From positions 1 through 64,000 of the forward strand of contig JAOAPY010000026.1 in the NCBI GenBank assembly GCA_025463135.1: 64,000 nucleotides of DNA, given 5' to 3'. This DNA is from Acidobacteriota bacterium (GTDB lineage: Bacteria; Acidobacteriota; Blastocatellia; Pyrinomonadales; Pyrinomonadaceae). Within the stretch, counting starts at the first letter, position 1; every line of letters starts with the position of its first letter. Made by a program: the position numbers and the translations under genes. The notes under the pieces were generated by a model. It did no database searches, was not told the DNA's origin, and saw only the letters and a program-made list of their open reading frames with translations. Shown in pieces: positions 1-64,000 of this stretch.

Positions 1-244
1 GCCGACCATGCCGGTCCACACCACGTTCTGCGTCGTGGGAAACTCCTGTGTCGCCAGTAGTTGTCCCGCTCAGTAAAAATTCTCTCGCTCAAGCCCGCTG
101 CCCACATAGCTGTAATCCGCCACGTTCTGACCAAAGACGTCGTACACCATCGTACGCGTTACGCCATCGACTGATGTTTGCACGCGCTGGCCTGAGCAAT
201 CGTAAACCTGTGCTTCTGTCCACGTTCCATTCGATGCGGTTAGA
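1..244 (-). pseudogene. RHS/YD-repeat protein fragment, disrupted
   Basis: The minus strand encodes about 80 residues closely matching an internal segment of the large RHS protein downstream (its coding bases about 2345-2590), including GTWTEAQVY and VADYSYVGSGLERENFY. Homology stops abruptly near base 240, so the 5' part is missing. Just after RENFY, at about 68-70, the frame has TGA where the intact copy has CGA (Arg). Beyond it the frame continues as AGQLLATQEFPTTQNVVWT to the window edge. It is therefore a 5'-truncated paralog with one nonsense change. Its remaining 3' part lies outside the window. Confidence 0.8.
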
Positions 245-246
245 AG

Positions 247-390
247 GAAGGGTGAATCCTGCCGCAAACCCGATCGCGAATCTCGGTTGAGCCTTCTGTG
301 GCGGGCGCAGGATCTCCGGCGAGATCTCGCCGTGGGCACATCGAGGTGGATGTCAGTGCGATCGAAGTAGTGGCCCAGAGATGCGGCACG
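247..390 (-). pseudogene. Remnant of a ComM/YifB-like Mg-chelatase family ATPase
   Basis: Three short minus-strand pieces in shifting frames read RISGPLL (about 387-368), DRTDIHLDVP (about 368-333) and EGSTEIRDRV (about 296-262). In ComM/YifB proteins the order ISGPLLDRIDIHxEVP, about 12 residues, then GESSxxIRxRV is typical, and the spacing here agrees. At least one frameshift separates the first two pieces and nothing else of the gene is present. The scrap joins directly onto the RHS fragment, so the junction looks like a recombination scar. The assignment rests on motif recognition only. Confidence 0.55.
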
Positions 391-446
391 TACTGCATTG
401 ACCCCCGTGCAGCAGCAATCTCTGGAACTTTGTCAATCCTTCTACT

Positions 447-932
447 CTAGTACTGGTCAGAGGATCCTTCCGACTCTATTGTTACGCTGTCCGCAGACAT
501 CTCAATCAGATTACCTTGATCAGTTCTCACCTTGAATGCCTCAATCGTTCCGCGCGACCAGTCGCGAGTCTCGCTAACGACTTCTCCCAAGCGTTGACCG
601 GTTTTCACGTCCCGAGCAACGCATCTTGGTTTGAATAAAATCTTCGGCTTCCAGTTTCTTAGACCAATCTCCAACAAGCAACGCACTAGCATCACGCCGA
701 ATAACATCTCAACTGGGCCGGATACTCGCATTCGTAAAAAAACCAGACCGGATATGGCACATACAAGAGTATAGAAACCGCGCCCTAATCTCTTCTGCCT
801 CCTTATTGCACGCTGGGGCTCCGGCAAAGAATCAATACCAGCCACTGCTGGCCACCAATAGACTGAGAGTATCCCCGCCAATCCGCTGATAATACCGAAC
901 ACAAAGATAATGTACACCGATCTTTCAATCAT
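447..932 (-). CDS. Small membrane protein, candidate RHS immunity protein
   Basis: A 161-residue protein of unknown family. Hydrophobic segments at about 5-28, 53-70 and 73-88 suggest two or three membrane spans, followed by a soluble C-terminal part of about 65 residues rich in charged and beta-prone residues. It lies 44 bases downstream of the RHS gene on the same strand. That is where immunity genes for RHS toxic tips usually sit, so an immunity role is a positional inference. No motif supports it directly, and an ordinary hypothetical membrane protein is equally possible. Confidence 0.6.
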   Translation of the reverse strand: MIERSVYIIFVFGIISGLAGILSVYWWPAVAGIDSLPEPQRAIRRQKRLGRGFYTLVCAISGLVFLRMRVSGPVEMLFGVMLVRCLLEIGLRNWKPKILFKPRCVARDVKTGQRLGEVVSETRDWSRGTIEAFKVRTDQGNLIEMSADSVTIESEGSSDQY

Positions 933-976
933 TGATTCCCCATTCCCAACTTGATAACCTGCCTTACAACTTTCCG

Positions 977-3900
977 TCAGCCTGGAGGGCCGTCACTATG
1001 ACATCGCTCAATATCTCTAAGATAATCCCTCTTATTGCCGAACGATTCTTTAATCAAGCTGGTCCAATACTTCCCAGCAACATAGACAGCAGAAGTGCCT
1101 GAAACAGCCGCCCTTCCTACTGCCTCAACCCTAAAGAGTCCGTCTATTCCAATATCGATAATCGTGGCACCTTCAACTGCCGCAAGTCCCTCTGCGCCAA
1201 AAACCAATGCACCGCCAACGGCCAAGCCCATCGCCGCGTTTGCGGCGGCTAGCTTGGCAAGGGTCCGAGCCTCCTTTCCCAAATACCGGCCGAGCGCTGC
1301 ATTCAAGCAGGCGTTAGTCTTTGCCTGAATTGATCGTAGAGTCTCTCCAGGAATGGGTTTCTCAGGAACAACGGTACTACTGGGATCCATCCCTTCCAAT
1401 AACCTGATTATTTCTATTGAGTGCCCGCTCTTCCAAGCGTCAAGAAAATAAGAGTTAAAAAGAGATCTTGGCTCCCAACGATCAACAATGACGTTATCGC
1501 ACTCTACCCACTTGTGTGTTTGGTCATCAAAGCACCACGCTAATCCTGTAGGATCTACAAGGTTCACCGGATCATTCTGCGTGTAGGAGTATCGATTAAA
1601 GCTTTGCGGATTTGCTATCGTCATACTGCCGCGATACGGATCAGGGCTAGTCCAGCGTCCGGAGAAACCTTCGTACTTTCTAAACAACGTATGATCCAGC
1701 CTTGATTTCTGGTCTCGTTCAGTCATACCGTAGTTCCAGCGATTGCCATCCGTCCAACCGTACTCTGACAGCGCGCTGCGGGAACCGATTCCGCCGCCGA
1801 TTTCTTCGCCGAAAGGTAAGTAGTCATGCCGCGCGGCCACGGTGCCGCTAGCGCTCAACACGGCGCGGGTAGTACCCTGAATATCCTGCAGTGCGTATCT
1901 CAGACCCGCACCCGCGAAGTCGCCCGAGATGACCACGTTGCTCAGAGTGTTGCCGCTCGAATACAGCGAGGTGTCAACCAACAACGGGTAAGTTGGGGTT
2001 ACGGTGTGCGAGTAAAAGACTGTGCCGTTCTTGCTGTATTTCACGTAGCCACCTTCTATCGCCACGCGAAATCGATCTCCGCTGGTCCAGGTCGCCTTCT
2101 GCCCCAGGCCGGTTCCGCCTTCGTAAACATACACCTTGCCTTCAGCGCGCTCGGTATAAATCGCATAATCTATGTCTGAGAAGTGTTCACCGCTGTTGCC
2201 GTGACTAAGGCCGTACATGCCGTAATCCAATAAATCTGCAGTGAATTCCGCGTATCCGTCTCCCGATACAATTGCCTGTGTCGAGGTAGCGCCGCCATCC
2301 CAATTGTTGGCAGCGGTCTTATATAGACTGTTTCCCGTGGCCGTGACACGAACCAAATTGGTCCAAATCACGTTCTGTGTGGTGGGAAATTCCTGTGTCG
2401 CCAGTAGTTGTCCCGCTCGATAAAAGTTTTCTCGCTCCAGCCCACTTCCAACATAGCTGTAATCGGCTACGTTCTGACCAAAGATGTCATACACCATCGT
2501 ACGCGTTACGCCATCGACGGACGTTTGCACTCGCTGGCCCGAGCAACCATATACCTGCGCTTCTGTCCAGGTGCCATTCGATGCCGAGGTCTGCCGACCA
2601 TTGGCGTCATACGCGTACTGGTAGGTCTGCGCATGAAACTTGAAATCCTGAGTGACGTTCCCGTTGTCGTCATAAGCGGCGACAGTCGAAACAAAGCGAT
2701 TATTATTGTTGCTGTTTTGGTAATCACTCTCCGACACCGCCGGCAGGCCCAACGCAGTGTTGGCGTCCTGTCGCTTATTACCATAGCGATCATAAGTGTA
2801 GGACTGCGAAAAGTTCGTCGCGCCGCCGACACTCGTCGTCGGATATTCGGTGACAGTGGAAAGCCTTCCCAACCTGTCGTACTTGAACCCCTGCATCCAC
2901 TGAACAGTACCGCTGCCACTGCCGAGAGTCGAAGTGATTTTCCCGATTTGACCCGTGTTGTCAGCTACCGCGACATTTCCAGTCGCCGCATCGAACGTGC
3001 CGTATGCGTAATCGTATTGCTGTATTACCGCGGAGCTTGTCGCCAACTTCAGTTGGCTGGGCTGCAAGGCGCGATTGTAAGTTCGAGTTTGGGTGGCGCC
3101 ATTCCCCCAGGTTTCTGCCGTGAGGCCGCCGCGCGAGTCAAAGGTGAAACCATTGGCAAGTGTGGTCGTGGTCCCGTTAATCGTCTGACTAACGCTCTTT
3201 AGTTTGCCGGCATACTCGTATTCATAACTGGCCACATGACCGCTCGGATAGGTCTCGCTCGCCAGCATATTACCGAGCTTGTAGGCATAGCCAAAGGTGT
3301 AGGTCGTCGAGCCGACTGCTTGTCGATGCGCGACGATGCGCCCAGCGGAGTCAAAATCATATTGCGTTGAGGTCGAAGGTGTTGAGCCAACTTGCGCGGT
3401 AGCAATGGTGGTAAGGCGGCCAGCGTTGGCGTAAGGCTGACTCTGCGCGTCGTTGCGCGTCTGATCGTAGGTGTAGGTCATCGTGGGCGTGCCCTGCGCC
3501 GTGCTGCTGTCGCCAACAAAGTACTGCACTTGCGTCAACCTGTTCAGATCGTCGCCGTAGACAAAATGAGTACGTGTGCCCTTCGCATCGTAGGAATCGG
3601 TAACCTGGCCGCTGCTGTTGTAGTTGAGCTTGCGCGACCAGTAATGGTTTCCGTGAACGTCGCCGACCGTATAGTAAGGCGCGTATTGCTCGACTTGCTT
3701 TTCGAGTTTCAAGCGGCCTAACGAGTCATACCCGAAGTATCGATGTTGGTCTCCCTGGCTGATGTGCTCAAGGTTGCCAAGGATGTCATATTCATAACTC
3801 GTTGGCTGACTCAGTAAGCCTGACGAGTTAAGTAGACTTCCGGTAGTCGGATCTGGTTCGTCCAGGCGGACAAGCCGGCCCAGCACGTCAATTTTCTGGC

Positions 3901-4597
3901 GCCTGATGCGCCCCGCCGCATCCGTGACAGTCGTTTGAATCCCGTCATATCCACTGTCCCAAGTGTCGTAACTAAGATTTACATGCGCGGTCGTGGTCGT
4001 GGTGCTGCCTTCACCCGTTGGTGTGTACACATCCGTCGTACGCCCGGTCACGTCATACGCGGTGGTCGTGACGGGATCGCCGCCGGCCGGATTCACGTGG
4101 AGGCCACCGCCGTAGCCACCAGTATGAAACGGGTTTGTGGTCAGAACATTGCGACCCATATTGTCGTAGCGCATGACTTGAGAGTCCCAGCTGGCGAGAG
4201 CGGGATCGGTAGTCGTGCCGTCATAAAAGACCTGCTTGACTGCGTCACGCCCATCATAAAAACGGTAGTAATCCGTCCAGTTGTTGATGGTCGTTCCGCT
4301 GGAATCTATTTTGGTCGAGACATTGATGTAGTAATGTCGTTGTCCCGCGCTATCGGCGATCAGGCTGTCGTCATAGAAGTAATGAATCTCGCGGCCGCTT
4401 GGTTCAACAATATAACTCGGCCGTAGCGAATCACTGCTGTAATAGTTAGTCGTGACCTTGCCGTTCTCATCGGTGGTGGTTACCACCAGCCCGGTGGGTA
4501 GATCATAAGTTGCACTGCTCGTAAAATGCAGACCGCCTGGGTTGCCGCTTGTGATGGAAGTTACATAGGCAACGCGGCCAGCTCTTGCTCTCAACAC
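977..4597 (-). CDS. RHS/YD-repeat protein with variable C-terminal tip
   Basis: A 1206-residue protein built from many YD repeats (for example YDSLGRLKLEKQV, YDRYGNKRQD, YDANGRQT). A beta-rich insertion at about 748-890 resembles a lectin/LamG-type domain. The RHS core ends at about 1000-1019 with SFNRYSYTQNDPVNLVDPTGL, the conserved cleavage-region signature. The last 187 residues are unrelated to the core. They contain a hydrophobic Ala/Gly stretch (about 1116-1150) and are the probable toxic or effector tip. The first available start is a GTG preceded at six codons by an in-frame TAA. The protein begins in mid-repeat with no signal peptide, so it is probably 5'-truncated. A segment is duplicated at the window start. 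Confidence 0.85.
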   Translation of the reverse strand: MLRARAGRVAYVTSITSGNPGGLHFTSSATYDLPTGLVVTTTDENGKVTTNYYSSDSLRPSYIVEPSGREIHYFYDDSLIADSAGQRHYYINVSTKIDSSGTTINNWTDYYRFYDGRDAVKQVFYDGTTTDPALASWDSQVMRYDNMGRNVLTTNPFHTGGYGGGLHVNPAGGDPVTTTAYDVTGRTTDVYTPTGEGSTTTTTAHVNLSYDTWDSGYDGIQTTVTDAAGRIRRQKIDVLGRLVRLDEPDPTTGSLLNSSGLLSQPTSYEYDILGNLEHISQGDQHRYFGYDSLGRLKLEKQVEQYAPYYTVGDVHGNHYWSRKLNYNSSGQVTDSYDAKGTRTHFVYGDDLNRLTQVQYFVGDSSTAQGTPTMTYTYDQTRNDAQSQPYANAGRLTTIATAQVGSTPSTSTQYDFDSAGRIVAHRQAVGSTTYTFGYAYKLGNMLASETYPSGHVASYEYEYAGKLKSVSQTINGTTTTLANGFTFDSRGGLTAETWGNGATQTRTYNRALQPSQLKLATSSAVIQQYDYAYGTFDAATGNVAVADNTGQIGKITSTLGSGSGTVQWMQGFKYDRLGRLSTVTEYPTTSVGGATNFSQSYTYDRYGNKRQDANTALGLPAVSESDYQNSNNNNRFVSTVAAYDDNGNVTQDFKFHAQTYQYAYDANGRQTSASNGTWTEAQVYGCSGQRVQTSVDGVTRTMVYDIFGQNVADYSYVGSGLERENFYRAGQLLATQEFPTTQNVIWTNLVRVTATGNSLYKTAANNWDGGATSTQAIVSGDGYAEFTADLLDYGMYGLSHGNSGEHFSDIDYAIYTERAEGKVYVYEGGTGLGQKATWTSGDRFRVAIEGGYVKYSKNGTVFYSHTVTPTYPLLVDTSLYSSGNTLSNVVISGDFAGAGLRYALQDIQGTTRAVLSASGTVAARHDYLPFGEEIGGGIGSRSALSEYGWTDGNRWNYGMTERDQKSRLDHTLFRKYEGFSGRWTSPDPYRGSMTIANPQSFNRYSYTQNDPVNLVDPTGLAWCFDDQTHKWVECDNVIVDRWEPRSLFNSYFLDAWKSGHSIEIIRLLEGMDPSSTVVPEKPIPGETLRSIQAKTNACLNAALGRYLGKEARTLAKLAAANAAMGLAVGGALVFGAEGLAAVEGATIIDIGIDGLFRVEAVGRAAVSGTSAVYVAGKYWTSLIKESFGNKRDYLRDIERCHSDGPPG

Positions 4598-4836
4598 TGC
4601 GTTAGGGTCCGATTATTTAGGCCGCAAAGGTAACGAAGTTCCAAGTCCCTGTGAAGATTGTTTGAGCTGCGCGAGTGATGCTGCCCCTGGGATAAAAATT
4701 CAGTGAAGAGTTTGCGTGGGACTAATTGTTGGTTAGAGACACGTAAAGACCGAATGCAATGGATTCACCCTATGCTTATGAAATGAGCATGTCAAGGTGG
4801 CTTTACTCTCGGGTAGTGGGTCAGTTTCGCAGCAAA

Positions 4837-4892
4837 TGTCCGACAAACTTTAGTTTGTCGCGGCGTTACGACAAGCTAAAGCTCATCGGACA
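4837..4892. repeat. Imperfect inverted repeat in the gap 4598-4955
   Basis: Arms of 24 bases at 4837-4860 and 4869-4892 pair with few mismatches around an 8-base loop, giving a strong hairpin without a T tract. The rest of the 358-base gap holds no convincing gene. A sequence at about 4903-4923 resembles the end of the GTACCACCTGC repeat family found at 21729-21862. Confidence 0.6.
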
Positions 4893-4955
4893 TCAAACTC
4901 GCAGGTGGTACTCACCTGAGTTTGGTTATCTGCCTTCCGCTTTCCGCTTTCGAGG

Positions 4956-6968
4956 TTAGAGGATCACAATCGTGGGGCGATTACTGCGCTGGCCGTTGAC
5001 GATGAGGGTCAGGTCAATCAAGCCCGAGCCTTGCAACTCGGGAATGAGAACAACGTTGATATGATCCAGCCCGGCGATTAGGCTCTCGCCTCCCGCAAAT
5101 TCAACCGGCAAGCGATAGGTGCGACCGTCCTGTGTATGAGCTTCGATGGTGACCGACTCGGCAAGATTGGGGATCAGGACGCCATTAACCCAGACATCAT
5201 TGCTCGGATCAAAGTTTGCCGCGTTGCCTACTACCCCGGAAGCGAAAATCATTAGTCGGGTTCGCTTATCATTACTGAAGTTCTCTTGAGTGATAACAGA
5301 TACCGTGGTCGCGGAAGTTTGACGACCTATATTCAAAGCCAACACTGGACCGGCGGTGTCACCCGTTATGGTGACGAGTCGAAGTGACGATATCGGCGTT
5401 GGTGTCGGTGTCGGTGTTGGTGTCGGAGTCGGAGTCGGTGTTGGCGTCGGTGTTGGTGTCGGCGTTGGTGTTGGTGTCGGCGTCGGTGTCGGCGTTGGTG
5501 TCGGCGTCGGCGTTGGTGTCGGTGTCGGCGTTGGCGTTGGCGTTGGCGTCGGTGTTGGCGTTGGCGTTGGCGTGGGGACCGCGAGCACAACCAAATGCTC
5601 GATTGTCAGCGAGCCACTCACACCCGCGTCAAAAATAACTGGACAGAAGACCCGAGGCGAGAAGGCATCGTTAACGCAGGACTGATCCAGCGTCCCGCGC
5701 GAGCCTGTTCCCTGGGTACCGACAACACTGTAGACGATGGACGGCCCCAACCTGATAAACACACCATCCATATCCACGGTCACACGGCTTCCCACCGGCG
5801 GTCCCGAAGTCGGCGTGGGAGTCGGAGTAGGTGTCGGCGAAGAACCAACGATCGTGATATTCAGATCAACATATGCTGGGTTGTTGCCGCCACTACCGGC
5901 GAAAGTAATTGAGTTGCCATTCGGATCCGTGAACGTTCGCCCCAACAGCAAGGGAGCATCCAGGAATCCCGATGCCGAGCCGGGTGTCATATCCAGCAAC
6001 ATCACACCACCCCAATTCACCAACAACCCAATGCCTTGCCGGTACTCGATCCAATAATCCTTCGACTGAAACCCCGGAATGCGCAGACCATAGATTCTGG
6101 TTGGATCAATTGCCGTCTCACGATCCTGAGCATGAATGCGATACGACCCGCTGGTAGTGACGCGGGGAATGTTTGCCGGCGGCATCCAGCCCATCTCGTT
6201 CTTGTGGAACAGGTTGAAATTGGATTGCGTTTGTTCCGTCCCAAATACGTCAAAGGGATCGGCAATGCCACTTGGCGCCGGGGCGCCACAACCCGTGCAA
6301 TTTCCAAAGATCGTACCGTCCGTGGTCTGCCAGCCATTGGCCCGATTGGCCATGTGCAAATAGAAGTCGACTATGAATCCTTCGATTCCGTAGGTATTGT
6401 TCAGAATGTCTGCCGGCTCCAGCCAAAACCAGTCGCCTCCAGTGGTGAGATAGCTGCTGAAGACTCCATAAAAACGCGGTATGTAGACAATGTTCAGGTC
6501 GTACTGAGAATAGTTGTAACCCTGGGCCAGGGCGAGGGCGCGCGCGTCGGCCAGGACCGCAGTGGTGCGCCCCGAAAGACCCTGATAGTAACTTACGGGC
6601 TGAGGCAGTGTGACGACCGGCCCGACATTCCACGTCAGGGAAAACTGATTGTAGGAATAGGCGCTGAAGTCAGAGTTCGCCACGCCGGCATTTGTATTTA
6701 AACTCGCGTCCGTTGGGAGCGTTCCGTTAGGATCATCGGGAAAGCGCGCCCGAATGAACAACAAACTCTTTTGGCCGTGAGAATGGTCCAGGCGTGCCGG
6801 GATGTTGGTGCTGAAGAGAGCTCCGGTTTGCGAAGCATTGCTCGAGCGCGCCTTGATTCCTACGGGCGCCCATACGATCAGAAATAAGATTATGAATGCG
6901 ATCGCAGAAAAGAGTACCGCAACACGAAAGTCCGACCATCCTCGAAGGTTATTGCGACAACTCATCAA
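4956..6968 (-). CDS. Secreted gametolysin/M6-M11-like protein, zinc motif lost
   Basis: A 670-residue exported protein. An N-terminal membrane segment at about 17-38 acts as signal or anchor. Residues about 60-350 resemble the gametolysin (M11/M6-like) metalloprotease fold, with the downstream signatures [19 protein letters not shown] and YWIEYRQ. Where these enzymes have HExxHxxxxH, this protein reads [17 protein letters not shown] (about 192-208), so the Glu and both first histidines are missing. Residues about 388-460 form an SH3-like module ([17 protein letters not shown]), 465-524 a Thr-Pro run, and 530-670 a C-terminal domain shared with the next gene. It may be a binding protein or a dead protease. 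Fold assignment is by motif. Confidence 0.65.
5397..5573. repeat. Thr-Pro coding hexanucleotide-type repeat
   Basis: About 177 bases of GGCGTT/GGTGTC-type units encode an unbroken Thr-Pro run in the minus-strand protein. Synonymous third positions vary, so it is maintained as coding sequence and is not a pure microsatellite. The opposite strand reads Val-Gly repeats that are artefacts. Confidence 0.9.
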
Positions 6969-7308
6969 TGAATAAAGTCTTTCTTAAGATTCCCGCTTGC
7001 AGTCACACTATTCGCAATCCGCGCAGGGAAAGAATCCAGATCGCAATCTTTCCTTGAGACCTAAAGCCGTCTCGAACTCTTCTATTTTTATGGCCCCTAA
7101 TATGTTGTAGTGGTGAGAAAAATCGGCAGATGATTGAGAAGACATCCACCAGTGGTGAGACTGCACTCTACTAAGGCGGCGACACTTTAGTGCACTCATA
7201 GCCTTGCTGTCAAATTTGCGAATCACCGTAGGAGTAGATTTTATTTTGAGCAACAGGATTTGTGGAGCTTGGCGGTTACTGATCCAGTTGATTGAATGTG
7301 GAACTATA
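6969..7308. other. Gap without a supported gene
   Basis: About 340 bases between the two secreted-protein genes. A minus-strand open frame (7008-7346) crosses most of it, but it has no recognisable motif or ribosome-binding site and runs into the foldback repeat at 7309, so it is not called. No promoter or riboswitch for the 4956-6968 gene could be identified. Confidence 0.5.
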
Positions 7309-7421
7309 CAGAATCGGGAGCGGCAGCGACCGGATCCTGCAGTCAACCGGATTTGCTTGTGTGTTTAGAAAACGTGTTGCCAGTTGAGTGAAGGATCCGG
7401 TTGCCACCGCTCCCGATTCTG
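7309..7421. repeat. Foldback element, 29-base arms
   Basis: Arms at 7309-7337 and 7393-7421 (outer end CAGAATCGGGAGCGG) are inverted copies matching at about 25 of 29 positions, around a 55-base AT-richer centre. It directly abuts the terminator hairpin at 7422-7456. No coding sequence lies inside. Confidence 0.75.
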
Positions 7422-7456
7422 AAAAAAGGGTGGCCTCCGCATTGGAAGCCACCCTC
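7422..7456 (-). terminator. Rho-independent terminator of the 1.3-kaa secreted protein gene
   Basis: On the minus strand a stem AGGGTGGCTTCC / GGAGGCCACCCT closes a 5-base loop (AATGC) and is followed at once by TTTTTT. It starts about 28 bases after the stop codon at 7484 and has the classical GC-rich stem plus U tract. Confidence 0.85.
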
Positions 7457-7483
7457 TTATCAAACCATCATTCTGATTCCCTA

Positions 7484-10400
7484 TCAGGGAACCACGATCG
7501 TCGGCGCGTTACTGCGTCGTCCGTTGACGATGATCGTCAGATCAACAGTACCGGCGCCTTGCAATTGCGGCACCAGCACGACGTTGATTTGGTCTAATCC
7601 CGGCAAAGCGCCGCGCGCGCCGGCAAACTCCACCGGCAATTGATAAACCCGATTGTCCTGAGTGTGAGCTTCGACGATCACAGATTCGCACAGGTTCTGA
7701 ATAACTGCGTTGCCTTCGGATATGTCATTGCTCGTATCCGTGTTGGCCGCGCTGCCGCTTACACCAGTCGCGAAGAAGGTGACGCGCGTGCGTTTGTCGG
7801 AGCTAAGGTTGACCTCAGTAGTGACCGACATTTGCTCCATTAATTGCTTTGCATCGTTGACCACCAGGGCGGGGCCAACTTCATCGTCCGCCATTGTCAT
7901 GATCCTGGTTACGTCAGGTGTAACGCTAATCGTGCCCTTTGATACGAAACCAGCCTGCGACACTACGATCACTTCGGCATCGCCCAGGGGAAGATTCGCC
8001 GGCACAAAGAACGTCACGCGTGTGGGTGAAACAAAGAAGACCGGGACGGATTGTCCGCCCACTGAAACACTGACGCCTTCCAATTCATAAGGCATGCCAC
8101 TACCGGAGTTCAGGTCGGCAAACTTTGTTTGCGTGCTCAGCGGTGCAACAGCATCGCCGAAAATGGAACCGAGACTGGCGGGTGAAACCAGTCCATCAGC
8201 AACGGGTCCCAGCCCAGATCTTGCAGCGCCGATAGTCAGGATCATTCTGGCATTCACGAATATCGCCAGCTGAATAGTCTCTGGAGTGATCTGGCCATAA
8301 CGCATCAGGTCTTCAGTGACAGCAAGGTGGCCAATGGTGCGTTCGAGGTGCGCCTTCATACTTGCCGAAGGTCCCGTCTGACCGGCCAGCGCCGCATCGG
8401 CGCGCGCGAAATAATATGCAGCCATCAATTGCGAAGCGATTTGCCCGCTCGAGTCGCCGAACAGATTTCTTTCGTCCGTGAAGTCTCTATAAGCCTGTTG
8501 GATTTCAGCCGCCAGCGCATCGAGATTTGCGGCCACCGCCGTTGCGGGTGTTGCTTCGCCATTGGCTGCTCCAGCATAAGGGCTGCTGGGCCATAAGAAT
8601 CCGGCAACGATAGTGTTGGCGAGTTCCCTCGCATGGTTCACACTCTCGGGCGACCTAATCACGTTTACGGAAACGCTCTGCGAGAAGGCGGTTGCGCCCG
8701 AGTTGTCGAAGGCTTTCGCCGACAAGCTGTAAACACCGCTGGAAACGTTGGTCCAGACAAAGGTGTAAGGCGATGATGCCGTGCCGCCGAGCAGGACGCC
8801 GTCGGCATAGAAGTCAACTCTCACGACCTGGCCGTCAGAATCTGTGGCATTCGCGGTTAGAGTAATATTGGCGCCCATAACGACACTTGATCCATTGAGC
8901 GGCGAGACAATATTGACACTCGGCGCCACGTTTGGTGAGGGCGTCGGAGTTGGCGTCGGCGTCGGCGTTGGAGTTGGCGTCGGAGTCGGAGTTGGCGTCG
9001 GTGTTGGAGTCGGAGTCGGAGTCGGAGTCGGAGTCGGCGTTGGAGTCGGAGTTGGCGTCGGCGTCGGAGTCGGCGTAGGCGTCGGCGTTGGAGTCGGCGT
9101 AGGCGTAGGTGTTGGTGTAGACAGCACAACCACATGCTCGACCGTTAATGCACCGCTTACGCCGGCGTCGAAAGAGACATGGCAGAAGATGCGAGGCGAA
9201 GCAGGATCATAAAGGCACTGTTGATCGAGCGTTCCGCGAGCGGTGGTGCCCTGAGTACCGATAACCGCGTAGATTATCGATGGACCGGACCTGATAAATA
9301 CACCATCGATATCGACCGCTACCCTGGCGCCGACGCTTGGTCCCGGAGCCGGACTCGCATTCGGCGTCGGCGTCGGACTGGGTGTCGGCGTCGGACTCGC
9401 TGTTGGTGTGGGAGTAGGGGTCGGTGTTGGAGTCGCCGTCGGAGTTGGCGTCGCAGTTGGCGATGGGGTCGGTGTCGGTGTCGGCATGGCTGCGTTGGAC
9501 AGCGCCTGATTCAACTGATTGATGTTGACGCCGATGTCCGTGCCATCGCTCGCCGCGTTATGGGCGGGGCTGGTTGCCTGTACCATCCAATCAGTGAGAA
9601 CCGTCGAATTGCTTCCCGCAAATCTAACCGCCGCCCAGCTCGGGGCTGCCAGGTTCGTTGATCCCGGGAAATTACCCAGCGGATTTGCTCCGGGAACATT
9701 CATGGCAAACAAATTGTGATCTTGCGTGGGATTGCTGAAACAATTCAGGTATGCAGTACCGCCAGCCGGCATATTACAAATAGCTGTATAAGTTCCGGCG
9801 TCCACCAGATTATCCCGGACAGTAACTCCCGTTGCTTGAGTCACCTGATAGTAGGGAGCCTGAACGCCTCCCGGGCCTCCGTTTGAGGGTCCGGCTGCGA
9901 GCAAAGACGTACCGGTATTGAAATTCGGAAATCCACCGACACAGGTGTTGTGCGTGATAGTCAGGTTTGCCGCCGCTCCGCTCACATTGACGCAAGAGCC
10001 ATCGGTAACGTCCCGGTTGAGTGCCAGGTTATTGTCAACCAGAATGTCATGACCCTGGGTCGAAATGCTGATGTAATCCGTCAGCGACAACATCACCATC
10101 TGCGTGTAAGACAGGAACCAGTTGTTTCTGATGGTCAGGTTAGCTGAGGTGCACCAGGGACAACCCCCGTTTTGGTTTACCGTAGTAACCGCCAGCGTGC
10201 CCGGAAAGCCGCCAAAAATATTCCCTTCAAAGCGACAGTTTAGGCAGCTCTTGGTTTCGATGAATCCCTTTGGGTGGTTACCGTTAGTGGCTTGATGAAC
10301 AGTACTGAAGTCAACCGGCAAATTAAAAGTATTGCGTGTGACCGTCAGGTCGGAAGGCTGCGTTCCGGCCCAAACGACTTGGCCGGGAACCGCCGGCGTC

Positions 10401-11458
10401 GTGTAAGGAACGACTCGCGATGCATTTCGATCGTTGTTGAATAAGTCCTGGGCAAAGGTGACATCGCCCGTACTTTGGTTTACTGAAGCAACCCTTCCTA
10501 CCGCCCAACAAGGCAACGTGATTCCATTTCTGCATTTGGTGGAATCATCTGAATGAGGCAGATCCAAAGCAATGTTCATCCCGACACTAAGTCCCGCCAC
10601 ACTCGAGAGTCGCGCTGAACGAAGTGTGGGCGCCGGATTGGGGAGCACAGTCTGAACACTGTAGGGAATACCGTCGGAGCCACCGACCAGGATCGGTGTG
10701 TACCACGCTTCCAAAAAATTGTTGTCGATTACAGTGTGATCCGAAGTGCCGGAGACGGCGACAGCGTGCGTCTGTTGAGCACTGCCGTTGCTGAACTGCG
10801 AGTCATACGGGTCGCGTCCAAAGAAGTCGTAGATGTAACTGTTCTTGATCGTGACATAGCTGCTGTTGTTGCTGAAGGCCCACTTGCCGCGGGTCAGCCA
10901 GTTGTTCGCCGCCGTCGGATGTTCCTTCGGGTGAACCACACAGCGATCAAAGATGATGTTGTTGGCTGTGTAAGATAGATCGACCATGCCAAAAGTTATG
11001 TCGTTACCGGTGTTGCCGGTCAGGTCGTTGGTGATTTCAAAACCGATGAACTGATAGCCACTGGCGCCGCTGTTGGCAAAGATGACCGCGGTGTTGGGCT
11101 GATTCACCGACAGGGTCGGCATATCAATTACATTTGATGGTGAGACGCGCGTCGCAGCGGATGGCAGGAGAGGCAGGTTAGCGCTTTGGATCGTGACGTA
11201 GTTCGAGCCGTTGAAGGAACCCGGTTTCACTGGCAGGGTGAAACCGCCATGGAATGTTGCGACCTGGACGATGATCGTATCGCCGCGATTAGCGGTATTG
11301 ATAGCGGCCTGAAGATCGGCGCCGGCCGGCACGACTATGGTCGCGGCCCCGACTGAGCTGCTGATTCCGGCGAGCAGACTCAGTATCGAAATTGTTAAGA
11401 ATGATTTTAAGAAAGACCGCTTGGATAGGGGTCGAAAGGATCGGGATACAAAGAACAT
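7484..11458 (-). CDS. Giant secreted beta-helix protein with Ig-like and TIGR03437-like domains
   Basis: About 1324 residues. A signal peptide ([19 protein letters not shown]) is followed by a parallel beta-helix region (about 40-650; [18 protein letters not shown], many N-rich turns), a Thr-Pro-rich linker, an SH3-like module ([17 protein letters not shown], about 705-780), a second Thr-Pro run, a bacterial Ig-like domain (about 850-935) and a C-terminal region (about 1075-1324) resembling TIGR03437. The ATG at 11458 is chosen because GAGG lies six bases upstream. A GTG four codons earlier has no such site. It is probably an adhesin or surface glycan-binding protein. It has its own terminator, and the riboswitch candidates upstream suggest second-messenger control. 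Confidence 0.8.
8935..9120. repeat. Thr-Pro coding repeat, long run
   Basis: Hexanucleotide-type units (GGCGTT, GGAGTC and variants) encode about 62 residues of alternating Thr and Pro between the SH3-like and Ig-like domains of the minus-strand protein. A shorter, less regular run encoding Thr/Pro/Ser/Ala lies at about 9358-9487, before the SH3-like module. These are probable extended, wall-spanning linkers. Confidence 0.85.
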
Positions 11459-11472
11459 TTTCGTCCTCACTT

Positions 11473-11549
11473 CGGTAGCCGGACGATCTCAGGGCAAGAG
11501 ACTCCTGGCTTTGCGGACCCAGATCACTCTGGGGGTGCCGTTTATCGGT
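11473..11549 (-). promoter_or_regulatory. GEMM-type (cyclic di-GMP-I-like) riboswitch, proximal
   Basis: Read on the minus strand, the segment has GATAAACGGCA, a stem CCCAGA/TCTGGG closed by the GNRA tetraloop GTGA, the signature CGCAAAGCC (11515-11507), a second hairpin, and GGCTACCG at the 3' end. This is the order of elements in the GEMM/c-di-GMP-I class. The 3' strand ends only about 3 bases before the AGTGAGGA ribosome-binding region of the ATG at 11458, so control of translation initiation is plausible. Whether the ligand is c-di-GMP or cGAMP cannot be read safely. Confidence 0.75.
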
Positions 11550-11565
11550 TAAGGTCTGAGACCTT

Positions 11566-11880
11566 TGGAAAAGAACTATCGGTAGTGCAGAACCGCGCGC
11601 TGAAGACTGGGCCAGTTAACTTGCGCAGCTTGGCGGATAGCAGCATCGGGTAAGGAGCAACGCTACTTCTTAGCGATATGAGGATAGGAACACGCGAAAC
11701 CTTACCGTCTAAATAGCTGACGGAAAGGACTGATTGGCGAAAATCTGTTAATAAAGATGATTACGAGCGGAAGAAATGAGGCAACCCACCGACAGAAGTG
11801 CTTGGTGGGTTCGGAGACAGCTGGGAAGAACCTCGCGTGTTATATTCGCGGAGTCTCAGAGCTGGTTTCTCTCCGATCGC
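11566..11880. other. Inter-riboswitch leader region
   Basis: No gene is supported between the two riboswitch candidates. A perfect 8-base-pair hairpin (AACCCACC / GGTGGGTT, 11783-11811) lies about 70 bases downstream of the distal riboswitch on the minus strand, but no T tract follows it. A weaker hairpin CCGTC/GACGG occurs near 11705-11725. Confidence 0.45.
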
Positions 11881-11991
11881 TTTCGGCAACCAGACAATCT
11901 CAGACCGGCCCGGATGATTCGAAATCTTCCAAGCGCGCCGAGACTCACGGCTTTGTGTCCCTGCCTCGCGACAGGTTTACCTTTATCGGTG
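11881..11991 (-). promoter_or_regulatory. GEMM-type riboswitch, distal copy
   Basis: On the minus strand: CCGATAAAGGTAAACC, a six-pair stem CCTGTC/GGCAGG with the GNRA tetraloop GCGA, then GACACAAAGCC (the conserved AAAGCC, near 11949-11955), a long second hairpin with GAGTCTC/GAGAxx arms, and GGTTGCCG at the 3' end. The architecture matches the proximal copy, but the sequences differ, so this is not a recent duplication. No open frame follows it before the proximal copy, so both may sit in one leader of the beta-helix protein gene. Confidence 0.7.
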
Positions 11992-12302
11992 CAATCGCTA
12001 TGACTGAAAAGAGCTTGCTATCAGGGTGATAGCCACAGCCCTCATTAAACGATGATGGCCATTGTTTGTCAAGATATTTTTGCTATTTGGGGCCGAATTT
12101 TGCTGCCTCTGCCTGCTCAATAGCCATGTGGACCGAGGTGCCCGGGAGATGTGCCGTGTCATGACCCAAAACGCCGCTAACTGTTGCAAGGCAAACTCAG
12201 CTGGTATTGAAACGCCGGCCCGGTGCTGTTAAAGTCGGCCACGGAATTTGAAAACTGGATCCACTTTCGTGGGAGTTCGATTCGGTTAGAAATAAGCCCG
12301 AA

Positions 12303-12460
12303 TCTCATTCTCACCCGGTTTCAAACGGTAGAGTAAGCGCTTCCTTCAAATCCCTCCCCCGTTTTAGGGGTTTTGACCGCCGCTTGAGTGAAAACCGTTA
12401 AAACGGTTGGGAAAACAGGCGAGCCCCGGGTCACCCGGTTGAAACCGGATGAGAATGAGA
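12303..12460. repeat. Foldback repeat family A, copy 1
   Basis: A 158-base element with terminal inverted repeats TCTCATTCTCACCCGG and its complement, internal AACCGTT-type sub-palindromes and no open frame. It is the same family as 20103-20259, 34881-35102 and 36691-36763. Its right end runs into GAGAGGAGG just before the old 5' end of the flavin reductase gene. Nothing else supported lies between 11992 and 12460. Confidence 0.8.
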
Positions 12461-12579
12461 GGAGGAAAACGCTATCCCACTTCCGAATATCCCGGTTGAA
12501 TCCATCTCGATCCAAGATGGGGAAGTCAAACTGAACCAGTAGCCGAAGCCCTGGTCGCATTGCCCAAATTACTTAACCT

Positions 12580-13041
12580 TTGTCCAATCCATACATCTCC
12601 GGCTCCCTGGTCCCCAGCATTGTTGGCCTCGTCGTGGTCAAGACTGGTGGCCGGGCCAACGCGATGACGGTTTCTTTTTTTTCGGAGGTGGCTCACCACC
12701 CAACCTCTCTGTGGGTTTCCATCGCCAAAACCTCCTATACGCATACTCTTTTGGAAGAGGAAGGCCGGTTCAGCCTGATCGTGCTCAACCAGACTCAAAA
12801 GGAAATAGCCCACACCTGCGGGTCGATATCGGGTCGCGATCGAGACAAATGCGCAGGCCTCGATTTGTATCCCGGACCCGAGGGTTACCTGTTCCTTAAC
12901 GGCGCTCTGGCCTCCACTGCTTGTTCGGTCCGGCAGAGTGTTCCGGTCGAGGATCACACCCTGTTCATCGCAGACATCTTCCAAACCGAAATTGAATCGC
13001 GTAAGTCCCACCTGCGGCAATTACTCTTATCCGATCTGTAG
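12580..13041 (+). CDS. Flavin reductase-like FMN-binding protein, 5' end disrupted
   Basis: The 153-residue open frame carries a flavin reductase-like split-barrel domain (ANAMTVSFFSEVAHHPTSLWVSI, FSLIVLNQ). The natural N-terminus appears broken. Upstream sequence reads IPLPNIPVESISIQDGEVKL (12474-12533), then in another frame VAEALVALPKLLNL (12539-12580), then in a third frame the present protein. Thus two frameshifts occur within about 50 bases, and the expected start position holds ATC rather than ATG, 8 bases after GGAGG. Translation from TTG 12580 would give a shortened protein. The gene is followed 8 bases later by the fusion oxidoreductase, probably its operon partner. Confidence 0.7.
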   Translation: MSNPYISGSLVPSIVGLVVVKTGGRANAMTVSFFSEVAHHPTSLWVSIAKTSYTHTLLEEEGRFSLIVLNQTQKEIAHTCGSISGRDRDKCAGLDLYPGPEGYLFLNGALASTACSVRQSVPVEDHTLFIADIFQTEIESRKSHLRQLLLSDL

Positions 13042-13049
13042 GGCACAAA

Positions 13050-14828
13050 ATGCACTGGCCGGGAAGAACAATCTGGGACACGCGAGTGCAGGGTATTTGT
13101 GGCATTCTCAGCGCCCGCGGCGATGACGAGACGGCCATGTTTGTCTCAGCAACTTTTGCCCAGGTGACTCTGGCGCCGCCTCGTGTCATCGTTAATCCCA
13201 ACCGCACCTACAGCATCGAAACGGCTATCAGCGGGGCGTCTCGCTTTGCCATTAACGTGATGCCTGCGTCCAGCCGCGACCAGATAATTCGCTTAATGAA
13301 GGTGCGCCGGCGCCAACAGAATCGCGGCGAGATTGTCGATCTGGTCCTGCTTGAAGACGAGCATGACATTCCTTTTATCCAGGGAGCGCTCAAGACTTTG
13401 TTCTGTGAAGTCGAGCAGGCCGTCGATGCGGGCGATCGGAAACTCTACATATCGAGAGTGCTGGAAGCGCGCGCTAACCCTGAGCTCCAGAATGAGAGGC
13501 CCTTGCTCTTTGGCGAGGTTTCCGGTGGGCCGGTGCGCTTTATTGGATTCCAAAAACGGTTGCGTACGGTCCTGGCTAAGTCAGGCGCGCTGGATGTGTT
13601 GAAAAAAAGTTTCTACAAATTGAAGCCGCCACCGCCTCCCAATATTGCGCTTAACACTTATGAAGAAGCCGGCGCTACCGAGGAAGAGATTGCCGCCATC
13701 AATCGCTATGGATTGTTGGACCAGAGCCGCTATCTAAAGCCGCCGCCCACGCCTCGCATGGTCTCAAAGAGTCTGGGCGTCTGCGTCGTGGGCACCGGCT
13801 GGGGTTCTTTTCATTGCAATCTACTGCGACAGGCGAGTCCCTCCGCCAGGCTCTTTGTGTGCGGTCGTAATCCGGACAAGACGGCCCGCCTGGCTAAGGC
13901 CGTCGACGCCGAAGATTATTTTCTCGGTATTGAGAAGGCTGTTGCCGATCCGCGGGTTCAGGCCCTGGTGCTTGCTTTACCTCACGATGTGCATCGATCC
14001 GCGGTGGAGATGATCGCGGCCGCGGGCAAGCACGCACTGGTGGAAAAACCAATAGCTACCAGTCTCGCCGACGCGGATGCGATGATTCTCGCCGCCCGGC
14101 GGGCCGGCACGATTCTAATGGTTGCCGAAGACATGCATTTTCGTCCGGCCATTAAAGAAGCAGTAAAGCGGATCCTGGCCGGAGACGTAGGCGAGCCGCT
14201 GTACTTCTTTGGTAATGCCGCCGGCGTCCGTCGACCGCGTGGCTGGGCCGCCCAGGCAGAACGAATGGGGGGCGGCGTGTTGATGGATATGGGCGTGCAC
14301 TACGTACGAGCGTTACGACTGTTAATGGGCGAACCAAGTAACGCTATCGCTTCCAGGGCGATGCAGATTGATACGAAGATTTCCGGAGAGGACAGCGTTC
14401 AGGTTTTGTTTTCAAGCGCGGCGGGCTGGCAAGGACATATGTTTCTGAGTTGGGCTTCAACGCGGGGGTTGCTTCCCGACATTGTCATTGCCGGTGAAAA
14501 GGGAACCATCCATCTGTGGCCGGGTACGTCGTTTATCGATCTCTATCCGATCGACCCGCCTTTTATTCCCCGGCTATTGTCCCTGGTCCGACCTTACTGG
14601 CTTCAGGAGAAGTTGATGCGGCCGCAATTTGGTCGCGTACGAATCAAGTTGCCGGAGAGCGAGGGCTCAGGGTATCCGGGTGAAATTAGAGAGTTCCTCG
14701 CCGCCGTTGCAGAAGAGCGCGCGCCGGTTTCACCACCGGAAGACGGAAGAAGGGATTTGGAGATTGTGCTGCGCTGCTATGCGGCGCTGAGTGAGGGAGG
14801 ACAAGTATCGATTGGGCCGGTCAGTTAA
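13050..14828 (+). CDS. Flavin reductase - Gfo/Idh/MocA oxidoreductase fusion
   Basis: 592 residues. Residues about 1-180 form a flavin reductase-like FMN-binding domain (ETAMFVSATFAQVTLAPPRVIVNPNR). After a linker, residues about 245-590 form a Gfo/Idh/MocA family NAD(P)-dependent dehydrogenase with the Rossmann motif VCVVGTGWGSFHC, the dinucleotide/substrate signature VEKPIA, and GGVLMDMGVHYVRAL in the C-terminal domain. A flavin-reducing unit and a sugar or inositol-type dehydrogenase in one chain suggest coupled electron transfer. The substrate is unknown. The preceding gene encodes a second, damaged flavin reductase domain. ATG at 13050 has no strong ribosome-binding site and may be translationally coupled. 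Confidence 0.85.
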   Translation: MHWPGRTIWDTRVQGICGILSARGDDETAMFVSATFAQVTLAPPRVIVNPNRTYSIETAISGASRFAINVMPASSRDQIIRLMKVRRRQQNRGEIVDLVLLEDEHDIPFIQGALKTLFCEVEQAVDAGDRKLYISRVLEARANPELQNERPLLFGEVSGGPVRFIGFQKRLRTVLAKSGALDVLKKSFYKLKPPPPPNIALNTYEEAGATEEEIAAINRYGLLDQSRYLKPPPTPRMVSKSLGVCVVGTGWGSFHCNLLRQASPSARLFVCGRNPDKTARLAKAVDAEDYFLGIEKAVADPRVQALVLALPHDVHRSAVEMIAAAGKHALVEKPIATSLADADAMILAARRAGTILMVAEDMHFRPAIKEAVKRILAGDVGEPLYFFGNAAGVRRPRGWAAQAERMGGGVLMDMGVHYVRALRLLMGEPSNAIASRAMQIDTKISGEDSVQVLFSSAAGWQGHMFLSWASTRGLLPDIVIAGEKGTIHLWPGTSFIDLYPIDPPFIPRLLSLVRPYWLQEKLMRPQFGRVRIKLPESEGSGYPGEIREFLAAVAEERAPVSPPEDGRRDLEIVLRCYAALSEGGQVSIGPVS

Positions 14829-14830
14829 TC

Positions 14831-14977
14831 GTGGCATGGGCATCCTGCCCATTGAGTGGCATGGGCCTCCTGCCAATTAAGTGGCATGGGCATCCTGCCC
14901 ATGTTCCTCGCGCCACACTCTTGCTTCATTTTCACTTGAACCCTGCGCAGCTTCACGGGCGGGACGCCCGTGCCACG
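14831..14977. repeat. Tandem 25-base repeat and foldback element
   Basis: Three tandem 25-base units starting GTGGCATGGGC (14832-14905) are followed by an inverted match (GGACGCCCGTGCCAC, about 14961-14975). The element fills the whole space between two convergent genes and ends one base before the stop codon of the glycosyltransferase at 14978. Confidence 0.75.
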
Positions 14978-16120
14978 CTAGATCCCATAACATTCGATCA
15001 ACTTTGCAACGCTTTTAGCCAGATCGAATTTTTCGTGAGCAATAATTTTTCCGCGTTTCCCCATCTGCTTACGCAAGTCCGCATCAGCGGCCAGCCTAAG
15101 GATCTTCTCTGCCATCGCTTGGTCATCTCCGCGATCAACCAGATAGCCTGACACGGAATCCTCAATCAGTTCAGGGATACCGCCTACGCGTGTGCCGATG
15201 ATCGGTTTTTCATAAGCCATCGCCTCTGCAATGACCCAGCCGAAGACCTCTTCCCAGTTGGAAACCTGACACACTATATCGGCGACGTCATAGACTCCTT
15301 CGCCAAACGGATCCTTAACCAGACCGGTCCAGGTCACATGATCGCCGATCCCCATTGCTTCTGCTGCGCGGGTATATTCCTCGCGATAGGCGCCCTCGCC
15401 AACGAAGACAAAATGCACGTCGGGATTTTGGGCGATCACGGTGCGCGCCGCTTTCAGCAGATCCACAATTCCCTTCTCTGGAATTATCCAACTAACCTGG
15501 ACGACAGTGACCCGGTTATCCGGAATCGCAAATCTTCGTCGAAACTCCGCGGCCAACGTCGGGTTGGGATCGACGCGAGAGAGATCTACGCTGTTATAGA
15601 TCATTTCAAAGCGTCCCTTTGGCAGCAGTCCCAACGTCGTCAGGCAGTGGTATCCGTAGTTGCTGACGCAGGTGATTTTCGTCAGCGGCAGGTTGATTAG
15701 CCTCACCGCCGCCCTTTTCCAGATGGGCGCAAGCCGCGGAACATAACCTTCAGGTCTTGAGGTTTGGTCGGTAAAAAAGATTTTCTTTACCGAACACAGT
15801 CGTCCTACCCACGGGTAAATACCGAGAAAACCGGTGAAATGAAGGTGGAGAATATCGGGGCGGTAGTGTCGCAGAATTCGTCCCAGATCCTTCGCTGCTT
15901 TCCAATTGAGATCGATTGAATTCTCGAGCACTTCAATCGTGACATTCGGCAAACTGAGGAATTGCCGCACGTCGTCGGGGGGTTCGCTAAGGAAAACCAA
16001 AACACTTTCCCAGCCCCGTTGCTGCAGCTGCGTCGATAGTTCGCGGGCAAAAGTCTCTGTGCCCCCTATGCGAATGGGATCTACTCCAAAGACCGAAACA
16101 ACTCTCATCGAATCTTTCAT
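14978..16120 (-). CDS. GT4 family glycosyltransferase
   Basis: 380 residues with the two-Rossmann (GT-B) layout. The N-terminal acceptor half starts VVSVFGVDPIRIGGTETFARELS, and the C-terminal nucleotide-sugar half contains VVQVSWIIPEKGIVDLL, FVFVGEG and EVFGWVIAEAMAYEKPIIGTR, the conserved E(x7)E region of GT4 retaining transferases. The enzyme is cytoplasmic or membrane-peripheral and adds one sugar to a lipid-linked intermediate. Donor and acceptor cannot be predicted. A second ATG four codons downstream is an equally good start. It is the last glycosyltransferase of the minus-strand locus. Confidence 0.9.
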   Translation of the reverse strand: MKDSMRVVSVFGVDPIRIGGTETFARELSTQLQQRGWESVLVFLSEPPDDVRQFLSLPNVTIEVLENSIDLNWKAAKDLGRILRHYRPDILHLHFTGFLGIYPWVGRLCSVKKIFFTDQTSRPEGYVPRLAPIWKRAAVRLINLPLTKITCVSNYGYHCLTTLGLLPKGRFEMIYNSVDLSRVDPNPTLAAEFRRRFAIPDNRVTVVQVSWIIPEKGIVDLLKAARTVIAQNPDVHFVFVGEGAYREEYTRAAEAMGIGDHVTWTGLVKDPFGEGVYDVADIVCQVSNWEEVFGWVIAEAMAYEKPIIGTRVGGIPELIEDSVSGYLVDRGDDQAMAEKILRLAADADLRKQMGKRGKIIAHEKFDLAKSVAKLIECYGI

Positions 16121-16148
16121 CTAGTCAGCTTATTTTTCAGCGCTTAGT

Positions 16149-17840
16149 TTACTTACGGCCGGTGCCCTGTACGGCAAGGTTAACTCCGGATGCTTCAAAC
16201 AATGCGAAATCAATACCGGGATCTTTGCCGTCGGTCGCCGCTTTGCGAAACTTATTGCCGGCTGCAAGCCGCCAATTACCTCTAGCGTAGTCATTGAAAC
16301 CAAACTGGTCATAGGAAGCGACGAAAAAGTTTCCGGGAGGAAAACTCTTCTCAATCTGATTGGCTGCTGACTGGTTCCTATTATCGGCGATAACATTTCC
16401 CTTTACCGTGGCGCCTGGAAAGCAATTACAAAAAGGAACGTCCGGACAAGCCGCACCTTGAATGAAACAAGCAATACCATAGAGATTGTACTGAATGATG
16501 TTGTTGCGAAACACAAAGTTTCGCGAGGGGTTGTTATAGGCGGAAAGAATGTTTCCTATTTGCTGTACCGTGTTGTGCTCGACAGTCAATGAATCTCCGC
16601 CGCTTACCTGCAGAAAATAAGTACTGTCTCCTGGCGACTCCAGGTCTGTAAACAAGTTATTCGCTATCTTGATGTTCTTTGCTTCCACGCTGGGAAATTG
16701 ATCGTCCTTTCCCAGAAAATTCATGCCGGCATTCGCATGACGGGAAATGTTATTGGTGATCTGCACGTCCCGGATCGTGCTCCAGGGTGCTTTACCATTC
16801 TGATTGCGAACGGTGATTACAAACGCGGCCTGACGCGGATTGCTGCTCTCAATAACGTTCCCATCAACAATCACACGTCTCGCATTCTTCAGCTCGAAGC
16901 TCCCTTTCATCGTCACCTTACCGGCCCATTCGGGCGGCCGGTAAAAATAATTCCGGCGAATCTCGATATCCGAGGGGATCAGATTTGTGATGGACGGATC
17001 GGCGCCGCCAAAAATAAGTACCTCAGCGCCGCCTTCCAGATAATTGTTAATGATGTGGAATGGGCCGGGGCCATTCCAGCCGGCAATAGCCTGAGTCTCG
17101 TCACCCTCACCGGCAAACCCGGAGACGTGCGAGTTGATTACCGAAGTCTCAGCGCTGTTCAGAGCAAAGCCCCGCCGCGCTTTGCCCAGGCCGGTTGAGT
17201 GAACATAGCAGCGATCGAATATCAGGTGATGCGGAAACTGCGCGTACTCCGTTTCCGCGTTTCCCAGATCTATCAGGTTGTATACATATTTGGAGTTGGC
17301 GGCCGGTGAGAATTCAACTCCAATGAAACGGAAATGATGCGCCTGTGGTTCGGCACTCAGTGCTTGTGAATTTGAAGAAACTATTTTGGGCAAAGCACGC
17401 GCGTGCTGTCCAGGCTTGATCCGCTCGCCTTCACTCGAGATCCCGGCAAGGTCAGAGGTCCGAATGGTTATGTAGTCCGCATCGGTGCCGCTGCCCGGCC
17501 CTTTGTAAGGAAGGACAAAAGGACCCGAGTAAGTGACGCCCGCCTGGAGTATTATGGTGTCCCCAAATTTGGCCGACTTCAGTGCTGCCTGCAGATCGCC
17601 GTTGGCGTCCACGTTAATCTGATCCAACTTACCTGACGGTCCCAGAGATCGAACCGGCTCGCTCATTCTCGCTGTTAGGAAGACCACCAGACAGAGAATC
17701 GCAAGGGCGCCGATGCCAATCGCCGCAATAACTACTCTTGATCTTTTATGCTGGGCCGGAACGCTGACTCTCCTCCCGCTGATCCATTCGGAACATGCGA
17801 AAAAGCTGGATGCCTGGGTCGATCGAAGAATTTGACTCAT
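16149..17840 (-). CDS. Membrane-anchored right-handed beta-helix protein
   Basis: 563 residues. One transmembrane segment at about 34-55 (VVIAAIGIGALAILCLVVFL) is followed by an extracytoplasmic beta-helix region with repeated short strands and Asn ladders (ITNNISRHAN, VFRNNIIQYNLYG). The start of the helix domain (GDLQAALKSAKFGDTIILQAG) parallels the beta-helix domain of the 1.3-kaa protein at 7484-11458, so the two are related. Beta-helix proteins in polysaccharide loci are often lyases or C5-epimerases, but no catalytic motif is evident here. It lies directly upstream of, and in the same direction as, the GT4 gene. Confidence 0.75.
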   Translation of the reverse strand: MSQILRSTQASSFFACSEWISGRRVSVPAQHKRSRVVIAAIGIGALAILCLVVFLTARMSEPVRSLGPSGKLDQINVDANGDLQAALKSAKFGDTIILQAGVTYSGPFVLPYKGPGSGTDADYITIRTSDLAGISSEGERIKPGQHARALPKIVSSNSQALSAEPQAHHFRFIGVEFSPAANSKYVYNLIDLGNAETEYAQFPHHLIFDRCYVHSTGLGKARRGFALNSAETSVINSHVSGFAGEGDETQAIAGWNGPGPFHIINNYLEGGAEVLIFGGADPSITNLIPSDIEIRRNYFYRPPEWAGKVTMKGSFELKNARRVIVDGNVIESSNPRQAAFVITVRNQNGKAPWSTIRDVQITNNISRHANAGMNFLGKDDQFPSVEAKNIKIANNLFTDLESPGDSTYFLQVSGGDSLTVEHNTVQQIGNILSAYNNPSRNFVFRNNIIQYNLYGIACFIQGAACPDVPFCNCFPGATVKGNVIADNRNQSAANQIEKSFPPGNFFVASYDQFGFNDYARGNWRLAAGNKFRKAATDGKDPGIDFALFEASGVNLAVQGTGRK

Positions 17841-17927
17841 TCAGACGCGTTCCAGTATAAACTGTTTCCCACTGCCCTCGTGACTCCGAGCTGCTGAGCG
17901 GCAAATATAAAGATTCGCTTTCATCGA

Positions 17928-18710
17928 ATGAGTACTGCAATTGAGGAATGGGAGCGCGCCGAAAAGGAACGCAGCGCGCGCGAAGCCTCTCAAACCTACA
18001 GCGCCGACGCCCTCGCGACCCCCAGAAACGTTGATCGGTACATGAGTCCTCCGGCGGATACCGTCTATCCTCTGGAATATGTTTTTCATTTGCTTGGGGA
18101 CGTGCGCGGCAAAACGATTCTTGAATATGGTTGCGGTGACGGAGTCAACACAGTGTTGTTGGCAAACCGGGGCGCACAGGTGATTTCCCTGGATCTTTCG
18201 CCGGAATTGATCAAGGTCGCACGCCAGCGACTGCTTGTGCATGGGATCACTTCAGGTGTCGACTTCATAGTAGGCTCTGCTCACAATGTTCCCTTGCCCG
18301 ACGCATCAATCGATGTCGTGGTTGGTATTGCCATCCTCCATCATCTGGACCTCGCGCTGGCCTCGGCCGAGGTCAAACGCCTGCTCAAGAGTAGCGGCGT
18401 GGCAATCTTCCAGGAGCCGGTGCGCAATTCCCGGGTGCTGAAAATAGCTCGCAGCCTCGTGCCCTATACTTCGCCGGACGTGTCTCCATTTGAGCGTCCC
18501 TTGACTGATAGTGAGCTGAAAGAATTCGGATCCGGCTGCTCGTCATATAGTTCGCGGGCCTTCTCTTTGCCGACTTCATCGCTAATCAATCTCTTGCCCT
18601 TGGTGCGACGTTACGCCCAGGCGTCGCTCAGATGGGACGCGGCACTGCTCGAGAGATTCCCCTCGCTGGGCCACTATTCCCCTGTCAAAGTAATTCAACT
18701 GGTAAAGTAA
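17928..18710 (+). CDS. Class I SAM-dependent methyltransferase
   Basis: 260 residues, Methyltransf_11/25-like. Motif I is ILEYGCGDGVNTVLLA (about 64-79), an acidic residue follows beta-2 (ISLDLSPELI), and the post-motif is VVGIAILHHLDL. It is clearly homologous along its whole length to the C-terminal domain of the amidotransferase fusion at 50137-52872, sharing ADTxYPLEY, GKTIL, FQEPVRNS and SPxERPLTDxEL. It lies on the plus strand, divergent from the beta-helix gene with 87 bases between starts. The target is probably a sugar of the exopolysaccharide, by context only. Confidence 0.88.
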   Translation: MSTAIEEWERAEKERSAREASQTYSADALATPRNVDRYMSPPADTVYPLEYVFHLLGDVRGKTILEYGCGDGVNTVLLANRGAQVISLDLSPELIKVARQRLLVHGITSGVDFIVGSAHNVPLPDASIDVVVGIAILHHLDLALASAEVKRLLKSSGVAIFQEPVRNSRVLKIARSLVPYTSPDVSPFERPLTDSELKEFGSGCSSYSSRAFSLPTSSLINLLPLVRRYAQASLRWDAALLERFPSLGHYSPVKVIQLVK

Positions 18711-18776
18711 GATCCCGGGCTCGCGTCAGAACTCATCTCTTAGTATCAAAAAGTCTGGTTGGCCTCGGACAAGTTG

Positions 18777-18908
18777 GGAAGGGGACCCTGTCCCCGCTCT
18801 CAGCGGCATGACAATCAATCAACAAAAGACCATTCCTGATCTGACAGAGTTAAGGGTGTCACTCTACATCAATATGCCCAACTTGTGGCGGGGACAGGGT
18901 CCCCTTCC
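18777..18908. repeat. Foldback element with perfect 21-base arms
   Basis: Arms at 18777-18797 and 18888-18908 are perfect inverted copies (outer end GGAAGGGGACCCTG). Each arm also holds the palindrome GGGGACCCTGTCCCC. A solitary identical arm occurs at 40336-40356. The element fills most of the 18711-18975 gap between convergent genes. No T tract follows, so a terminator role is uncertain. Confidence 0.85.
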
Positions 18909-18975
18909 TTACTGTACTTGCCAGCAGGCTATTAGATCGGTGGTTGATTTCACCAACGCTGAAATCAAACCTCAC

Positions 18976-20079
18976 TCATCCAATCGCCGCCAACACATCG
19001 ACGATTCTTTCGGCTGTCTTACCATCCCAAAGAGGTGGAACACGAGGCGTCGACGCATCCGGCCTGCGATCAAGAGCCGCAACTGCCGCCGCCGTAATCC
19101 TCGTGGGATCAGTTCCCACCACCACATTCGTTCCCATCTCAACGGTTATCGGTCTCTCTGTGTTTTCGCGCAGAGTCAAACAAGGAATCCCGAGCACCGT
19201 CGTCTCTTCCTGAATACCTCCGGAATCCGTGAGCACCAAACGCGCTCCGCTGTACAGCCACATGAAATCCAGATACCCAAGCGGATCGATCAATCGCAGA
19301 CCGTCGCTACTCTCTATCAGCTCCGTCAGACCGAGATCCGCGATGGCCTTTCGCGTCCGCGGGTGAACGGGAAAAATTATGGGGAGTCGCCGGCTTATTT
19401 CTCCCAGGGCTTTGATGATGCCGGCAAACGTCTCCGGGTCATCAACATTTGAAGGGCGATGTAGTGTCAGCACCGCATAGTCTGAATTTGCCACGCCCAG
19501 ATCTTCTCTGATCTTTGAAGACCTGGCGCGCTCCAGATGCAGATAGAGCGAATCGATCATGACGTTGCCGACCAGATGAATTCGTTCTGCCGGAATTCCT
19601 TCCGCGCGCAGATTTTCATCTCCATCGGATGAAGGGGTGAAGAGCACATCCGCTATTTGGTCCGTCAACAAGCGATTGATCTCTTCCGGCATGGACCGAT
19701 CGCGACTGCGCAGTCCGGCTTCGACATGGGCAACTTTGATTCCCAGCTTTACACAAACCAACGCGCACGCCAGAGTAGAGTTCACGTCGCCAACGACCAG
19801 CACCCAATCCGGTTTCTCCTCGAGCACCACGGGCTCGAACAGTTCCATTACTGCCGCCGTTTGAGCGGCATGCGAACCGGAGCCAACTCCCAGGTATCTA
19901 TCCGGCCGGGGCAAGTCAAGATCGCGGAAGAAGGCATCCGACATAGCCGGGTCATAGTGCTGTCCGGTGTGCACGACCAGCGGAGCAAACTGCGTGGGCC
20001 GTCGCTCCATTGCCTTTACAATGGGTGCAACCTTCATGAAATTAGGTCGCGCGCCGACGACATTTATGACTTTGAGCAT
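18976..20079 (-). CDS. wecB: UDP-N-acetylglucosamine 2-epimerase (non-hydrolysing)
   Basis: 367 residues, full length for the family. Signatures include VVGARPNFMKVAP at the N-terminus, VVHTGQHYD, HVEAGLRS, PEEINRLLTDQIAD, VLTDSGGIQEET and LRENTERPIT, covering the UDP-binding and catalytic residues of the GT-B-like epimerase fold. It interconverts UDP-GlcNAc and UDP-ManNAc in the cytoplasm and supplies ManNAc or ManNAcA for the exopolysaccharide. It is the only recognisable amino-sugar nucleotide enzyme of the locus. Family repeat A lies just upstream of its start. Confidence 0.93.
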   Translation of the reverse strand: MLKVINVVGARPNFMKVAPIVKAMERRPTQFAPLVVHTGQHYDPAMSDAFFRDLDLPRPDRYLGVGSGSHAAQTAAVMELFEPVVLEEKPDWVLVVGDVNSTLACALVCVKLGIKVAHVEAGLRSRDRSMPEEINRLLTDQIADVLFTPSSDGDENLRAEGIPAERIHLVGNVMIDSLYLHLERARSSKIREDLGVANSDYAVLTLHRPSNVDDPETFAGIIKALGEISRRLPIIFPVHPRTRKAIADLGLTELIESSDGLRLIDPLGYLDFMWLYSGARLVLTDSGGIQEETTVLGIPCLTLRENTERPITVEMGTNVVVGTDPTRITAAAVAALDRRPDASTPRVPPLWDGKTAERIVDVLAAIG

Positions 20080-20102
20080 AGTGTCCTGTCAGAACGGTTT
20101 CT

Positions 20103-20259
20103 TCTCATTCTCACCCGGTTTCAACCGGGTGATTAATTCCACCAAGACTCCATTACCCGTTTTAACGGTTTACATTTTCGCCAGAGATTAGAAACCGTTG
20201 AAGCGCTTGAAGAATCAAAGGAGCCCCCAGTCACCGGTTGAACCCGGATGAGAATGAGA
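20103..20259. repeat. Foldback repeat family A, copy 2
   Basis: 157 bases with the same terminal inverted repeats as copy 1 (TCTCATTCTCACCCGG), a perfect ACCCGGTT/AACCGGGT hairpin at the left end, and AACCGTT motifs in the centre. It sits between the epimerase start and the end of the next glycosyltransferase. No coding sequence is present. Confidence 0.85.
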
Positions 20260-20307
20260 TGAAGCCAGACTCTTGCCTCATCGCCGCGATTCCTACGACG
20301 CATGATG

Positions 20308-21627
20308 CTACCGTACCAGTTCCTCAACGATCCCTTCGAATCTCGCTGCCACCGCGCCGGCATCGAATCTCTGTCGCACCATGGGGTTTCCCCAATCAGT
20401 TCGCGCTTCTGACTTGCTTTGGCGAAGATGGGTAATAAAGGCGCGGACCGCCTTGCCAATCGCTCCGCTATCGGTCGGGTCTGTAACCCAACCACCCAGT
20501 TCGTTGATTAACTTTGCCGCAGCGCCTGGAGGCGTGATGCCCAGCACCGGACGCCCGGCGCCAATGTAATCGACCAGCTTCGACGGCAGAAACACGCTGG
20601 TCGCAGCCGGGGCGTCAATCACTAACAAACCATCAGCGGATGACATAAGCGATAAGCTTTTCAGATAATCGACCGTGGGCTGGAATTTCACCAGACCGTC
20701 AGGTAACCGATCGAAACCCACTTCACTCAGCTTGAAGTCGGTGATCGAGCCTACAAATTCAAAACACACGTCCTTGAGAAGATCGGGGTCCGCGGCTGCC
20801 ATTTCCGCGAGTGCGTGAAAGAGCGGTGCCGGAGTACGACGTCCGTACAAATCACCCACATAGCGAATGACGATTCCTGAGCCGGACTGCTGCTCCGCGA
20901 GATCGAACAGCCCTGATTCGAACGCGTGCGAGAGCACCCGAGTCTTTGATCTCAGCTCGTCCCGATACTTGCCCATGACCAGCGCCACAGTTTCATCGGA
21001 AGTAAAGATCAGGCGATCGGCGGCTTCCACCACCTTGCGCTCCAATGCGACATTAATACCTCTGGTAAAAGAGTTGTAACCTTTGAATTCATTCTCTACC
21101 CACGGATCGCTGAAGTGCGCAATCCAAGGCACGCCGTATTTTTTCTTTAGTTCCAAACCGATCAGGTGATCACTCATGGGAGTTCCAAAGGTGGTCAGGA
21201 CATCGGGGTGGTAATTACTGTCACGGCTGAAATTTTCTATAGCGTGCAAAACTGCGGGCTTCCAGTCGCGATATCGGTCGGGCGTCTTTTCCCACAACCG
21301 TATGTTGAATTGATAAGCAACTTTCGCCGTAGCTCGTTTCCAGGCGGGCTGCGAAAACGGGACCCTGATACATTTCTCCAGGAAGTCTTCAGCGCGCGGA
21401 CTCAGGTTGTGATCAATGCGATCGTCCGCAGCATATTCATTGCCACAAACCAGCACTGTGGCAAATTTCAACCCCGCCAGGAGACGCGCCACCTGCACCG
21501 CCCTCGGATTGTTGGCTGGAGGATAGTAGAAAGAAACGGCGAGTAAATGGATTGGTCTTGTCAATTCACTTACAGTGTCCGGCATTTGCATCGAGCGGCT
21601 GCGACCGTCATTCGACTTCGCATGCAT
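20308..21627 (-). CDS. GT4-like glycosyltransferase
   Basis: About 439 residues in GT-B form. The N-terminal half has AVSFYYPPANNPRAVQVARLL and a typical DVLTTFGTPMSDHLIGLELKKK segment. The C-terminal half has VIRYVGDLYGRRTP and DGLLVIDAPAATSVFLPSKLVDYIGAGRPVLGI. The E(x7)E region is replaced by FLPSKLVDYIGAG, as in the FucT-NAc/WbuB-like subgroup. A TTG start 13 codons upstream (21666) is possible, but the ATG at 21627 follows AGGG closely. The specificity is unknown. It is probably one of the elongating transferases of the repeat unit. Confidence 0.85.
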   Translation of the reverse strand: MHAKSNDGRSRSMQMPDTVSELTRPIHLLAVSFYYPPANNPRAVQVARLLAGLKFATVLVCGNEYAADDRIDHNLSPRAEDFLEKCIRVPFSQPAWKRATAKVAYQFNIRLWEKTPDRYRDWKPAVLHAIENFSRDSNYHPDVLTTFGTPMSDHLIGLELKKKYGVPWIAHFSDPWVENEFKGYNSFTRGINVALERKVVEAADRLIFTSDETVALVMGKYRDELRSKTRVLSHAFESGLFDLAEQQSGSGIVIRYVGDLYGRRTPAPLFHALAEMAAADPDLLKDVCFEFVGSITDFKLSEVGFDRLPDGLVKFQPTVDYLKSLSLMSSADGLLVIDAPAATSVFLPSKLVDYIGAGRPVLGITPPGAAAKLINELGGWVTDPTDSGAIGKAVRAFITHLRQSKSEARTDWGNPMVRQRFDAGAVAARFEGIVEELVR

Positions 21628-21728
21628 TGCCCTGGTAATAATGAGTCGAATGCGCGGTAAAGGCAACTGCTATTATTTTTCGGTAGTGCTCCATTAAGGT
21701 GTTGCCAAAAAAGGGGCGGGTCGAAGGC

Positions 21729-21862
21729 AATGAGGTCAGTACCACCTGCGGCAGCGGGTGGCTCCGCTCCCGAACAAGATCGCTGGGCAAACCAGATCGT
21801 CTCGGCGTTATTGCTGCTCCAACGACAACCCACCCGCTACCGCAGGTGGTACTGACCTCATT
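21729..21862. repeat. Foldback repeat family B, full copy
   Basis: 134 bases. The 33-base arms (21729-21761 and 21830-21862) begin AATGAGGTCAGTACCACC and match at nearly every position. The centre has no open frame. Related half or nested copies lie at 34969-35055 and 42538-42560. It directly precedes a lone plus-strand gene. Confidence 0.85.
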
Positions 21863-21923
21863 CCGACTACGCACGCCAAAAGCGTGCTTGACATGCGGCG
21901 CGCGGGTGGGCTAAGTACGTCAG

Positions 21924-22547
21924 ATGTTATTAGACCTTCTGCGAAGCTTCGTGGGTGAAGCGCGGTGCCGTATGTTTGACTGGCGGCACGGAGTGCAGAC
22001 CTGCGGCACGGCTGAGCTCAAAGGCTTGACCATCACCGGTGAAAACGCCACCCATGGAGTTTTCTACCATCCTTCCCATCCAAAATTTTTGTTTGAAGTA
22101 CTGGGTGGGCTCAAGATTGACTACAGCCAATATACCTTTGTGGACCTGGGTTCAGGGAAGGGCCGAGTGCTGCTGGTCGCTTCTGAGTTCCCTTTCCGTG
22201 AAGTTGTGGGGGTGGAATTCGCTCGGGAACTTCATGAGGTCGCCGGCAAAAACATTCGCGACTATCGCAGCGGCTCTCAGAAATGTAAAAAGGTCCAGGC
22301 TATCCATGGAGACGCCACAGCGTTTGAGTTTCCTCCCGGCCCTCTGGTGCTTTTTCTCGCGAACCCGTTTGGCCCGGGCGTGTTGGTCCCGGTGCTTCGC
22401 AATCTGCAAAAGTCGCTCGCCTCAAATCCGCGCGACGTGATTTTGCTTTACACGGCAGCATTTCACGGCAATTTGGTGGAGACTGAGACGACGCTCAAGT
22501 GCGTAGAGCACTCGACCTATCACAATACTTACCGCACTGAGGTATGA
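21924..22547 (+). CDS. Class I SAM-dependent methyltransferase-like protein
   Basis: 207 residues. The core reads TFVDLGSGKGRVLLVASEF (motif I), VVGVEFARELHEVAGKN (motif II) and a long helix followed by DATAFEFPPGPLVLFLANPFG (motif IV with NPF), as in a family of small methyltransferases of uncertain target. It stands alone on the plus strand among minus-strand genes and is bracketed by foldback elements on both sides (21729-21862 and 22550-22621), which suggests it was moved in. No clear ribosome-binding site precedes the ATG. Confidence 0.75.
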   Translation: MLLDLLRSFVGEARCRMFDWRHGVQTCGTAELKGLTITGENATHGVFYHPSHPKFLFEVLGGLKIDYSQYTFVDLGSGKGRVLLVASEFPFREVVGVEFARELHEVAGKNIRDYRSGSQKCKKVQAIHGDATAFEFPPGPLVLFLANPFGPGVLVPVLRNLQKSLASNPRDVILLYTAAFHGNLVETETTLKCVEHSTYHNTYRTEV

Positions 22548-22549
22548 AT

Positions 22550-22621
22550 CCTTTGCGTCTTTGCGAAATTTTTGTCGCCCTTGAGAATCCTCCAGCAAAG
22601 ACGCAAACCGCGCCAAGGAAT
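22550..22621. repeat. Foldback repeat family E, copy 1
   Basis: A short inverted repeat with ends CTTTGCGTCTTTGCGAAAT and AGCAAAGACGCAAA. The same element occurs at 54342-54422. It ends against the stop codon of the next minus-strand gene and starts right after the stop of the plus-strand methyltransferase. Confidence 0.75.
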
Positions 22622-23635
22622 TTACTCTTCCCGCTTCAACGCACGCTTTACCCGATTCTGAATCCCGGCCGGCAGCGCGTGATAGATCTTCATGCCAGAG
22701 TGCCCCAGTGCTTCCTTCAGTTCATGCCTTCGCAGCCAGGTGCGGTCGAATCGATAGCGGTAAACAGGAAGGATCGTGCCGCCCATCTTTCGTAAAAACA
22801 GATGCGCTCCGGCGAGGTTGTAACTCGTATAGCCTTCGCTGCAGGCCCACTCGATCACTCGCCAATGCAAAAGATCATTTGGTTTGAGCTTGAGATCCTG
22901 CTCCAGCGAACTGTTCGCTGCGTATTCAATCATCCCCCCGGGCGATAGACGTATCACCACGCCCGCAATAACTTTTCCTTCAAAGCGCGCCAGGAAGAGC
23001 CGTCGGTTCTTGCTCAGCAGCAACGCTTGTTCGAAAGTTTCAAAACGGACGGGTTCCTGCTGCTTCCGCACGCACCATTTTGCGTAGACGTCGTAGTACG
23101 CCTCAAAGTCTTCGCGCGTGCTCGCCGTCGAGACTTCGATTCCCTTCTTAATCGCGCTGCGAACATTGGTGCGTCTGTTACTGGAAAAGCCTTTGAATAG
23201 AGCATCGGCTCCGCGGGTGAGATCAAGCACCACCACACCTTCCTGCTTTTCGCAGCGATAGCCAAACGCGATCAGTTCGTCGAGCGAAGACATCGAGTAG
23301 AGAGTAATCAACGTCTCGGAACCCGCCTCGGCCAACAATCCTTCAGCCAGGTTCGCGGCGACAATACCCGGCTCAGCTGATTTGTCGAAACAGCATTGGG
23401 GTCGCGATTTCAATCCGCAATGAACTTGTCCCGATTCGTGTAACCCCGTTGCAACGCCAACCATTTTGCCTTCATCCCAGGCGAGGACCGCGAAGGGTTT
23501 TTTCTCACGAAAAAAGGGCTCGAGAAAGTATTCAGGTGATACGTAATGCGCCGAAAAATCTGCGCGTGCCAAAAAGTCGCGCCACGCCGTCTCGACTTCG
23601 GGTTTCGGATATTCGTGTAAGTTAGTCCAGTTCAT
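22622..23635 (-). CDS. FemAB/GNAT-like (BioF2-type) acyltransferase
   Basis: 337 residues in the double-GNAT arrangement of FemAB and Acetyltransf_6 proteins. An N-terminal half carries FLEPFFREKKPFAVLAWDEG. A second half has FSSNRRTNVRSAIKKGIEV, LFLARFEGKVIAGVVI and LHWRVIEWACSEGYTSYNLAGA, the acyl-CoA or aminoacyl donor fold signature. Members of this family occur in exosortase-linked exopolysaccharide loci. It probably transfers an acyl or aminoacyl group onto a sugar. The exact donor is unknown. Confidence 0.8.
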   Translation of the reverse strand: MNWTNLHEYPKPEVETAWRDFLARADFSAHYVSPEYFLEPFFREKKPFAVLAWDEGKMVGVATGLHESGQVHCGLKSRPQCCFDKSAEPGIVAANLAEGLLAEAGSETLITLYSMSSLDELIAFGYRCEKQEGVVVLDLTRGADALFKGFSSNRRTNVRSAIKKGIEVSTASTREDFEAYYDVYAKWCVRKQQEPVRFETFEQALLLSKNRRLFLARFEGKVIAGVVIRLSPGGMIEYAANSSLEQDLKLKPNDLLHWRVIEWACSEGYTSYNLAGAHLFLRKMGGTILPVYRYRFDRTWLRRHELKEALGHSGMKIYHALPAGIQNRVKRALKREE

Positions 23636-23686
23636 GAGTTAAATAACAGGCATCCTTATTTTTTCCGAGTCATTCGAAATCGAACT

Positions 23687-24850
23687 TTACTCAACGCCAT
23701 TGCGCCGTGATTTAATGGCAGAGTCAATGATGGACCACAGCCGGCCCAGACTCAGATCCATTGAAAAGTTAGTTGCGATGTGTGTTCGTGCGTTCCTGCC
23801 CATCGTTCCCGCCAGTGCCGGATCGCGTGCTAAGCGCAACATGCGCTCAGCCATTCCTTCAACGTCACATTCATCAACCAGAAAACCCGTCTGACCTTCA
23901 ATGACGACATCCGGAATCCCGCCGTGCTTCGTCGAAACAACGGGCAGACCAGTAGCTCCTGCTTCCAGGACTGCCACCGGAGTGCCTTCGGAATCGCCCG
24001 ACGCCGCAACTACCGAATGCTGCACAAAGCAGCGCGCCTTCCTCATTTCCTCTTCAACCACTAAATGGTTTTGTACGCCCAGGAAAGTAATAGCGTCCGA
24101 TACTCCGAGGTCGCTCGCCAGTTTTCGGCATTCGCTCAAAAGAGCTCCTTCGCCAATCATTCGCAATCGCGCTGACGGATAAGCTCGATGGACCTGGCTA
24201 AAGGCGGTAATAGTCAGATGAGGGGCTTTTTTTTCTCTGAAGCTTCCCACCGCAATGAATACCGGCGGAGCATTGTCAGGATCAGCGCCACCAAATTTTT
24301 CGCAATCAACGCCACACGGATTATAGTGAATCTTCTCTCGCGGAGCGCCCAGCGTGACTAACTTTTCTCGCATAGCGTGCGAGACGGCGATGATGGCGGC
24401 CGCCTGTTCGAACATTCCCGCATAGGTGTCTTCGAACATTTTGAGAATCTCGCGATCACTCGCATCGTGGCCGTGGAAATGGACAATCAGCGGCACGTCA
24501 GCCTGGCGGCAGGCTTCGGCGCACCAAACTCCACAACCGCCATATTCAGCCAGCACCGCGACCACGTCATATTTTCGAAAAACCTTTAGATAAGCGGCGG
24601 TCTTTTCGCGTTCGTGATCGTTGCGCAAGAGCGTTCGCTTCAGCTTGTGATAAACGAGTCGCGGATAGGATAGTACTGTATGGTCGCCGATGCTCGGCCG
24701 CCAGCTGTGAACAATCACGGTCTTCAACGGCAATCGTTGGGCGTGCGCTCGAATAAAAGTCTCTGTCGGGGACGGCGGGTAGGGCGTAACAATGCAGAGC
24801 GATTTTGCATTGCCTGCAGCCGGCGTGTCCACTCGTTGATTCGTCATCAT
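23687..24850 (-). CDS. GT4 family glycosyltransferase
   Basis: 387 residues of GT-B fold. It has LCIVTPYPPSPTETFIRAHAQ at the N-terminus (as in WcaL/AmsK-type colanic-acid transferases), IVHFHGHDASD, IIAVSHAMREKLVTLGAP, FIAVGSFREKKAPHLTI and EGTPVAVLEAGATGLPVVST with the E(x7)E pair. It acts on the cytoplasmic face on a lipid-linked oligosaccharide. Its neighbours are an acyltransferase and a methyltransferase. Confidence 0.9.
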   Translation of the reverse strand: MMTNQRVDTPAAGNAKSLCIVTPYPPSPTETFIRAHAQRLPLKTVIVHSWRPSIGDHTVLSYPRLVYHKLKRTLLRNDHEREKTAAYLKVFRKYDVVAVLAEYGGCGVWCAEACRQADVPLIVHFHGHDASDREILKMFEDTYAGMFEQAAAIIAVSHAMREKLVTLGAPREKIHYNPCGVDCEKFGGADPDNAPPVFIAVGSFREKKAPHLTITAFSQVHRAYPSARLRMIGEGALLSECRKLASDLGVSDAITFLGVQNHLVVEEEMRKARCFVQHSVVAASGDSEGTPVAVLEAGATGLPVVSTKHGGIPDVVIEGQTGFLVDECDVEGMAERMLRLARDPALAGTMGRNARTHIATNFSMDLSLGRLWSIIDSAIKSRRNGVE

Positions 24851-24901
24851 TACAAAATATGTTTCAGAGAAACTTAGATCTATCTACCACAGTACAAAGA
24901 T

Positions 24902-25624
24902 CTACATCGGCTTTCGGGCCCGGACGATGTAAATGCTCGCGTCCTCTGAAAGCTTATCTGGACTTCGTCGTTCGATGAGCCAGATAACTCTCTGGAAGAA
25001 CCAGGTATAGGCCGGTTGCATCAGCCTGGGTAAGCGATAAAACGTCGAATCCTGCAATAGCTGCAGAGCCACCGACTCCGGGCCAAAGACGCCTTTCGTT
25101 ACTACGATCTCAAAACCTGCGGTCTCAAGTTGCAGCCGCAAACCGTCAATCGTCCAACGCCAATAATCGCAGGGATCGGGATGGTAGGCCCACCATCCGT
25201 GCGTGGAAAGAATTAATGAAGCTCCGGGTTTCAAGACCCGAAACGCCTCTCGAAGATAAAGCGCAGGATCGATCACATGCTCGAGCACCTGTGAAGACAA
25301 AACGCAATCAAAGCTGTCGTCAAATGAGGGCAAGGTGCCGTCGCTCCGGATGATAACTTCAGCCCGTTCGTTACCGGGAAGATCGGCAGAAATGTAATTA
25401 GTAAACTTCTCGCTAAACAGGGCCTTGTAGGGATTGTTACCACAGCCAAAATCCAAAAGGTTGTCGCCGGCTGGGAGTTCGTCTGAGCGCACAATTTGTT
25501 CCAGCTTGTCGAGCAACAAAACCAGAAAGCAATGAACGCGGTTTGCACGACCAGGCGCCGCGCGATCTCCACGATCGGTGTTCTGATATGCTCCCACAGA
25601 AAGCTGGGCTTCTTTTAATGCCAT
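24902..25624 (-). CDS. Class I SAM-dependent methyltransferase
   Basis: 240 residues, Methyltransf_11-like. Motif I is NLLDFGCGNNPYKALF, motif II ISADLPGNERAEV, motif IV FDCVLSSQVLEHV, and then LREAFRVLKPGASLILSTHGWW. The HGWWAYHPDPCDYWRWT segment is typical of sugar or small-molecule methyltransferases in polysaccharide loci. It lies between a GT4 transferase and the Wzy-like gene on the same strand. O-methylation of the exopolysaccharide is the contextual guess. Confidence 0.87.
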   Translation of the reverse strand: MALKEAQLSVGAYQNTDRGDRAAPGRANRVHCFLVLLLDKLEQIVRSDELPAGDNLLDFGCGNNPYKALFSEKFTNYISADLPGNERAEVIIRSDGTLPSFDDSFDCVLSSQVLEHVIDPALYLREAFRVLKPGASLILSTHGWWAYHPDPCDYWRWTIDGLRLQLETAGFEIVVTKGVFGPESVALQLLQDSTFYRLPRLMQPAYTWFFQRVIWLIERRSPDKLSEDASIYIVRARKPM

Positions 25625-25712
25625 GCTTACCTAAGAATTTTCGTCGGGGCTAACAATCGGGAGTGGCCGCTTTTTCGGCGGCCCAGGGTATTCATTCAAA
25701 AAGATCAAACTG

Positions 25713-27179
25713 CTAATTGGCGGTCGATTTCGTTACCGGGAGTTCAGGAGATTCTTCAGACAAGCGGCGCAAGGCGATCGCATAACCGACCAGGAAGTAG
25801 ACATACCATAGGTATGCCACCGACAGAAAAAAGCTGGTGACCATATAGCCGATAAGGCTCGCTTCGATGCCGACGCTAAGATAGTAATAGCGGCCCCGAG
25901 AACGGGTCGATTCCAGTTGCCGGCGGACCTTCCCGAGGCGTTTAAGTGGCGTGATCAGAAACAGAATGTAGATCACCATGGCGGGGATGCCTAACTCAGA
26001 TCCAACCTGAGTGTAGGCGTTGTGACTGGCGTGGCTCGTATTCGAAAACAGAATGAAATTATTCATTCCCAAACCGAACAAGGGATGCCGGGTCATCAGA
26101 AATACAGATCGCTTCAATTCTCCCGTGCGGGCCACGGCCGAGGCATCTGTCCCCTCTGTAACTCTGCTTTGGTAGCCTCCGGGACCGGCGACCACTACCA
26201 CGAGAACCAGGCCCAGACCGCCGATTGCAAACAGAATCCGGTTCTTGCGAGCAAGCTTCCAGGCCAGCGCTGCCATAATGCAAACCAACCCGACAAAACC
26301 GCCGCGCGAAAAAGTTGCCACCACGCCCGTGATGAACAGCACTGCGCAGCCCGCAAAAATCAACTTTTTCGCCGGACCCTTTGAAGCAAAGAACAAACCG
26401 ACGGCAAGTGGAATCATCGTTACCAGGTGCAGGGCGAGGTCGTTGGGGTTACTGAAGAGACCGCCAATCACTCCCTCGATCCGAAGGCCGCTCTCAAGCA
26501 GGCGTCCCAACCGGTAATCATTTACGGCGGCCGTGGCCATCACGCAGCTCGCGACCAGCGCGAGGTACAGCAATGCTCTCAACCGCTTTTCGGTCCTGAC
26601 CACATTGACCATCACCACAAACATTACAACTACTTTTGAATATTCGATCCAGCTGGTCCAGGCCCAGGGGGTATCAAGCGAACCCGGAATCGAGAGCAGG
26701 GCCGCCAGCAGGAGCGCCAGCACCAGGAAAACTTCAGGTTGTCGCCCGCGCCGTTTCTTCTCTAAACCCATTTGGGTTGGCAGGAATATCGCTATGGTCA
26801 GTACGGCAATCCAAAACGCGGCGTTCTTTAAAAAGTCTAAATGTTGAGAAAGCTCGTACGGGCGAAAGTAAATGAAAAACATGAAGAGGAACAGACCAGC
26901 AAAGCTAACCCCGTGAATACGTCTGGGCAGGGCCCTCTTCCACTGCGACTTTGGCGTCGCCACCGGACTCGGACGAGCGTCAAACTGGCGAGACTCTGCC
27001 AATCCTGGTTCAGGACGCAGAGGTTGATCGTCGAATCCGCGATCGTCAAATCCATCACCGTCAAAGTCGTCCCTTTGGGCCCCGGCAGGGCCTGACCGGG
27101 TCACAGGCTCATAATCCATGATGGGTGGGTTTCGTTGCATGTTGCTTACGTGCTGCTTACTCCGGGAGTGGTGTGGCAA
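25713..27179 (-). CDS. O-antigen ligase/polymerase (Wzy/WaaL-like) membrane protein
   Basis: 488 residues. The first 80 are polar and low-complexity (FDGDGFDDRGFDDQP). They are followed by about eleven transmembrane segments and a large periplasmic loop near the C-terminal half containing RHPLFGLGMNNFILFSNTSHASHNAYTQVGSELG, the H-x-x-x-x hallmark of the Wzy_C (O-antigen ligase) superfamily. It should polymerise or ligate undecaprenyl-linked repeat units at the outer face of the inner membrane. It begins directly at the stop of the PhyH-type gene (27180), so the two are translationally coupled. Confidence 0.87.
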   Translation of the reverse strand: MPHHSRSKQHVSNMQRNPPIMDYEPVTRSGPAGAQRDDFDGDGFDDRGFDDQPLRPEPGLAESRQFDARPSPVATPKSQWKRALPRRIHGVSFAGLFLFMFFIYFRPYELSQHLDFLKNAAFWIAVLTIAIFLPTQMGLEKKRRGRQPEVFLVLALLLAALLSIPGSLDTPWAWTSWIEYSKVVVMFVVMVNVVRTEKRLRALLYLALVASCVMATAAVNDYRLGRLLESGLRIEGVIGGLFSNPNDLALHLVTMIPLAVGLFFASKGPAKKLIFAGCAVLFITGVVATFSRGGFVGLVCIMAALAWKLARKNRILFAIGGLGLVLVVVVAGPGGYQSRVTEGTDASAVARTGELKRSVFLMTRHPLFGLGMNNFILFSNTSHASHNAYTQVGSELGIPAMVIYILFLITPLKRLGKVRRQLESTRSRGRYYYLSVGIEASLIGYMVTSFFLSVAYLWYVYFLVGYAIALRRLSEESPELPVTKSTAN

Positions 27180-28133
27180 TTAACTTTGGCCAAACACATG
27201 CCTTAACTTCGCCACAATTCTTTCGCGAAGATTGCTCACACGGAGCTGTACGTTAAGAGCGGCCCCAAAGAAGTTATGAAGAGCCGGCGGACTGATGATC
27301 CGCTCAAAGGCAGGTATGAAATTCTTTTTGTTTCCAAAGCCGAGGATGCGATGGTCCTCGGCAGTTAGATCTCCAAGAAACGCCGCATTCAAGAGCAGTG
27401 GATGATAGCGATAATAATCCACGTCCTCTTTCTGTAAGGCCACTGAAGGATCATGGTAGTTATAAAATACAGCGCGGCGCGGCTCTAACATCGGCACCCC
27501 TTGCCGGTGAATGCCGGATGTGTCGAACAAGAATGCGGAGCCCGCCCTGCCGGCTACCTCGAGGATCTGTGATGCGGGAAAATTCTCAACCTCGGGATTG
27601 CGCACTGGCCGTGGGTGTTGCCGGCGCTGGCTTCGCCGGACATAGTTGAAAGCCCCGCTGCGAACATCGGTTAGATAGAACGCCAGTTTTACTTCCCTCG
27701 GAATATCCTGAATCGTTTTTTGATCGTACCAGGCATCGCCATGCCAACCATGAAAGTCTCTTTTAGTGGGCAGCGACTTCCAGCCCTTCGCTTCGGTCAA
27801 TTCATATGTGTCGCCGAGATAGAGATTTAGAATCTGCTTGAGCAGTGGATGAATCGCGAGATCGACAAAGCCCTGATCGAGAAGCAGGACGTCTTCGACC
27901 ATGTGCCGATAGAGTTCGGTCTTTTGATAACCATCAAAGTTGTTCCAACGCAATCGTCGCAGCTTGGTAGCGAAGGCCTGCTGCATCCCACGCAGTTGTT
28001 CGTCGGTCAACAAACTCGGCAGGACCACGATACCTTCGGTTTCCAGTTCGGCACACAGGCGAGCAGCGGTCGATTGCTCGGCCGCCGGCCGCGTACCTTC
28101 TGAAGTTTGCTCGTAGTCTTTGGTGCGAATCAT
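27180..28133 (-). CDS. Phytanoyl-CoA dioxygenase (PhyH) family protein
   Basis: 317 residues with a double-stranded beta-helix oxygenase pattern: an iron-binding HxD in DFHGWHGDAWYDQ (about 130-141) and a distal His in FLFDTSGIHRQGVP, with the 2-oxoglutarate-binding Arg (EPRRAVFYNYHDPS) downstream. It is a likely Fe(II)/2-oxoglutarate-dependent oxygenase that hydroxylates a small molecule or sugar. It is in one transcription unit with the Wzy-like gene (adjacent, no gap) and the NodB-like gene (13 bases). Confidence 0.85.
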   Translation of the reverse strand: MIRTKDYEQTSEGTRPAAEQSTAARLCAELETEGIVVLPSLLTDEQLRGMQQAFATKLRRLRWNNFDGYQKTELYRHMVEDVLLLDQGFVDLAIHPLLKQILNLYLGDTYELTEAKGWKSLPTKRDFHGWHGDAWYDQKTIQDIPREVKLAFYLTDVRSGAFNYVRRSQRRQHPRPVRNPEVENFPASQILEVAGRAGSAFLFDTSGIHRQGVPMLEPRRAVFYNYHDPSVALQKEDVDYYRYHPLLLNAAFLGDLTAEDHRILGFGNKKNFIPAFERIISPPALHNFFGAALNVQLRVSNLRERIVAKLRHVFGQS

Positions 28134-28146
28134 TATTAGGCGCCGA

Positions 28147-29319
28147 TTAGGCCACTGCCGCCGGATTTTCCTGCGCCACTCTTCGGATCTCGCTCGACTC
28201 CTTCATAATCTGCCGGAGTCGATAGTCCCGATAATCTCCCGGGTTGCCACGCTTTCCGTCCAGTGTGGCCACCACCATGTTAAATGCTTCCCGCGCACTT
28301 GCAAAACAAATCTTGAACCGCCCGGTGCGCTCGCCGAACTCAATGGCCTCACTCAGGAATCGTTTCATTTGCTCGCCGATCATGGCGTCCTGGTCCCATT
28401 CGAAGAACCCATGGGAATACAGTTTGATAAACACCCATTCGGGCCGGCCTTCTATAGAAATATGTGCTTCACGCCAACGCTGCAGGCGATCCAGGCTCAA
28501 AGGGTAATTCTGGGCCAACGCTCCGTCATCAATTCGTGGCACCGGCACGCCGTGCCAACGCCTGGTCCAATCGAAGACCAAAGGCCCGGTAAAGATTATC
28601 GGCAATGTCGGCTCATCACCTATGCGAAGACCGGGCCCGGAGCGATGCGGCCGTGCTTCCGCCAGGGGATTTCCGCATTGATAGATCGAATTGAGCCGCG
28701 GGACCTGTGAACGATCAGGGGCCGATGGCAAAGTGAAATCCGCATAGCATCCGGTCTCGGCGAGGATCTGCATTTCAGAGTCAACGCCGCAGAACTTGCC
28801 GCCGGCCGAATTAGCGAGCGCCCAATTGCCATGCACGAAGGCGTACCTCGGGGAAGACGACTGACTCTCTCGCGAAAGACAGCGATGCTCTTCCGCGAGC
28901 GCGTCTCGAAACTCAAGCAACAGGCGTTTGGTGTTCTCGGCCGTATCAGGCTGCTCAACGCCGTGATGCAGGTGAACCTCGACTTCGCCGAAACCATCTT
29001 CCTGCAATTCAGCCATCATCTCCAGCAGCGCGGGGTTGTATTGCTCGGCGGGAAAGAAGTTGGTGTGTCGGAACGGCGTACCGTCTTCATCCCGAACTGC
29101 ATTGCCGGTGGCCCTGGCCAGCTTGCACCATTTTTCGAGCTGCGGCAGACCCTCAGGACCGATTGGAGGTTCAAAGTGATTTGCGACCAGAAAAATGAGA
29201 TGCGTGGGCGCGTTGGAATCGCTGATGCGCCTGGTCCATTCGCGCGCGCGCCAGGCCGGATAGCGCAGCAGCCATGGCAAAGACCATCGTAATTTTTCCG
29301 TGATGCTGTCGGAATACAT
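28147..29319 (-). CDS. Polysaccharide deacetylase-like (NodB-fold) protein, divergent
   Basis: 390 residues without an obvious assigned family. Spaced motifs suggest a NodB-like carbohydrate esterase fold: LIFLVANHFEPP near residue 45, EVEVHLHHGV near 115 and YAFVHGNWAL near 160, which would supply metal-binding histidines. Later VFIKLYSHGFFEWD could be the final motif. The usual TFDD start of the family is not present, so activity is uncertain. It lies between methyltransferase and PhyH genes with tiny gaps, so it is an operon member probably acting on the same glycan or its precursor. Confidence 0.5.
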   Translation of the reverse strand: MYSDSITEKLRWSLPWLLRYPAWRAREWTRRISDSNAPTHLIFLVANHFEPPIGPEGLPQLEKWCKLARATGNAVRDEDGTPFRHTNFFPAEQYNPALLEMMAELQEDGFGEVEVHLHHGVEQPDTAENTKRLLLEFRDALAEEHRCLSRESQSSSPRYAFVHGNWALANSAGGKFCGVDSEMQILAETGCYADFTLPSAPDRSQVPRLNSIYQCGNPLAEARPHRSGPGLRIGDEPTLPIIFTGPLVFDWTRRWHGVPVPRIDDGALAQNYPLSLDRLQRWREAHISIEGRPEWVFIKLYSHGFFEWDQDAMIGEQMKRFLSEAIEFGERTGRFKICFASAREAFNMVVATLDGKRGNPGDYRDYRLRQIMKESSEIRRVAQENPAAVA

Positions 29320-29320
29320 A

Positions 29321-30331
29321 TTAGTCCGTCGTTCGCGATCCGGAGCCGGCGGGTTTTCTCGCTACCAGAAATACGCCCCGGACCATTAGTTCTTCGTCAG
29401 TCATCTGCCGGTACTCTCGCGAGAGCTTCGGCCGTATCTCACTTATCACAGGCTGAGCTGTTTGAAAAAAGACTTGATCCAATTCAGCGATCTCTTTGTG
29501 TGGCACATGCGGACCATGTCCGACCGTGTCGGTAATCAAAAGCCTGGTGTCGTATCCCAACTTATGCATATGCTCGCGGTAGTAACCGATCAACTTTCGG
29601 TTTGGTATTCCCGAATCCGTGGCCATTAGCCGATAGACTGAATGGGGAATGGTAAGAAACGTTAGCGGGTGCATACCGCCATCAGTAAAGATTCCGTAGT
29701 CGCTCAAGTCGATCTTGTGCAGCATCATCCCATTGGGCGCCAATAACTTGTCGACTTGCGCAAAGACAACGGCGGGATCATAGATTTCCTCAATTACCGC
29801 TCGAGAGATGATGATATCAAAGCTCCCTTCGGGGATTTGCAAAGCCCTGGTCGCGGGCTCGAGGTCGAGTCCGCGGCTATAACTGATCCTGGTCGCATCG
29901 AAACTGATTCCGTCGGTAAGATCGACCGCCTTATCAAACCGCCCCCTCTCCTCGGAGGTCAACTGTTCACGCAAAGCGGAATATATTTCTTCTTCTCTTC
30001 CCGCATCCCGTTTCGAACAAAACTTGTCTATACAAATGACTTTCGCTGCGCCCGCTGACAGAAAGCGCAGCGCCACGCCGACGTTATCACCAAATCCCAA
30101 CTCGAGTATTTTTTTCCCGCGAAGCTGGTCACTGGTCAGTTGCCCGTAAGCCAGGTAATCCTGGAATTGCTCTTCGATATAGCTGAGGCTCTCATCGAGG
30201 GTTTTGTGGCTATGTGTCGAACCGTGCTCTGTCTCCGCATCGCCGGATACAAAGCGTCTACGCATCCGCCAATTCTGGAAGATTTTATAGACGATGATCA
30301 GAGTTTTAGATTTTCGGGCCCAACGTTTCAT
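29321..30331 (-). CDS. SAM-dependent methyltransferase
   Basis: 336 residues. Motif I is KILELGFGDNVGVALRF (about 92-108) and motif II VICIDKFC. There is an FDIIISRAVIEEIYDP motif IV and the post-motif LLAPNGMMLHKIDLSDYG. The Gly-rich loop reads GFGDN rather than GxGxG, which is common in diverged class I enzymes. It is followed after one base by the NodB-like gene, implying coupling. Target unknown. Confidence 0.82.
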   Translation of the reverse strand: MKRWARKSKTLIIVYKIFQNWRMRRRFVSGDAETEHGSTHSHKTLDESLSYIEEQFQDYLAYGQLTSDQLRGKKILELGFGDNVGVALRFLSAGAAKVICIDKFCSKRDAGREEEIYSALREQLTSEERGRFDKAVDLTDGISFDATRISYSRGLDLEPATRALQIPEGSFDIIISRAVIEEIYDPAVVFAQVDKLLAPNGMMLHKIDLSDYGIFTDGGMHPLTFLTIPHSVYRLMATDSGIPNRKLIGYYREHMHKLGYDTRLLITDTVGHGPHVPHKEIAELDQVFFQTAQPVISEIRPKLSREYRQMTDEELMVRGVFLVARKPAGSGSRTTD

Positions 30332-30464
30332 AAAATGGATGCTGAGAAAGTGGAATTCGATTTGACAGTTAATACACCGGACGGGAGTCGGTGGTATTCA
30401 TTCACCAATACTCTCTTAACAGTTTTTCAGCAGCCTGCCGGGCCTCCTACCGCGGCGACTATGG

Positions 30465-32216
30465 CTATTTCTTGAGATTCTGTGGGTTCCCAGGGTCAGT
30501 GCCGGGATAGGAAGATAATCGGGGTGGCTCAGCATCCGCCTCCAATAACCATATCGTGCGGTCTCCAAAAAAGCTAGTCAATTTTCCATCGCGCTGCGAA
30601 TCCATTTCCCGGGCCCACACCACTTTTGCGGCGTTGATGTTTGCCTCGTTGTAAACCCATTCACTGTGAAAGTCATGGTTTGGCTGGTAACGGACGATCA
30701 CCAAATGACGCCCCGGAAGCGACTCGAGCCGCCTCAATATCTCTGCGCGATCGTAATTCCCTACCGCCGCGGCGGCCCAGGTTTGTCGCCAATCGGTGCC
30801 GACCTTGAGGTGCAGTGGCCGCGCGAAAAGGCGCACCGGAATCAATAGTAAACAGATTATCGGGACGGCTCGCGCCAATAACAATCCGGTCGGTCTGCCG
30901 CGCCGGCGACAAAAGCGCAAATGGCGCATCCCCTGCAACATCACCGCATACAAGAGCCCCATCAGCGGAGCAGCATAGTGCGCATTGAACCATGCCGGGG
31001 CCAGAAATCCGATCGAGGCTATCGCCCCCGCAATCAACAGCGGACGTAGCCGCCGGTCGCGCAGCACGCGAATCAGCATCAGAAAAGGTAGCGACAACAC
31101 TGGTCCAAAATAGAAAAGCCACAGCGTCACGAACTTTCCCGCGGTCCTGATTGCCGCCCCCCTGGGTGTCCGGGTCTTATCATAGAGCGCCTGCTCCCAG
31201 TTTTGATAAAAGTCGCGCATCACCGCGTGGTTGTAATGTGGTTCAACAGCAGGAGTTTGAAAAAAGAACAAGGGAGCCGTCGCATAGGTGCTGCGATTTA
31301 CCTGATACGGCATGCGTGTAGGGCTGCCGGTGACTCTCCAGAAGTAAAACCCCATGCCGATACACATCAACACAAGCACCGCCCCAAGCGGCAACGCAAC
31401 CTGGGTCATTAATCTCCGCCACGGTGGTCGGTTTCGGCTGACCCGGATAACCAGCACAACTACCGCACCTAAGGCTGTGAAAAAACCTTCGTTCGGTCTG
31501 CTGTTGGCGAGAACGATGATTCCAATTCCCATCACGATGGAGAGGATTGCTCGCGGCTTGCGCATAAGCCGTGGTAACGCCCCTAACACCAGCACTCCCC
31601 CAAGGCCTGCCAGCGTACCGCCCATGTAGCTATTCATCCAATAACTAAAGAGCCCTATGCGAACAACTGCGATCAGCCCGCCCAACAAAGCCCAGCGGGG
31701 CGGCAACCATCCCTGTAACATCCAGCACAGTGCCGCACACAGGATTCCGCAACTTAACCAAACACCCCACCAGGGATTGCCGAATACGACTTTGCCCAGG
31801 GCCATCATCACGCTCGAGGCAATGGGATACATCGAGTTGTGAGTTGGCTGCTGGATTATGTGAAAACTTTCAAAGTGCATCCACAGCGGATGCGTGGGAT
31901 TCGTGAGGCGGCCGGAAGCAAACGTGTCGGCAGCCAGCAGGTAAGAAAATTCATCATGCGCCCCTGGCGTGGGTATCGGCACCAGTGGTAACAATGCGGC
32001 ACGTCCCGCCAAAGCCAACAACCCCACTGTCACAATTGAAAGAGTGCGACGGCGGGCAAAACGAGTGAAGCCTCGCTCAGCAATGCGAAACCAGTTCGAA
32101 CCCAAACGCGGAGCGGCCCAGGCGAGCAACAGCGCTATGATGACAAACACAGCTTCAACTGCAACGAATTGATAATGGATCATCAATTCATTGAAGACGG
32201 TCGGGAAACTTGCCAT
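30465..32216 (-). CDS. GT39/ArnT-like polytopic glycosyltransferase
   Basis: 583 residues with about ten transmembrane segments and a soluble C-terminal domain of about 120 residues. The acidic motif GAHDEFSYLLAADTF after the first membrane segments (about 82-96) corresponds to the D-E catalytic pair region of GT-C/GT39 enzymes that use polyprenyl-phosphate sugars at the periplasmic face. It may attach a sugar to a lipid-linked glycan or a protein. A second polytopic protein of this kind is at 38510-40222. An exosortase was considered but the Cys/Arg/His triad is lacking. Confidence 0.72.
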   Translation of the reverse strand: MASFPTVFNELMIHYQFVAVEAVFVIIALLLAWAAPRLGSNWFRIAERGFTRFARRRTLSIVTVGLLALAGRAALLPLVPIPTPGAHDEFSYLLAADTFASGRLTNPTHPLWMHFESFHIIQQPTHNSMYPIASSVMMALGKVVFGNPWWGVWLSCGILCAALCWMLQGWLPPRWALLGGLIAVVRIGLFSYWMNSYMGGTLAGLGGVLVLGALPRLMRKPRAILSIVMGIGIIVLANSRPNEGFFTALGAVVVLVIRVSRNRPPWRRLMTQVALPLGAVLVLMCIGMGFYFWRVTGSPTRMPYQVNRSTYATAPLFFFQTPAVEPHYNHAVMRDFYQNWEQALYDKTRTPRGAAIRTAGKFVTLWLFYFGPVLSLPFLMLIRVLRDRRLRPLLIAGAIASIGFLAPAWFNAHYAAPLMGLLYAVMLQGMRHLRFCRRRGRPTGLLLARAVPIICLLLIPVRLFARPLHLKVGTDWRQTWAAAAVGNYDRAEILRRLESLPGRHLVIVRYQPNHDFHSEWVYNEANINAAKVVWAREMDSQRDGKLTSFFGDRTIWLLEADAEPPRLSSYPGTDPGNPQNLKK

Positions 32217-32231
32217 AGATTGGATGAGGTA

Positions 32232-33674
32232 CTAGATCTTGGGACGGCAGACGAGAACGAATTGATAGCCGAACAGCGTGCTTCGCAACCTGGTCAGGCC
32301 CCAATTGAGGAAATGCAGAAAACTCAAAGAATGACCCTTGCTGGTCGACGGCATCATGACCGGCAAAGGGATCGGCGTGGCATTGATGCTAATCACATCG
32401 AATCCGGAATCGTCCACTAACTGCTTCATCGTCTGCAGCGTAAAGAAGCGGAGATGGCTTTCATCGAGGATACCTACCCGGCTGTAATTGAAACGTCCGA
32501 AAAGCAAATTCAACCGCACCCAGATGTTGGCTACGTTCGGCAATGACATCAGGACTTTGCCTCCAGGCTTCAGCAAACCACTCACGCGTTCCAGCATCCG
32601 GCGCGGGTTGCGCAAATGTTCCAGCACGTCGCCAAAAACGACGGCATCATACTGGTCCAGTTTTTCGAAATCCAAAGTCTCAATATCACCAACAATGAGT
32701 TCCCGGCAGTGCGGCCGCGCAATCTCGGCCATGTCCTTGTCCTGCTCTACTCCCGTAACGCTGCAACCAAGTTTGGCCATCTCAGCAGTCAGGTAACCGG
32801 TGGCCGTGCCAAACTCCAGCACTTCCGCGGGCCGCTCCTTCTCAATCCATTGCAGTATCTGCGCGTGGCTGCTGTAGGGATCACTCTTCTTATAAACGTA
32901 CTGATCGCCGGTCACGTCGTATCTTTCCTCATAGATCAGCCGCGCCTTGTGCAGCCGGTATCGCAACGCGGTCTTCACGCAATTGAATGCGTAGGCCATG
33001 CCATTGACGTAGCATATCTCATCGCCGTAGTAAGTCGGGATGGGACGCTCGACAATGCGCAGCCCGGCTTCGTGAAACTGTATCAGGATGTTGGTGTCAA
33101 AGTGCCATTCATTCGAGTTGAGCAGGAAAGGAACTTTCTTTAGCGCTTCGCAGCTATAGAGGCGATAGCCCGAATGGAACTCGGACAGGTTCATGCCGAC
33201 GATACGATTCTCGAGCGCGGTCAGGATCCTGTTCCCCGCAAACTTATAAAGTGGCATGCCGCCCTTCAGCGGATTACCCCCGGCAGCCATACGCGATCCG
33301 AAAACAACATCGGCCTCGTCATTTTCGAGCGGCTCCAGCAGTTGCGGCAGGACCTCGGGTGCGTACTGCCCGTCAGCATGCAGCATCACGACGATGTCAA
33401 ATCCTCGCTCTATCGCGTACTGGTATCCGGCTTTCTGGTTGCCGCCATAGCGCAGGTTTTGCGTGTTACGGTGGATGGTGAGCTTGTCGAGCCCCTTGTC
33501 GAGCTTGTAGCCGATCGCCGCGTAGTAGGTGTTATCGGTTGAGCAGTCGTCAAAAAGAAAAACTTCCTCAACCTTCTCCCACACGCTCTCGGGAATGCGA
33601 TCGAGCGTCCAATCAAGCTTGTTGACGGCGTTGTAGGCGATAACGAAGATGCCAATACGCTTGTTCCTGGTCAT
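32232..33674 (-). CDS. Bifunctional GT2 glycosyltransferase - SAM methyltransferase
   Basis: 480 residues in two domains. Residues about 6-235 are a DPM1-type GT2 enzyme: FVIAYNAVNKLDWTLDRIPE, FLFDDCSTDNTYYAA, VVMLHADGQYAPE (DxD-like) and EFHSGYRLYSCE. Residues about 270-480 are a class I methyltransferase: VLEFGTATGYLTAEMAKLGC, VTGVEQDKDMAEIA, YDAVVFGDVLEHLRNP and LKPGGKVLMSLPN. The same two-domain arrangement is known from other bacterial polysaccharide loci. It may make a polyprenyl-phosphate sugar or extend the glycan and methylate the product. It ends 15 bases before the GT39-like gene. Confidence 0.9.
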   Translation of the reverse strand: MTRNKRIGIFVIAYNAVNKLDWTLDRIPESVWEKVEEVFLFDDCSTDNTYYAAIGYKLDKGLDKLTIHRNTQNLRYGGNQKAGYQYAIERGFDIVVMLHADGQYAPEVLPQLLEPLENDEADVVFGSRMAAGGNPLKGGMPLYKFAGNRILTALENRIVGMNLSEFHSGYRLYSCEALKKVPFLLNSNEWHFDTNILIQFHEAGLRIVERPIPTYYGDEICYVNGMAYAFNCVKTALRYRLHKARLIYEERYDVTGDQYVYKKSDPYSSHAQILQWIEKERPAEVLEFGTATGYLTAEMAKLGCSVTGVEQDKDMAEIARPHCRELIVGDIETLDFEKLDQYDAVVFGDVLEHLRNPRRMLERVSGLLKPGGKVLMSLPNVANIWVRLNLLFGRFNYSRVGILDESHLRFFTLQTMKQLVDDSGFDVISINATPIPLPVMMPSTSKGHSLSFLHFLNWGLTRLRSTLFGYQFVLVCRPKI

Positions 33675-33849
33675 ATTAAGCCAATTTGAATCAGGCGCGG
33701 CCTGGGAGTGCCGGGTAGCAACTGGTTACACTGGGCGCAATCTTAAACATAGAAAGTAACAATGGCAAAAGACTTCCCGGCACTCTTGCTTTCCTTTGCA
33801 CCTTTGCACCTCTGCGGGAAAGTTTGTTCCCGCAATCGCTAATAACAGC

Positions 33850-34881
33850 TCAGTGAATCTTCGGCGCCCTTGCGAGCCCGAGCAGGAAACCGGTACCCCA
33901 TGTCAAATGGATCACTGAGAAAATCACGGGCAGCAAAAACAGCAGAGCGATACCTGCGCGAGATTTGCCGGCTAACCTGGCCGCGAAAAACAGCCCCAAC
34001 AATAAATAAACGCTGAGTTCAATCGCCAGCAGCCACCACATTGGCCTGAACCAAACGCCGGCCATCAACAACAACGGAATGGAAGCAGCAAAGACCGGCG
34101 CCACCGCCTGGCGCAATCTGATGGAACTCGGATAGCGCAGGATCATTCTGGCTTTCCAACGACCGTAGCGCCAGTACTGAATACTCAGATCCTTCAAGGT
34201 CGCGCGCGCAAAGTAATCACAGTGCTCGGCTTGATCAAGCAGCACAGTCTTTCCATGCAGGCGCACGCGATAATTGAATTCATAGTCTTCATTCGCCGAC
34301 AAGGTTTCATCAAAGCCGCCGATCTCTCGCCACAAGTCTTTTTTGAAGCAAGCGAATGCGACGGTGTCCACAGCCTGCTGCGCGGCGGCAGCTTGCCCCA
34401 GGCGATACGTCGCATCACCAATGCCAAAAGGATGCGAGACCGCCGTCGCAATCGCCCGAGCCATTAACGTGTCCGCGCCCGGGCATACCTGGCAAGGCAT
34501 ACCGACGACGCCAACGCCTTCCTGCCGCAACACCTCGACTGAGCGGCGAACATAACCGGGCGAGGCGACCGCGTGCGCATCCAGCCGCGCAATGATTTCT
34601 CCCCGTGCTACCTGAATCCCAAGATTCAGCGCGGTGGGAATCCGGCGCTCGGGATTGTCGATCAAGACTACTGAAACATCGGGGCGGCGGCGGCGGAATT
34701 CGGTGATTGCTTCGCGAGTGCGATCCTGCGACAAACCATCGACGACGATGATTTCGTAATGGTCAGGATCATATTGATCGGCGAGGTTGTGAAGAGCTTT
34801 GCCGATGAAGCGCTCTTCGTTAAGACAGGGGATGACTACTGAAACGAATTCGCTGGAAAGCGATGGCGTGGATTTTTCCAT
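33850..34881 (-). CDS. GT2 family glycosyltransferase (ExoA-like) with membrane tail
   Basis: About 343 residues. The GT-A domain has FVSVVIPCLNEERFIGKAL, EIIVVDGLSQDRTREAI, GEIIARLDAHAVASPGYV (DxD motif as LDAHA), ACFKKDLWREIGGFDETLSANEDYEFNYR, and three C-terminal hydrophobic segments from about residue 270. It resembles succinoglycan-type ExoA transferases. An ATG seven codons upstream (34902) also exists, but those codons (MKPGVNE) come from repeat family A, and the ATG at 34881 sits exactly at the repeat boundary, so it is preferred. Confidence 0.88.
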   Translation of the reverse strand: MEKSTPSLSSEFVSVVIPCLNEERFIGKALHNLADQYDPDHYEIIVVDGLSQDRTREAITEFRRRRPDVSVVLIDNPERRIPTALNLGIQVARGEIIARLDAHAVASPGYVRRSVEVLRQEGVGVVGMPCQVCPGADTLMARAIATAVSHPFGIGDATYRLGQAAAAQQAVDTVAFACFKKDLWREIGGFDETLSANEDYEFNYRVRLHGKTVLLDQAEHCDYFARATLKDLSIQYWRYGRWKARMILRYPSSIRLRQAVAPVFAASIPLLLMAGVWFRPMWWLLAIELSVYLLLGLFFAARLAGKSRAGIALLFLLPVIFSVIHLTWGTGFLLGLARAPKIH

Positions 34882-35102
34882 CTCATTCACACCCGGTTTC
34901 AACCGGGTGAGTCAGCGCAAGATAAAATTCATGCACCCCTTTCAACGGTTTCGTAATTGGAAGCTGTCGGTACCACCTGCGTAAGCGAGTGGTCTCATTT
35001 CGCTGATATGTCGCCGTACGGTTTGACCCACCTGCTTACGCCGGTGGTGCTGATAAAGCAGTGCGCCATAGATCACTCGGTCGAAGCCGGGGGAGAATGA
35101 GC
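34881..35102. repeat. Foldback repeat family A, copy 3, with nested insertion
   Basis: The left end (34881-34953, TCTCATTCACACCCGG) and a decayed right end (about 35072-35102, GAAGCCGGGGGAGAATGAG) of family A are separated by a family B-type inverted repeat (34969-35055; GGTACCACCTGCG arms). The outer ends overlap the start of the GT2 gene and the last codons of the PEP-CTERM gene. Confidence 0.7.
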
Positions 35103-35663
35103 TGAGTCCCTCGCGCGTCGACGTCGAGCTCGCGCCCACAAGCCGATCACGCCGCTCCCAAGCAACACCATTGACGTCGGCTCCGGCACCGGTTGCGCTA
35201 CATTGAAAGAGTAGGTGTGTGTGACGAACTGTCCCGCACCGGCGGCGCCCGAAAGACCTGGGCCGCTAATGATACTGATGGTCAGAGTTGCCGCTACACC
35301 CTGGGCATTCGCGCCCGGCGAGTTAATCGTGAAAAGCTGACTATAGGGTGGCGGAACGCTACCAAACGCCGGAATGGCAAAGGTCTGAACAATTGGTGCG
35401 CTGCCGGCCTCGGTATAAGTGATCCGGAGCAAACTGCTGACCCCTGCAGGAACCGTTCCCTGAATATCAACCAGAAAGCTGATGCGTGGCCCGATGATGG
35501 TGACACCTGGATTTGAAAGCAGGTTGACCCTGGTTAGACCATTATCCTGCAACGCAACGACATTGCTGAAGGTTAAGGTATCTGCCTTGGCGCTCAATTC
35601 CGTGGCCGTGAAAAAGGTTATGACGATGGCAAGAGCGGTGATGAAAGGGCGAAATTGGGGCAC
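35073..35663 (-). CDS. PEP-CTERM sorting-signal surface protein
   Basis: 196 residues. An N-terminal signal peptide (ITALAIVITFFTATELSAKA) is followed by a beta-rich extracellular region of about 135 residues and a C-terminal sorting signal at about 160-185: VPEPTSMVLLGSGVIGLWARARRRR, that is the PEP motif, a hydrophobic helix and an Arg cluster. Such proteins are cleaved by an exosortase and often depend on a matching exopolysaccharide locus. The exosortase is not in this window. The last eight residues (HSPPASTE) are encoded by the decayed end of the family A repeat and extend past the usual Arg-rich end. Confidence 0.88.
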   Translation of the reverse strand: MPQFRPFITALAIVITFFTATELSAKADTLTFSNVVALQDNGLTRVNLLSNPGVTIIGPRISFLVDIQGTVPAGVSSLLRITYTEAGSAPIVQTFAIPAFGSVPPPYSQLFTINSPGANAQGVAATLTISIISGPGLSGAAGAGQFVTHTYSFNVAQPVPEPTSMVLLGSGVIGLWARARRRRARDSAHSPPASTE

Positions 35664-35827
35664 GTTTGTTAACTACCTCTTCAATCAAAACCTACGTCAG
35701 TTGTTGCTTTTCTAACGGCCTGGAAGACACGCGCAGCCGTTTGACTAAGAAACGACTAATCGTCGTCAATCGCCATTATGCTCGCCGATTTCGTAATGGC
35801 AAGTGCTAAATGCAAGTGGATCTGAAT

Positions 35828-35990
35828 AGCGGCCTCGCCGCCGCACAGTGCGGTAAGGCTCTTCGCCTTACCGATCGGCCCCCTTTTTTGTGAGAGGCTA
35901 TGCCTCGAACAGGAGGCGCAGCCCCCGAAGATCTTTGGCAGATCAACGGTAAGGCAAAGGCCTTACCGCACTGTGCGGCGGCAAAGCCGA
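35828..35990. repeat. Foldback element with 45-base arms
   Basis: Arms at about 35830-35875 and 35943-35988 share GCCGCACAGTGCGGTAAGG in inverted orientation, around a centre rich in short palindromes. It fills most of the 35664-36018 gap. The remaining bases include an AT-rich stretch upstream of the PEP-CTERM gene that may hold its promoter, but no clear -35/-10 pair was identified. Confidence 0.8.
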
Positions 35991-36018
35991 GGGGGTCGCG
36001 TTGGGCTCTAATGTGTTT

Positions 36019-36702
36019 TCAATCCCGATGGACCAGCTGGTAATAGATCATCTTCACATACTCACTGGGCACCATTTGCCAGCCGCGAAGATGCAGCCAC
36101 CAGGTTGCCGGCCCGGGTACCTGTTGGCCCGTAGGTACGGCGTCGAGACCAATGGCAATCCCTGACGAGGCAAATGTTTGTCCGAGTGTCCAGAGAGTAC
36201 GACGCGAGTGATAGGCCGAGGTCACAATCAGGATTGAGTGCAGACCATTGGCCTGAGCATAGCCACGCAGTAGCTGCAATTCTTCGTAGGTCCCCGAAAC
36301 GGGCTCCGGCAAAGTTTCAATCGCTTCGTCAGGGACACCCTGTCGTCGCAAGTAGCGGGCAGCCAATTCCTGATACGGGATATTGCGCTGCTCATCACTG
36401 ACCCACCCGCCCTCCTGATTGTCGTTGGTCACAAGAATTTTTGGTGCGCGGCCTTGTTTGTAGAGCTCTGCAGCTCGCTGCGTCCGTTCTTTGAACACGG
36501 CCGAGCCCGCCATAATCATAATGACATCGGCGCGCGGCAGAGGTGCATTGACGATCAGGAATCGCGCTGCCGACCAGGCGACCAGCCACAAGAAGATCAG
36601 GGCAGTTCCGATAGTTAGTAGTTTTTTGCTTTTCGACAAATGGAGGGTTTGGACTTTGGTCTTTGGTCTTTGGTTTTTGGTTTGGCTTCCTCTCATTCTC
36701 AC
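36019..36702 (-). CDS. YdcF/SanA/ElyC-like DUF218 membrane protein
   Basis: 227 residues as drawn. One transmembrane segment (about 30-50) precedes a DUF218 domain: RADVIMIMAGSAVFKERTQRAAELYKQGRAPKILVT, NIPYQELAARYLRRQGV and ILIVTSAYHSRRTLWTL. Family members act in envelope or cell-wall metabolism, with the active site outside the membrane. The first about 20 codons (SQTKNQRPKTK and neighbours) are translated from repeat A and from a GGTCTTT heptad tract, so the true start is probably further in, for example TTG at 36639. Confidence 0.82.
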   Translation of the reverse strand: MRMRGSQTKNQRPKTKVQTLHLSKSKKLLTIGTALIFLWLVAWSAARFLIVNAPLPRADVIMIMAGSAVFKERTQRAAELYKQGRAPKILVTNDNQEGGWVSDEQRNIPYQELAARYLRRQGVPDEAIETLPEPVSGTYEELQLLRGYAQANGLHSILIVTSAYHSRRTLWTLGQTFASSGIAIGLDAVPTGQQVPGPATWWLHLRGWQMVPSEYVKMIYYQLVHRD

Positions 36703-36763
36703 CCGGTTTCAACCGGGTGATACTCGTGGGTCTTTTTCGAACCTAACCGTTTCAACGGTTTCC
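36691..36763. repeat. Foldback repeat family A, copy 4 (left half)
   Basis: It begins TCTCATTCTCACCCGG with the perfect ACCCGGTT/AACCGGGT hairpin and continues to a TTTCAACGGTTT motif. The right half is absent. Its end carries the AATGAGAGG sequence that provides the longest-frame start codon of the YdcF-like gene. Confidence 0.75.
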
Positions 36764-36794
36764 CCGCCGCGCCTTAGTCGTTGTTTTGCCTTTG

Positions 36795-36945
36795 GCTCCA
36801 GAGGAGCTGAATGTTTATAGCCAACGGCCTCTCAATATTTTTGCGCTCCTTAGGAGCGCAACGCTTGAACATTTGGCCCCTATCGGGGTATTGAAGCCTG
36901 GGCGCTCGTGCGGCTATAAACATCTCGCTCCTCCGGAGCTAAAGC
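36795..36945. repeat. Foldback repeat family D, copy 1
   Basis: Arms containing GGAGCTGAATGTTTATAGCC and the inverted GGCTATAAACATCTCGCTCC flank a centre with the hairpins CGCTCCTTAGGAGCG and CCCCTATCGGGG. A diverged copy lies at 59318-59466. AAAGACC heptads follow it up to the AlgD-like gene. Confidence 0.75.
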
Positions 36946-36986
36946 CCAAAATCAAAGCCCAAAGCCCAAAGACCAAAGACCCCTCT

Positions 36987-38297
36987 TTACCAACATATCC
37001 CCTGATAAGTGTCGTCAGAAGTTCTTTCAAACAGTCGCACCAGATCGATCACGATCTGATCAGCACGCAGCCTGGTTTCAATTTGACGAAACTCCTCCGC
37101 CTTGTTGCCGATGATCAGCACCTCAGAAGTCTCCAGCACTTCATCAATGCCGGAACGCATTAGTTGAGAAATATGCGGAATCCCGGTCTCGATAAACTCC
37201 TTATTAGCGCCAAAGAGTCGAGCAAGCGACACGTCGCGATCATAGATTGCCAGGTGTAGTCCCTTGCCAATCAGAGTCTCGATGAGGGCGACCATGGGCG
37301 ATTCCCGCAGGTCGTCAGTGCCCGCCTTGAAACTAAAACCAAGTACGCCAATTCGTTTTCGGCCGGTGCTAAGGACCATATCGACGGCGCGATCAATTTG
37401 CAGGCGATTGCTCGCCAACATTGATGCGAGCACTGGCACCTCGACGTCGAGTTGCCGGGCCTTGTAGTTAATTGCTCGCAGATCCTTGGGCAAACATGAA
37501 CCACCAAAGGCAAAGCCGGGCTTCAGGTAATAAGGAGAAAGGTTGAGCTTGGTGTCCTGGCAAAAAACCTCCATCACTTCATGACTGTCAATCCCCAGCC
37601 CTTTGCAGATGTTTCCCACTTCATTGGCGAAACTGATTTTCAGAGCGTGAAAACAGTTGCAGACATACTTGACCATCTCGGCGGTTTTCACGGGCGTGAC
37701 GAATACGGGGGCATCGATATCTACGTAGAGCTGACGTACGGCGTTCGCTGTTTGCTCGTCATCGGCGCCAATAAGGGTGAACGGCGGCGCATAGAAATCC
37801 TTTAGCGAGGTGCCTTCCCGCAGAAATTCCGGATTGATACAAACTCCGAAATCCTGACCCGCTTTTTTTCCCGAGGATTCTTCCAGCGCCGGCACTACCA
37901 CACTTTCAATCGTGCCCGGCAGCATGGTGCTGCGGATCACCACGATGTGGCGGCTGTTTTTATTTTTGAGCGCCGCGCCCATCTCCTGACAAACGCGTGC
38001 GACATAACTGAGATCCAGGCTTCCATTAGCGTTGCTGGGCGTGCCCACGCAGATCAAAGACAGTTCGGTTTTGTCGATAGCTTCCTGAGTATTCGCCGTG
38101 GCGCGCAAAGATTTTGAGCTGACCATCTCTTGGACCAGCTCGCTCATACCGGATTCGACGATCGGGCTTTCGCCGCGATTTACTATCTCAACTTTTGTGG
38201 GATTGACATCGACGCCCCAAACGTCGTGCCCTTCCTTCGCGAAGCACGCCGCCGATACGCAACCCACGTAGCCAAGACCAAAGATGCTGAGTTTCAT
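36987..38297 (-). CDS. UDP-glucose/GDP-mannose 6-dehydrogenase (AlgD-like)
   Basis: 436 residues, full length. Rossmann motif MKLSIFGLGYVGCVSAAC, then LSLICVGTPSNANGSLDLSYV, INPEFLREGTSLKDF, the substrate-binding NEVGNICKGLGID region and the catalytic cysteine in KPGFAFGGSCLPKDLRA (about residue 265). The second Rossmann half starts at RIGVLGFSFKAGTDDLRESP. The FAFGGSCLPKD pattern resembles GDP-mannose dehydrogenases more than UDP-glucose dehydrogenases, but this is a weak call. The product, a nucleotide uronic acid, would feed the locus and provide carboxylates that the amidotransferases could modify. Confidence 0.9.
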   Translation of the reverse strand: MKLSIFGLGYVGCVSAACFAKEGHDVWGVDVNPTKVEIVNRGESPIVESGMSELVQEMVSSKSLRATANTQEAIDKTELSLICVGTPSNANGSLDLSYVARVCQEMGAALKNKNSRHIVVIRSTMLPGTIESVVVPALEESSGKKAGQDFGVCINPEFLREGTSLKDFYAPPFTLIGADDEQTANAVRQLYVDIDAPVFVTPVKTAEMVKYVCNCFHALKISFANEVGNICKGLGIDSHEVMEVFCQDTKLNLSPYYLKPGFAFGGSCLPKDLRAINYKARQLDVEVPVLASMLASNRLQIDRAVDMVLSTGRKRIGVLGFSFKAGTDDLRESPMVALIETLIGKGLHLAIYDRDVSLARLFGANKEFIETGIPHISQLMRSGIDEVLETSEVLIIGNKAEEFRQIETRLRADQIVIDLVRLFERTSDDTYQGICW

Positions 38298-38305
38298 AAG
38301 AGATT

Positions 38306-38498
38306 ATTTTCCATTGGTCATTTGAAGTAATTTGACGTTTGTCATTTATCATTGCAGACCCACTTGAGCAGTCCCTTCAACGGGATTGACAGGGACCGAT
38401 GATTCTTAACGACGCAGCGTTACTTCTTTCGTGGGGTACGGGCGTTAGGGGGCGGTTCGAAATGACCACTGACAATGTCAAATGACAAATGGAAAATC
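38306..38498. repeat. Foldback element with ATTTTCCATT ends
   Basis: An AT-rich end (about 38306-38340) reading TTTTCCATTGGTCATTTGA pairs with its inverse at 38477-38498 (TCAAATGACAAATGGAAAA). The intervening 135 bases are GC-richer with no open frame. It fills the space between two minus-strand genes. Confidence 0.7.
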
Positions 38499-38509
38499 GC
38501 CTTCCCCAC

Positions 38510-40222
38510 TCAACGATCCATTGACCCCGCCGGCTCACCCATCAACCGACGATTTTGCTCACTAGCAGCCAACAATACAAATCCATCTTCCCCACCAACT
38601 GATTGGCCCACTTCCAAACGCGAAGCATAACGATAAAGATCGTTCCAGGAAACTCGTGGGTCGTCACCCTCCACCCAATTCCATTCCGGACGTGGACGAG
38701 GCGACAGCAGCCGTCGCGAGATCCAAACGTCCCCGCCGTTGGACCAGATCGCCTGGGTTCGCACGGCAAACTCCTGCTGCCAGTGCACTACTTCCGGTTC
38801 GCCCGGGCTAATCAACGCCCCAACTCGCAGATTGCTTTTTCGATTGATCGGATGGAGTGGAAAGCTGCGATTAAAGTTCACCAGTTCATCCTGCCAGTTT
38901 GCGGTGAACAGCCAACGGCCCGGCTTTAATGTCCCAACCAGCTCGCTGATGCGCGCCGCTGATGTTTCCTGCTGTCGATTCAAACGCACGCGGGCCATCA
39001 TAACGCCATTCGAGACAACCATCGCCAGGACAAACAGGACCAGCGGGTATTTGAACAGACGTCTTACCTGCTCAGAGTCCAGGGCCCACGCGACGGCAAT
39101 AAAGAGCAGCGGGTACAAAGGCAGATAACGTTCCGGATCGCCGCCCTGCCAGTAGATGGCAAAGGCGATCACCGGCATTACATTTATCAGAAACAAGATC
39201 AGCAGACGACGGCCGTTTGTTGATGTCACCAGACTCAGCAGTATGAAAGACAGGAACAAATAAAAAGCCAGCAACTTCCAAAGACTCAGCCGCAGCAAAT
39301 CCACAACAGACACCGGGTTCAATGGATCATGCAGCAGATACCTTTTGAACAGCATTCCGTCGTTACCCATGTTGATGAAGGAGCGTGCGAAGCCGAAAAC
39401 CATCTTGCTTATACCCTTGTTCGCTGAACCAACCGTGCGTGAAGTCTTTTCCATCCAGGCCCGGAACTCCCCAACGTTGTGAATGCCGATATGGGCCATC
39501 ACGGCAAAATAGACGCCACCGCCAACAATCGCGCCCACCACCGCTGCCAGCAGCGAAAGCCTTAGTCGTTGCCTGCTAAACCCCAAAAGAAGCAGTGGCG
39601 CCAACAGCGCCGCCGGAATCGCCAGGACAAAGGGAAACCATAACAGACCAGCACCGGCCAGCGACGCTCCAGCCAACAGCGCCATGGAAAGCGAGGGCTT
39701 GTCTTTCTTTCCCTGCACCAACAGCAGGTACACGGCCAGCAACACCAATGAAAGTCCGGGAATGTAGGGAGCACCCGTATGAAAGTAGTTGAGGAACGCC
39801 TGTGCGGAAATGAAAGCCAGGACAGTGAAGATGACCGGCCACTTATTGCGGCAAACGCGGTTCAAAATCCCGTACAGCGACAAGACGCTTACCAATCCGC
39901 CCAGCCAACTGAGAGCGAGCAACACCAGGATCGCACTCGCCGTCGCATCCTGTACGCCAGATTGGCGCATGAGCGGCGCGGCAATGCGGAAAAGGACGTA
40001 ACCCAGCGGCCGCCAAAGCAGGTGTCCGAATTCCCAAAAGAGATAATCCCGGCCCGCCAAATGAAGCACAATCGAATCAGCGTAATCGACCGTGTCTCCC
40101 ATGAAGTAAGCACTGGTGAAGACACTGGCAACGACATAAAGCAGGACGCAAAGCGTAGCGCCCATAATCGGAGGCCACGCCAGCCGTGATGTCGTCGTAA
40201 TCTTTGTGGGGGTTGAATTCAA
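38510..40222 (-). CDS. Polytopic membrane protein, GT-C-like
   Basis: 570 residues with about ten transmembrane segments (from residue 18) and a soluble C-terminal region of about 150 residues. An acidic pair follows the first membrane span (YFMGDTVDYADSIVLHLAGRDYLFWEFGHLLWRP), as in GT-C glycosyltransferases of the GT39/GT83 type. WQGGDPERYLPLYPLLF near residue 365 fits a periplasmic loop. It probably uses a polyprenyl-phosphate sugar as donor. The assignment rests on topology and the acidic motif, so an unrelated membrane protein cannot be excluded. Confidence 0.65.
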   Translation of the reverse strand: MNSTPTKITTTSRLAWPPIMGATLCVLLYVVASVFTSAYFMGDTVDYADSIVLHLAGRDYLFWEFGHLLWRPLGYVLFRIAAPLMRQSGVQDATASAILVLLALSWLGGLVSVLSLYGILNRVCRNKWPVIFTVLAFISAQAFLNYFHTGAPYIPGLSLVLLAVYLLLVQGKKDKPSLSMALLAGASLAGAGLLWFPFVLAIPAALLAPLLLLGFSRQRLRLSLLAAVVGAIVGGGVYFAVMAHIGIHNVGEFRAWMEKTSRTVGSANKGISKMVFGFARSFINMGNDGMLFKRYLLHDPLNPVSVVDLLRLSLWKLLAFYLFLSFILLSLVTSTNGRRLLILFLINVMPVIAFAIYWQGGDPERYLPLYPLLFIAVAWALDSEQVRRLFKYPLVLFVLAMVVSNGVMMARVRLNRQQETSAARISELVGTLKPGRWLFTANWQDELVNFNRSFPLHPINRKSNLRVGALISPGEPEVVHWQQEFAVRTQAIWSNGGDVWISRRLLSPRPRPEWNWVEGDDPRVSWNDLYRYASRLEVGQSVGGEDGFVLLAASEQNRRLMGEPAGSMDR

Positions 40223-40335
40223 GTATGCGCTGGGAGTTGGAAACTCCGAAAAAGATTCAAGGCTTAATTCACATTATCGGTATCAGTAGCAATGCGCCTC
40301 TGGAGATCGGAAATTGCGATCAGAGAGGGCAGTCC

Positions 40336-40356
40336 GGAAGGGGACCCTGTCCCCGC
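40336..40356. repeat. Solitary arm of the 18777-18908 foldback element
   Basis: These 21 bases are identical to the arm of the element at 18777-18908 (GGAAGGGGACCCTG...), including the GGGGACCCTGTCCCC palindrome. The partner arm is missing. The rest of the 40223-40430 gap shows nothing else recognisable. Confidence 0.8.
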
Positions 40357-40430
40357 TCAAGTTGGCAAGCATACATGCCTCGCTATACCCTTCTATTCAG
40401 ATAACTCCGCTTTGCTCTTTGCCCGCACGC

Positions 40431-41249
40431 CTAAGCTCTCTTTTCAATCGCGCCCATCGCGATCGGCTCATGATCAATCATCCGATCTGAGCTGGCGGCT
40501 TTCAGGTCAACCGGCTCAGTGAACGACGACTCAAGACTACAGAAAAGATTGAAACGGATAATGAGCCACATCGCTACCACACCATCCATCATGCCAATCT
40601 TCTTTCCCTCTTCGTAGGTTCTGCCGTAGTAGCTAATCGGTGTTTCGTAAACCGCACACTTCAACTTGGCAAGCTTGGCGGTCACTTCGATTTCAAAACC
40701 AAAGCCGCTGGAAACAATAGTCATCTTGCGAATAATATCGCCGCGAAACGCTTTGTAGCCTGTTTCGACGTCAGTCATGTTCAGGTTCGTAAGCAGGTTC
40801 GACAGGAAGGTTAGAAATTTGTTGGCAACATAGTGATAGAAATACAAAACGCGCGAAGCTTTGCGCACCAAAAATCGTGAACCATAAACAACATCGGCGT
40901 GACCATCCAGAATTGGCTGGATGACCTGAGGTATTTCTTCCGGATCGTACTCCAGATCCGCGTCCTGAATGATCACGATACTTCCGGTCGTAAGTCGTAA
41001 TCCGGTTTTGAGCGCCTGGCTCTTACCGGCATTCTTTTCATGTCGCGTGTAACGAACTTGCGGATGAATCTCTGCCAGCCGGCGAGCAATTTGATCGGAT
41101 CCATCAGTGGAACAATCGTCGACGATGACTATTTCGAAAAGTTGCGGCACGGCCAGCAGCTTGCCGACGATCGCCGGCAGCGTGTTCTTTTCGTTGAACG
41201 AGGGCATCACCACGGAAAGACATCGTTCGTTATGGATTTGTTTGTTCAT
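40431..41249 (-). CDS. GT2 family glycosyltransferase (DPM1/GtrB-like)
   Basis: 272 residues. GT-A signatures: LSVVMPSFNEKNTLPAIV, EIVIVDDCSTDGSDQIA, SIVIIQDADLEYDPEEIP (DxD), DVVYGSRFLVR and MTDVETGYKAFRGDIIRKM. The length and motifs fit dolichyl/polyprenyl-phosphate hexose synthases without membrane anchors. It may load the polyprenyl-phosphate donor used by the GT-C-like proteins at 38510 and 30465. It follows the GT4 gene at 41265 with 15 bases between them. Confidence 0.9.
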   Translation of the reverse strand: MNKQIHNERCLSVVMPSFNEKNTLPAIVGKLLAVPQLFEIVIVDDCSTDGSDQIARRLAEIHPQVRYTRHEKNAGKSQALKTGLRLTTGSIVIIQDADLEYDPEEIPQVIQPILDGHADVVYGSRFLVRKASRVLYFYHYVANKFLTFLSNLLTNLNMTDVETGYKAFRGDIIRKMTIVSSGFGFEIEVTAKLAKLKCAVYETPISYYGRTYEEGKKIGMMDGVVAMWLIIRFNLFCSLESSFTEPVDLKAASSDRMIDHEPIAMGAIEKRA

Positions 41250-41264
41250 GGGCCAGCTAATTTA

Positions 41265-42533
41265 CTATCCGGACAAGCCTTGTAACAGCTCAACCTCCTG
41301 TTCGGTTTTAGTTACGGCGGCGGCTTGCGGAAGCCTGGCTTGTTCGCAGATTTCAGCAAAGCGACGGGCCACGCGGTTCCAGCCAAACTGCTCGCGTACC
41401 AGCTTTGCCGAGCGCCGTCCCAGATGAAAGGCGAATTCGTCGTCCTCGAGGACTCGCACCACCGCCGCGGCAAATGTCTCAGGCGTGTCGGCCAGCAGAA
41501 TGTCCGACTCGGGTTGCACCGGCAAGCCTTCGGCGCCTATCGTGGTAGACACGATAGGCTTCTCCATCGCCATGGCTTCAAAGATTTTCAGGCGAGTGCC
41601 GCCGCCAATGCGCAGGGGCACAACATAGGCCGCCGCGCGCTCCATGTAAGGTCGCACGTCTTCGACCCGGCCAGTGACAATGATCGAAGGATCCTGCTTG
41701 CTCAGCTCAACCAACGCCGGGTATGGATTACGCCCGACTACGGTCAAAGTTACATCCGGCAGTCTCTTCTTAATCAGGGGCATGATCTGCGTCGTGAAGT
41801 ACCGGATCGCATCCTCATTCGGCAGCCAATCCATCGAGCCGGTAAAAACCAGATTGTGCGGTTCGCGACGCTCAGCGCGGCGCGGCCGGAAAAACTCCGT
41901 ATCGACACCGGTAGGCACATCGTCGATGGCGCTCACTCCGTATTCGCGCTGCATCAACTGACTGTCTTCGCGCGACACCGCCACCACGCAATCAACGCGA
42001 CGGCACATCACACCTTCAAAGGCCAGCATCTTGCGCCATTGGCCATAGAGGTAGACGTGCTTGAGGGTGTTCGCTTGAACTTCGGCATGACGCTGCCAAA
42101 TCATCGCCTCGACGTTGTGCTGAAATAAAATTGCCGGACAGGGAAGGTCGCGCGGCAGATTTATCGCCGGCGCCAGAAAATCACAAACGACGACATCATA
42201 ATCGCTTTCCCTTGTCAGTCGCCCAATGGCGCGGCGCATCTCTGTAGACTGATATTTGGCAATCGCGTAGGGGAGGCTGGAAACGAGATTCAATCCCAAT
42301 TCAACATAAAAGCCGGGCGTGAATTTCCGGCGCTGCCGATGGGGAATGCAAACCAGCTCGTGACAATACTCAGTGGCGAGCGCGCGCGCATCTTTGTCCG
42401 CGGTGCCGTCGTCCAGCGTCAGATAAGTGATGGAGTGATCGCGCTTCAATTCCTTGAGCATCTGATAAGTGCGAATCTTTCCGCCCTTATCGACGGGATG
42501 AAGCAATTCAGTTTTTAGCCAAAGTATACGCAT
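41265..42533 (-). CDS. GT4 glycosyltransferase of the PEP-CTERM-associated (TIGR03087-like) type
   Basis: 422 residues of GT-B fold. It starts MRILWLKTELLHPVDKGGKIR, with CPAILFQHNVEAMIWQRHAE, LVFTGSMDWLPNEDAIRYF, VEDVRPYMERAAAYVVPLR, GGGTRLKIFEAMAMEKPIVST. The combination GSMDWxPNEDA and GGGTRLKIxEAMAM is characteristic of the sugar transferases found with PEP-CTERM/EpsH systems, which agrees with the PEP-CTERM protein 6 kb downstream in the same locus. The sugar is unknown. Family B repeat remnants lie immediately upstream. Confidence 0.88.
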   Translation of the reverse strand: MRILWLKTELLHPVDKGGKIRTYQMLKELKRDHSITYLTLDDGTADKDARALATEYCHELVCIPHRQRRKFTPGFYVELGLNLVSSLPYAIAKYQSTEMRRAIGRLTRESDYDVVVCDFLAPAINLPRDLPCPAILFQHNVEAMIWQRHAEVQANTLKHVYLYGQWRKMLAFEGVMCRRVDCVVAVSREDSQLMQREYGVSAIDDVPTGVDTEFFRPRRAERREPHNLVFTGSMDWLPNEDAIRYFTTQIMPLIKKRLPDVTLTVVGRNPYPALVELSKQDPSIIVTGRVEDVRPYMERAAAYVVPLRIGGGTRLKIFEAMAMEKPIVSTTIGAEGLPVQPESDILLADTPETFAAAVVRVLEDDEFAFHLGRRSAKLVREQFGWNRVARRFAEICEQARLPQAAAVTKTEQEVELLQGLSG

Positions 42534-42537
42534 CTTG

Positions 42538-42675
42538 TCAGTACCACCTGCGCCAGCGTTACGTGTTCCAGTCAGACAGGATTAACACGATTTACGAGAT
42601 AAGATACCGGGCGAACGTCAACATTCCTCTTGTCATCCTGTTGATTCTGTGAATCGTATCTTATCCCATCGCTGC
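42538..42675. repeat. Repeat remnants between GT4 and AsnB genes
   Basis: A half copy of family B (GTCAGTACCACCTGCG, from 42538) is followed by a second imperfect inverted repeat whose arms share GGATAAGATACGATTC-type sequence (about 42576-42608 and 42636-42666). No gene lies in this 150-base gap. Confidence 0.6.
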
Positions 42676-42685
42676 TTATCGGCTG

Positions 42686-44635
42686 CTAGCCAGCCAACAC
42701 TGCTTCGGATTCGGGTCTCGCGTCCCCGCTCGGGTGTTCGCCATCAATAAAGCGTCGCTGCCACATTTCAAAATTCACCAGCGCCCAAAGCCTTTCGGAA
42801 TGATCTTCGCCGGCGTCATGTCTCTTGACCAGGGTGCGCACGCACTCTTCCTGAAAGATACCGCGCTCCAATGCTCGCCCACTCAGCACGTACTCGCCGA
42901 CTACAGAGCGATATTCCCCGCGAAACCATTTGCCGATGGGTACCGGAAAGCCCATCTTCGGACGCGACAGTATCGATTCCGGCAAGATCCCCTTCATACT
43001 CTTGCGCAGGACGTACTTCGTGGTCCAACCACGCAGCTTCAATCTTTCCGGCAAGCTCGACGTGAACTCGACCAGTTTATGATCGAGGAAGGGCACTCGA
43101 CTCTCAATGGAGGCAGCCATACTCATCTGGTCCTGCTTCATCAGCAATTCGTGCAAGTAGGTTTTGATGTCGGCGTAAAGGAGCCGATCGAGTGGCGACT
43201 CGGCATCGGTCTGGGCCAACAGATTCCGTACGCCTGAATACGGGTCAATGCCCCCGGTCCGCGCGCGCGTCTCGGGTGTCAACAAATCGTTTTGTAGGGT
43301 GCGAGAGAAAACTGAAAAGTTATCGAAATAGATGCTCTCAATGTCAGGTTGCAGCGAAAGAAAAGTACGCAGCAATTTTTGCCTGACTTTGGAACCGCGG
43401 GGCAAGCCTTCGATGCGATTGCGGACAGCGTTGCGGATTCCCTCCGGCATGGCGCCGTAATAGCGCGCTCCCAGCGCCAGGTTCAGAATTGTCTTGCGAT
43501 AACGCGCATAACCGGCGAGTAATTCATCGCTGCCTTCACCGGTGAGTACGACCTTGACGTGCTGAGCTGCCAATTTGGAAACGAAATAAAGTGCGACGCT
43601 CGACGGGTGGGCCAACGGCTCATCTTCATGCCAAACGAGTTTCGGGAGCGCGGTAAAGAAATCTTCAGGGCTGACAACTACTTCGTGGTGGTTGGTTTTG
43701 TACGCTGACGAAATTAGACGCGCGTACTCCAATTCATTAGCTTCGCGTTCTTTGAAGGCGACGCTGAAGGTTTTGATCGGCTCGCTCACCATGCCGCTCA
43801 TGACCGCGGCAATCGCCGAAGAATCGATTCCGCCCGACAGGAACATGCCCAGCGGTACATCAGCCATCAAACGCAAGCGCACGGCCTTGCGAAATAATTC
43901 GCTCCATTCTTCGATCAGATCCTGATCGCTGCGACCACCCGGTTCGCTTTTGGCAAAGCTCACATCCCAGTAGCGCTTGATGTCCACCTGGCCGTCACGC
44001 CAGCGCAAGGTGTGCCCCGGCAGCAAGCGTTTGATACCGCGAAACAAAGTCTCTTCACCGGAGGTAGCATGATTGGCCAGATAGTCCGGAAGGGCCGCGA
44101 AATTGATCTCCGGCTTCAGCGCGTCGGCCGCGAACAGGGTCTTGATCTCCGAGCCGAAATACAATGAGCCATCGTCGGCATGAAAGTAATAGAGTGGCTT
44201 AACCCCCAGGCGATCGCGCGCGATAAAAAGCTCACGGCGTGTCTGGTCCCAAACGGCAAAGGCGAACATGCCGCGCAAATGCAGCACACATTCGGCGCCA
44301 TGCTCTTCGTACAGATGCAGAATTGTTTCCGTATCACAATGCGTGCGATAGACATGGCCGCGAGCTTCCAACTGCGCTCGGAAATCCGCGTGGTTATAGA
44401 TCTCACCGTTGTAGGTAATATGAAGCGTGCCATCCTCGTTGGTCATCGGCTGATGTCCACTGGCAACGTCAACGATACTCAGACGGCGATGCCCCAGGCC
44501 CACCGCGCCATCGATGAAAATTCCTTCATCGTCAGGGCCACGATGCATGATGACATCGCGCATGCGCGCCAGGACGCCGGCGTCGACGCGCCGTCCTGAT
44601 CGACTTGATAATGCTATGCCGTTAATGCCGCACAT
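42686..44635 (-). CDS. Asparagine synthase (glutamine-hydrolysing) family amidotransferase
   Basis: 649 residues, usual AsnB length. The class II glutamine amidotransferase domain starts with catalytic Cys2 (MCGINGIA) and has MHRGPDDEG, RLSIVDVASGHQP and ITYNGEIYN. The ATP-pyrophosphatase domain has the PP-loop LSGGIDSSAIAAV (about 263-275) and LTGEGSDELLAGY. Members in exosortase-linked loci are thought to amidate sugars rather than make free asparagine. With an AlgD-like enzyme nearby, uronic acid amidation is plausible but unproven. It shares the locus with a second, fused copy at 50137-52872. Confidence 0.92.
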   Translation of the reverse strand: MCGINGIALSSRSGRRVDAGVLARMRDVIMHRGPDDEGIFIDGAVGLGHRRLSIVDVASGHQPMTNEDGTLHITYNGEIYNHADFRAQLEARGHVYRTHCDTETILHLYEEHGAECVLHLRGMFAFAVWDQTRRELFIARDRLGVKPLYYFHADDGSLYFGSEIKTLFAADALKPEINFAALPDYLANHATSGEETLFRGIKRLLPGHTLRWRDGQVDIKRYWDVSFAKSEPGGRSDQDLIEEWSELFRKAVRLRLMADVPLGMFLSGGIDSSAIAAVMSGMVSEPIKTFSVAFKEREANELEYARLISSAYKTNHHEVVVSPEDFFTALPKLVWHEDEPLAHPSSVALYFVSKLAAQHVKVVLTGEGSDELLAGYARYRKTILNLALGARYYGAMPEGIRNAVRNRIEGLPRGSKVRQKLLRTFLSLQPDIESIYFDNFSVFSRTLQNDLLTPETRARTGGIDPYSGVRNLLAQTDAESPLDRLLYADIKTYLHELLMKQDQMSMAASIESRVPFLDHKLVEFTSSLPERLKLRGWTTKYVLRKSMKGILPESILSRPKMGFPVPIGKWFRGEYRSVVGEYVLSGRALERGIFQEECVRTLVKRHDAGEDHSERLWALVNFEMWQRRFIDGEHPSGDARPESEAVLAG

Positions 44636-44648
44636 TGGGTAAGAGGGG

Positions 44649-44769
44649 CTTTGGGCTTTGATCTTTGGTCTTTGGTCTTTGGTCTTTGGTCTTTGGTTTT
44701 TAGTTCTTGGTTTTCGCTTTCTGCTTTCTGCTTTCTGCCTTCTGCCTTCTGCTTTCTGCTTTCTGCCTC
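44649..44769. repeat. GGTCTTT and TTTCTGC heptad tracts
   Basis: About five tandem GGTCTTT units (44658-44700) are followed by tandem CTTTCTGC/CTTCTGC units (44713-44769) and a TCTCAGA triplet (44772-44790). The same heptads occur at 36648-36683, 36940-36983, 47328-47358 and 62163-62282. Confidence 0.85.
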
Positions 44770-44789
44770 CTGATCTCAGATCTCAGATC

Positions 44790-47207
44790 TCAGATTCTTC
44801 CGCCTCGGTTCAAACTTGCGAACGCCGATTCAAAATCAACTATTGGCAGCTGCAACTGCAAGACACCATCATCCGTCTCAATACGAAATTGATCACCCAC
44901 GCGACTGGCGACCAGATAGCTGAGGCGCCGTTCTGAGCGCAACACTTCACGGCCTTCAAGTTCCAATCGGTGACCTCCAATCAAAACCAATTCCTCCGGA
45001 ATGGTGGCGTCCGCGGCAGCAAATCTTGCCCAGGTCCACTCAAAGTCTGAGGCCAGGCGCGCCATTTCAACCCGCTCGCCGGTCTTAATCATAAGGATGT
45101 CCTGCCCTGCTGCGCCACCAATTTCGAAGGCGCGACCCCCAATGCCTTCGACTTCACGCAACTCGGGACGCCGTTCCGCTCTGGCGCCCGGAAGCAACAA
45201 AGTCAGAAAATCCTCGTCCTTACCGGCAGGCGTTGAAAAGACATAAACGGGTGCCGTCACCCTTTCTCCATAACAGTGCGAAACGGAACCTTCTTCCCTT
45301 TGCCACGTCGAGTTTGTGCCGAAAGCGGCGATTTCCAGGCTGGCCGACGACCCCGACGCGCTAATCCCGCTCGCACCCTGACGGGCTTCGACACCGACCT
45401 CAATTCCAGAGTCGTAGTGAAACCAAAGGTCATAACGGTGCGGCCCCGCCGACCTGACAACGTCCCAAATGACCCAGTAACCATGCTTCAAAAACAGAAT
45501 CTTCCGCGTGTGTTTGACCGGCGCAGACAAGCGTTCATACCCGTCATGTCGACCCTCAAAATAATCAAACCTGTCACGACTGATCCAGGCCAGAGTTTCG
45601 CAGCGCGCGATCCGGCTCCATGAAAATGGCCCCTGCGGTTCGGACGACGATTGGCCATCGACGGTCAAGGTGTTATGAGCTCTCGAACCACGAAACCAGT
45701 CGCGCATTTCCTTTGAGCCCGTGTAGGTGTAGGTGCCCGGATCGACAAGCAGCGTTTCTCCGCGTGCTGCCAGCTCGAACGATAGGGCATCGGCATGCGC
45801 GTGCCCGCAGTTCTCCATACCGTGGGGTCCACAATCAATCAACAAATAATTCGCAGTCGCTGTCCAGTCATCGCGCATGACATAGTAGCCGCCCTGCGCA
45901 AACGCTTTGGATCTCGCGGCGGGTTCATGCGCGGCCACTTGATCAAACTCCGCTACTCCCTGCGGACCCAGGAGCCAAAGGGTTTCCCCGGCCACTTCGC
46001 CGGCGACGTATTTGTAATCGCCGCGCCGAAACAGAGACGCCCCTGTTCCCAGTGCGGCGCGAAAATCATTACGCTCGCGTTGGTCCAACATCACCAGGCG
46101 CCCGCCATCGTCATCTCCGAAAAGTGGAGTAGTACCATCGGGTCTTGTGACGTACATCAAATGGTCCAGCAATAACTGTAATTTATCCGCAACGTCCCCA
46201 GGGACAGTTTGATTATTCAGGCGCGAAAGAATCAGAAAATGTAGGTAGAAGTCCGTCGTATAGCGGTGATAGTAGCTTGACTGTTCAAAATAGACTCCGT
46301 CCGGCAGGACGTGTCGGGCCATTTGCTCGAGCAGAATACTCCGGCCGCTCTCTCGCCAACGCGCCGCGGCCCGAAACTCGGGCAACAGCGTGCCGAGGTA
46401 AAACAGTCCGAGAGCCTCGCCGGTCAAATGAGTGTTCGGACTGAAATAGGTCGAAAGGTAGGTCTCCAGATGTCGCGCGTGCAGATAAAGAAATTTAAGC
46501 GTTCGCAAAAGCAGCGTAGAACTGAGGGCCGTTGAATCCCTAAAGAAGTTCAGCGCCCAAAGCCAGGAGATCGAACGAAAGGCGACTTCCAAACTGCTGG
46601 CCCAGTTGATGCCCAACTTGGGCGTGTTTTGATTCATCCACGAGTCGAGGTGCGCCGCAAAAGTCTCTGCATACCGCTCGTCGTCCGTTAACCAATACGC
46701 CTGGCCGAGCGTCGTGAAATACTGATGACGATTCAGTTCCCAGACAATCTTTTTATCACCGGTTACGCCGGCGTCGAGGTAATTCACGCGGCTCCAGTGC
46801 TCAAGCGGCGCACGCTTTCCCGAAATGGGTTCCAGTTGCCAATCGATTGGCTCGCCAAAACTGAGATCGCGCAAGCCAAGCAGATCGAACTTGCCAGCCA
46901 GGATGCGTTCAGCTTTGGCTACGATTTGGTTGGCAGCGTTGGGCCACTTATCGCGCAGTGTCTGGAGCGTTCTTTTTTTATCAGACAAGCCAGGAAAGAA
47001 AACGGGCGTTGGGCGGGTGCGAAAATGTCGCAGCAGTTCCTGATCCGAATTCAGCTGGAGATCCAGCAGTTCAAAGAGATCCCGATCTGAAGGAAGCTTT
47101 GCCAAAGGTGACCAGCCACGCTGTTCCCGCAGCGAGTTGAGTGACTGCGCAACGCGCACCCTGATCTCGTCGATGCTCAATCGTCGTAGCTTGTTCAGTT
47201 TGCTCAT
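44790..47207 (-). CDS. Heparinase II/III family polysaccharide lyase
   Basis: 805 residues. An N-terminal alpha/alpha toroid (about 60-420) contains FFPGLSDKKRTLQTLRDKW, the WASSLEVAFRSISWLWAL and FSPNTHLTGEALGLF helices, and SSYYHRYTTDFYLHFLIL with candidate catalytic Tyr and His. A C-terminal heparinase II/III beta domain (about 440-800) has GMENCGHAHADALSFEL and LLVDPGTYTYTGS. No signal peptide is visible, as in other members of AsnB-linked exopolysaccharide loci. It would cleave uronic acid-containing chains by beta-elimination and may trim the product or control its length. The last codons lie in the heptad region. Confidence 0.88.
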   Translation of the reverse strand: MSKLNKLRRLSIDEIRVRVAQSLNSLREQRGWSPLAKLPSDRDLFELLDLQLNSDQELLRHFRTRPTPVFFPGLSDKKRTLQTLRDKWPNAANQIVAKAERILAGKFDLLGLRDLSFGEPIDWQLEPISGKRAPLEHWSRVNYLDAGVTGDKKIVWELNRHQYFTTLGQAYWLTDDERYAETFAAHLDSWMNQNTPKLGINWASSLEVAFRSISWLWALNFFRDSTALSSTLLLRTLKFLYLHARHLETYLSTYFSPNTHLTGEALGLFYLGTLLPEFRAAARWRESGRSILLEQMARHVLPDGVYFEQSSYYHRYTTDFYLHFLILSRLNNQTVPGDVADKLQLLLDHLMYVTRPDGTTPLFGDDDGGRLVMLDQRERNDFRAALGTGASLFRRGDYKYVAGEVAGETLWLLGPQGVAEFDQVAAHEPAARSKAFAQGGYYVMRDDWTATANYLLIDCGPHGMENCGHAHADALSFELAARGETLLVDPGTYTYTGSKEMRDWFRGSRAHNTLTVDGQSSSEPQGPFSWSRIARCETLAWISRDRFDYFEGRHDGYERLSAPVKHTRKILFLKHGYWVIWDVVRSAGPHRYDLWFHYDSGIEVGVEARQGASGISASGSSASLEIAAFGTNSTWQREEGSVSHCYGERVTAPVYVFSTPAGKDEDFLTLLLPGARAERRPELREVEGIGGRAFEIGGAAGQDILMIKTGERVEMARLASDFEWTWARFAAADATIPEELVLIGGHRLELEGREVLRSERRLSYLVASRVGDQFRIETDDGVLQLQLPIVDFESAFASLNRGGRI

Positions 47208-47233
47208 TGCAATATCCCGAGCGATGTTCGTTA

Positions 47234-47316
47234 CAGGCGTTCAGAGTTCCGACTTCAGTCGGGTTCTGCTTAGCGACTTAAGGAACCCGCCTGAAGGCGG
47301 TACTCTAAACACCTGT
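47234..47316. repeat. Foldback element overlapping a stop codon
   Basis: Ends CAGGCGTTCAGAGTTCCG and CGGTACTCTAAACACCTG pair with few mismatches, and internal GACTTCAGTCGGGTTC pairs with GAACCCGCCTGAAGGC. It fills the gap before the heparinase start and supplies the TAG stop (47305-47307) and the last residues (VATGV) of the glycosyltransferase. Confidence 0.75.
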
Positions 47317-48486
47317 AGCCACGTTGCCTGCTTTCTGCTTTCTGCTTTCTGCCTTCTGTGTTCCTACGGCCGTCGTTTCATACAACTCCAGCCACTGCGC
47401 CCGCACCGCCTCCCAACTGTACTTCCGACACTCCTCCTGGGCCCGCGTGGTAATCCGAGCCGCCAGTGCCTGGTCATCAAGTAAACGAATTGCTGCGTCC
47501 GCCATCGCTTTGTGATCGCGGCATGGGACCAGCAAACCACTCTGCTCATGCGTAACAATGTAGGGAATGCCACCGGCATCGGTGCTTATCACGGGCAGCC
47601 CGCAGGCAAAGGCCTCGAGCAGCGACAGCGGCTGGTTGTCGATCAGCGAGCCGTTCAGATAGATGTCGGCGGCGTCATACAACGTCCGGACCAGGTTGTG
47701 ATCGATCTGCCCCCTGAATTCTGTGTGCTGTAGTTTTAACTCGCGGGCAAGTTGTTCCAGAGTCCGACGCTGACTGCCATCACCAGCTATCGTTAGACTT
47801 GCTTCGGGGATGCGACTCTGAATAATCGCAAACGCCCGCAGGACAGTATCAACGCCATAGTGCGATTCAAGATTCCGATTTGAGAGGAACACCGGTCGCA
47901 GTTGCCGGCGTCCGCGAAAACGAAACGATTCAGTTTCGATTGTGTTGTAGATGGCGCGCGCCAACAGTCCGAAGCGCGCCAGAACGCGCACCAGATATTC
48001 CGAGGGCACCGCGATTTCATCCGCCATACCAAGTGTCCGAATCGCCGAGGGCCAACGTTCCAGATGATCCTCTGCTTCACCGCTGTGGTAATTGAGTACA
48101 ATCTTCTTGCCGTAAAGTTTAGAGATCAGGATTGCCGGAGTGGGCGCCAGAACAAACGAAAAGTAAGAAGCGGAAAAAATGTGAATCACATCGTACTTGC
48201 GCACGCGGGCCAACAGGGACGCGACGTACCAGAGGGAAGTTACGATAGTACGCATGTATTTGATCGCCTGGAGTTTTCTGAGAAGTCCCGGCAGACGGGG
48301 ATTGATCGGCAGAAAGCCCATCTCCAACGAGGCCTCGTCTCCTAAATGCTTCAGCAACCGCGCGGCCTGCACCGCCTGGCCGCCCAGTATGTCCAACGAT
48401 GGCGCTACCATCAGAACGCGCAACCTTTCGTGCCCGTACGTCACGCCCGGCTCTTCCGTATGTTGTGATGTGTTCGATGCTTGCAT
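47305..48486 (-). CDS. GT4 family glycosyltransferase
   Basis: 393 residues of GT-B fold: LRVLMVAPSLDILGGQAVQAARLL at the N-terminus, IVLNYHSGEAEDHL, VFLSNRNLESHYGVDTVLRAF, LTIAGDGSQRRTLEQLA and NQPLSLLEAFACGLPVIST with the E(x7)E pair. The C-terminal tail (GTQKAESRKQKAGNVATGV) is translated from TTTCTGC heptads and a foldback element, so the ancestral gene ended about 20 codons earlier. It is probably one elongating transferase of the repeat unit. Confidence 0.9.
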   Translation of the reverse strand: MQASNTSQHTEEPGVTYGHERLRVLMVAPSLDILGGQAVQAARLLKHLGDEASLEMGFLPINPRLPGLLRKLQAIKYMRTIVTSLWYVASLLARVRKYDVIHIFSASYFSFVLAPTPAILISKLYGKKIVLNYHSGEAEDHLERWPSAIRTLGMADEIAVPSEYLVRVLARFGLLARAIYNTIETESFRFRGRRQLRPVFLSNRNLESHYGVDTVLRAFAIIQSRIPEASLTIAGDGSQRRTLEQLARELKLQHTEFRGQIDHNLVRTLYDAADIYLNGSLIDNQPLSLLEAFACGLPVISTDAGGIPYIVTHEQSGLLVPCRDHKAMADAAIRLLDDQALAARITTRAQEECRKYSWEAVRAQWLELYETTAVGTQKAESRKQKAGNVATGV

Positions 48487-48527
48487 GCGCTAATGAGACG
48501 GGCCCATTTGGATGACCGTTCGTCTTT

Positions 48528-48730
48528 AACGCCAAAGGCGTTAGCTAAGTGCAGCCCGGGGTTGTTTCAACCCTGGATCCATGTAGCCAAAGATGACGGA
48601 ACACTGAAAGCGTTGGCCAATGTCATCCCGCGGCCGTCGCCTCCTTCAGAGTTGCCGACTAACAAGCTGGGACTCGATTCCCAGGGTTGCAATCAACCCG
48701 GGGCTGGAATTTGCCAACGCCTCCGGCGTA
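48528..48730. repeat. Foldback element between two GT4 genes
   Basis: Left arm ACGCCAAAGGCGTTAGC plus CCCGGGGTTGTTTCAACC (48528-48590) and right arm GGGTTGCAATCAACCCGG plus TTTGCCAACGCCTCCGGCGT (48680-48730) are inverted copies with nested hairpins. Nothing coding lies inside this 200-base gap. Confidence 0.7.
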
Positions 48731-48752
48731 AAACACAACGTTGGATCGGGTT

Positions 48753-49925
48753 TCATTGCAACGCCTTCAGAGCGCGTCGTGTCTCCCTCTGCGCTAACAG
48801 TCTATCGTAAAGCTCTTCGGTCCGTGCGAGTTGCGCGGCGGTTGAAAACTTCTCGGCGACAATTTGTCTTCCCGCGTTTCCCATGTCCGACAGATGATTG
48901 CCGCGTAGCAGGGCAATGATCCGCTCAGCCATCATTTGCTCATCTCCGGCGGGGACCAGGTGACCCGTGCGGCCTTCGACAATAACTTCACCAGCTCCGC
49001 CGACGTTCGTTGCCACAACCGCTCGTCCGGCTGCCATGTATTCGAGTATAGAGTTGGAAAAACCTTCAGCCAGTGAGCTAAGCACGCACACATCTGAAAT
49101 GCTGAGCAAGTCGGCGAGCGATTCACAGCGACCGAGAAAATGAGTGCAACTATCAATTCCGAGTTCACGCGCGAGGTCACGCAGCGACGGCATCAACTCA
49201 CCTTCACCCGCCAGCAAAAAAGCGGCGTTGGGTACGGCATCCCGAACGCGCCGCGCCGCGCGTAGAAACATCGGATAGTCCTTAACCTCATGACGCATGT
49301 TGGCAACTATAGTCACGTAACTGTGATTGCCATCCAGCGCGGGCGACAGGCCGATGCGTGCAAATGAATCCGCGCGGCCGCCGCTCGCCAACGTTGTCAC
49401 CCGCTCCATATCGAGCCCGTTGTAAATCACACTCGTCTTACCAGCCGGGACTCCTTGTCGGATCAGTTCGGCACGCACGGATTCCGAGTTGGCAACCACC
49501 TGATGGGCGAGTGAGTACGCCAGACGCTGCATTCGCTTTTGGCCGGCGGTGCGCATGCCGCCGGTTTCGCGCATCGACGCCACTCGTACCGGTACGCGCG
49601 CTAAGGCGGCTGTAAACATACCAAAGATGTTGGTGTAAAAGTCGTGCGTGTGCAGCACCTGGACCTGGTTGACTTTTAGAAAACGGGCGAAGCGCCGCAT
49701 CTGTGAGAAAGCCTGCGGATTGTAGAAGGCGGTCAGGGGAAAAGCCGGGATTTCTCCAAGTTGCAGATCTTTGATTTCGGATCGCAGCACGCCGGCGGGA
49801 TTCAGACAGGCAAGGCGAACGTGGAAGTGCCCGCTGTCATGTAAGAGACGGGTCAGCTGTAACGCCTGACGCTCGGACCCGCCCTGGTCGAAACTGTCAA
49901 TCAATTGAAGGACAACTGGTTTCAT
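48753..49925 (-). CDS. GT4 family glycosyltransferase
   Basis: 390 residues of GT-B fold. It starts VVLQLIDSFDQGGSERQALQLTRLL and contains VLHTHDFYTNIFGMFTAALAR, HQVVANSESVRAELIRQGVPAGKTSVIYNGLD, FLLAGEGELMPSLRDLARELG and EGFSNSILEYMAAGRAVVATNVGGAGE with the E(x7)E signature. It belongs to the large GT4 group of exopolysaccharide transferases, with unknown specificity. A 210-base gap upstream (49926-50136) holds only an imperfect GGGTGTxGG inverted repeat. Confidence 0.9.
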   Translation of the reverse strand: MKPVVLQLIDSFDQGGSERQALQLTRLLHDSGHFHVRLACLNPAGVLRSEIKDLQLGEIPAFPLTAFYNPQAFSQMRRFARFLKVNQVQVLHTHDFYTNIFGMFTAALARVPVRVASMRETGGMRTAGQKRMQRLAYSLAHQVVANSESVRAELIRQGVPAGKTSVIYNGLDMERVTTLASGGRADSFARIGLSPALDGNHSYVTIVANMRHEVKDYPMFLRAARRVRDAVPNAAFLLAGEGELMPSLRDLARELGIDSCTHFLGRCESLADLLSISDVCVLSSLAEGFSNSILEYMAAGRAVVATNVGGAGEVIVEGRTGHLVPAGDEQMMAERIIALLRGNHLSDMGNAGRQIVAEKFSTAAQLARTEELYDRLLAQRETRRALKALQ

Positions 49926-50136
49926 ACGGAGGGGGCTGGGTGTTGGGTGTAGGAACCGGCGAAGACTAATTCTTCAAAGATCCGGGGAGATGATGTTCTC
50001 CTTGATTCCCTGGGAACGCTTCCCTATTCGCAGTGTTCGTAGAATCATCGCAACACCCTTCACCCCACCCTAAATTCATTGAGGGTATTGATCTGAGCAG
50101 GCGAGGTTGACTCATCGCTATACCCTACACCCTTCT

Positions 50137-52872
50137 CTACTTTACCATCTCGATAACTCTTACGGTGGCGTAATAATCGAGCGAAGGAAACTTTCTAAGG
50201 ACGGCCCCGTCCAATCGCTGTAGCGGATTCATGAACTTGTTAGCCACGGGTAAAATGCCGGCGAGGTTTATGTACGGCAAGGTAAAAGCCTTGCTTCGAT
50301 ATTGTGAGAAGCCGTGACCAAAATCAATCAGCTCTTCATCCGTCAGCGGCCGCTCATAAGGCGAGACGTCTTCAGCCTGATATGGAATCAGTCCACGCAG
50401 CAACTTGATCACTTTTGAGTTGCGCACGGGCTCCTGGAAAATGGCCCGGCCGCCTTTTTTCAAGATCCTGAGGACCTCACGCGAAACCAGTTGCAGATGC
50501 AGGTGATGCAAAATAGCGATGCCAAAAACCAGATCCACCGATTCATCAGCCAGCGGAATGTTGTGAGCCGAAGCGTTGATGAAGCTCACGTTACTCGTGA
50601 TGTTGTTTTTGAGCAGCCGTTCGCGCGCGACCTGCATAATCGGCTCAGAGATGTCCATGGCAATTACTTTAGCGTTGCGCCGCGCCAACAGAACGCTGCT
50701 TTTGCCGGCGCCACAACCGAAATCAAGGATCGTCTTACCACTCACGTCACCGAGCAGATAGTGCGAGTATTCCAGCGGATAGATAGTGTCGGCCGAAGCA
50801 TTCAAAAAGCGATCGATCTCGTTGTCGCTGTACCGCAACGGCCCTTTGGCTGTGTAGGCGGACTCGATGGCACTGCGGCTTATTTCTTCACGCTCCCATT
50901 CCTGGATGTGATTCCGTTCGGCCAGAGTGTGCGAGCTACGATTGATGACGTACTCTCCGCTCTGGAATTTCGCATGCTTGTCACCACCGTCGACAAACAC
51001 CTGGTGCCAAAGTTCCAGCATCAATAGAGACCAAAGCGCCATTGAATGGTCCCGCCGCCCGCGCTCATGTTCATCAAGCAGCACATCGGTGTACTTGGGA
51101 GATACGATACCTCGCTCTCGAAAACGCGAATCGGTCAACGTGTCGCGGATGCGCTCGCGCAATTGCAAGTTGATCCATTGTTGGATCGGCACGCCAAAGC
51201 CCTGCTTGGGACGGGAAAGAATTTCTTCGGGCACCAGGTCGGCTACCGCGCGTTTGAATAAATGCTTGGTCTCCAATCCGGTCATCTTCATTGAAGCCGG
51301 AATGCGCGTTACAAAATCGATGAGTTTGTGATCGAGCAGGGGCACGCGCGCTTCCAGTGACACGGCCATGCTCATGCGATCTACTTTGGTCAGGATGTCG
51401 CCGGGTAAATAGGTCTTACTGTCGATATACAGCAGGGCATCGAGCAGCGCGTTGGTCCCCACATTGTCGCCATACTCCTGAAAGGACATGCCCACATGAC
51501 TATTACTGCCCAACTGGTGCGCGAAATCCGACGTATACAGCGAACGCTTGTTCAAGCCTGTGAAGATCGAGACGTTGTCAAAATATCTGTCGATCGGATC
51601 AAGGGCAACGTTGTGTAGAAAATTACGGCCCCAGGCGCCGTGGGGCAGCGTGCGACTGAGCGGCTCCATCAGCCCGCGCCGGAATTGTCTCGGCAGCAAA
51701 CCAAACTTGCGCCGCTTGCGTTCTGTGACGTACCGAGTGTAGCCGGCAAATAGTTCGTCGCCACCGTCGCCGGAGAGCACTACCGTGACGTGCTCGCGAG
51801 CGAGTTTGGATACGATGTAAGTGGGAATAGCTGAAGAATCCGCAAACGGTTCGTCAAAGTGCCAGGCCAGGTCGTCGACGACGTTGCAGATTTCCGGGGT
51901 GACGAAGAACTCGTGATGATCGGTGCCGTATCGCTTCGCCGCCTGGCGCGCGTATTTCAGTTCGCTATAACTGTCTTCGAGAAAGCCAATCGAAAAAGTC
52001 TTAACGGGTTGCGTCATGTGACGCGCCATCAATGCGACCACCGTGCTCGAGTCGACACCGCCGGAAAGGAAAGCCCCCAAAGGTACGTCGGAGACCAGGC
52101 GGATGCGCACCGACTCGTCAAGCAACTCGCGCAACTCTTCGAGATAGTCATCTTCGCGACGACGCGTGCCGTTAGTCTCGTACGTGAAATCCCAATACTC
52201 CTTAACCAGCAATCTTCCGTTGCTGAAAGTCAGGATATGACCCGGCGGTAGCTTCTTAATGTCTTTGAAAATGCTTAGCGGATCGGGAACGTAGCCCAGC
52301 GAGAAGTAAGCATCGAGAGACTCTGCGCTGGTTTCGCGCTTGACTCCCGGGTGTTCAAGCAGCGATTTCAACTCTGATCCGAAAACCAGCGTACCGGTCG
52401 ACGTCAGCGAATAGTAAAGTGGTTTTTCTCCCGCCCGATCGCGCGCGATGAAGAGCTTCTTTTGCCTGTCATCCCAAATCGCAAAAGCGAACATCCCGCG
52501 CAGATGGTCCACGCAGGTTGTGCCGTATTGTTCATACGCATGAACGATTGCCTCGGTGTCGGACCGCGTCTTGAACTTGTGACCATGTCCTTCCAGCGTC
52601 TTCTGCAGATCGCGAAAGTTGTAGATCTCGCCGTTGAAGACGATAGTAGCCGAGCCATCTTCACCAGAGATCGGTTGGTGGCCTCCAGCCAAATCGATTA
52701 TCGAGAGCCGTCGCATTCCCAGGGCGACGCCCTCCATCAGCAGAGAACCGGAATCATCAGGGCCCCGGTACCTGATCACCTCGCACATGTTCTCCAGGAT
52801 GTCCGCACGGTCTTCCCGCGCACGAACCGCATTCGTGTCCCAGAGATCAATAAATCCGGCTATTCCGCACAT
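50137..52872 (-). CDS. Asparagine synthase-type amidotransferase fused to a SAM methyltransferase
   Basis: 911 residues, about 270 longer than AsnB. Residues about 1-640 hold the glutamine amidotransferase domain (MCGIAGFID, catalytic Cys2; YRGPDDSG; VFNGEIYN) and the synthase domain (PP-loop LSGGVDSSTVVAL near 268; VLSGDGGDELFAGY). Residues about 652-911 are a complete class I methyltransferase (TILDFGCGAGKSSVLLAR, VIAMDISEPIMQVAR, VFGIAILHHLHL) closely related to the free methyltransferase at 17928-18710, including its N-terminal helix (EWEREE vs EWERAE). The frame is open across the junction. Amidation and methylation of the same sugar carboxylate or residue is an attractive inference. Confidence 0.93.
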   Translation of the reverse strand: MCGIAGFIDLWDTNAVRAREDRADILENMCEVIRYRGPDDSGSLLMEGVALGMRRLSIIDLAGGHQPISGEDGSATIVFNGEIYNFRDLQKTLEGHGHKFKTRSDTEAIVHAYEQYGTTCVDHLRGMFAFAIWDDRQKKLFIARDRAGEKPLYYSLTSTGTLVFGSELKSLLEHPGVKRETSAESLDAYFSLGYVPDPLSIFKDIKKLPPGHILTFSNGRLLVKEYWDFTYETNGTRRREDDYLEELRELLDESVRIRLVSDVPLGAFLSGGVDSSTVVALMARHMTQPVKTFSIGFLEDSYSELKYARQAAKRYGTDHHEFFVTPEICNVVDDLAWHFDEPFADSSAIPTYIVSKLAREHVTVVLSGDGGDELFAGYTRYVTERKRRKFGLLPRQFRRGLMEPLSRTLPHGAWGRNFLHNVALDPIDRYFDNVSIFTGLNKRSLYTSDFAHQLGSNSHVGMSFQEYGDNVGTNALLDALLYIDSKTYLPGDILTKVDRMSMAVSLEARVPLLDHKLIDFVTRIPASMKMTGLETKHLFKRAVADLVPEEILSRPKQGFGVPIQQWINLQLRERIRDTLTDSRFRERGIVSPKYTDVLLDEHERGRRDHSMALWSLLMLELWHQVFVDGGDKHAKFQSGEYVINRSSHTLAERNHIQEWEREEISRSAIESAYTAKGPLRYSDNEIDRFLNASADTIYPLEYSHYLLGDVSGKTILDFGCGAGKSSVLLARRNAKVIAMDISEPIMQVARERLLKNNITSNVSFINASAHNIPLADESVDLVFGIAILHHLHLQLVSREVLRILKKGGRAIFQEPVRNSKVIKLLRGLIPYQAEDVSPYERPLTDEELIDFGHGFSQYRSKAFTLPYINLAGILPVANKFMNPLQRLDGAVLRKFPSLDYYATVRVIEMVK

Positions 52873-53024
52873 TGCAAACCTTCATAGCTCCAGGAGAGGT
52901 CCAGGATGTCTACCCTCGCCGCTTATCTTAACGTATACAGTGCCAATCCGCGGCGTCTTCAAGATTCAGTTTGTTAATCGGTCTCAAATGTCCGCAATCG
53001 TTGCCGAGATAGGTTCCGACCGTT

Positions 53025-54218
53025 TTAGATATGCGAGGTGTGATTGGCTGGCTTCGCTTCCGCCTGCACCCTGCCAAGGAGGCTAAGGACGCGCTCACCA
53101 ACTTCCTTCCATTGGAATTCACGAACAACGCGCGCGCGCCCCTGTTCTCCCAAGCGGCGCGCGAGATCAGTATCCGTGAGCAGTTGAGCCAACGCTTCGG
53201 CAATCTCTGCCGGGCTGTGCGGATCCACGAGTAGCCCAGTGACTCCTGCCTCCACGGCCTCCGGCACGCCTCCGGCGCACCCGCCAATGACGGGCTTGTT
53301 ACAGGCATTGGCCTCGAGAAATACCATTCCGAAGCCTTCAACGGAGTCCTCTTCCAGGTCTTCGCGGCTCGGCATCACAAACACATCACTGAGCGCATGA
53401 ATAGCGGGAACATCTTCGTCGGGCATTTTCCCTGTGAAAATGACTTGATCATTCACGCCTGAATCTTTAGCGAGACCTTCCAGCACGCCGCGGTATGGAC
53501 CGTCACCCACAATCAAATAGACGAAATCCGGAACTCGTTTCTTCAGGATGGGTAGCGCCCGGATGACCATGTCATGGCCCTTGCGAGAAACCAGGTTCCC
53601 GACGGTGAGGATCACCTTCTTCCGTTCACCCACCGAGCCCAGAAGCCTTTCACGCAAGCCCGGTCTAACTGGTAAGGGCCGAAATATTTCTGTGTCGCAG
53701 CCCGGATAAATAACTTCTATGCGATTTGGATCGATGCCCGCTGCTTCGGCAAGTTTCGCGGTGTAGTTGCTGCAAGCCATGACGCGATTGGCAAGCTTAA
53801 AAGCAAGCAGAGCCTGTGGATAGTTGCCGTTGATTGCCGCGAGGAGCTCATTCCCGTAAACGAAAAGAACGAAAGGGAATCTTAGTCGCCGCCGGAGCCA
53901 GAGTCCACAACTGCTGTCAATGGCGCTGCCCAGCATGATGACCCCTGGCCGGTCTCGGGCCATAATAATTGTCAGTGCCGAAGCCCAGGCCGCCGCTTTG
54001 CTGATTCTTGAATGCCCCAGGAGCGAAGGAAACCGGTAGACCGTGGGACCAACTGCGGCCGCGTCAACGGACTTGTCCCTGGGGACGGCAGTGAGACAAC
54101 AGACATGATCCGGACCAAGGGTTGCTGCAATCTTTGCCAGGAAATGCGAAATACCGCCGACTTGCGGTGGATAGTATGCTCCGGAAATCAGCAGCGCCTT
54201 TACCTTCTCCGATGACAC
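53025..54218 (-). CDS. GT4 family glycosyltransferase
   Basis: About 397 residues. It has KALLISGAYYPPQVGGISHFLAKIA, VLFVYGNELLAAINGN, RVMACSNYTAKLAEAAGIDP, VILTVGNLVSRKGHDMVIRAL, YLIVGDGPYRGVLEGLA and EGFGMVFLEANACNKPVIGG with E(x7)E. The open frame extends 65 codons further (to 54413), but that part is translated from foldback repeat E and has no family similarity, so GTG 54218 (weak AGG upstream) is preferred. The C-terminus ends in the 150-base gap before the fusion gene. Confidence 0.87.
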   Translation of the reverse strand: MSSEKVKALLISGAYYPPQVGGISHFLAKIAATLGPDHVCCLTAVPRDKSVDAAAVGPTVYRFPSLLGHSRISKAAAWASALTIIMARDRPGVIMLGSAIDSSCGLWLRRRLRFPFVLFVYGNELLAAINGNYPQALLAFKLANRVMACSNYTAKLAEAAGIDPNRIEVIYPGCDTEIFRPLPVRPGLRERLLGSVGERKKVILTVGNLVSRKGHDMVIRALPILKKRVPDFVYLIVGDGPYRGVLEGLAKDSGVNDQVIFTGKMPDEDVPAIHALSDVFVMPSREDLEEDSVEGFGMVFLEANACNKPVIGGCAGGVPEAVEAGVTGLLVDPHSPAEIAEALAQLLTDTDLARRLGEQGRARVVREFQWKEVGERVLSLLGRVQAEAKPANHTSHI

Positions 54219-54341
54219 TGCCTGGAGCGTTGACAAGTGGCCCTCCTGCGTCCCTGAGATGACCTTCGATCCGAAGAATTTCAGCACTAGACCTTGTAGC
54301 GCAAGACTTGATGCGAGTGAGTCGAGTTTTGAATCGAACTT

Positions 54342-54422
54342 TCTGTGCGTGCTTTGCGCCTTTGCGAAATTCCTTGTCGCCATTGAAGAGCCTCCCGCAA
54401 AGACGCAAAGCACGCAAAGGAA
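54342..54422. repeat. Foldback repeat family E, copy 2
   Basis: The same element as 22550-22621: CTTTGCGCCTTTGCGAAAT at the left and CGCAAAGACGCAAAGCACG at the right, forming an inverted repeat of about 80 bases. It lies between two minus-strand genes and creates a spurious N-terminal extension (LCVFAGGSSMATRNFAKAQ) of the glycosyltransferase. Confidence 0.8.
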
Positions 54423-54447
54423 TCTTGTCGGTCTGAGCGTAGCCTCG

Positions 54448-55365
54448 CTAGATCTTAGGCTGTGAACAGATTGCCATCAGATCCAATACTGAATCCAAAT
54501 TATCTGAGCGATAGAAAAAGTCGCTGGTTGAATACTTGTCCAGGATGGAAGAATCCAATCGCTTGGGTTCAGCCTGGGAGCCGCCGTCCTTTCGTCGGGA
54601 CCGCACCAGCTTCCGGATCTGTTCAACGGCGGAATCAGGTAGCAATGATTTCGCTCCACCAATGACCTTACTTCGCAGCTCATAGTATGGTGGTAATAAC
54701 GCGCCGGCATTGCGACGGGCTTCACTCAGGCGCTTCTGAACGCGAGCATATTCAATGTTGTAAACTTCTTCGCTGGCAGAGAGTCCTTGGATCTCCACCT
54801 GGCGAAACCAATTGCGCAAGAGTTCATCCAACTCCTCTGCAACAAACTCGCGTACATGGAATTCGTTCCAGGGTTTCATGCCCGGATCCAGTCTTACGCG
54901 GGCATTAGGCGTCGTAAAAACCACCACGCCGGCAGGCGCCAGGACGCGCTTCAACTCTGACAAATAAGTCTCGTAGTTGCTGATGTGCTCGATGACCTGG
55001 AAACTAATAATCAGGTCGAACTCACCATCGGCAAACGGCAGCTTCAATCCATCAATAAGCAGATAGTTGATGTTCGCCCCGGCATATCGCGTGGTTGCCA
55101 CCTTGAGTGCGTTAAGCGATAAGTCCACGCCCACGATTCTGCGACAGACGCTGCTGACTATCCTGGTTCCATATCCGGTATTGCAGCCAATCTCGAGCAC
55201 TGTCTTATCACCGGCTCTCTTCGATACCTCTTCATAGGCTTTCAAGTGCATCAGGCGAAGACAATAATCTTCAAGTGTAAAAAGCTGATCGATGTCCATC
55301 AAGGGATGACTATGCCCCTGAAAGTTAAGTGTTTCCTTTTCTGATGGCGTTTGCGACATCTTCAT
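54448..55365 (-). CDS. Class I SAM-dependent methyltransferase
   Basis: 305 residues, Methyltransf_11-like. Motif I is TVLEIGCNTGYGTRIVSSV, motif II IVGVDLSLNALKVAT, motif IV FDLIISFQVIEHISNY, then LKRVLAPAGVVVFTTPN. A polar C-terminal extension of about 100 residues follows (RRKDGGSQAEPKRLD) that could bind a partner or glycan. It lies between the flippase and GT4 genes at the promoter-proximal end of the exopolysaccharide locus. Confidence 0.88.
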   Translation of the reverse strand: MKMSQTPSEKETLNFQGHSHPLMDIDQLFTLEDYCLRLMHLKAYEEVSKRAGDKTVLEIGCNTGYGTRIVSSVCRRIVGVDLSLNALKVATTRYAGANINYLLIDGLKLPFADGEFDLIISFQVIEHISNYETYLSELKRVLAPAGVVVFTTPNARVRLDPGMKPWNEFHVREFVAEELDELLRNWFRQVEIQGLSASEEVYNIEYARVQKRLSEARRNAGALLPPYYELRSKVIGGAKSLLPDSAVEQIRKLVRSRRKDGGSQAEPKRLDSSILDKYSTSDFFYRSDNLDSVLDLMAICSQPKI

Positions 55366-55416
55366 AGTTCTTTTTTCACCGTCACGTTTCGGTCCTGCGT
55401 TTCAGATCTCCGCGTA

Positions 55417-56940
55417 CTAAATAGCCGTCGTGATCTCTTCTCGCCTGGTTAGCAAAATCGCAAACCCTTTTAGGTCGCGCAGCAGCAGTCGTCCCGCGGG
55501 AAACAGTCCCAATACCACAAGACTGACAAGCATGGCGATTGCGAAAGCCAACCCCAGGCGAACAAATGGTTGAGAAACTAAGGACCATTGGCGAAAAGCA
55601 ACCAACGCCGCAAGTGCAGAAATCGAAGCGCCGGCTGGCGGGCCGATCGCGCGATAGAAATCCATCGCCCTTACCGGCCCCTCGCGGGTGGCATACCAAA
55701 TTGACAACGGCGTCACCAGCAGGAAAAACGTAATGGAATAAGAAGCTGCTACTCCGACTGCGCCCCAGGGTAACCCGACCACGATACTCGCAATGATAAT
55801 CGCTGATCCAATCAGTCCCCACTGAAACATTTGACGCGTACGACCCTGAGTTACATAGAGCCAACCTACTGTACCGCTTACAGGCTGAATAAATCCCGCT
55901 ATCGCAAGCAAGGCAAAGATGCGGCTCACTCCACTCCATTTTGGTCCCAGCAACAGCAGCACCACCCAGTCCGATGTCGCAATCATGAATACCATCAGCG
56001 GCATCGTCAGTATGGCAATCTTCTCGATTAGCCGCACGTAGGCGCTGCGATAACGTTCCGGAGAATCGGTTAACCGGCTCAGCGCTGGTATGGCTACCGA
56101 AGTAATCGGCGCACTGATTTGCTCGATCGGCAACATCAGTAATTGGTAGGCTCTGGCATAGAGTCCAAGTTCCAGACCGCCCCAAAAACGACCGATAAGC
56201 ATGTTATCAAGATTGCGCGCGAAGTAATTGATGATACTAAAACCCGTCAAGTTTCTGCCGAACGCAAGCAGCGAACGAACTCCTGAGTTTCGCACCGGCA
56301 AGCCCGGACGCCAGCGGCAAACAAGCCAAACTGCCATGGCGTAGGCAAGCCCCTGACTCAGTTGGCTGAACACCAGGGCCCAGTAGTTCTTGCCGCGCCA
56401 GGCCAAATAGATCCCTGTAGATAATCCCACCAGTAGGGCAAAGATCTCCGCGGCTGCCAACCCGCCAAACCGCATGCGACGACGGAGCAGGGCTTCGTGT
56501 TGTACCGTCAATCCCCCAAGCAGAAAGCCGGCGGAATAGGCTATTGTAATTGACACAAGACGGGGTTCACCGTAGAACTTTGCCACCAACGGCGAAATCG
56601 CAACCGTCACAAACATTATGAGGACGCTGAAGCTGATATTGATCCAAAAGAGCGTGGAAACCTGACCTTCATTGAGGTCTGCCCGCTGAATAGTCGCCGA
56701 CGATAACCCGAGATCCTTGAATATCGCGATGAAGCCGGTCACCACGGCGACCATGCCCACCAGTCCGTAATCCCGCGGCGTTAACAGTCGAGCCAGGATC
56801 ACGGTGGCGAACATGCTCAGAAAAAATTTGAGACCTTGAGACGCTATCGTGACCGCGCCACCCCGTGCGGTGCGCAAGCCAAGATCAATTTTCAGATCGG
56901 CAGTGCCTAAGTATTGATTGGGTTTAGGGGCGGTTGACAT
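55417..56940 (-). CDS. Wzx/WzxC-like polysaccharide flippase (MOP superfamily)
   Basis: 507 residues with about 13 transmembrane segments. The N-terminus (ARGGAVTIASQGLKFFLSMFATVILARLLTPRDYGLVGM) is the classic start of the polysaccharide transporter/MVF family, and QRADLNEGQVSTLFWIN and FGRNLTGFSIINYFARNLDNMLIG match the WzxC/AmsL subgroup. It flips undecaprenyl-linked repeat units across the inner membrane for the Wzy-like protein at 25713. It is the first gene of the large minus-strand run. The 198-base upstream gap may contain the main promoter, though no clear box was identified. Confidence 0.9.
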   Translation of the reverse strand: MSTAPKPNQYLGTADLKIDLGLRTARGGAVTIASQGLKFFLSMFATVILARLLTPRDYGLVGMVAVVTGFIAIFKDLGLSSATIQRADLNEGQVSTLFWINISFSVLIMFVTVAISPLVAKFYGEPRLVSITIAYSAGFLLGGLTVQHEALLRRRMRFGGLAAAEIFALLVGLSTGIYLAWRGKNYWALVFSQLSQGLAYAMAVWLVCRWRPGLPVRNSGVRSLLAFGRNLTGFSIINYFARNLDNMLIGRFWGGLELGLYARAYQLLMLPIEQISAPITSVAIPALSRLTDSPERYRSAYVRLIEKIAILTMPLMVFMIATSDWVVLLLLGPKWSGVSRIFALLAIAGFIQPVSGTVGWLYVTQGRTRQMFQWGLIGSAIIIASIVVGLPWGAVGVAASYSITFFLLVTPLSIWYATREGPVRAMDFYRAIGPPAGASISALAALVAFRQWSLVSQPFVRLGLAFAIAMLVSLVVLGLFPAGRLLLRDLKGFAILLTRREEITTAI

Positions 56941-57138
56941 GAGAGTTTCGACGTTCGTTCAAATCCGCCGACTCAAGAGATTGTGAACGAACATTCGCTT
57001 CGAAGAACTTCGGGGAAACAGGGCGAGCAACAATCTTAAGGCCTTAACCGCAAAAGCAAAAGCTGCAACGCAACAGGCGCAGCAGCTTCCCTAAATCTTT
57101 TACCAACGACGTGCGAATTCCAGTTCGCGCGGCTTTCG

Positions 57139-58410
57139 TTAGATCGCTACGCGCTCCTGGTCGCTCGCCAAAACGAGACTGCGAACACGTTCGCGCAGAG
57201 CGCTTTCAAAGCGTCGCGCCTCTTCGACCTCGCCAAAGGAAAGAGCACGCAATTCCTGTTCGATACGGCGGCGATAGTCCGATACCAGCGAATCAGAAAC
57301 ACCCAGGACAGCTGCAACCTCAAGCTGGGTTGAATTCTCTGACGCCAGATAGCAGTGCCACAGCACGCCGAGAATGCGATTGTATTGCTTTACTTTACCG
57401 CGCACCGTCTCGTGCAGATTTTTCAAGAACTGATCCACGAATCCGGCGGCCTCATCCTCAGACTCGCGTCTCAACAATCCCTGTTCGGGAGTGTCACGCC
57501 GGTCAACCGGCTCAAATTGAAAACGCTCGTTGTCGTTATCATCAGTCTCGAGTGGTACCAGGTAGATGTCCATTACCGGTAGTCTTGACATCACCAGGCT
57601 GCGCAGCGTGCGCACATCAACCGGAGCGTCGACGGCATCCAGCACAGAGACAATCAAATCTTCCAGATCCGAATTGCTGATCACGACCTGGGAGTCTCCG
57701 GTGCATCCGACCATGCGTGTGTCTCGCTGGCGCACGGGAACCATGTGAGCGCGCTGTTCAAGATCATGATTGTCGCGACGGCGTTTGCTGTCGCCCCATT
57801 CACTTAAGCCATAAATGCGATCGGCCAGGCGGCGATGCGGTTCGTCATCAATGCCGCTGGTATCGAAGCGGCGAAAGTTTGAGCTGGATTGAATTAGAGT
57901 TGAAATGCGGCGGGCCAGACGGTAACTCTCCGGATGACGCTTGCGAAGCTCAGCGGTAAGCAGGTTGGTCAATTCGATCTGACTGATCTCACATTCGATC
58001 TCATAGTCAGTCATACTCGTTTCGAGATAGTGTTCAAAGCGATTCTTGCTCAGCAATTGCACGAACAATTCCTGAGTGAGATCTGTATGGGCGTTGCTGC
58101 CCCCCTCTTCGACCAACAGTCCGGCATTCCTGGAGGCGCGCACCAATGGATGATGAGACACGATGCGATGCAACTCGCTCCACAGCCGGTTGACATCCGA
58201 AGAGCGCAGGCTTTCCACCCATTTGCCGCTCTTCGAGTATCGCTCTGGTGTTGGACGCGGCACGCGTTGTTGTTTCTCCTGTGCCGGGGCGGCAACGGGG
58301 GCAACTTCAAGTTGGCTTGGATAATCTTGGCTTAGGGGTTTCACTTGATTTTCTTGAGTAGCAGCCTGGGCGGCGATTAAATGGTTTGATTTTGGGCGAT
58401 GAGGATCCAC
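57139..58410 (-). CDS. Unrecognised regulator-like protein with C-terminal sigma-4-like HTH
   Basis: 423 residues, no membrane segment. The first 60 are low-complexity (Gln/Pro/Ala-rich). The middle is mostly alpha-helical. Near the C-terminus NSTQLEVAAVLGVSDSLVSDYRRRIEQELRAL (about 368-399) reads as a helix-turn-helix of the sigma-70 region 4 type. The preceding VKQYNRILGVLWHCYL could be a packing helix. DNA-binding regulation of the adjacent exopolysaccharide or phosphate genes is a guess from position. I do not recognise the family. Confidence 0.65.
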   Translation of the reverse strand: MDPHRPKSNHLIAAQAATQENQVKPLSQDYPSQLEVAPVAAPAQEKQQRVPRPTPERYSKSGKWVESLRSSDVNRLWSELHRIVSHHPLVRASRNAGLLVEEGGSNAHTDLTQELFVQLLSKNRFEHYLETSMTDYEIECEISQIELTNLLTAELRKRHPESYRLARRISTLIQSSSNFRRFDTSGIDDEPHRRLADRIYGLSEWGDSKRRRDNHDLEQRAHMVPVRQRDTRMVGCTGDSQVVISNSDLEDLIVSVLDAVDAPVDVRTLRSLVMSRLPVMDIYLVPLETDDNDNERFQFEPVDRRDTPEQGLLRRESEDEAAGFVDQFLKNLHETVRGKVKQYNRILGVLWHCYLASENSTQLEVAAVLGVSDSLVSDYRRRIEQELRALSFGEVEEARRFESALRERVRSLVLASDQERVAI

Positions 58411-58976
58411 CGAGTCAGCAGGAGCCGGCTTGGTGATCGCGAAAAGGAACAGTGTCTATAAACGTGAGAAGCTAGAAAGAAGGCAAGAGTAACGATGACC
58501 AGGAACTTCGCGCTATCTAGCTCAATTAGTGCGAGGTTTTTCCGGCTTCACGGAAACCTGAGAACGCGCAAACCCAGGGGGTATTGAACGTTTGATTGAA
58601 ATGCTAAGGTCCTTTTTGGGTTTGCCCGACCTTGGACTGGGCGGGTCATCCTGGATAGCAAGGGAGCAACGCCCTTGACTGACGAAAGGGATGTTAGCAG
58701 CAAAATAATATTTGAGCAACAAGTTTTTACATTTCGCTCAACATATTGATTTCATTCGAAAAAAAAGTTGTTTAACTCGCTTTAGAACGTGGAAATCGAG
58801 ATTGATTGATCCTTTTCACCAGCTGACCAAGGGAAATGCGTCTCTTTAGACCCGATCGTTGAGGCTCGCAAAGTTTTTATTGCCCCTAGCCTGTTCCTCA
58901 ATGCGTGGACGCCTTGGCCCGGATCATAAGGGCTTGAAGTTTTTAGCAGTCTATCTACGCAAACTTAGGGGAAGAT
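58411..58976. promoter_or_regulatory. Divergent intergenic region, 566 bases, probable promoters
   Basis: No gene is supported between the divergent starts at 58410 and 58977. An AT-rich core (58690-58770) contains TTGAGC and GCTCAA as an inverted pair 18 bases apart (58711-58740), possibly an operator. T/A-rich stretches nearby fit promoters for both genes, but no definite -35/-10 pair is claimed. Confidence 0.4.
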
Positions 58977-59279
58977 ATGGTTTCTACAGGTGTGGGCTCC
59001 TTCACAAAACAGGCCGCTTGCCCCTCTTCTAAAATACTGCTTGAGTATCGGCGCAACACGCTTGCACCAGAACTGAGCAAGCTGGTGGAATGGCATTTGG
59101 AAGAATGCGATTTTTGCTGGTCCGAGATGAGGCTTCTTACTCATCATGCGCCGCAAGCTGCAAGCAAGGAAGAAGGTCGGCCGCCGTCAATGCCAGTGAA
59201 TTTGCGAGTTTTAGCCGAAGCCCTTCTTTTCAGTCACCGGCCCCGTCCCACAAGACAGAAAAAGCAGGCTAAGCAGTAA
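58977..59279 (+). CDS. Small protein with anti-sigma-type zinc finger motif
   Basis: 100 residues. Cys15 and the motif VEWHLEECDFCWSEM (about 38-52; H-x3-C-x2-C) match the ZAS zinc-binding helix of anti-sigma factors. No transmembrane segment follows, and the tail is basic (RPRPTRQKKQAKQ). AGGGGA lies 6 bases before the ATG, a strong ribosome-binding site. It may bind and regulate a sigma-like protein, and the divergent gene at 57139-58410, with a sigma-4-like HTH, is the nearest candidate partner. The partner relation is inference. Confidence 0.7.
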   Translation: MVSTGVGSFTKQAACPSSKILLEYRRNTLAPELSKLVEWHLEECDFCWSEMRLLTHHAPQAASKEEGRPPSMPVNLRVLAEALLFSHRPRPTRQKKQAKQ

Positions 59280-59317
59280 CGCGTGCTTTGTTCTTGGTAC
59301 TCGATTTTTTGAACCTG

Positions 59318-59466
59318 GCTCCGGATTAGCCAAATGTTTTTAGCCACTCGAACCATTTTTGTCGCGCGCCCGGTAGGGGCGTAACATTTCGCGCCTTCGA
59401 AGCTTGGAAAATCTCTCTAGAGAGGACTCGGCAGCTATAAACACTGAGCTCCTAACGGAGCTAAAA
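59318..59466. repeat. Foldback repeat family D, copy 2 (diverged)
   Basis: Left GGCTCCGGATTAGCC and right GCTATAAACACTGAGCTCC with GGAGCTAAA correspond to the ends of the element at 36795-36945. The centre includes CGGTAGGGGCGTAACATTT. It fills the 235-base gap between the zinc-finger gene and phoR. Confidence 0.6.
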
Positions 59467-59514
59467 ACAAAACCACAAACCAAGAACTAAAGTTCAAAGT
59501 ACAAAGTACAGGAA

Positions 59515-60762
59515 CTACACTTTTCGCGGCAGGTCTATCGTAAAACTACTTCCCTCGCCCAGCCTGGACTCAACGGTTACCTCGCCGCCATGGGCACGCA
59601 CGAGGTGTTTGACAATCGCCAGTCCCAGGCCTGTACCCCCCAACTCTCTTGAACGAGCACGATCAACCCGGTAAAAGCGCTCGAACAGTCTTTGGAGATG
59701 CTGCGCGGGTATACCTTCGCCGGTGTCGGCAACGAATATGCGATCGTTAATTCCGTTTTCATGTCTGATGGTTACGCGGCCACCATCGCGATTGAACTTG
59801 ATTGCGTTGTCGACAAGATTAGTCAACATCTGCTCGAGCCGGCGAGGATCGGCACAGACTTTAACGTCCTTACCGATTTGATTTTCCAGGACCACCTTTC
59901 GCGTTACTGCGCCGCTGTTAAGAGAAGTGATCACGTCGTTAACGAGATGTTGAAGCGGAATCTCTTCCGACTTTACCTGGATGCCGGCTTCGATGGTGCT
60001 CAATTCCAGGATGTCGTCAATTAGTCCGTGCATGCGCGTCGCATTGCGGCGAATGATCGCCAGAAACCGCTGGCTGTCGGCTTCGGAAATGCTGCCTCCC
60101 TCCAGTGTTTCGACAAAGGCGAGGATGGCCGTCAGGGGAGTGCGCAGTTCATGCGAGACATTTGATAGAAACTCCTGACGCACGTGTTCGAGTCTTTCTA
60201 ACTTCGTTATATCAAAGAAAACGCCGATCGCGCCTTGCACGACTTTGCCGTCACTCGCTTGCAAGGGAACCACGCGCAAATCAAAAATCTTGCGATCGGG
60301 ACCGTGAGTTTCGACTCTTACTCCTGAACGTTCTTCGCCCTTCAACGCTCCCAGAAAGGCTCCATAGATTGCGGGGTTCCGGGTTAGTTCGGTGAGACGT
60401 TGCGACTGTAAGGTGTCCGCGGATCGCGTGAATAACTGAAACGCAGCGGGGTTCGATGCGACAACTCGCATATCGCTGTCCACTACCAGCAGGCCCTCAC
60501 GCATCCCGCCCAGCGTTGCCTCGAACAGTTTACCCAGCGCAAAGATTGGTGTTGTTGGCAGGTCGGTTGTGGCGTCGATTTGCTCAGCGGCGAAGGACGC
60601 CGTCGGCTCTCTCTCGCGGAAAATCCGGGCGCCAAGCGCAACGCCCGCGAGCAGTGCCAGAAGGCTCGAGATTAACTGAGACCCGCGGAACACAGGCGCC
60701 AGCGTAAAAGCAGCGGGCAGGCAGATGGCGGCCAACAACAGCCAATAGTACCGGGATTTCAT
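59515..60762 (-). CDS. phoR: Phosphate regulon sensor histidine kinase
   Basis: 415 residues. Two N-terminal membrane segments (about 5-22 and 28-45) are followed by a PAS domain (about 60-180; GLLVVDSDMRVVASNPAAF), a HisKA dimerisation domain with the phospho-accepting His in NVSHELRTPLTAILAF (about 203), and a HATPase domain with the N box MLTNLVDNAIKFN, G1 VADTGEGIP and G2 GTGLGLAIVKHLV. It senses phosphate status together with PstB and PhoU and phosphorylates PhoB. It follows phoB after 16 bases, completing the order pst-phoU-phoB-phoR. Confidence 0.92.
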   Translation of the reverse strand: MKSRYYWLLLAAICLPAAFTLAPVFRGSQLISSLLALLAGVALGARIFREREPTASFAAEQIDATTDLPTTPIFALGKLFEATLGGMREGLLVVDSDMRVVASNPAAFQLFTRSADTLQSQRLTELTRNPAIYGAFLGALKGEERSGVRVETHGPDRKIFDLRVVPLQASDGKVVQGAIGVFFDITKLERLEHVRQEFLSNVSHELRTPLTAILAFVETLEGGSISEADSQRFLAIIRRNATRMHGLIDDILELSTIEAGIQVKSEEIPLQHLVNDVITSLNSGAVTRKVVLENQIGKDVKVCADPRRLEQMLTNLVDNAIKFNRDGGRVTIRHENGINDRIFVADTGEGIPAQHLQRLFERFYRVDRARSRELGGTGLGLAIVKHLVRAHGGEVTVESRLGEGSSFTIDLPRKV

Positions 60763-60778
60763 TTCGTTGACAGAGAGT

Positions 60779-61474
60779 CTAAGGCTTCTTGGCGCAACCG
60801 GTGAAGCGGTAGCCCACGCCGACTACGGTTTCAATGCAATCGCCGCAGTCGGCAAGCTTCTGGCGCAAGCGGCGAATGTGTACGTCCAACGTCCGGGCAT
60901 CGCCGTAATAGCTATAGCCCCAAACGCTGTCGAGCAACTGCTGCCGAGACACTACGCGATCGGGACTTTTGGCCAGCACGGAGAGCAACGAGAATTCTTT
61001 GTTAGTGAGCTTGATACGACTTCCGTTGCAAACGACCCTGACATCGGTGAAGTCTATTGTTAATTGATCGTCTTCGTAACTTTTCGCTCCGCCTTCATCC
61101 GTGCGTCGCAGAACCGCACGCACTCTCGCCAGCAGTTCCCTGACCGAAAAAGGTTTGGTTATGTAATCGTCTGCTCCCAGATCCAGTCCAGCGACGCGAT
61201 CCGATTCAGAAGTCTTAGCGGTCAGCATGAGAATTGGGGTGCGCCTGGTCAGCGGCTCCCGGCGTAGTCGGCGGCAAAGCTCGCTGCCGCTCATGGCCGG
61301 TAACATGAGATCAAGAATGATCAGCACCGGCGGATTACGCTGATTGAGAGCTTCCACGAGACCTTGTTCTCCGGTGGATGCCACGACGGTGCTAAGACCT
61401 TCGCGTTCCAGGTTGTACTTCAAACCTTCGGCGATGTCCGCGTCGTCCTCGATAATCAGGACAGGTCGGCCCAT
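60779..61474 (-). CDS. phoB: Phosphate regulon response regulator, OmpR/PhoB family
   Basis: 231 residues. The receiver domain carries IEDDADIAEG (acidic pocket), the phospho-acceptor Asp in LIILDLMLPAMSG (about 54), LTAK and YITKPFS (Lys about 105). The C-terminal winged helix (about 135-228) has RVVCNGSRIKLTNKEFSLLSVL, RVVSRQQLLDSVWG and RTLDVHIRRLRQKL. When phosphorylated it activates pst and other Pho genes. phoU is immediately upstream (4 bases). No Pho box was located with confidence. Confidence 0.93.
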   Translation of the reverse strand: MGRPVLIIEDDADIAEGLKYNLEREGLSTVVASTGEQGLVEALNQRNPPVLIILDLMLPAMSGSELCRRLRREPLTRRTPILMLTAKTSESDRVAGLDLGADDYITKPFSVRELLARVRAVLRRTDEGGAKSYEDDQLTIDFTDVRVVCNGSRIKLTNKEFSLLSVLAKSPDRVVSRQQLLDSVWGYSYYGDARTLDVHIRRLRQKLADCGDCIETVVGVGYRFTGCAKKP

Positions 61475-61478
61475 GGTT

Positions 61479-62138
61479 TTAGTGAATGTGCTTGATGATG
61501 GCGGCCTCTGCCATGTAAACGGTTAGCTCGCAGATATCAGTTACATAGTCGCCGATGCGTTCCATGTGCTTGGCCACGAACAGCAGGCGAGCATCGCGTG
61601 TGGCCGTCGACGGTTCGGACACCATCATCGCAATCAGGTCGTGAAAGAGCTGATTGTAAAGATCGTTGATTTCCTTATCGCGCTTGATGATTTCGCGGGC
61701 GGCCATGGCATCACGCGCGGTAAAGGCGTCCAGCGCTGCGCGCAACATTGATGACGCGTGATCAGCCATGCGTTGCAGGCTGGCGCTGAGTTTGATTTCC
61801 GGCTCGGTATTAAGGTCGATCGTCGCCCGGGCGATATTGCAGGCGTGATCGGCGATGCGCTCCAGCAGCGGGGCCATTTTCACGGCAGAGATTACAAAGC
61901 GAAGGTCGCGGGCAGCCGGTTGGCGTAACGCGATGAGGTCAATGCACTGCCGGTCGATCTCGACCTCCAGCCGATCTATTTCATCATCGTGACTAAGCAC
62001 TTCGCGGGCGATGGAATCGTCGCGCGCCGCCAGGGCGTGCATGGCCCGTTCCAGAGCCCGCTCGGCTTCACCCCCGAGCAAAAGCACACGGTCACGCAAT
62101 TCGTTCAGTTCGTCATCAAGATGGCGGTGGTAATCCAT
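61479..62138 (-). CDS. phoU: Phosphate transport system regulatory protein PhoU
   Basis: 219 residues, standard length, two PhoU helical repeats. The first has LNELRDRVLLLGGEAERALERAM and the second LSASLQRMADHASSMLRAALDAF. Metal-binding acidic residues appear in ERIADHACNIARATIDL and MERIGDYVTDICELTVYM. It is a cytoplasmic negative modulator that links the PstB transporter state to PhoR. It sits between pstB (145-base repeat-bearing gap) and phoB (4 bases). Confidence 0.94.
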   Translation of the reverse strand: MDYHRHLDDELNELRDRVLLLGGEAERALERAMHALAARDDSIAREVLSHDDEIDRLEVEIDRQCIDLIALRQPAARDLRFVISAVKMAPLLERIADHACNIARATIDLNTEPEIKLSASLQRMADHASSMLRAALDAFTARDAMAAREIIKRDKEINDLYNQLFHDLIAMMVSEPSTATRDARLLFVAKHMERIGDYVTDICELTVYMAEAAIIKHIH

Positions 62139-62162
62139 AGTCTTGTCTTAAATCTCAGATCT

Positions 62163-62282
62163 GAGATCCTGGTCTTTGGCCTTTGGTCTTTGGATTTCTT
62201 TCGTACCTCTGAGACTTTTGCAACAAAGCCTTTCAATGTTTGGTGCAAAACCAAAGACCAAAAACCAAAAACCAAAGACCTC
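62163..62282. repeat. Heptad-tract foldback between pstB and phoU
   Basis: TTGGCCTTTGGTCTTTGG at the left (from 62170) and AAACCAAAGACCAAAAACC at the right (to 62282) are inverted heptad tracts about 60 bases apart, able to pair as a long stem. It occupies nearly the whole gap inside the pst/pho operon and could affect the relative expression of the two halves. Confidence 0.75.
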
Positions 62283-62283
62283 T

Positions 62284-63129
62284 TCACCCAAACCTTCCCG
62301 TGATGTAATCCTCAGTCACCTTTTGATCCGGCGCAGTAAAAATCTTTTCCGTCGGGTTTACCTCGATCAACTTGCCCAGCAGAAAAAATGCGGTGGTGTC
62401 AGAGACGCGAGCTGCCTGCTGCATGTTATGCGTCACGATCACAATTGTGTACTGCTGCTTTAGATCTACGATTAACTCTTCAATCTTTGACGTGGCGATC
62501 GGATCCAGAGCGGACGCAGGTTCGTCCATCAATATTACCTCAGGCCTGATGGCCAACGCCCGGGCAATACACAATCGCTGCTGCTGCCCGCCCGAAAGGC
62601 CAAGGGCGGATTGGTGCAGGCGGTCTTTTGCTTCGGACCACAACGCCGCATCTTTCAGCGCCTGCTCAACGCGATCAGCCAGTTCAGTTTTGCTTTTCGT
62701 GACGCGATTAATCCGCAGGCCATAAGCCACGTTGTCGAAAATCGATTTTGGAAACGGATTCGATTTTTGAAACACCATGCCCACGCGACGGCGTAAATCC
62801 ACCACGTCGGTTCCGGGATCATAAATGTCGTTGCCGTCGATCGTGACCTGCCCCTCAACGCGAGTCGCGGGGATCACGTCATTCATGCGGTTTAGCGTTC
62901 TCAGGAACGTCGACTTTCCACAACCCGAAGGCCCGATCAACGCCATTACGATTCGTTCGGGAATAGAGAGAGTGATCTGAAACAACGCCTGCGATCGCCC
63001 ATAGTAGAAGTCCAGATCGCTAACCGTAATCTTCGCAGGCGCCGCCGGCGTCGAAACAAAGGACGCTTTAGATTGGTCTTGCGGCAACGTAAACTGCGAC
63101 GGAATTTTTGGTGTCGTGGCTGACATCAT
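62284..63129 (-). CDS. pstB: Phosphate ABC transporter ATP-binding protein PstB
   Basis: 281 residues from the chosen start. Walker [13 protein letters not shown] loop [14 protein letters not shown] signature [15 protein letters not shown], Walker [14 protein letters not shown] and the switch His in [14 protein letters not shown]. It energises phosphate import and takes part in PhoR/PhoU signalling. The open frame extends to 63225 inside pstA, but the ATG at 63129 overlaps the pstA stop by one base (TGATG), indicating translational coupling. A second ATG follows immediately and is an alternative. Confidence 0.95.
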
Positions 63130-63998
63130 CAAAATTTCTTGCGGGTAAAGAAACGCACCGCGATATTTATTCCCAAAATCAAAGTCATTAACACCAGTGT
63201 GGCTGCCCAGGCCTGCGCATGCCACTCGTCATACGGTGAAATCGCGTAACTATAAATCTGCACCGTAAGCGACGCGATCGGTTGATCGAGGTAATGACTG
63301 AAGAAGCGGCTGCCGAACGCGGTGAAGAGCAATGGTGCTGTCTCTCCCGATACCCGCGCGACAGCCAGCATGGCCCCTGTGGCAATACCCGAGGCAGCGG
63401 CTGGGATGACCACGCCCAGGGTAACGCGCCATTGTGGCGCGCCCAGGGCCAGCGCGCCTTCGCGCAGACTTTGCGGCACCAGCTTGATCATCTCTTCAGT
63501 GGTGCGCGCCACAATGGGAATCATGATCAATGCGAGTGCGATGCCTCCAGCCAGCGCCGAAAAATGCTTCAGTGGCAAGACGACAATCGTATAGACGAAG
63601 ACCCCGGTAACTATTGACGGAATTCCCGTCAGCGTATCGACAACGAAACGCAACAGACTGGCAAAGCGACCGCGCCCAAACTCGGAGAGATAAACTCCGA
63701 CAGAGATTCCCAGTGGCATCCCGGCCGAAGATGAGAGCAACAACAATACTATCGATCCGAGAATTGCATTGCCGATGCCCCCACCTTCTCCTACAGGGCG
63801 AGGACTATCCAATAAGAACCGTAAGCTGACCGAACCGATTCCCTGCCAGGCGATATAAGCAAGGATTACCAACAGCACTCCGACCGCAAACAAGGTGCAG
63901 GCGGCCGTGAACGCCGTCATGGCAGCGCTGGTTACCCGTCGGTGCCGGTCACCTCTGGGTAGCTTAGACTTCAGTCTGAGTTCTTCCGTTACGTTCAT
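63129..63998 (-). CDS. pstA: Phosphate ABC transporter permease PstA
   Basis: 289 residues with six transmembrane segments (first at about 28-50). It carries the EAA-type cytoplasmic loop [29 protein letters not shown] (about 180-208) that contacts PstB, and the conserved periplasmic region [18 protein letters not shown]. The start ATG lies at 63998, two bases from the window edge. pstC and pstS are expected just beyond it but cannot be seen. It forms the inner-membrane channel for phosphate with PstC. Confidence 0.94.
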
Positions 63999-64000
63999 CT

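Follow-up and report, generated by a model that had tools for sequence, protein, structure and literature searches.

Two c-di-GMP-I Aptamers of Different Subtypes Precede a Gene for a Predicted Beta-Helix Protein

The locus lies on the minus strand of the window, that is, the whole 64-kb stretch (64,000 nucleotides) of DNA analyzed, from a soil acidobacterium, and comprises a gene for a 1324-aa protein and a leader with two aptamers, as follows.

7484 to 11458, minus strand: putatively regulated gene, 1324-aa protein, predicted secreted, with a predicted N-terminal right-handed beta-helix part, Thr-Pro repeats, Big_7, and a C-terminal domain
11471 to 11549, minus strand: proximal c-di-GMP-I aptamer (switch B), RF01051, 48.1 bits, E 2.5e-6
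11550 to 11881, minus strand: interval between aptamers A and B, 332 nt
11882 to 11991, minus strand: distal c-di-GMP-I aptamer (switch A, long P3), RF01051, 55.2 bits, E 4.6e-8

When the whole window was searched by cmscan against 4227 Rfam families, exactly two matches exceeded the gathering score, both of them to RF01051 (c-di-GMP-I; threshold, 35 bits), which places A and B in this family by covariance-model score. This was the Infernal check named beforehand for the original prediction of tandem GEMM (c-di-GMP-I) aptamers in one leader, which had located both segments to within two bases and had put the separation at about 330 bases. The GATAAA stretch, the GNRA tetraloops (GCGA and GTGA), CAAAGCC, and the CCGAA end are all there. 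The prediction had also set the proximal copy against the ribosome-binding site; aptamer B indeed runs straight into GTGAGG, and ATG 11458 begins 12 nt after the aptamer. What it had missed were the two subtypes, the promoter before A, the predicted capture of the Shine-Dalgarno (SD) sequence by an extended P1, and the family-wide conservation.

A and B of the window represent different c-di-GMP-I subtypes. Against RF03167 (c-di-GMP-I-GGC), they scored 56.5 and 45.6 bits, respectively, both below the gathering threshold of 59 bits, which the A switches of several relatives and one single B (L054) exceeded. Given that the 6.48-Mb genome holds only three RF01051 matches at E <=0.001 and that the family has the pair at 21 loci, the A-B pair is not due to chance. 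The third genomic c-di-GMP-I switch is a single one on another contig; this switch, L053 (G000:C17:12434-12521), is of another subtype (GGCACAC..., ...ACTTGGCTGGGTTACCGAA) and is without SD contact. A copy of the leader was also looked for on a plasmid, and no match was found.

The N-terminal part of the 1324-aa protein aligned with 14 other proteins at 26-33% identity, and nine of the 15 aligned proteins, the window's own not among them, matched Pfam Beta_helix at E <=0.01. A structure model of the protein (mean pLDDT, 71.2; pTM, 0.75) matched right-handed beta-helix proteins in the PDB, including GH110 galactosidases, PL6 lyases, and phage tailspikes (best E, 7.5e-7); the TM-score on the query was 0.17-0.38 among the 50 matches listed, so the match supports the fold class only. 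A right-handed beta-helix part is predicted from this model, and the look of the N terminus suggests that the protein is secreted. The giant beta-helix adhesin proposed earlier was thus upheld as a predicted beta-helix but not as an adhesin, as the model matched GH110 and PL6 enzymes as well as tailspikes; between an adhesin and a polysaccharide-active enzyme, the model cannot decide. The neighboring genes at 4956-6968 and 16149-17840 (minus strand) share parts with this protein (56% identity to the C-terminal domain, 33% to the beta-helix part).

The A-Then-B Order Is Conserved among Pyrinomonadaceae

RF01051 matches were found in 79 of 119 Pyrinomonadaceae genomes; as the genome scans scored only part of the first-look candidates, every tally is a lower bound. 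Simple text rules together with visual inspection served to class 123 switches, type A being defined by CCGAA followed by (A/G)GC or (A/G)GT, with 26 weaker single matches within the family and 8 further weak matches outside it left out of the classing. Pairs of A followed by B occurred at at least 21 loci, that of the window included, in 19 of the 119 genomes and in 11 genera. A precedes B at all 21, the first switch being of type A and the last of type B, and the gaps from A to the next B span 143-380 nt, exceeding 300 nt at 12 loci. One of the 21 loci, L131, holds three switches in a row, namely, A, B upstream of a 126-aa ORF, and another B upstream of a beta-helix-like gene of 700 aa. A further pair, the 22nd (L058), is truncated at a contig end but still includes the start of a B. 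L133, near-identical to L132, was left out of the interval, terminator, alignment, promoter, and folding sets. L060, L076, and L153, which belong to another subtype (class C), and L165, whose score is low and whose end is altered, were left out of the alignment, pairing, and folding of B, and the former three also of the analysis of the 40 nt upstream of B.

At eight loci, cmscan, run to an E of 5, detected no B beside A, and B-type switches were also found alone; as each occurs without the other, A and B are, judged from their sequences, separable modules. In the A-only leaders L055 and L056, the sequence shortly before the gene resembles a decayed B aptamer by eye, cmscan being negative there. 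Such solitary switches show that each can do alone, as would be expected if one aptamer of the pair were a functionless relic kept by chance. This explanation is nevertheless hardly credible, because 11 genera retain A and B together, the P1 extension of A covaries, and the partner strands of B are kept, as described below.

Pfam CAP matches were obtained for the B-only proteins of L069, L081, and L157 (the three scanned) and for the small tandem-controlled proteins of L050, L051, and L052. Most other B-only genes, of 180-216 aa, are alike by eye, and the B-only locus L054 precedes a beta-helix-like gene. A tRNA gene lies about 1.6-2 kb downstream in each of six B-only loci (L069, L081, L138, L142, L157, and L167), which suggests a conserved gene order there. 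When a pattern of the family's B 3′ end plus SD was sought in 84,980 species genomes, 15 stretches matched, all of them in MAGs labelled Pyrinomonadaceae, Acidobacteria, or Acidobacteriota; together with the kinship to the family's genomes, this suggests that the window stems from a Pyrinomonadaceae species.

Both Aptamers Carry the Selectivity Base Favoring c-di-GMP

At the position that we take to be equivalent to G20 of Vc2, by our mapping of the Vc2 numbering onto the window aptamers, the RF01051 alignments place a G in both window aptamers, and neither has the A that marks cGAMP-type GEMM-Ib switches. G likewise stands at this selectivity position in every aligned A row and tandem B row.

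An A variant at the selectivity position goes with cGAMP (PMC6274999, PMC9481103), and a G20A form of the c-di-GMP-I class has been used as a cGAMP binder (PMC6274999). cGAMP was accordingly ruled out by the selectivity base as the ligand of either window switch and, both aptamers having the G that favors c-di-GMP, control by two ligands is unlikely; the two second-messenger inputs originally envisaged thus lost their footing. Two-input logic, with one switch sensing c-di-GMP and the other cGAMP, could still draw on the description of G20 as one factor in selectivity and not a strict filter (PMC9262584) and on the A found at this position in relatives' switches (L064, L079, L080, and the single B of L167), but the uniform G in the window and in the aligned A and tandem B rows makes it very improbable. 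L064, L079, and L080 are c-di-GMP-I-like switches (CAGAGCAAA) that look as expected of cGAMP sensors. The genome encodes 11 GGDEF domains, so c-di-GMP is likely made by the host.

A Near-Consensus Promoter Precedes Switch A

Upstream of A, the leader carries the following elements.

12044 to 12072, minus strand: promoter TTGACA-17-TTTAAT upstream of switch A (by sequence scoring, 29 loci)
12017 to 12033, minus strand: leader hairpin just after the promoter (GCTATCACCCTGATAGC)
12008 to 12012, minus strand: UCUUU element typical of switch A leaders

The best site upstream of A starts with TTGACA in 28 of 29 loci and with TTGACG in the remaining one. The mean promoter score was 10.0 upstream of A versus 7.5 for the best site downstream of it (searched in the interval, or in 330 nt for A-only loci), and the downstream site scored lower in all 29 loci. 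A stricter promoter expression matched 26 of 30 A switches, none of the 22 tandem B, and none of the 22 single B; among the 49 other switches, it matched 3. The exact promoter plus UCUUU pattern occurs once in the window's own genome, at this leader. By its sequence, therefore, a near-consensus sigma-70 promoter stands upstream of A. An internal promoter for B was ruled out by the same scores, that is, on sequence only, and A and B would be carried on a single transcript.

The stretch from the promoter to UCUUU is more stably folded than its base-shuffled copies, with a mean z of -2.49 over 29 loci; its hairpin at 12017 to 12033 also scored as terminator-like, two such sites being found in 1.3 kb with 1.5 expected. 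UCUUU lies within -40 to -8 of 30/30 A switches versus 7/93 other switches, unvarying and 16-25 nt before A, between the structured 5′ stretch and the aptamer. Inspected by eye, it showed no consistent covariation that would indicate pairing with the aptamer core or the P1 flanks.

Switch B Adjoins the Shine-Dalgarno Sequence and Probably Turns Translation Off

Three features at the boundary of B bear on its action.

11465 to 11470, minus strand: Shine-Dalgarno GTGAGG, directly adjoining aptamer B
11550 to 11555, minus strand: candidate anti-Shine-Dalgarno strand ACCTTA, outer 5′ strand of the P1 of B (not favored in the folding model of the window locus)
11551 to 11565, minus strand: hairpin AAGGTC-TCA-GACCTT, which would hold the anti-SD strand off the SD (-5.0 kcal/mol)

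B adjoins the SD region at 21/21 tandem loci, with GTGAGG directly after CCGAA in 18 of them (the others being L041, GTGGGG; L045, GGAGTT; and L135, GAGGCA). With start codons sought 8-21 nt after B, one was found 10-16 nt after it at all 21, opening an ORF of >=142 codons or one cut by the contig end. Two different complements of GUGAGG, CC(A)UCAC and ACCUUA(A)C, are common in the strand just 5′ of B.

In 39 B sequences, the extension of P1 over the SD had 82.0% of cells paired, compared with 21-48% when slid; 1 of 500 shuffles reached this percentage and 3 of 500 the covariation score, the shuffles for both A and B not keeping the relatedness of the sequences. Pairs with changes on both sides were not unusual (65/500 shuffles), and a one-column slide showed as many. 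An SD other than GUGAGG occurs in 8 of the 39 sequences. By eye, full complements are kept in L077 (AUAAGG with CCUUA), L078 (AUAAGA with UCUUA), and L157 (GUGAAG with CUUUAC), L041 and L074 are complementary with G-U pairs, L081 is so in part, and L045 and L135 are so poorly. Anti-SD and SD strands from the same sequence were weakly better paired than swapped ones (35/1000 permutations as low; 173 for the tandem and 66 for the single subset), the advantage being modest because the SD hardly varies. Pairing of the SD with its native 5′ strand was stronger than with base-shuffled strands (-7.15 versus -5.90, sd 0.33).

In the folding model, enforcing P1 lowered SD accessibility in 31 of the 39 sequences (mean, 0.28 to 0.14) and caused no fall in eight. 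For the window's own B, the SD was unpaired at 0.27 both free and with P1 enforced, its pairing with the P1 flank being 0.02. Here, the hairpin AAGGUC-UCA-GACCUU has the same energy as the anti-SD/SD duplex (-5.0 kcal/mol), a modelled balance that would suit a switch at this single locus; the 40 nt around this hairpin gave a z of only -1.31. Across the family, the 40 nt just upstream of B had a mean z of -1.72 versus -0.46 for the 40 nt further upstream (40 sequences each, base-shuffled).

Taken together, the sequences suggest that B is probably a translational OFF switch for c-di-GMP. A plain pseudo-cooperative tandem, in which both switches act on transcription elongation and the SD beside B is incidental, would agree with the listing of c-di-GMP-I doublets and triplets (347 and 12 unique, exceeding any other class) as pseudo-cooperative (PMC9481103). 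Still, the 10-16 nt between B and the start codon at 21/21 tandem loci leave no leader room for a terminator, and the complement between P1 and SD is kept in B sequences, so that we regard this alternative as decidedly unlikely.

Switch A Has an Extended P1 and Most Likely Acts on Transcription

For A and the interval behind it, the following were recorded.

11991 to 11997, minus strand: 5′ strand of the extended P1 of A (CGATTGC)
11874 to 11880, minus strand: 3′ strand of the extended P1 of A (GCGATCG)
11783 to 11811, minus strand: 8-bp hairpin followed by GCCTCATTTCTTCC, a weak candidate terminator or pause site (3/60 shuffles as high)

In 29 sequences, P1 of A is extended by seven pairs, CGAUUGC with GCRRUCG, with 93.5% of cells paired and changes on both sides at five pairs; none of 500 shuffles equalled this on any of the five measures used. 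Slid structures were 13-49% paired, yet had similar numbers of double changes. The extended P1 of A thus covaries.

An intrinsic terminator with seven T follows A in the relative L050. The terminator scan detected none comparable after A at other loci, and terminator-like hairpins between A and B, at 11.67, were not above the 10.51 (sd 1.07) of dinucleotide shuffles over 29 loci. As this best hairpin-plus-pyrimidine score did not exceed that of shuffles, no family-wide intrinsic terminator between A and B is claimed; the type of hairpin found at 11783 to 11811 was likewise not significant over 29 loci. That the 3′ strand of P1 in A has an alternative partner was also rejected, being supported neither by a duplex scan (mean z -0.58, 30 loci, base-shuffled control) nor, as a shared partner, by the partition function (mean z 0.12, 29 loci, dinucleotide control). 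When L050 was folded with and without the P1 strand, no competition of this strand with the terminator was seen.

The longest ORF contained in the window's interval has 14 codons versus 38 in shuffles. Over 20 tandem loci, the mean longest ORF was 33.0 codons versus 33.3 in shuffles, and a shared hidden ORF was dismissed on this equality; single loci exceeded their shuffles (L042, 84 versus 47; L049, 67 versus 37; L134, 59 versus 34). Conserved words fared no better, the 14 best-scoring of each length from 5 to 8 all falling below the mean shuffle maximum. GAACC was mildly enriched in the interval (15/29 loci, 6.2 expected). A GAACC/GGTTC hairpin is visible by eye in several loci.

In composition, the interval averages 32.4% C and 21.7% G, versus 25.1% C and 26.6% G upstream of A (means of 21 loci), and the genome has one Rho. 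Rho-dependent control in this C-rich, G-poor interval is therefore possible, but the first 600 nt of the downstream genes are C-rich as well (33.8% C, 27.3% G). A reading in which A works mainly through Rho or mRNA decay in the interval, the translation block by B exposing the RNA so that the two form one coupled process, would draw on this composition and on the presence of Rho; composition alone is weak evidence, and we consider this reading unlikely, though not far-fetched. The position of A and the L050 terminator favor an action on transcription as the most likely one.

A Model for Two c-di-GMP Checks on One Transcript

We propose, with somewhat better than even confidence, that one transcript carries two c-di-GMP switches, of which B is a translational OFF switch and A acts earlier, on transcription, so that the protein is checked twice. 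The transcript would begin at the strong sigma-70-like promoter about 50 nt before A; in its leader of about 580 nt, c-di-GMP would be sensed by two c-di-GMP-I riboswitches that differ in subtype. A has the longer P1 and is followed by 140-380 nt of RNA before B is reached, and it would act earlier, most likely on transcription elongation or termination. At B, c-di-GMP would lock P1, and the pairing would extend outward until ACCUUA covers the SD GUGAGG; without ligand, the 5′ strand of B could pair elsewhere, in the window within an upstream hairpin, and the ribosome could bind. The beta-helix protein would then be checked first as RNA and then as protein, and its response to c-di-GMP would be sharper.

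The consistent difference of A and B in subtype, P1 extension, and position would also fit an incoherent pair in which a single ligand turns A on and B off, and no result here fixes the sign of A. Such a band-pass would confine the beta-helix protein to intermediate c-di-GMP, such as may prevail when cells go from free-living to attached. However, no antiterminator/terminator pairing that would make A an ON switch was found, and tandems for a single ligand are credited with a steeper or two-stage control (PMC9481103); we therefore think a band-pass quite unlikely. Measuring the sign of each switch would turn these leaders into a natural test of a steeper response versus two-stage control versus band-pass. 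The beta-helix and CAP-domain proteins that look secreted are candidate members of a c-di-GMP regulon in Pyrinomonadaceae.

Comparison with Known Systems

Vc2 of Vibrio cholerae is described as a translational OFF switch in which P1, through its stability, is the key element (PMC9262584). Switch B resembles it as a c-di-GMP-I aptamer with a putative OFF action and a putative key role of P1. In Vc2, however, the masked site is distant from the aptamer (Inuzuka et al. 2018, cited in PMC9262584), whereas in B the SD directly follows P1. Among families, RF03167 (c-di-GMP-I-GGC) is a close match of switch A, yet neither window switch reaches its gathering score. Dual regulation of transcription and translation has been reported for a single c-di-GMP-I switch, Bc1 (PMC11218506).

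Tandems of c-di-GMP-I switches are known. A survey counted 347 doublets and 12 triplets, and its Table 1 lists bi-mechanism tandems only for SAM (PMC9481103); a triple tandem, Bc3-5, is described in Bacillus thuringiensis (PMC4759541). Like these, the present leaders have >=2 c-di-GMP-I aptamers upstream of one gene and the same predicted ligand (PMC9481103, PMC4759541); unlike them, as far as they are described there, the aptamers are of distinct subtypes, in fixed order, 143-380 nt apart, and the last is on the SD. A second survey found c-di-GMP tandems enriched in Thermodesulfobacteriota and Deinococcota, and the stem "Acidobacter" does not occur in its main text (PMC12452182). Nor was the arrangement described in the literature found on tandem c-di-GMP, c-di-GMP-I-GGC, acidobacterial, or CAP-domain riboswitches, among the matches listed, mostly titles and starts of abstracts. 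Thus, the widely spaced two-subtype form is new as far as this search reached.

With the bi-mechanism SAM tandem (PMC9481103), the leaders share a ligand presumably sensed twice and a second switch at the ribosome-binding site. Two aptamers stand in one leader, their common ligand and single transcript being predictions. The SD contact at 21/21 loci and the kept anti-SD pairing would fit control of ribosome access, the window's B showing no modelled change in accessibility. As for transcription control by the first switch, the SAM tandem has a reported terminator stem after it, whereas here a clear terminator follows A in L050 only and none is shared, and both switches belong to one aptamer class. 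Because the tandem survey left out gaps of >300 nt (PMC9481103), a limit that 12 of the 21 gaps here exceed, it could miss much of this conserved design, with a single second messenger probably sensed at two points of an mRNA, far upstream by one subtype and at the ribosome-binding site by the other.
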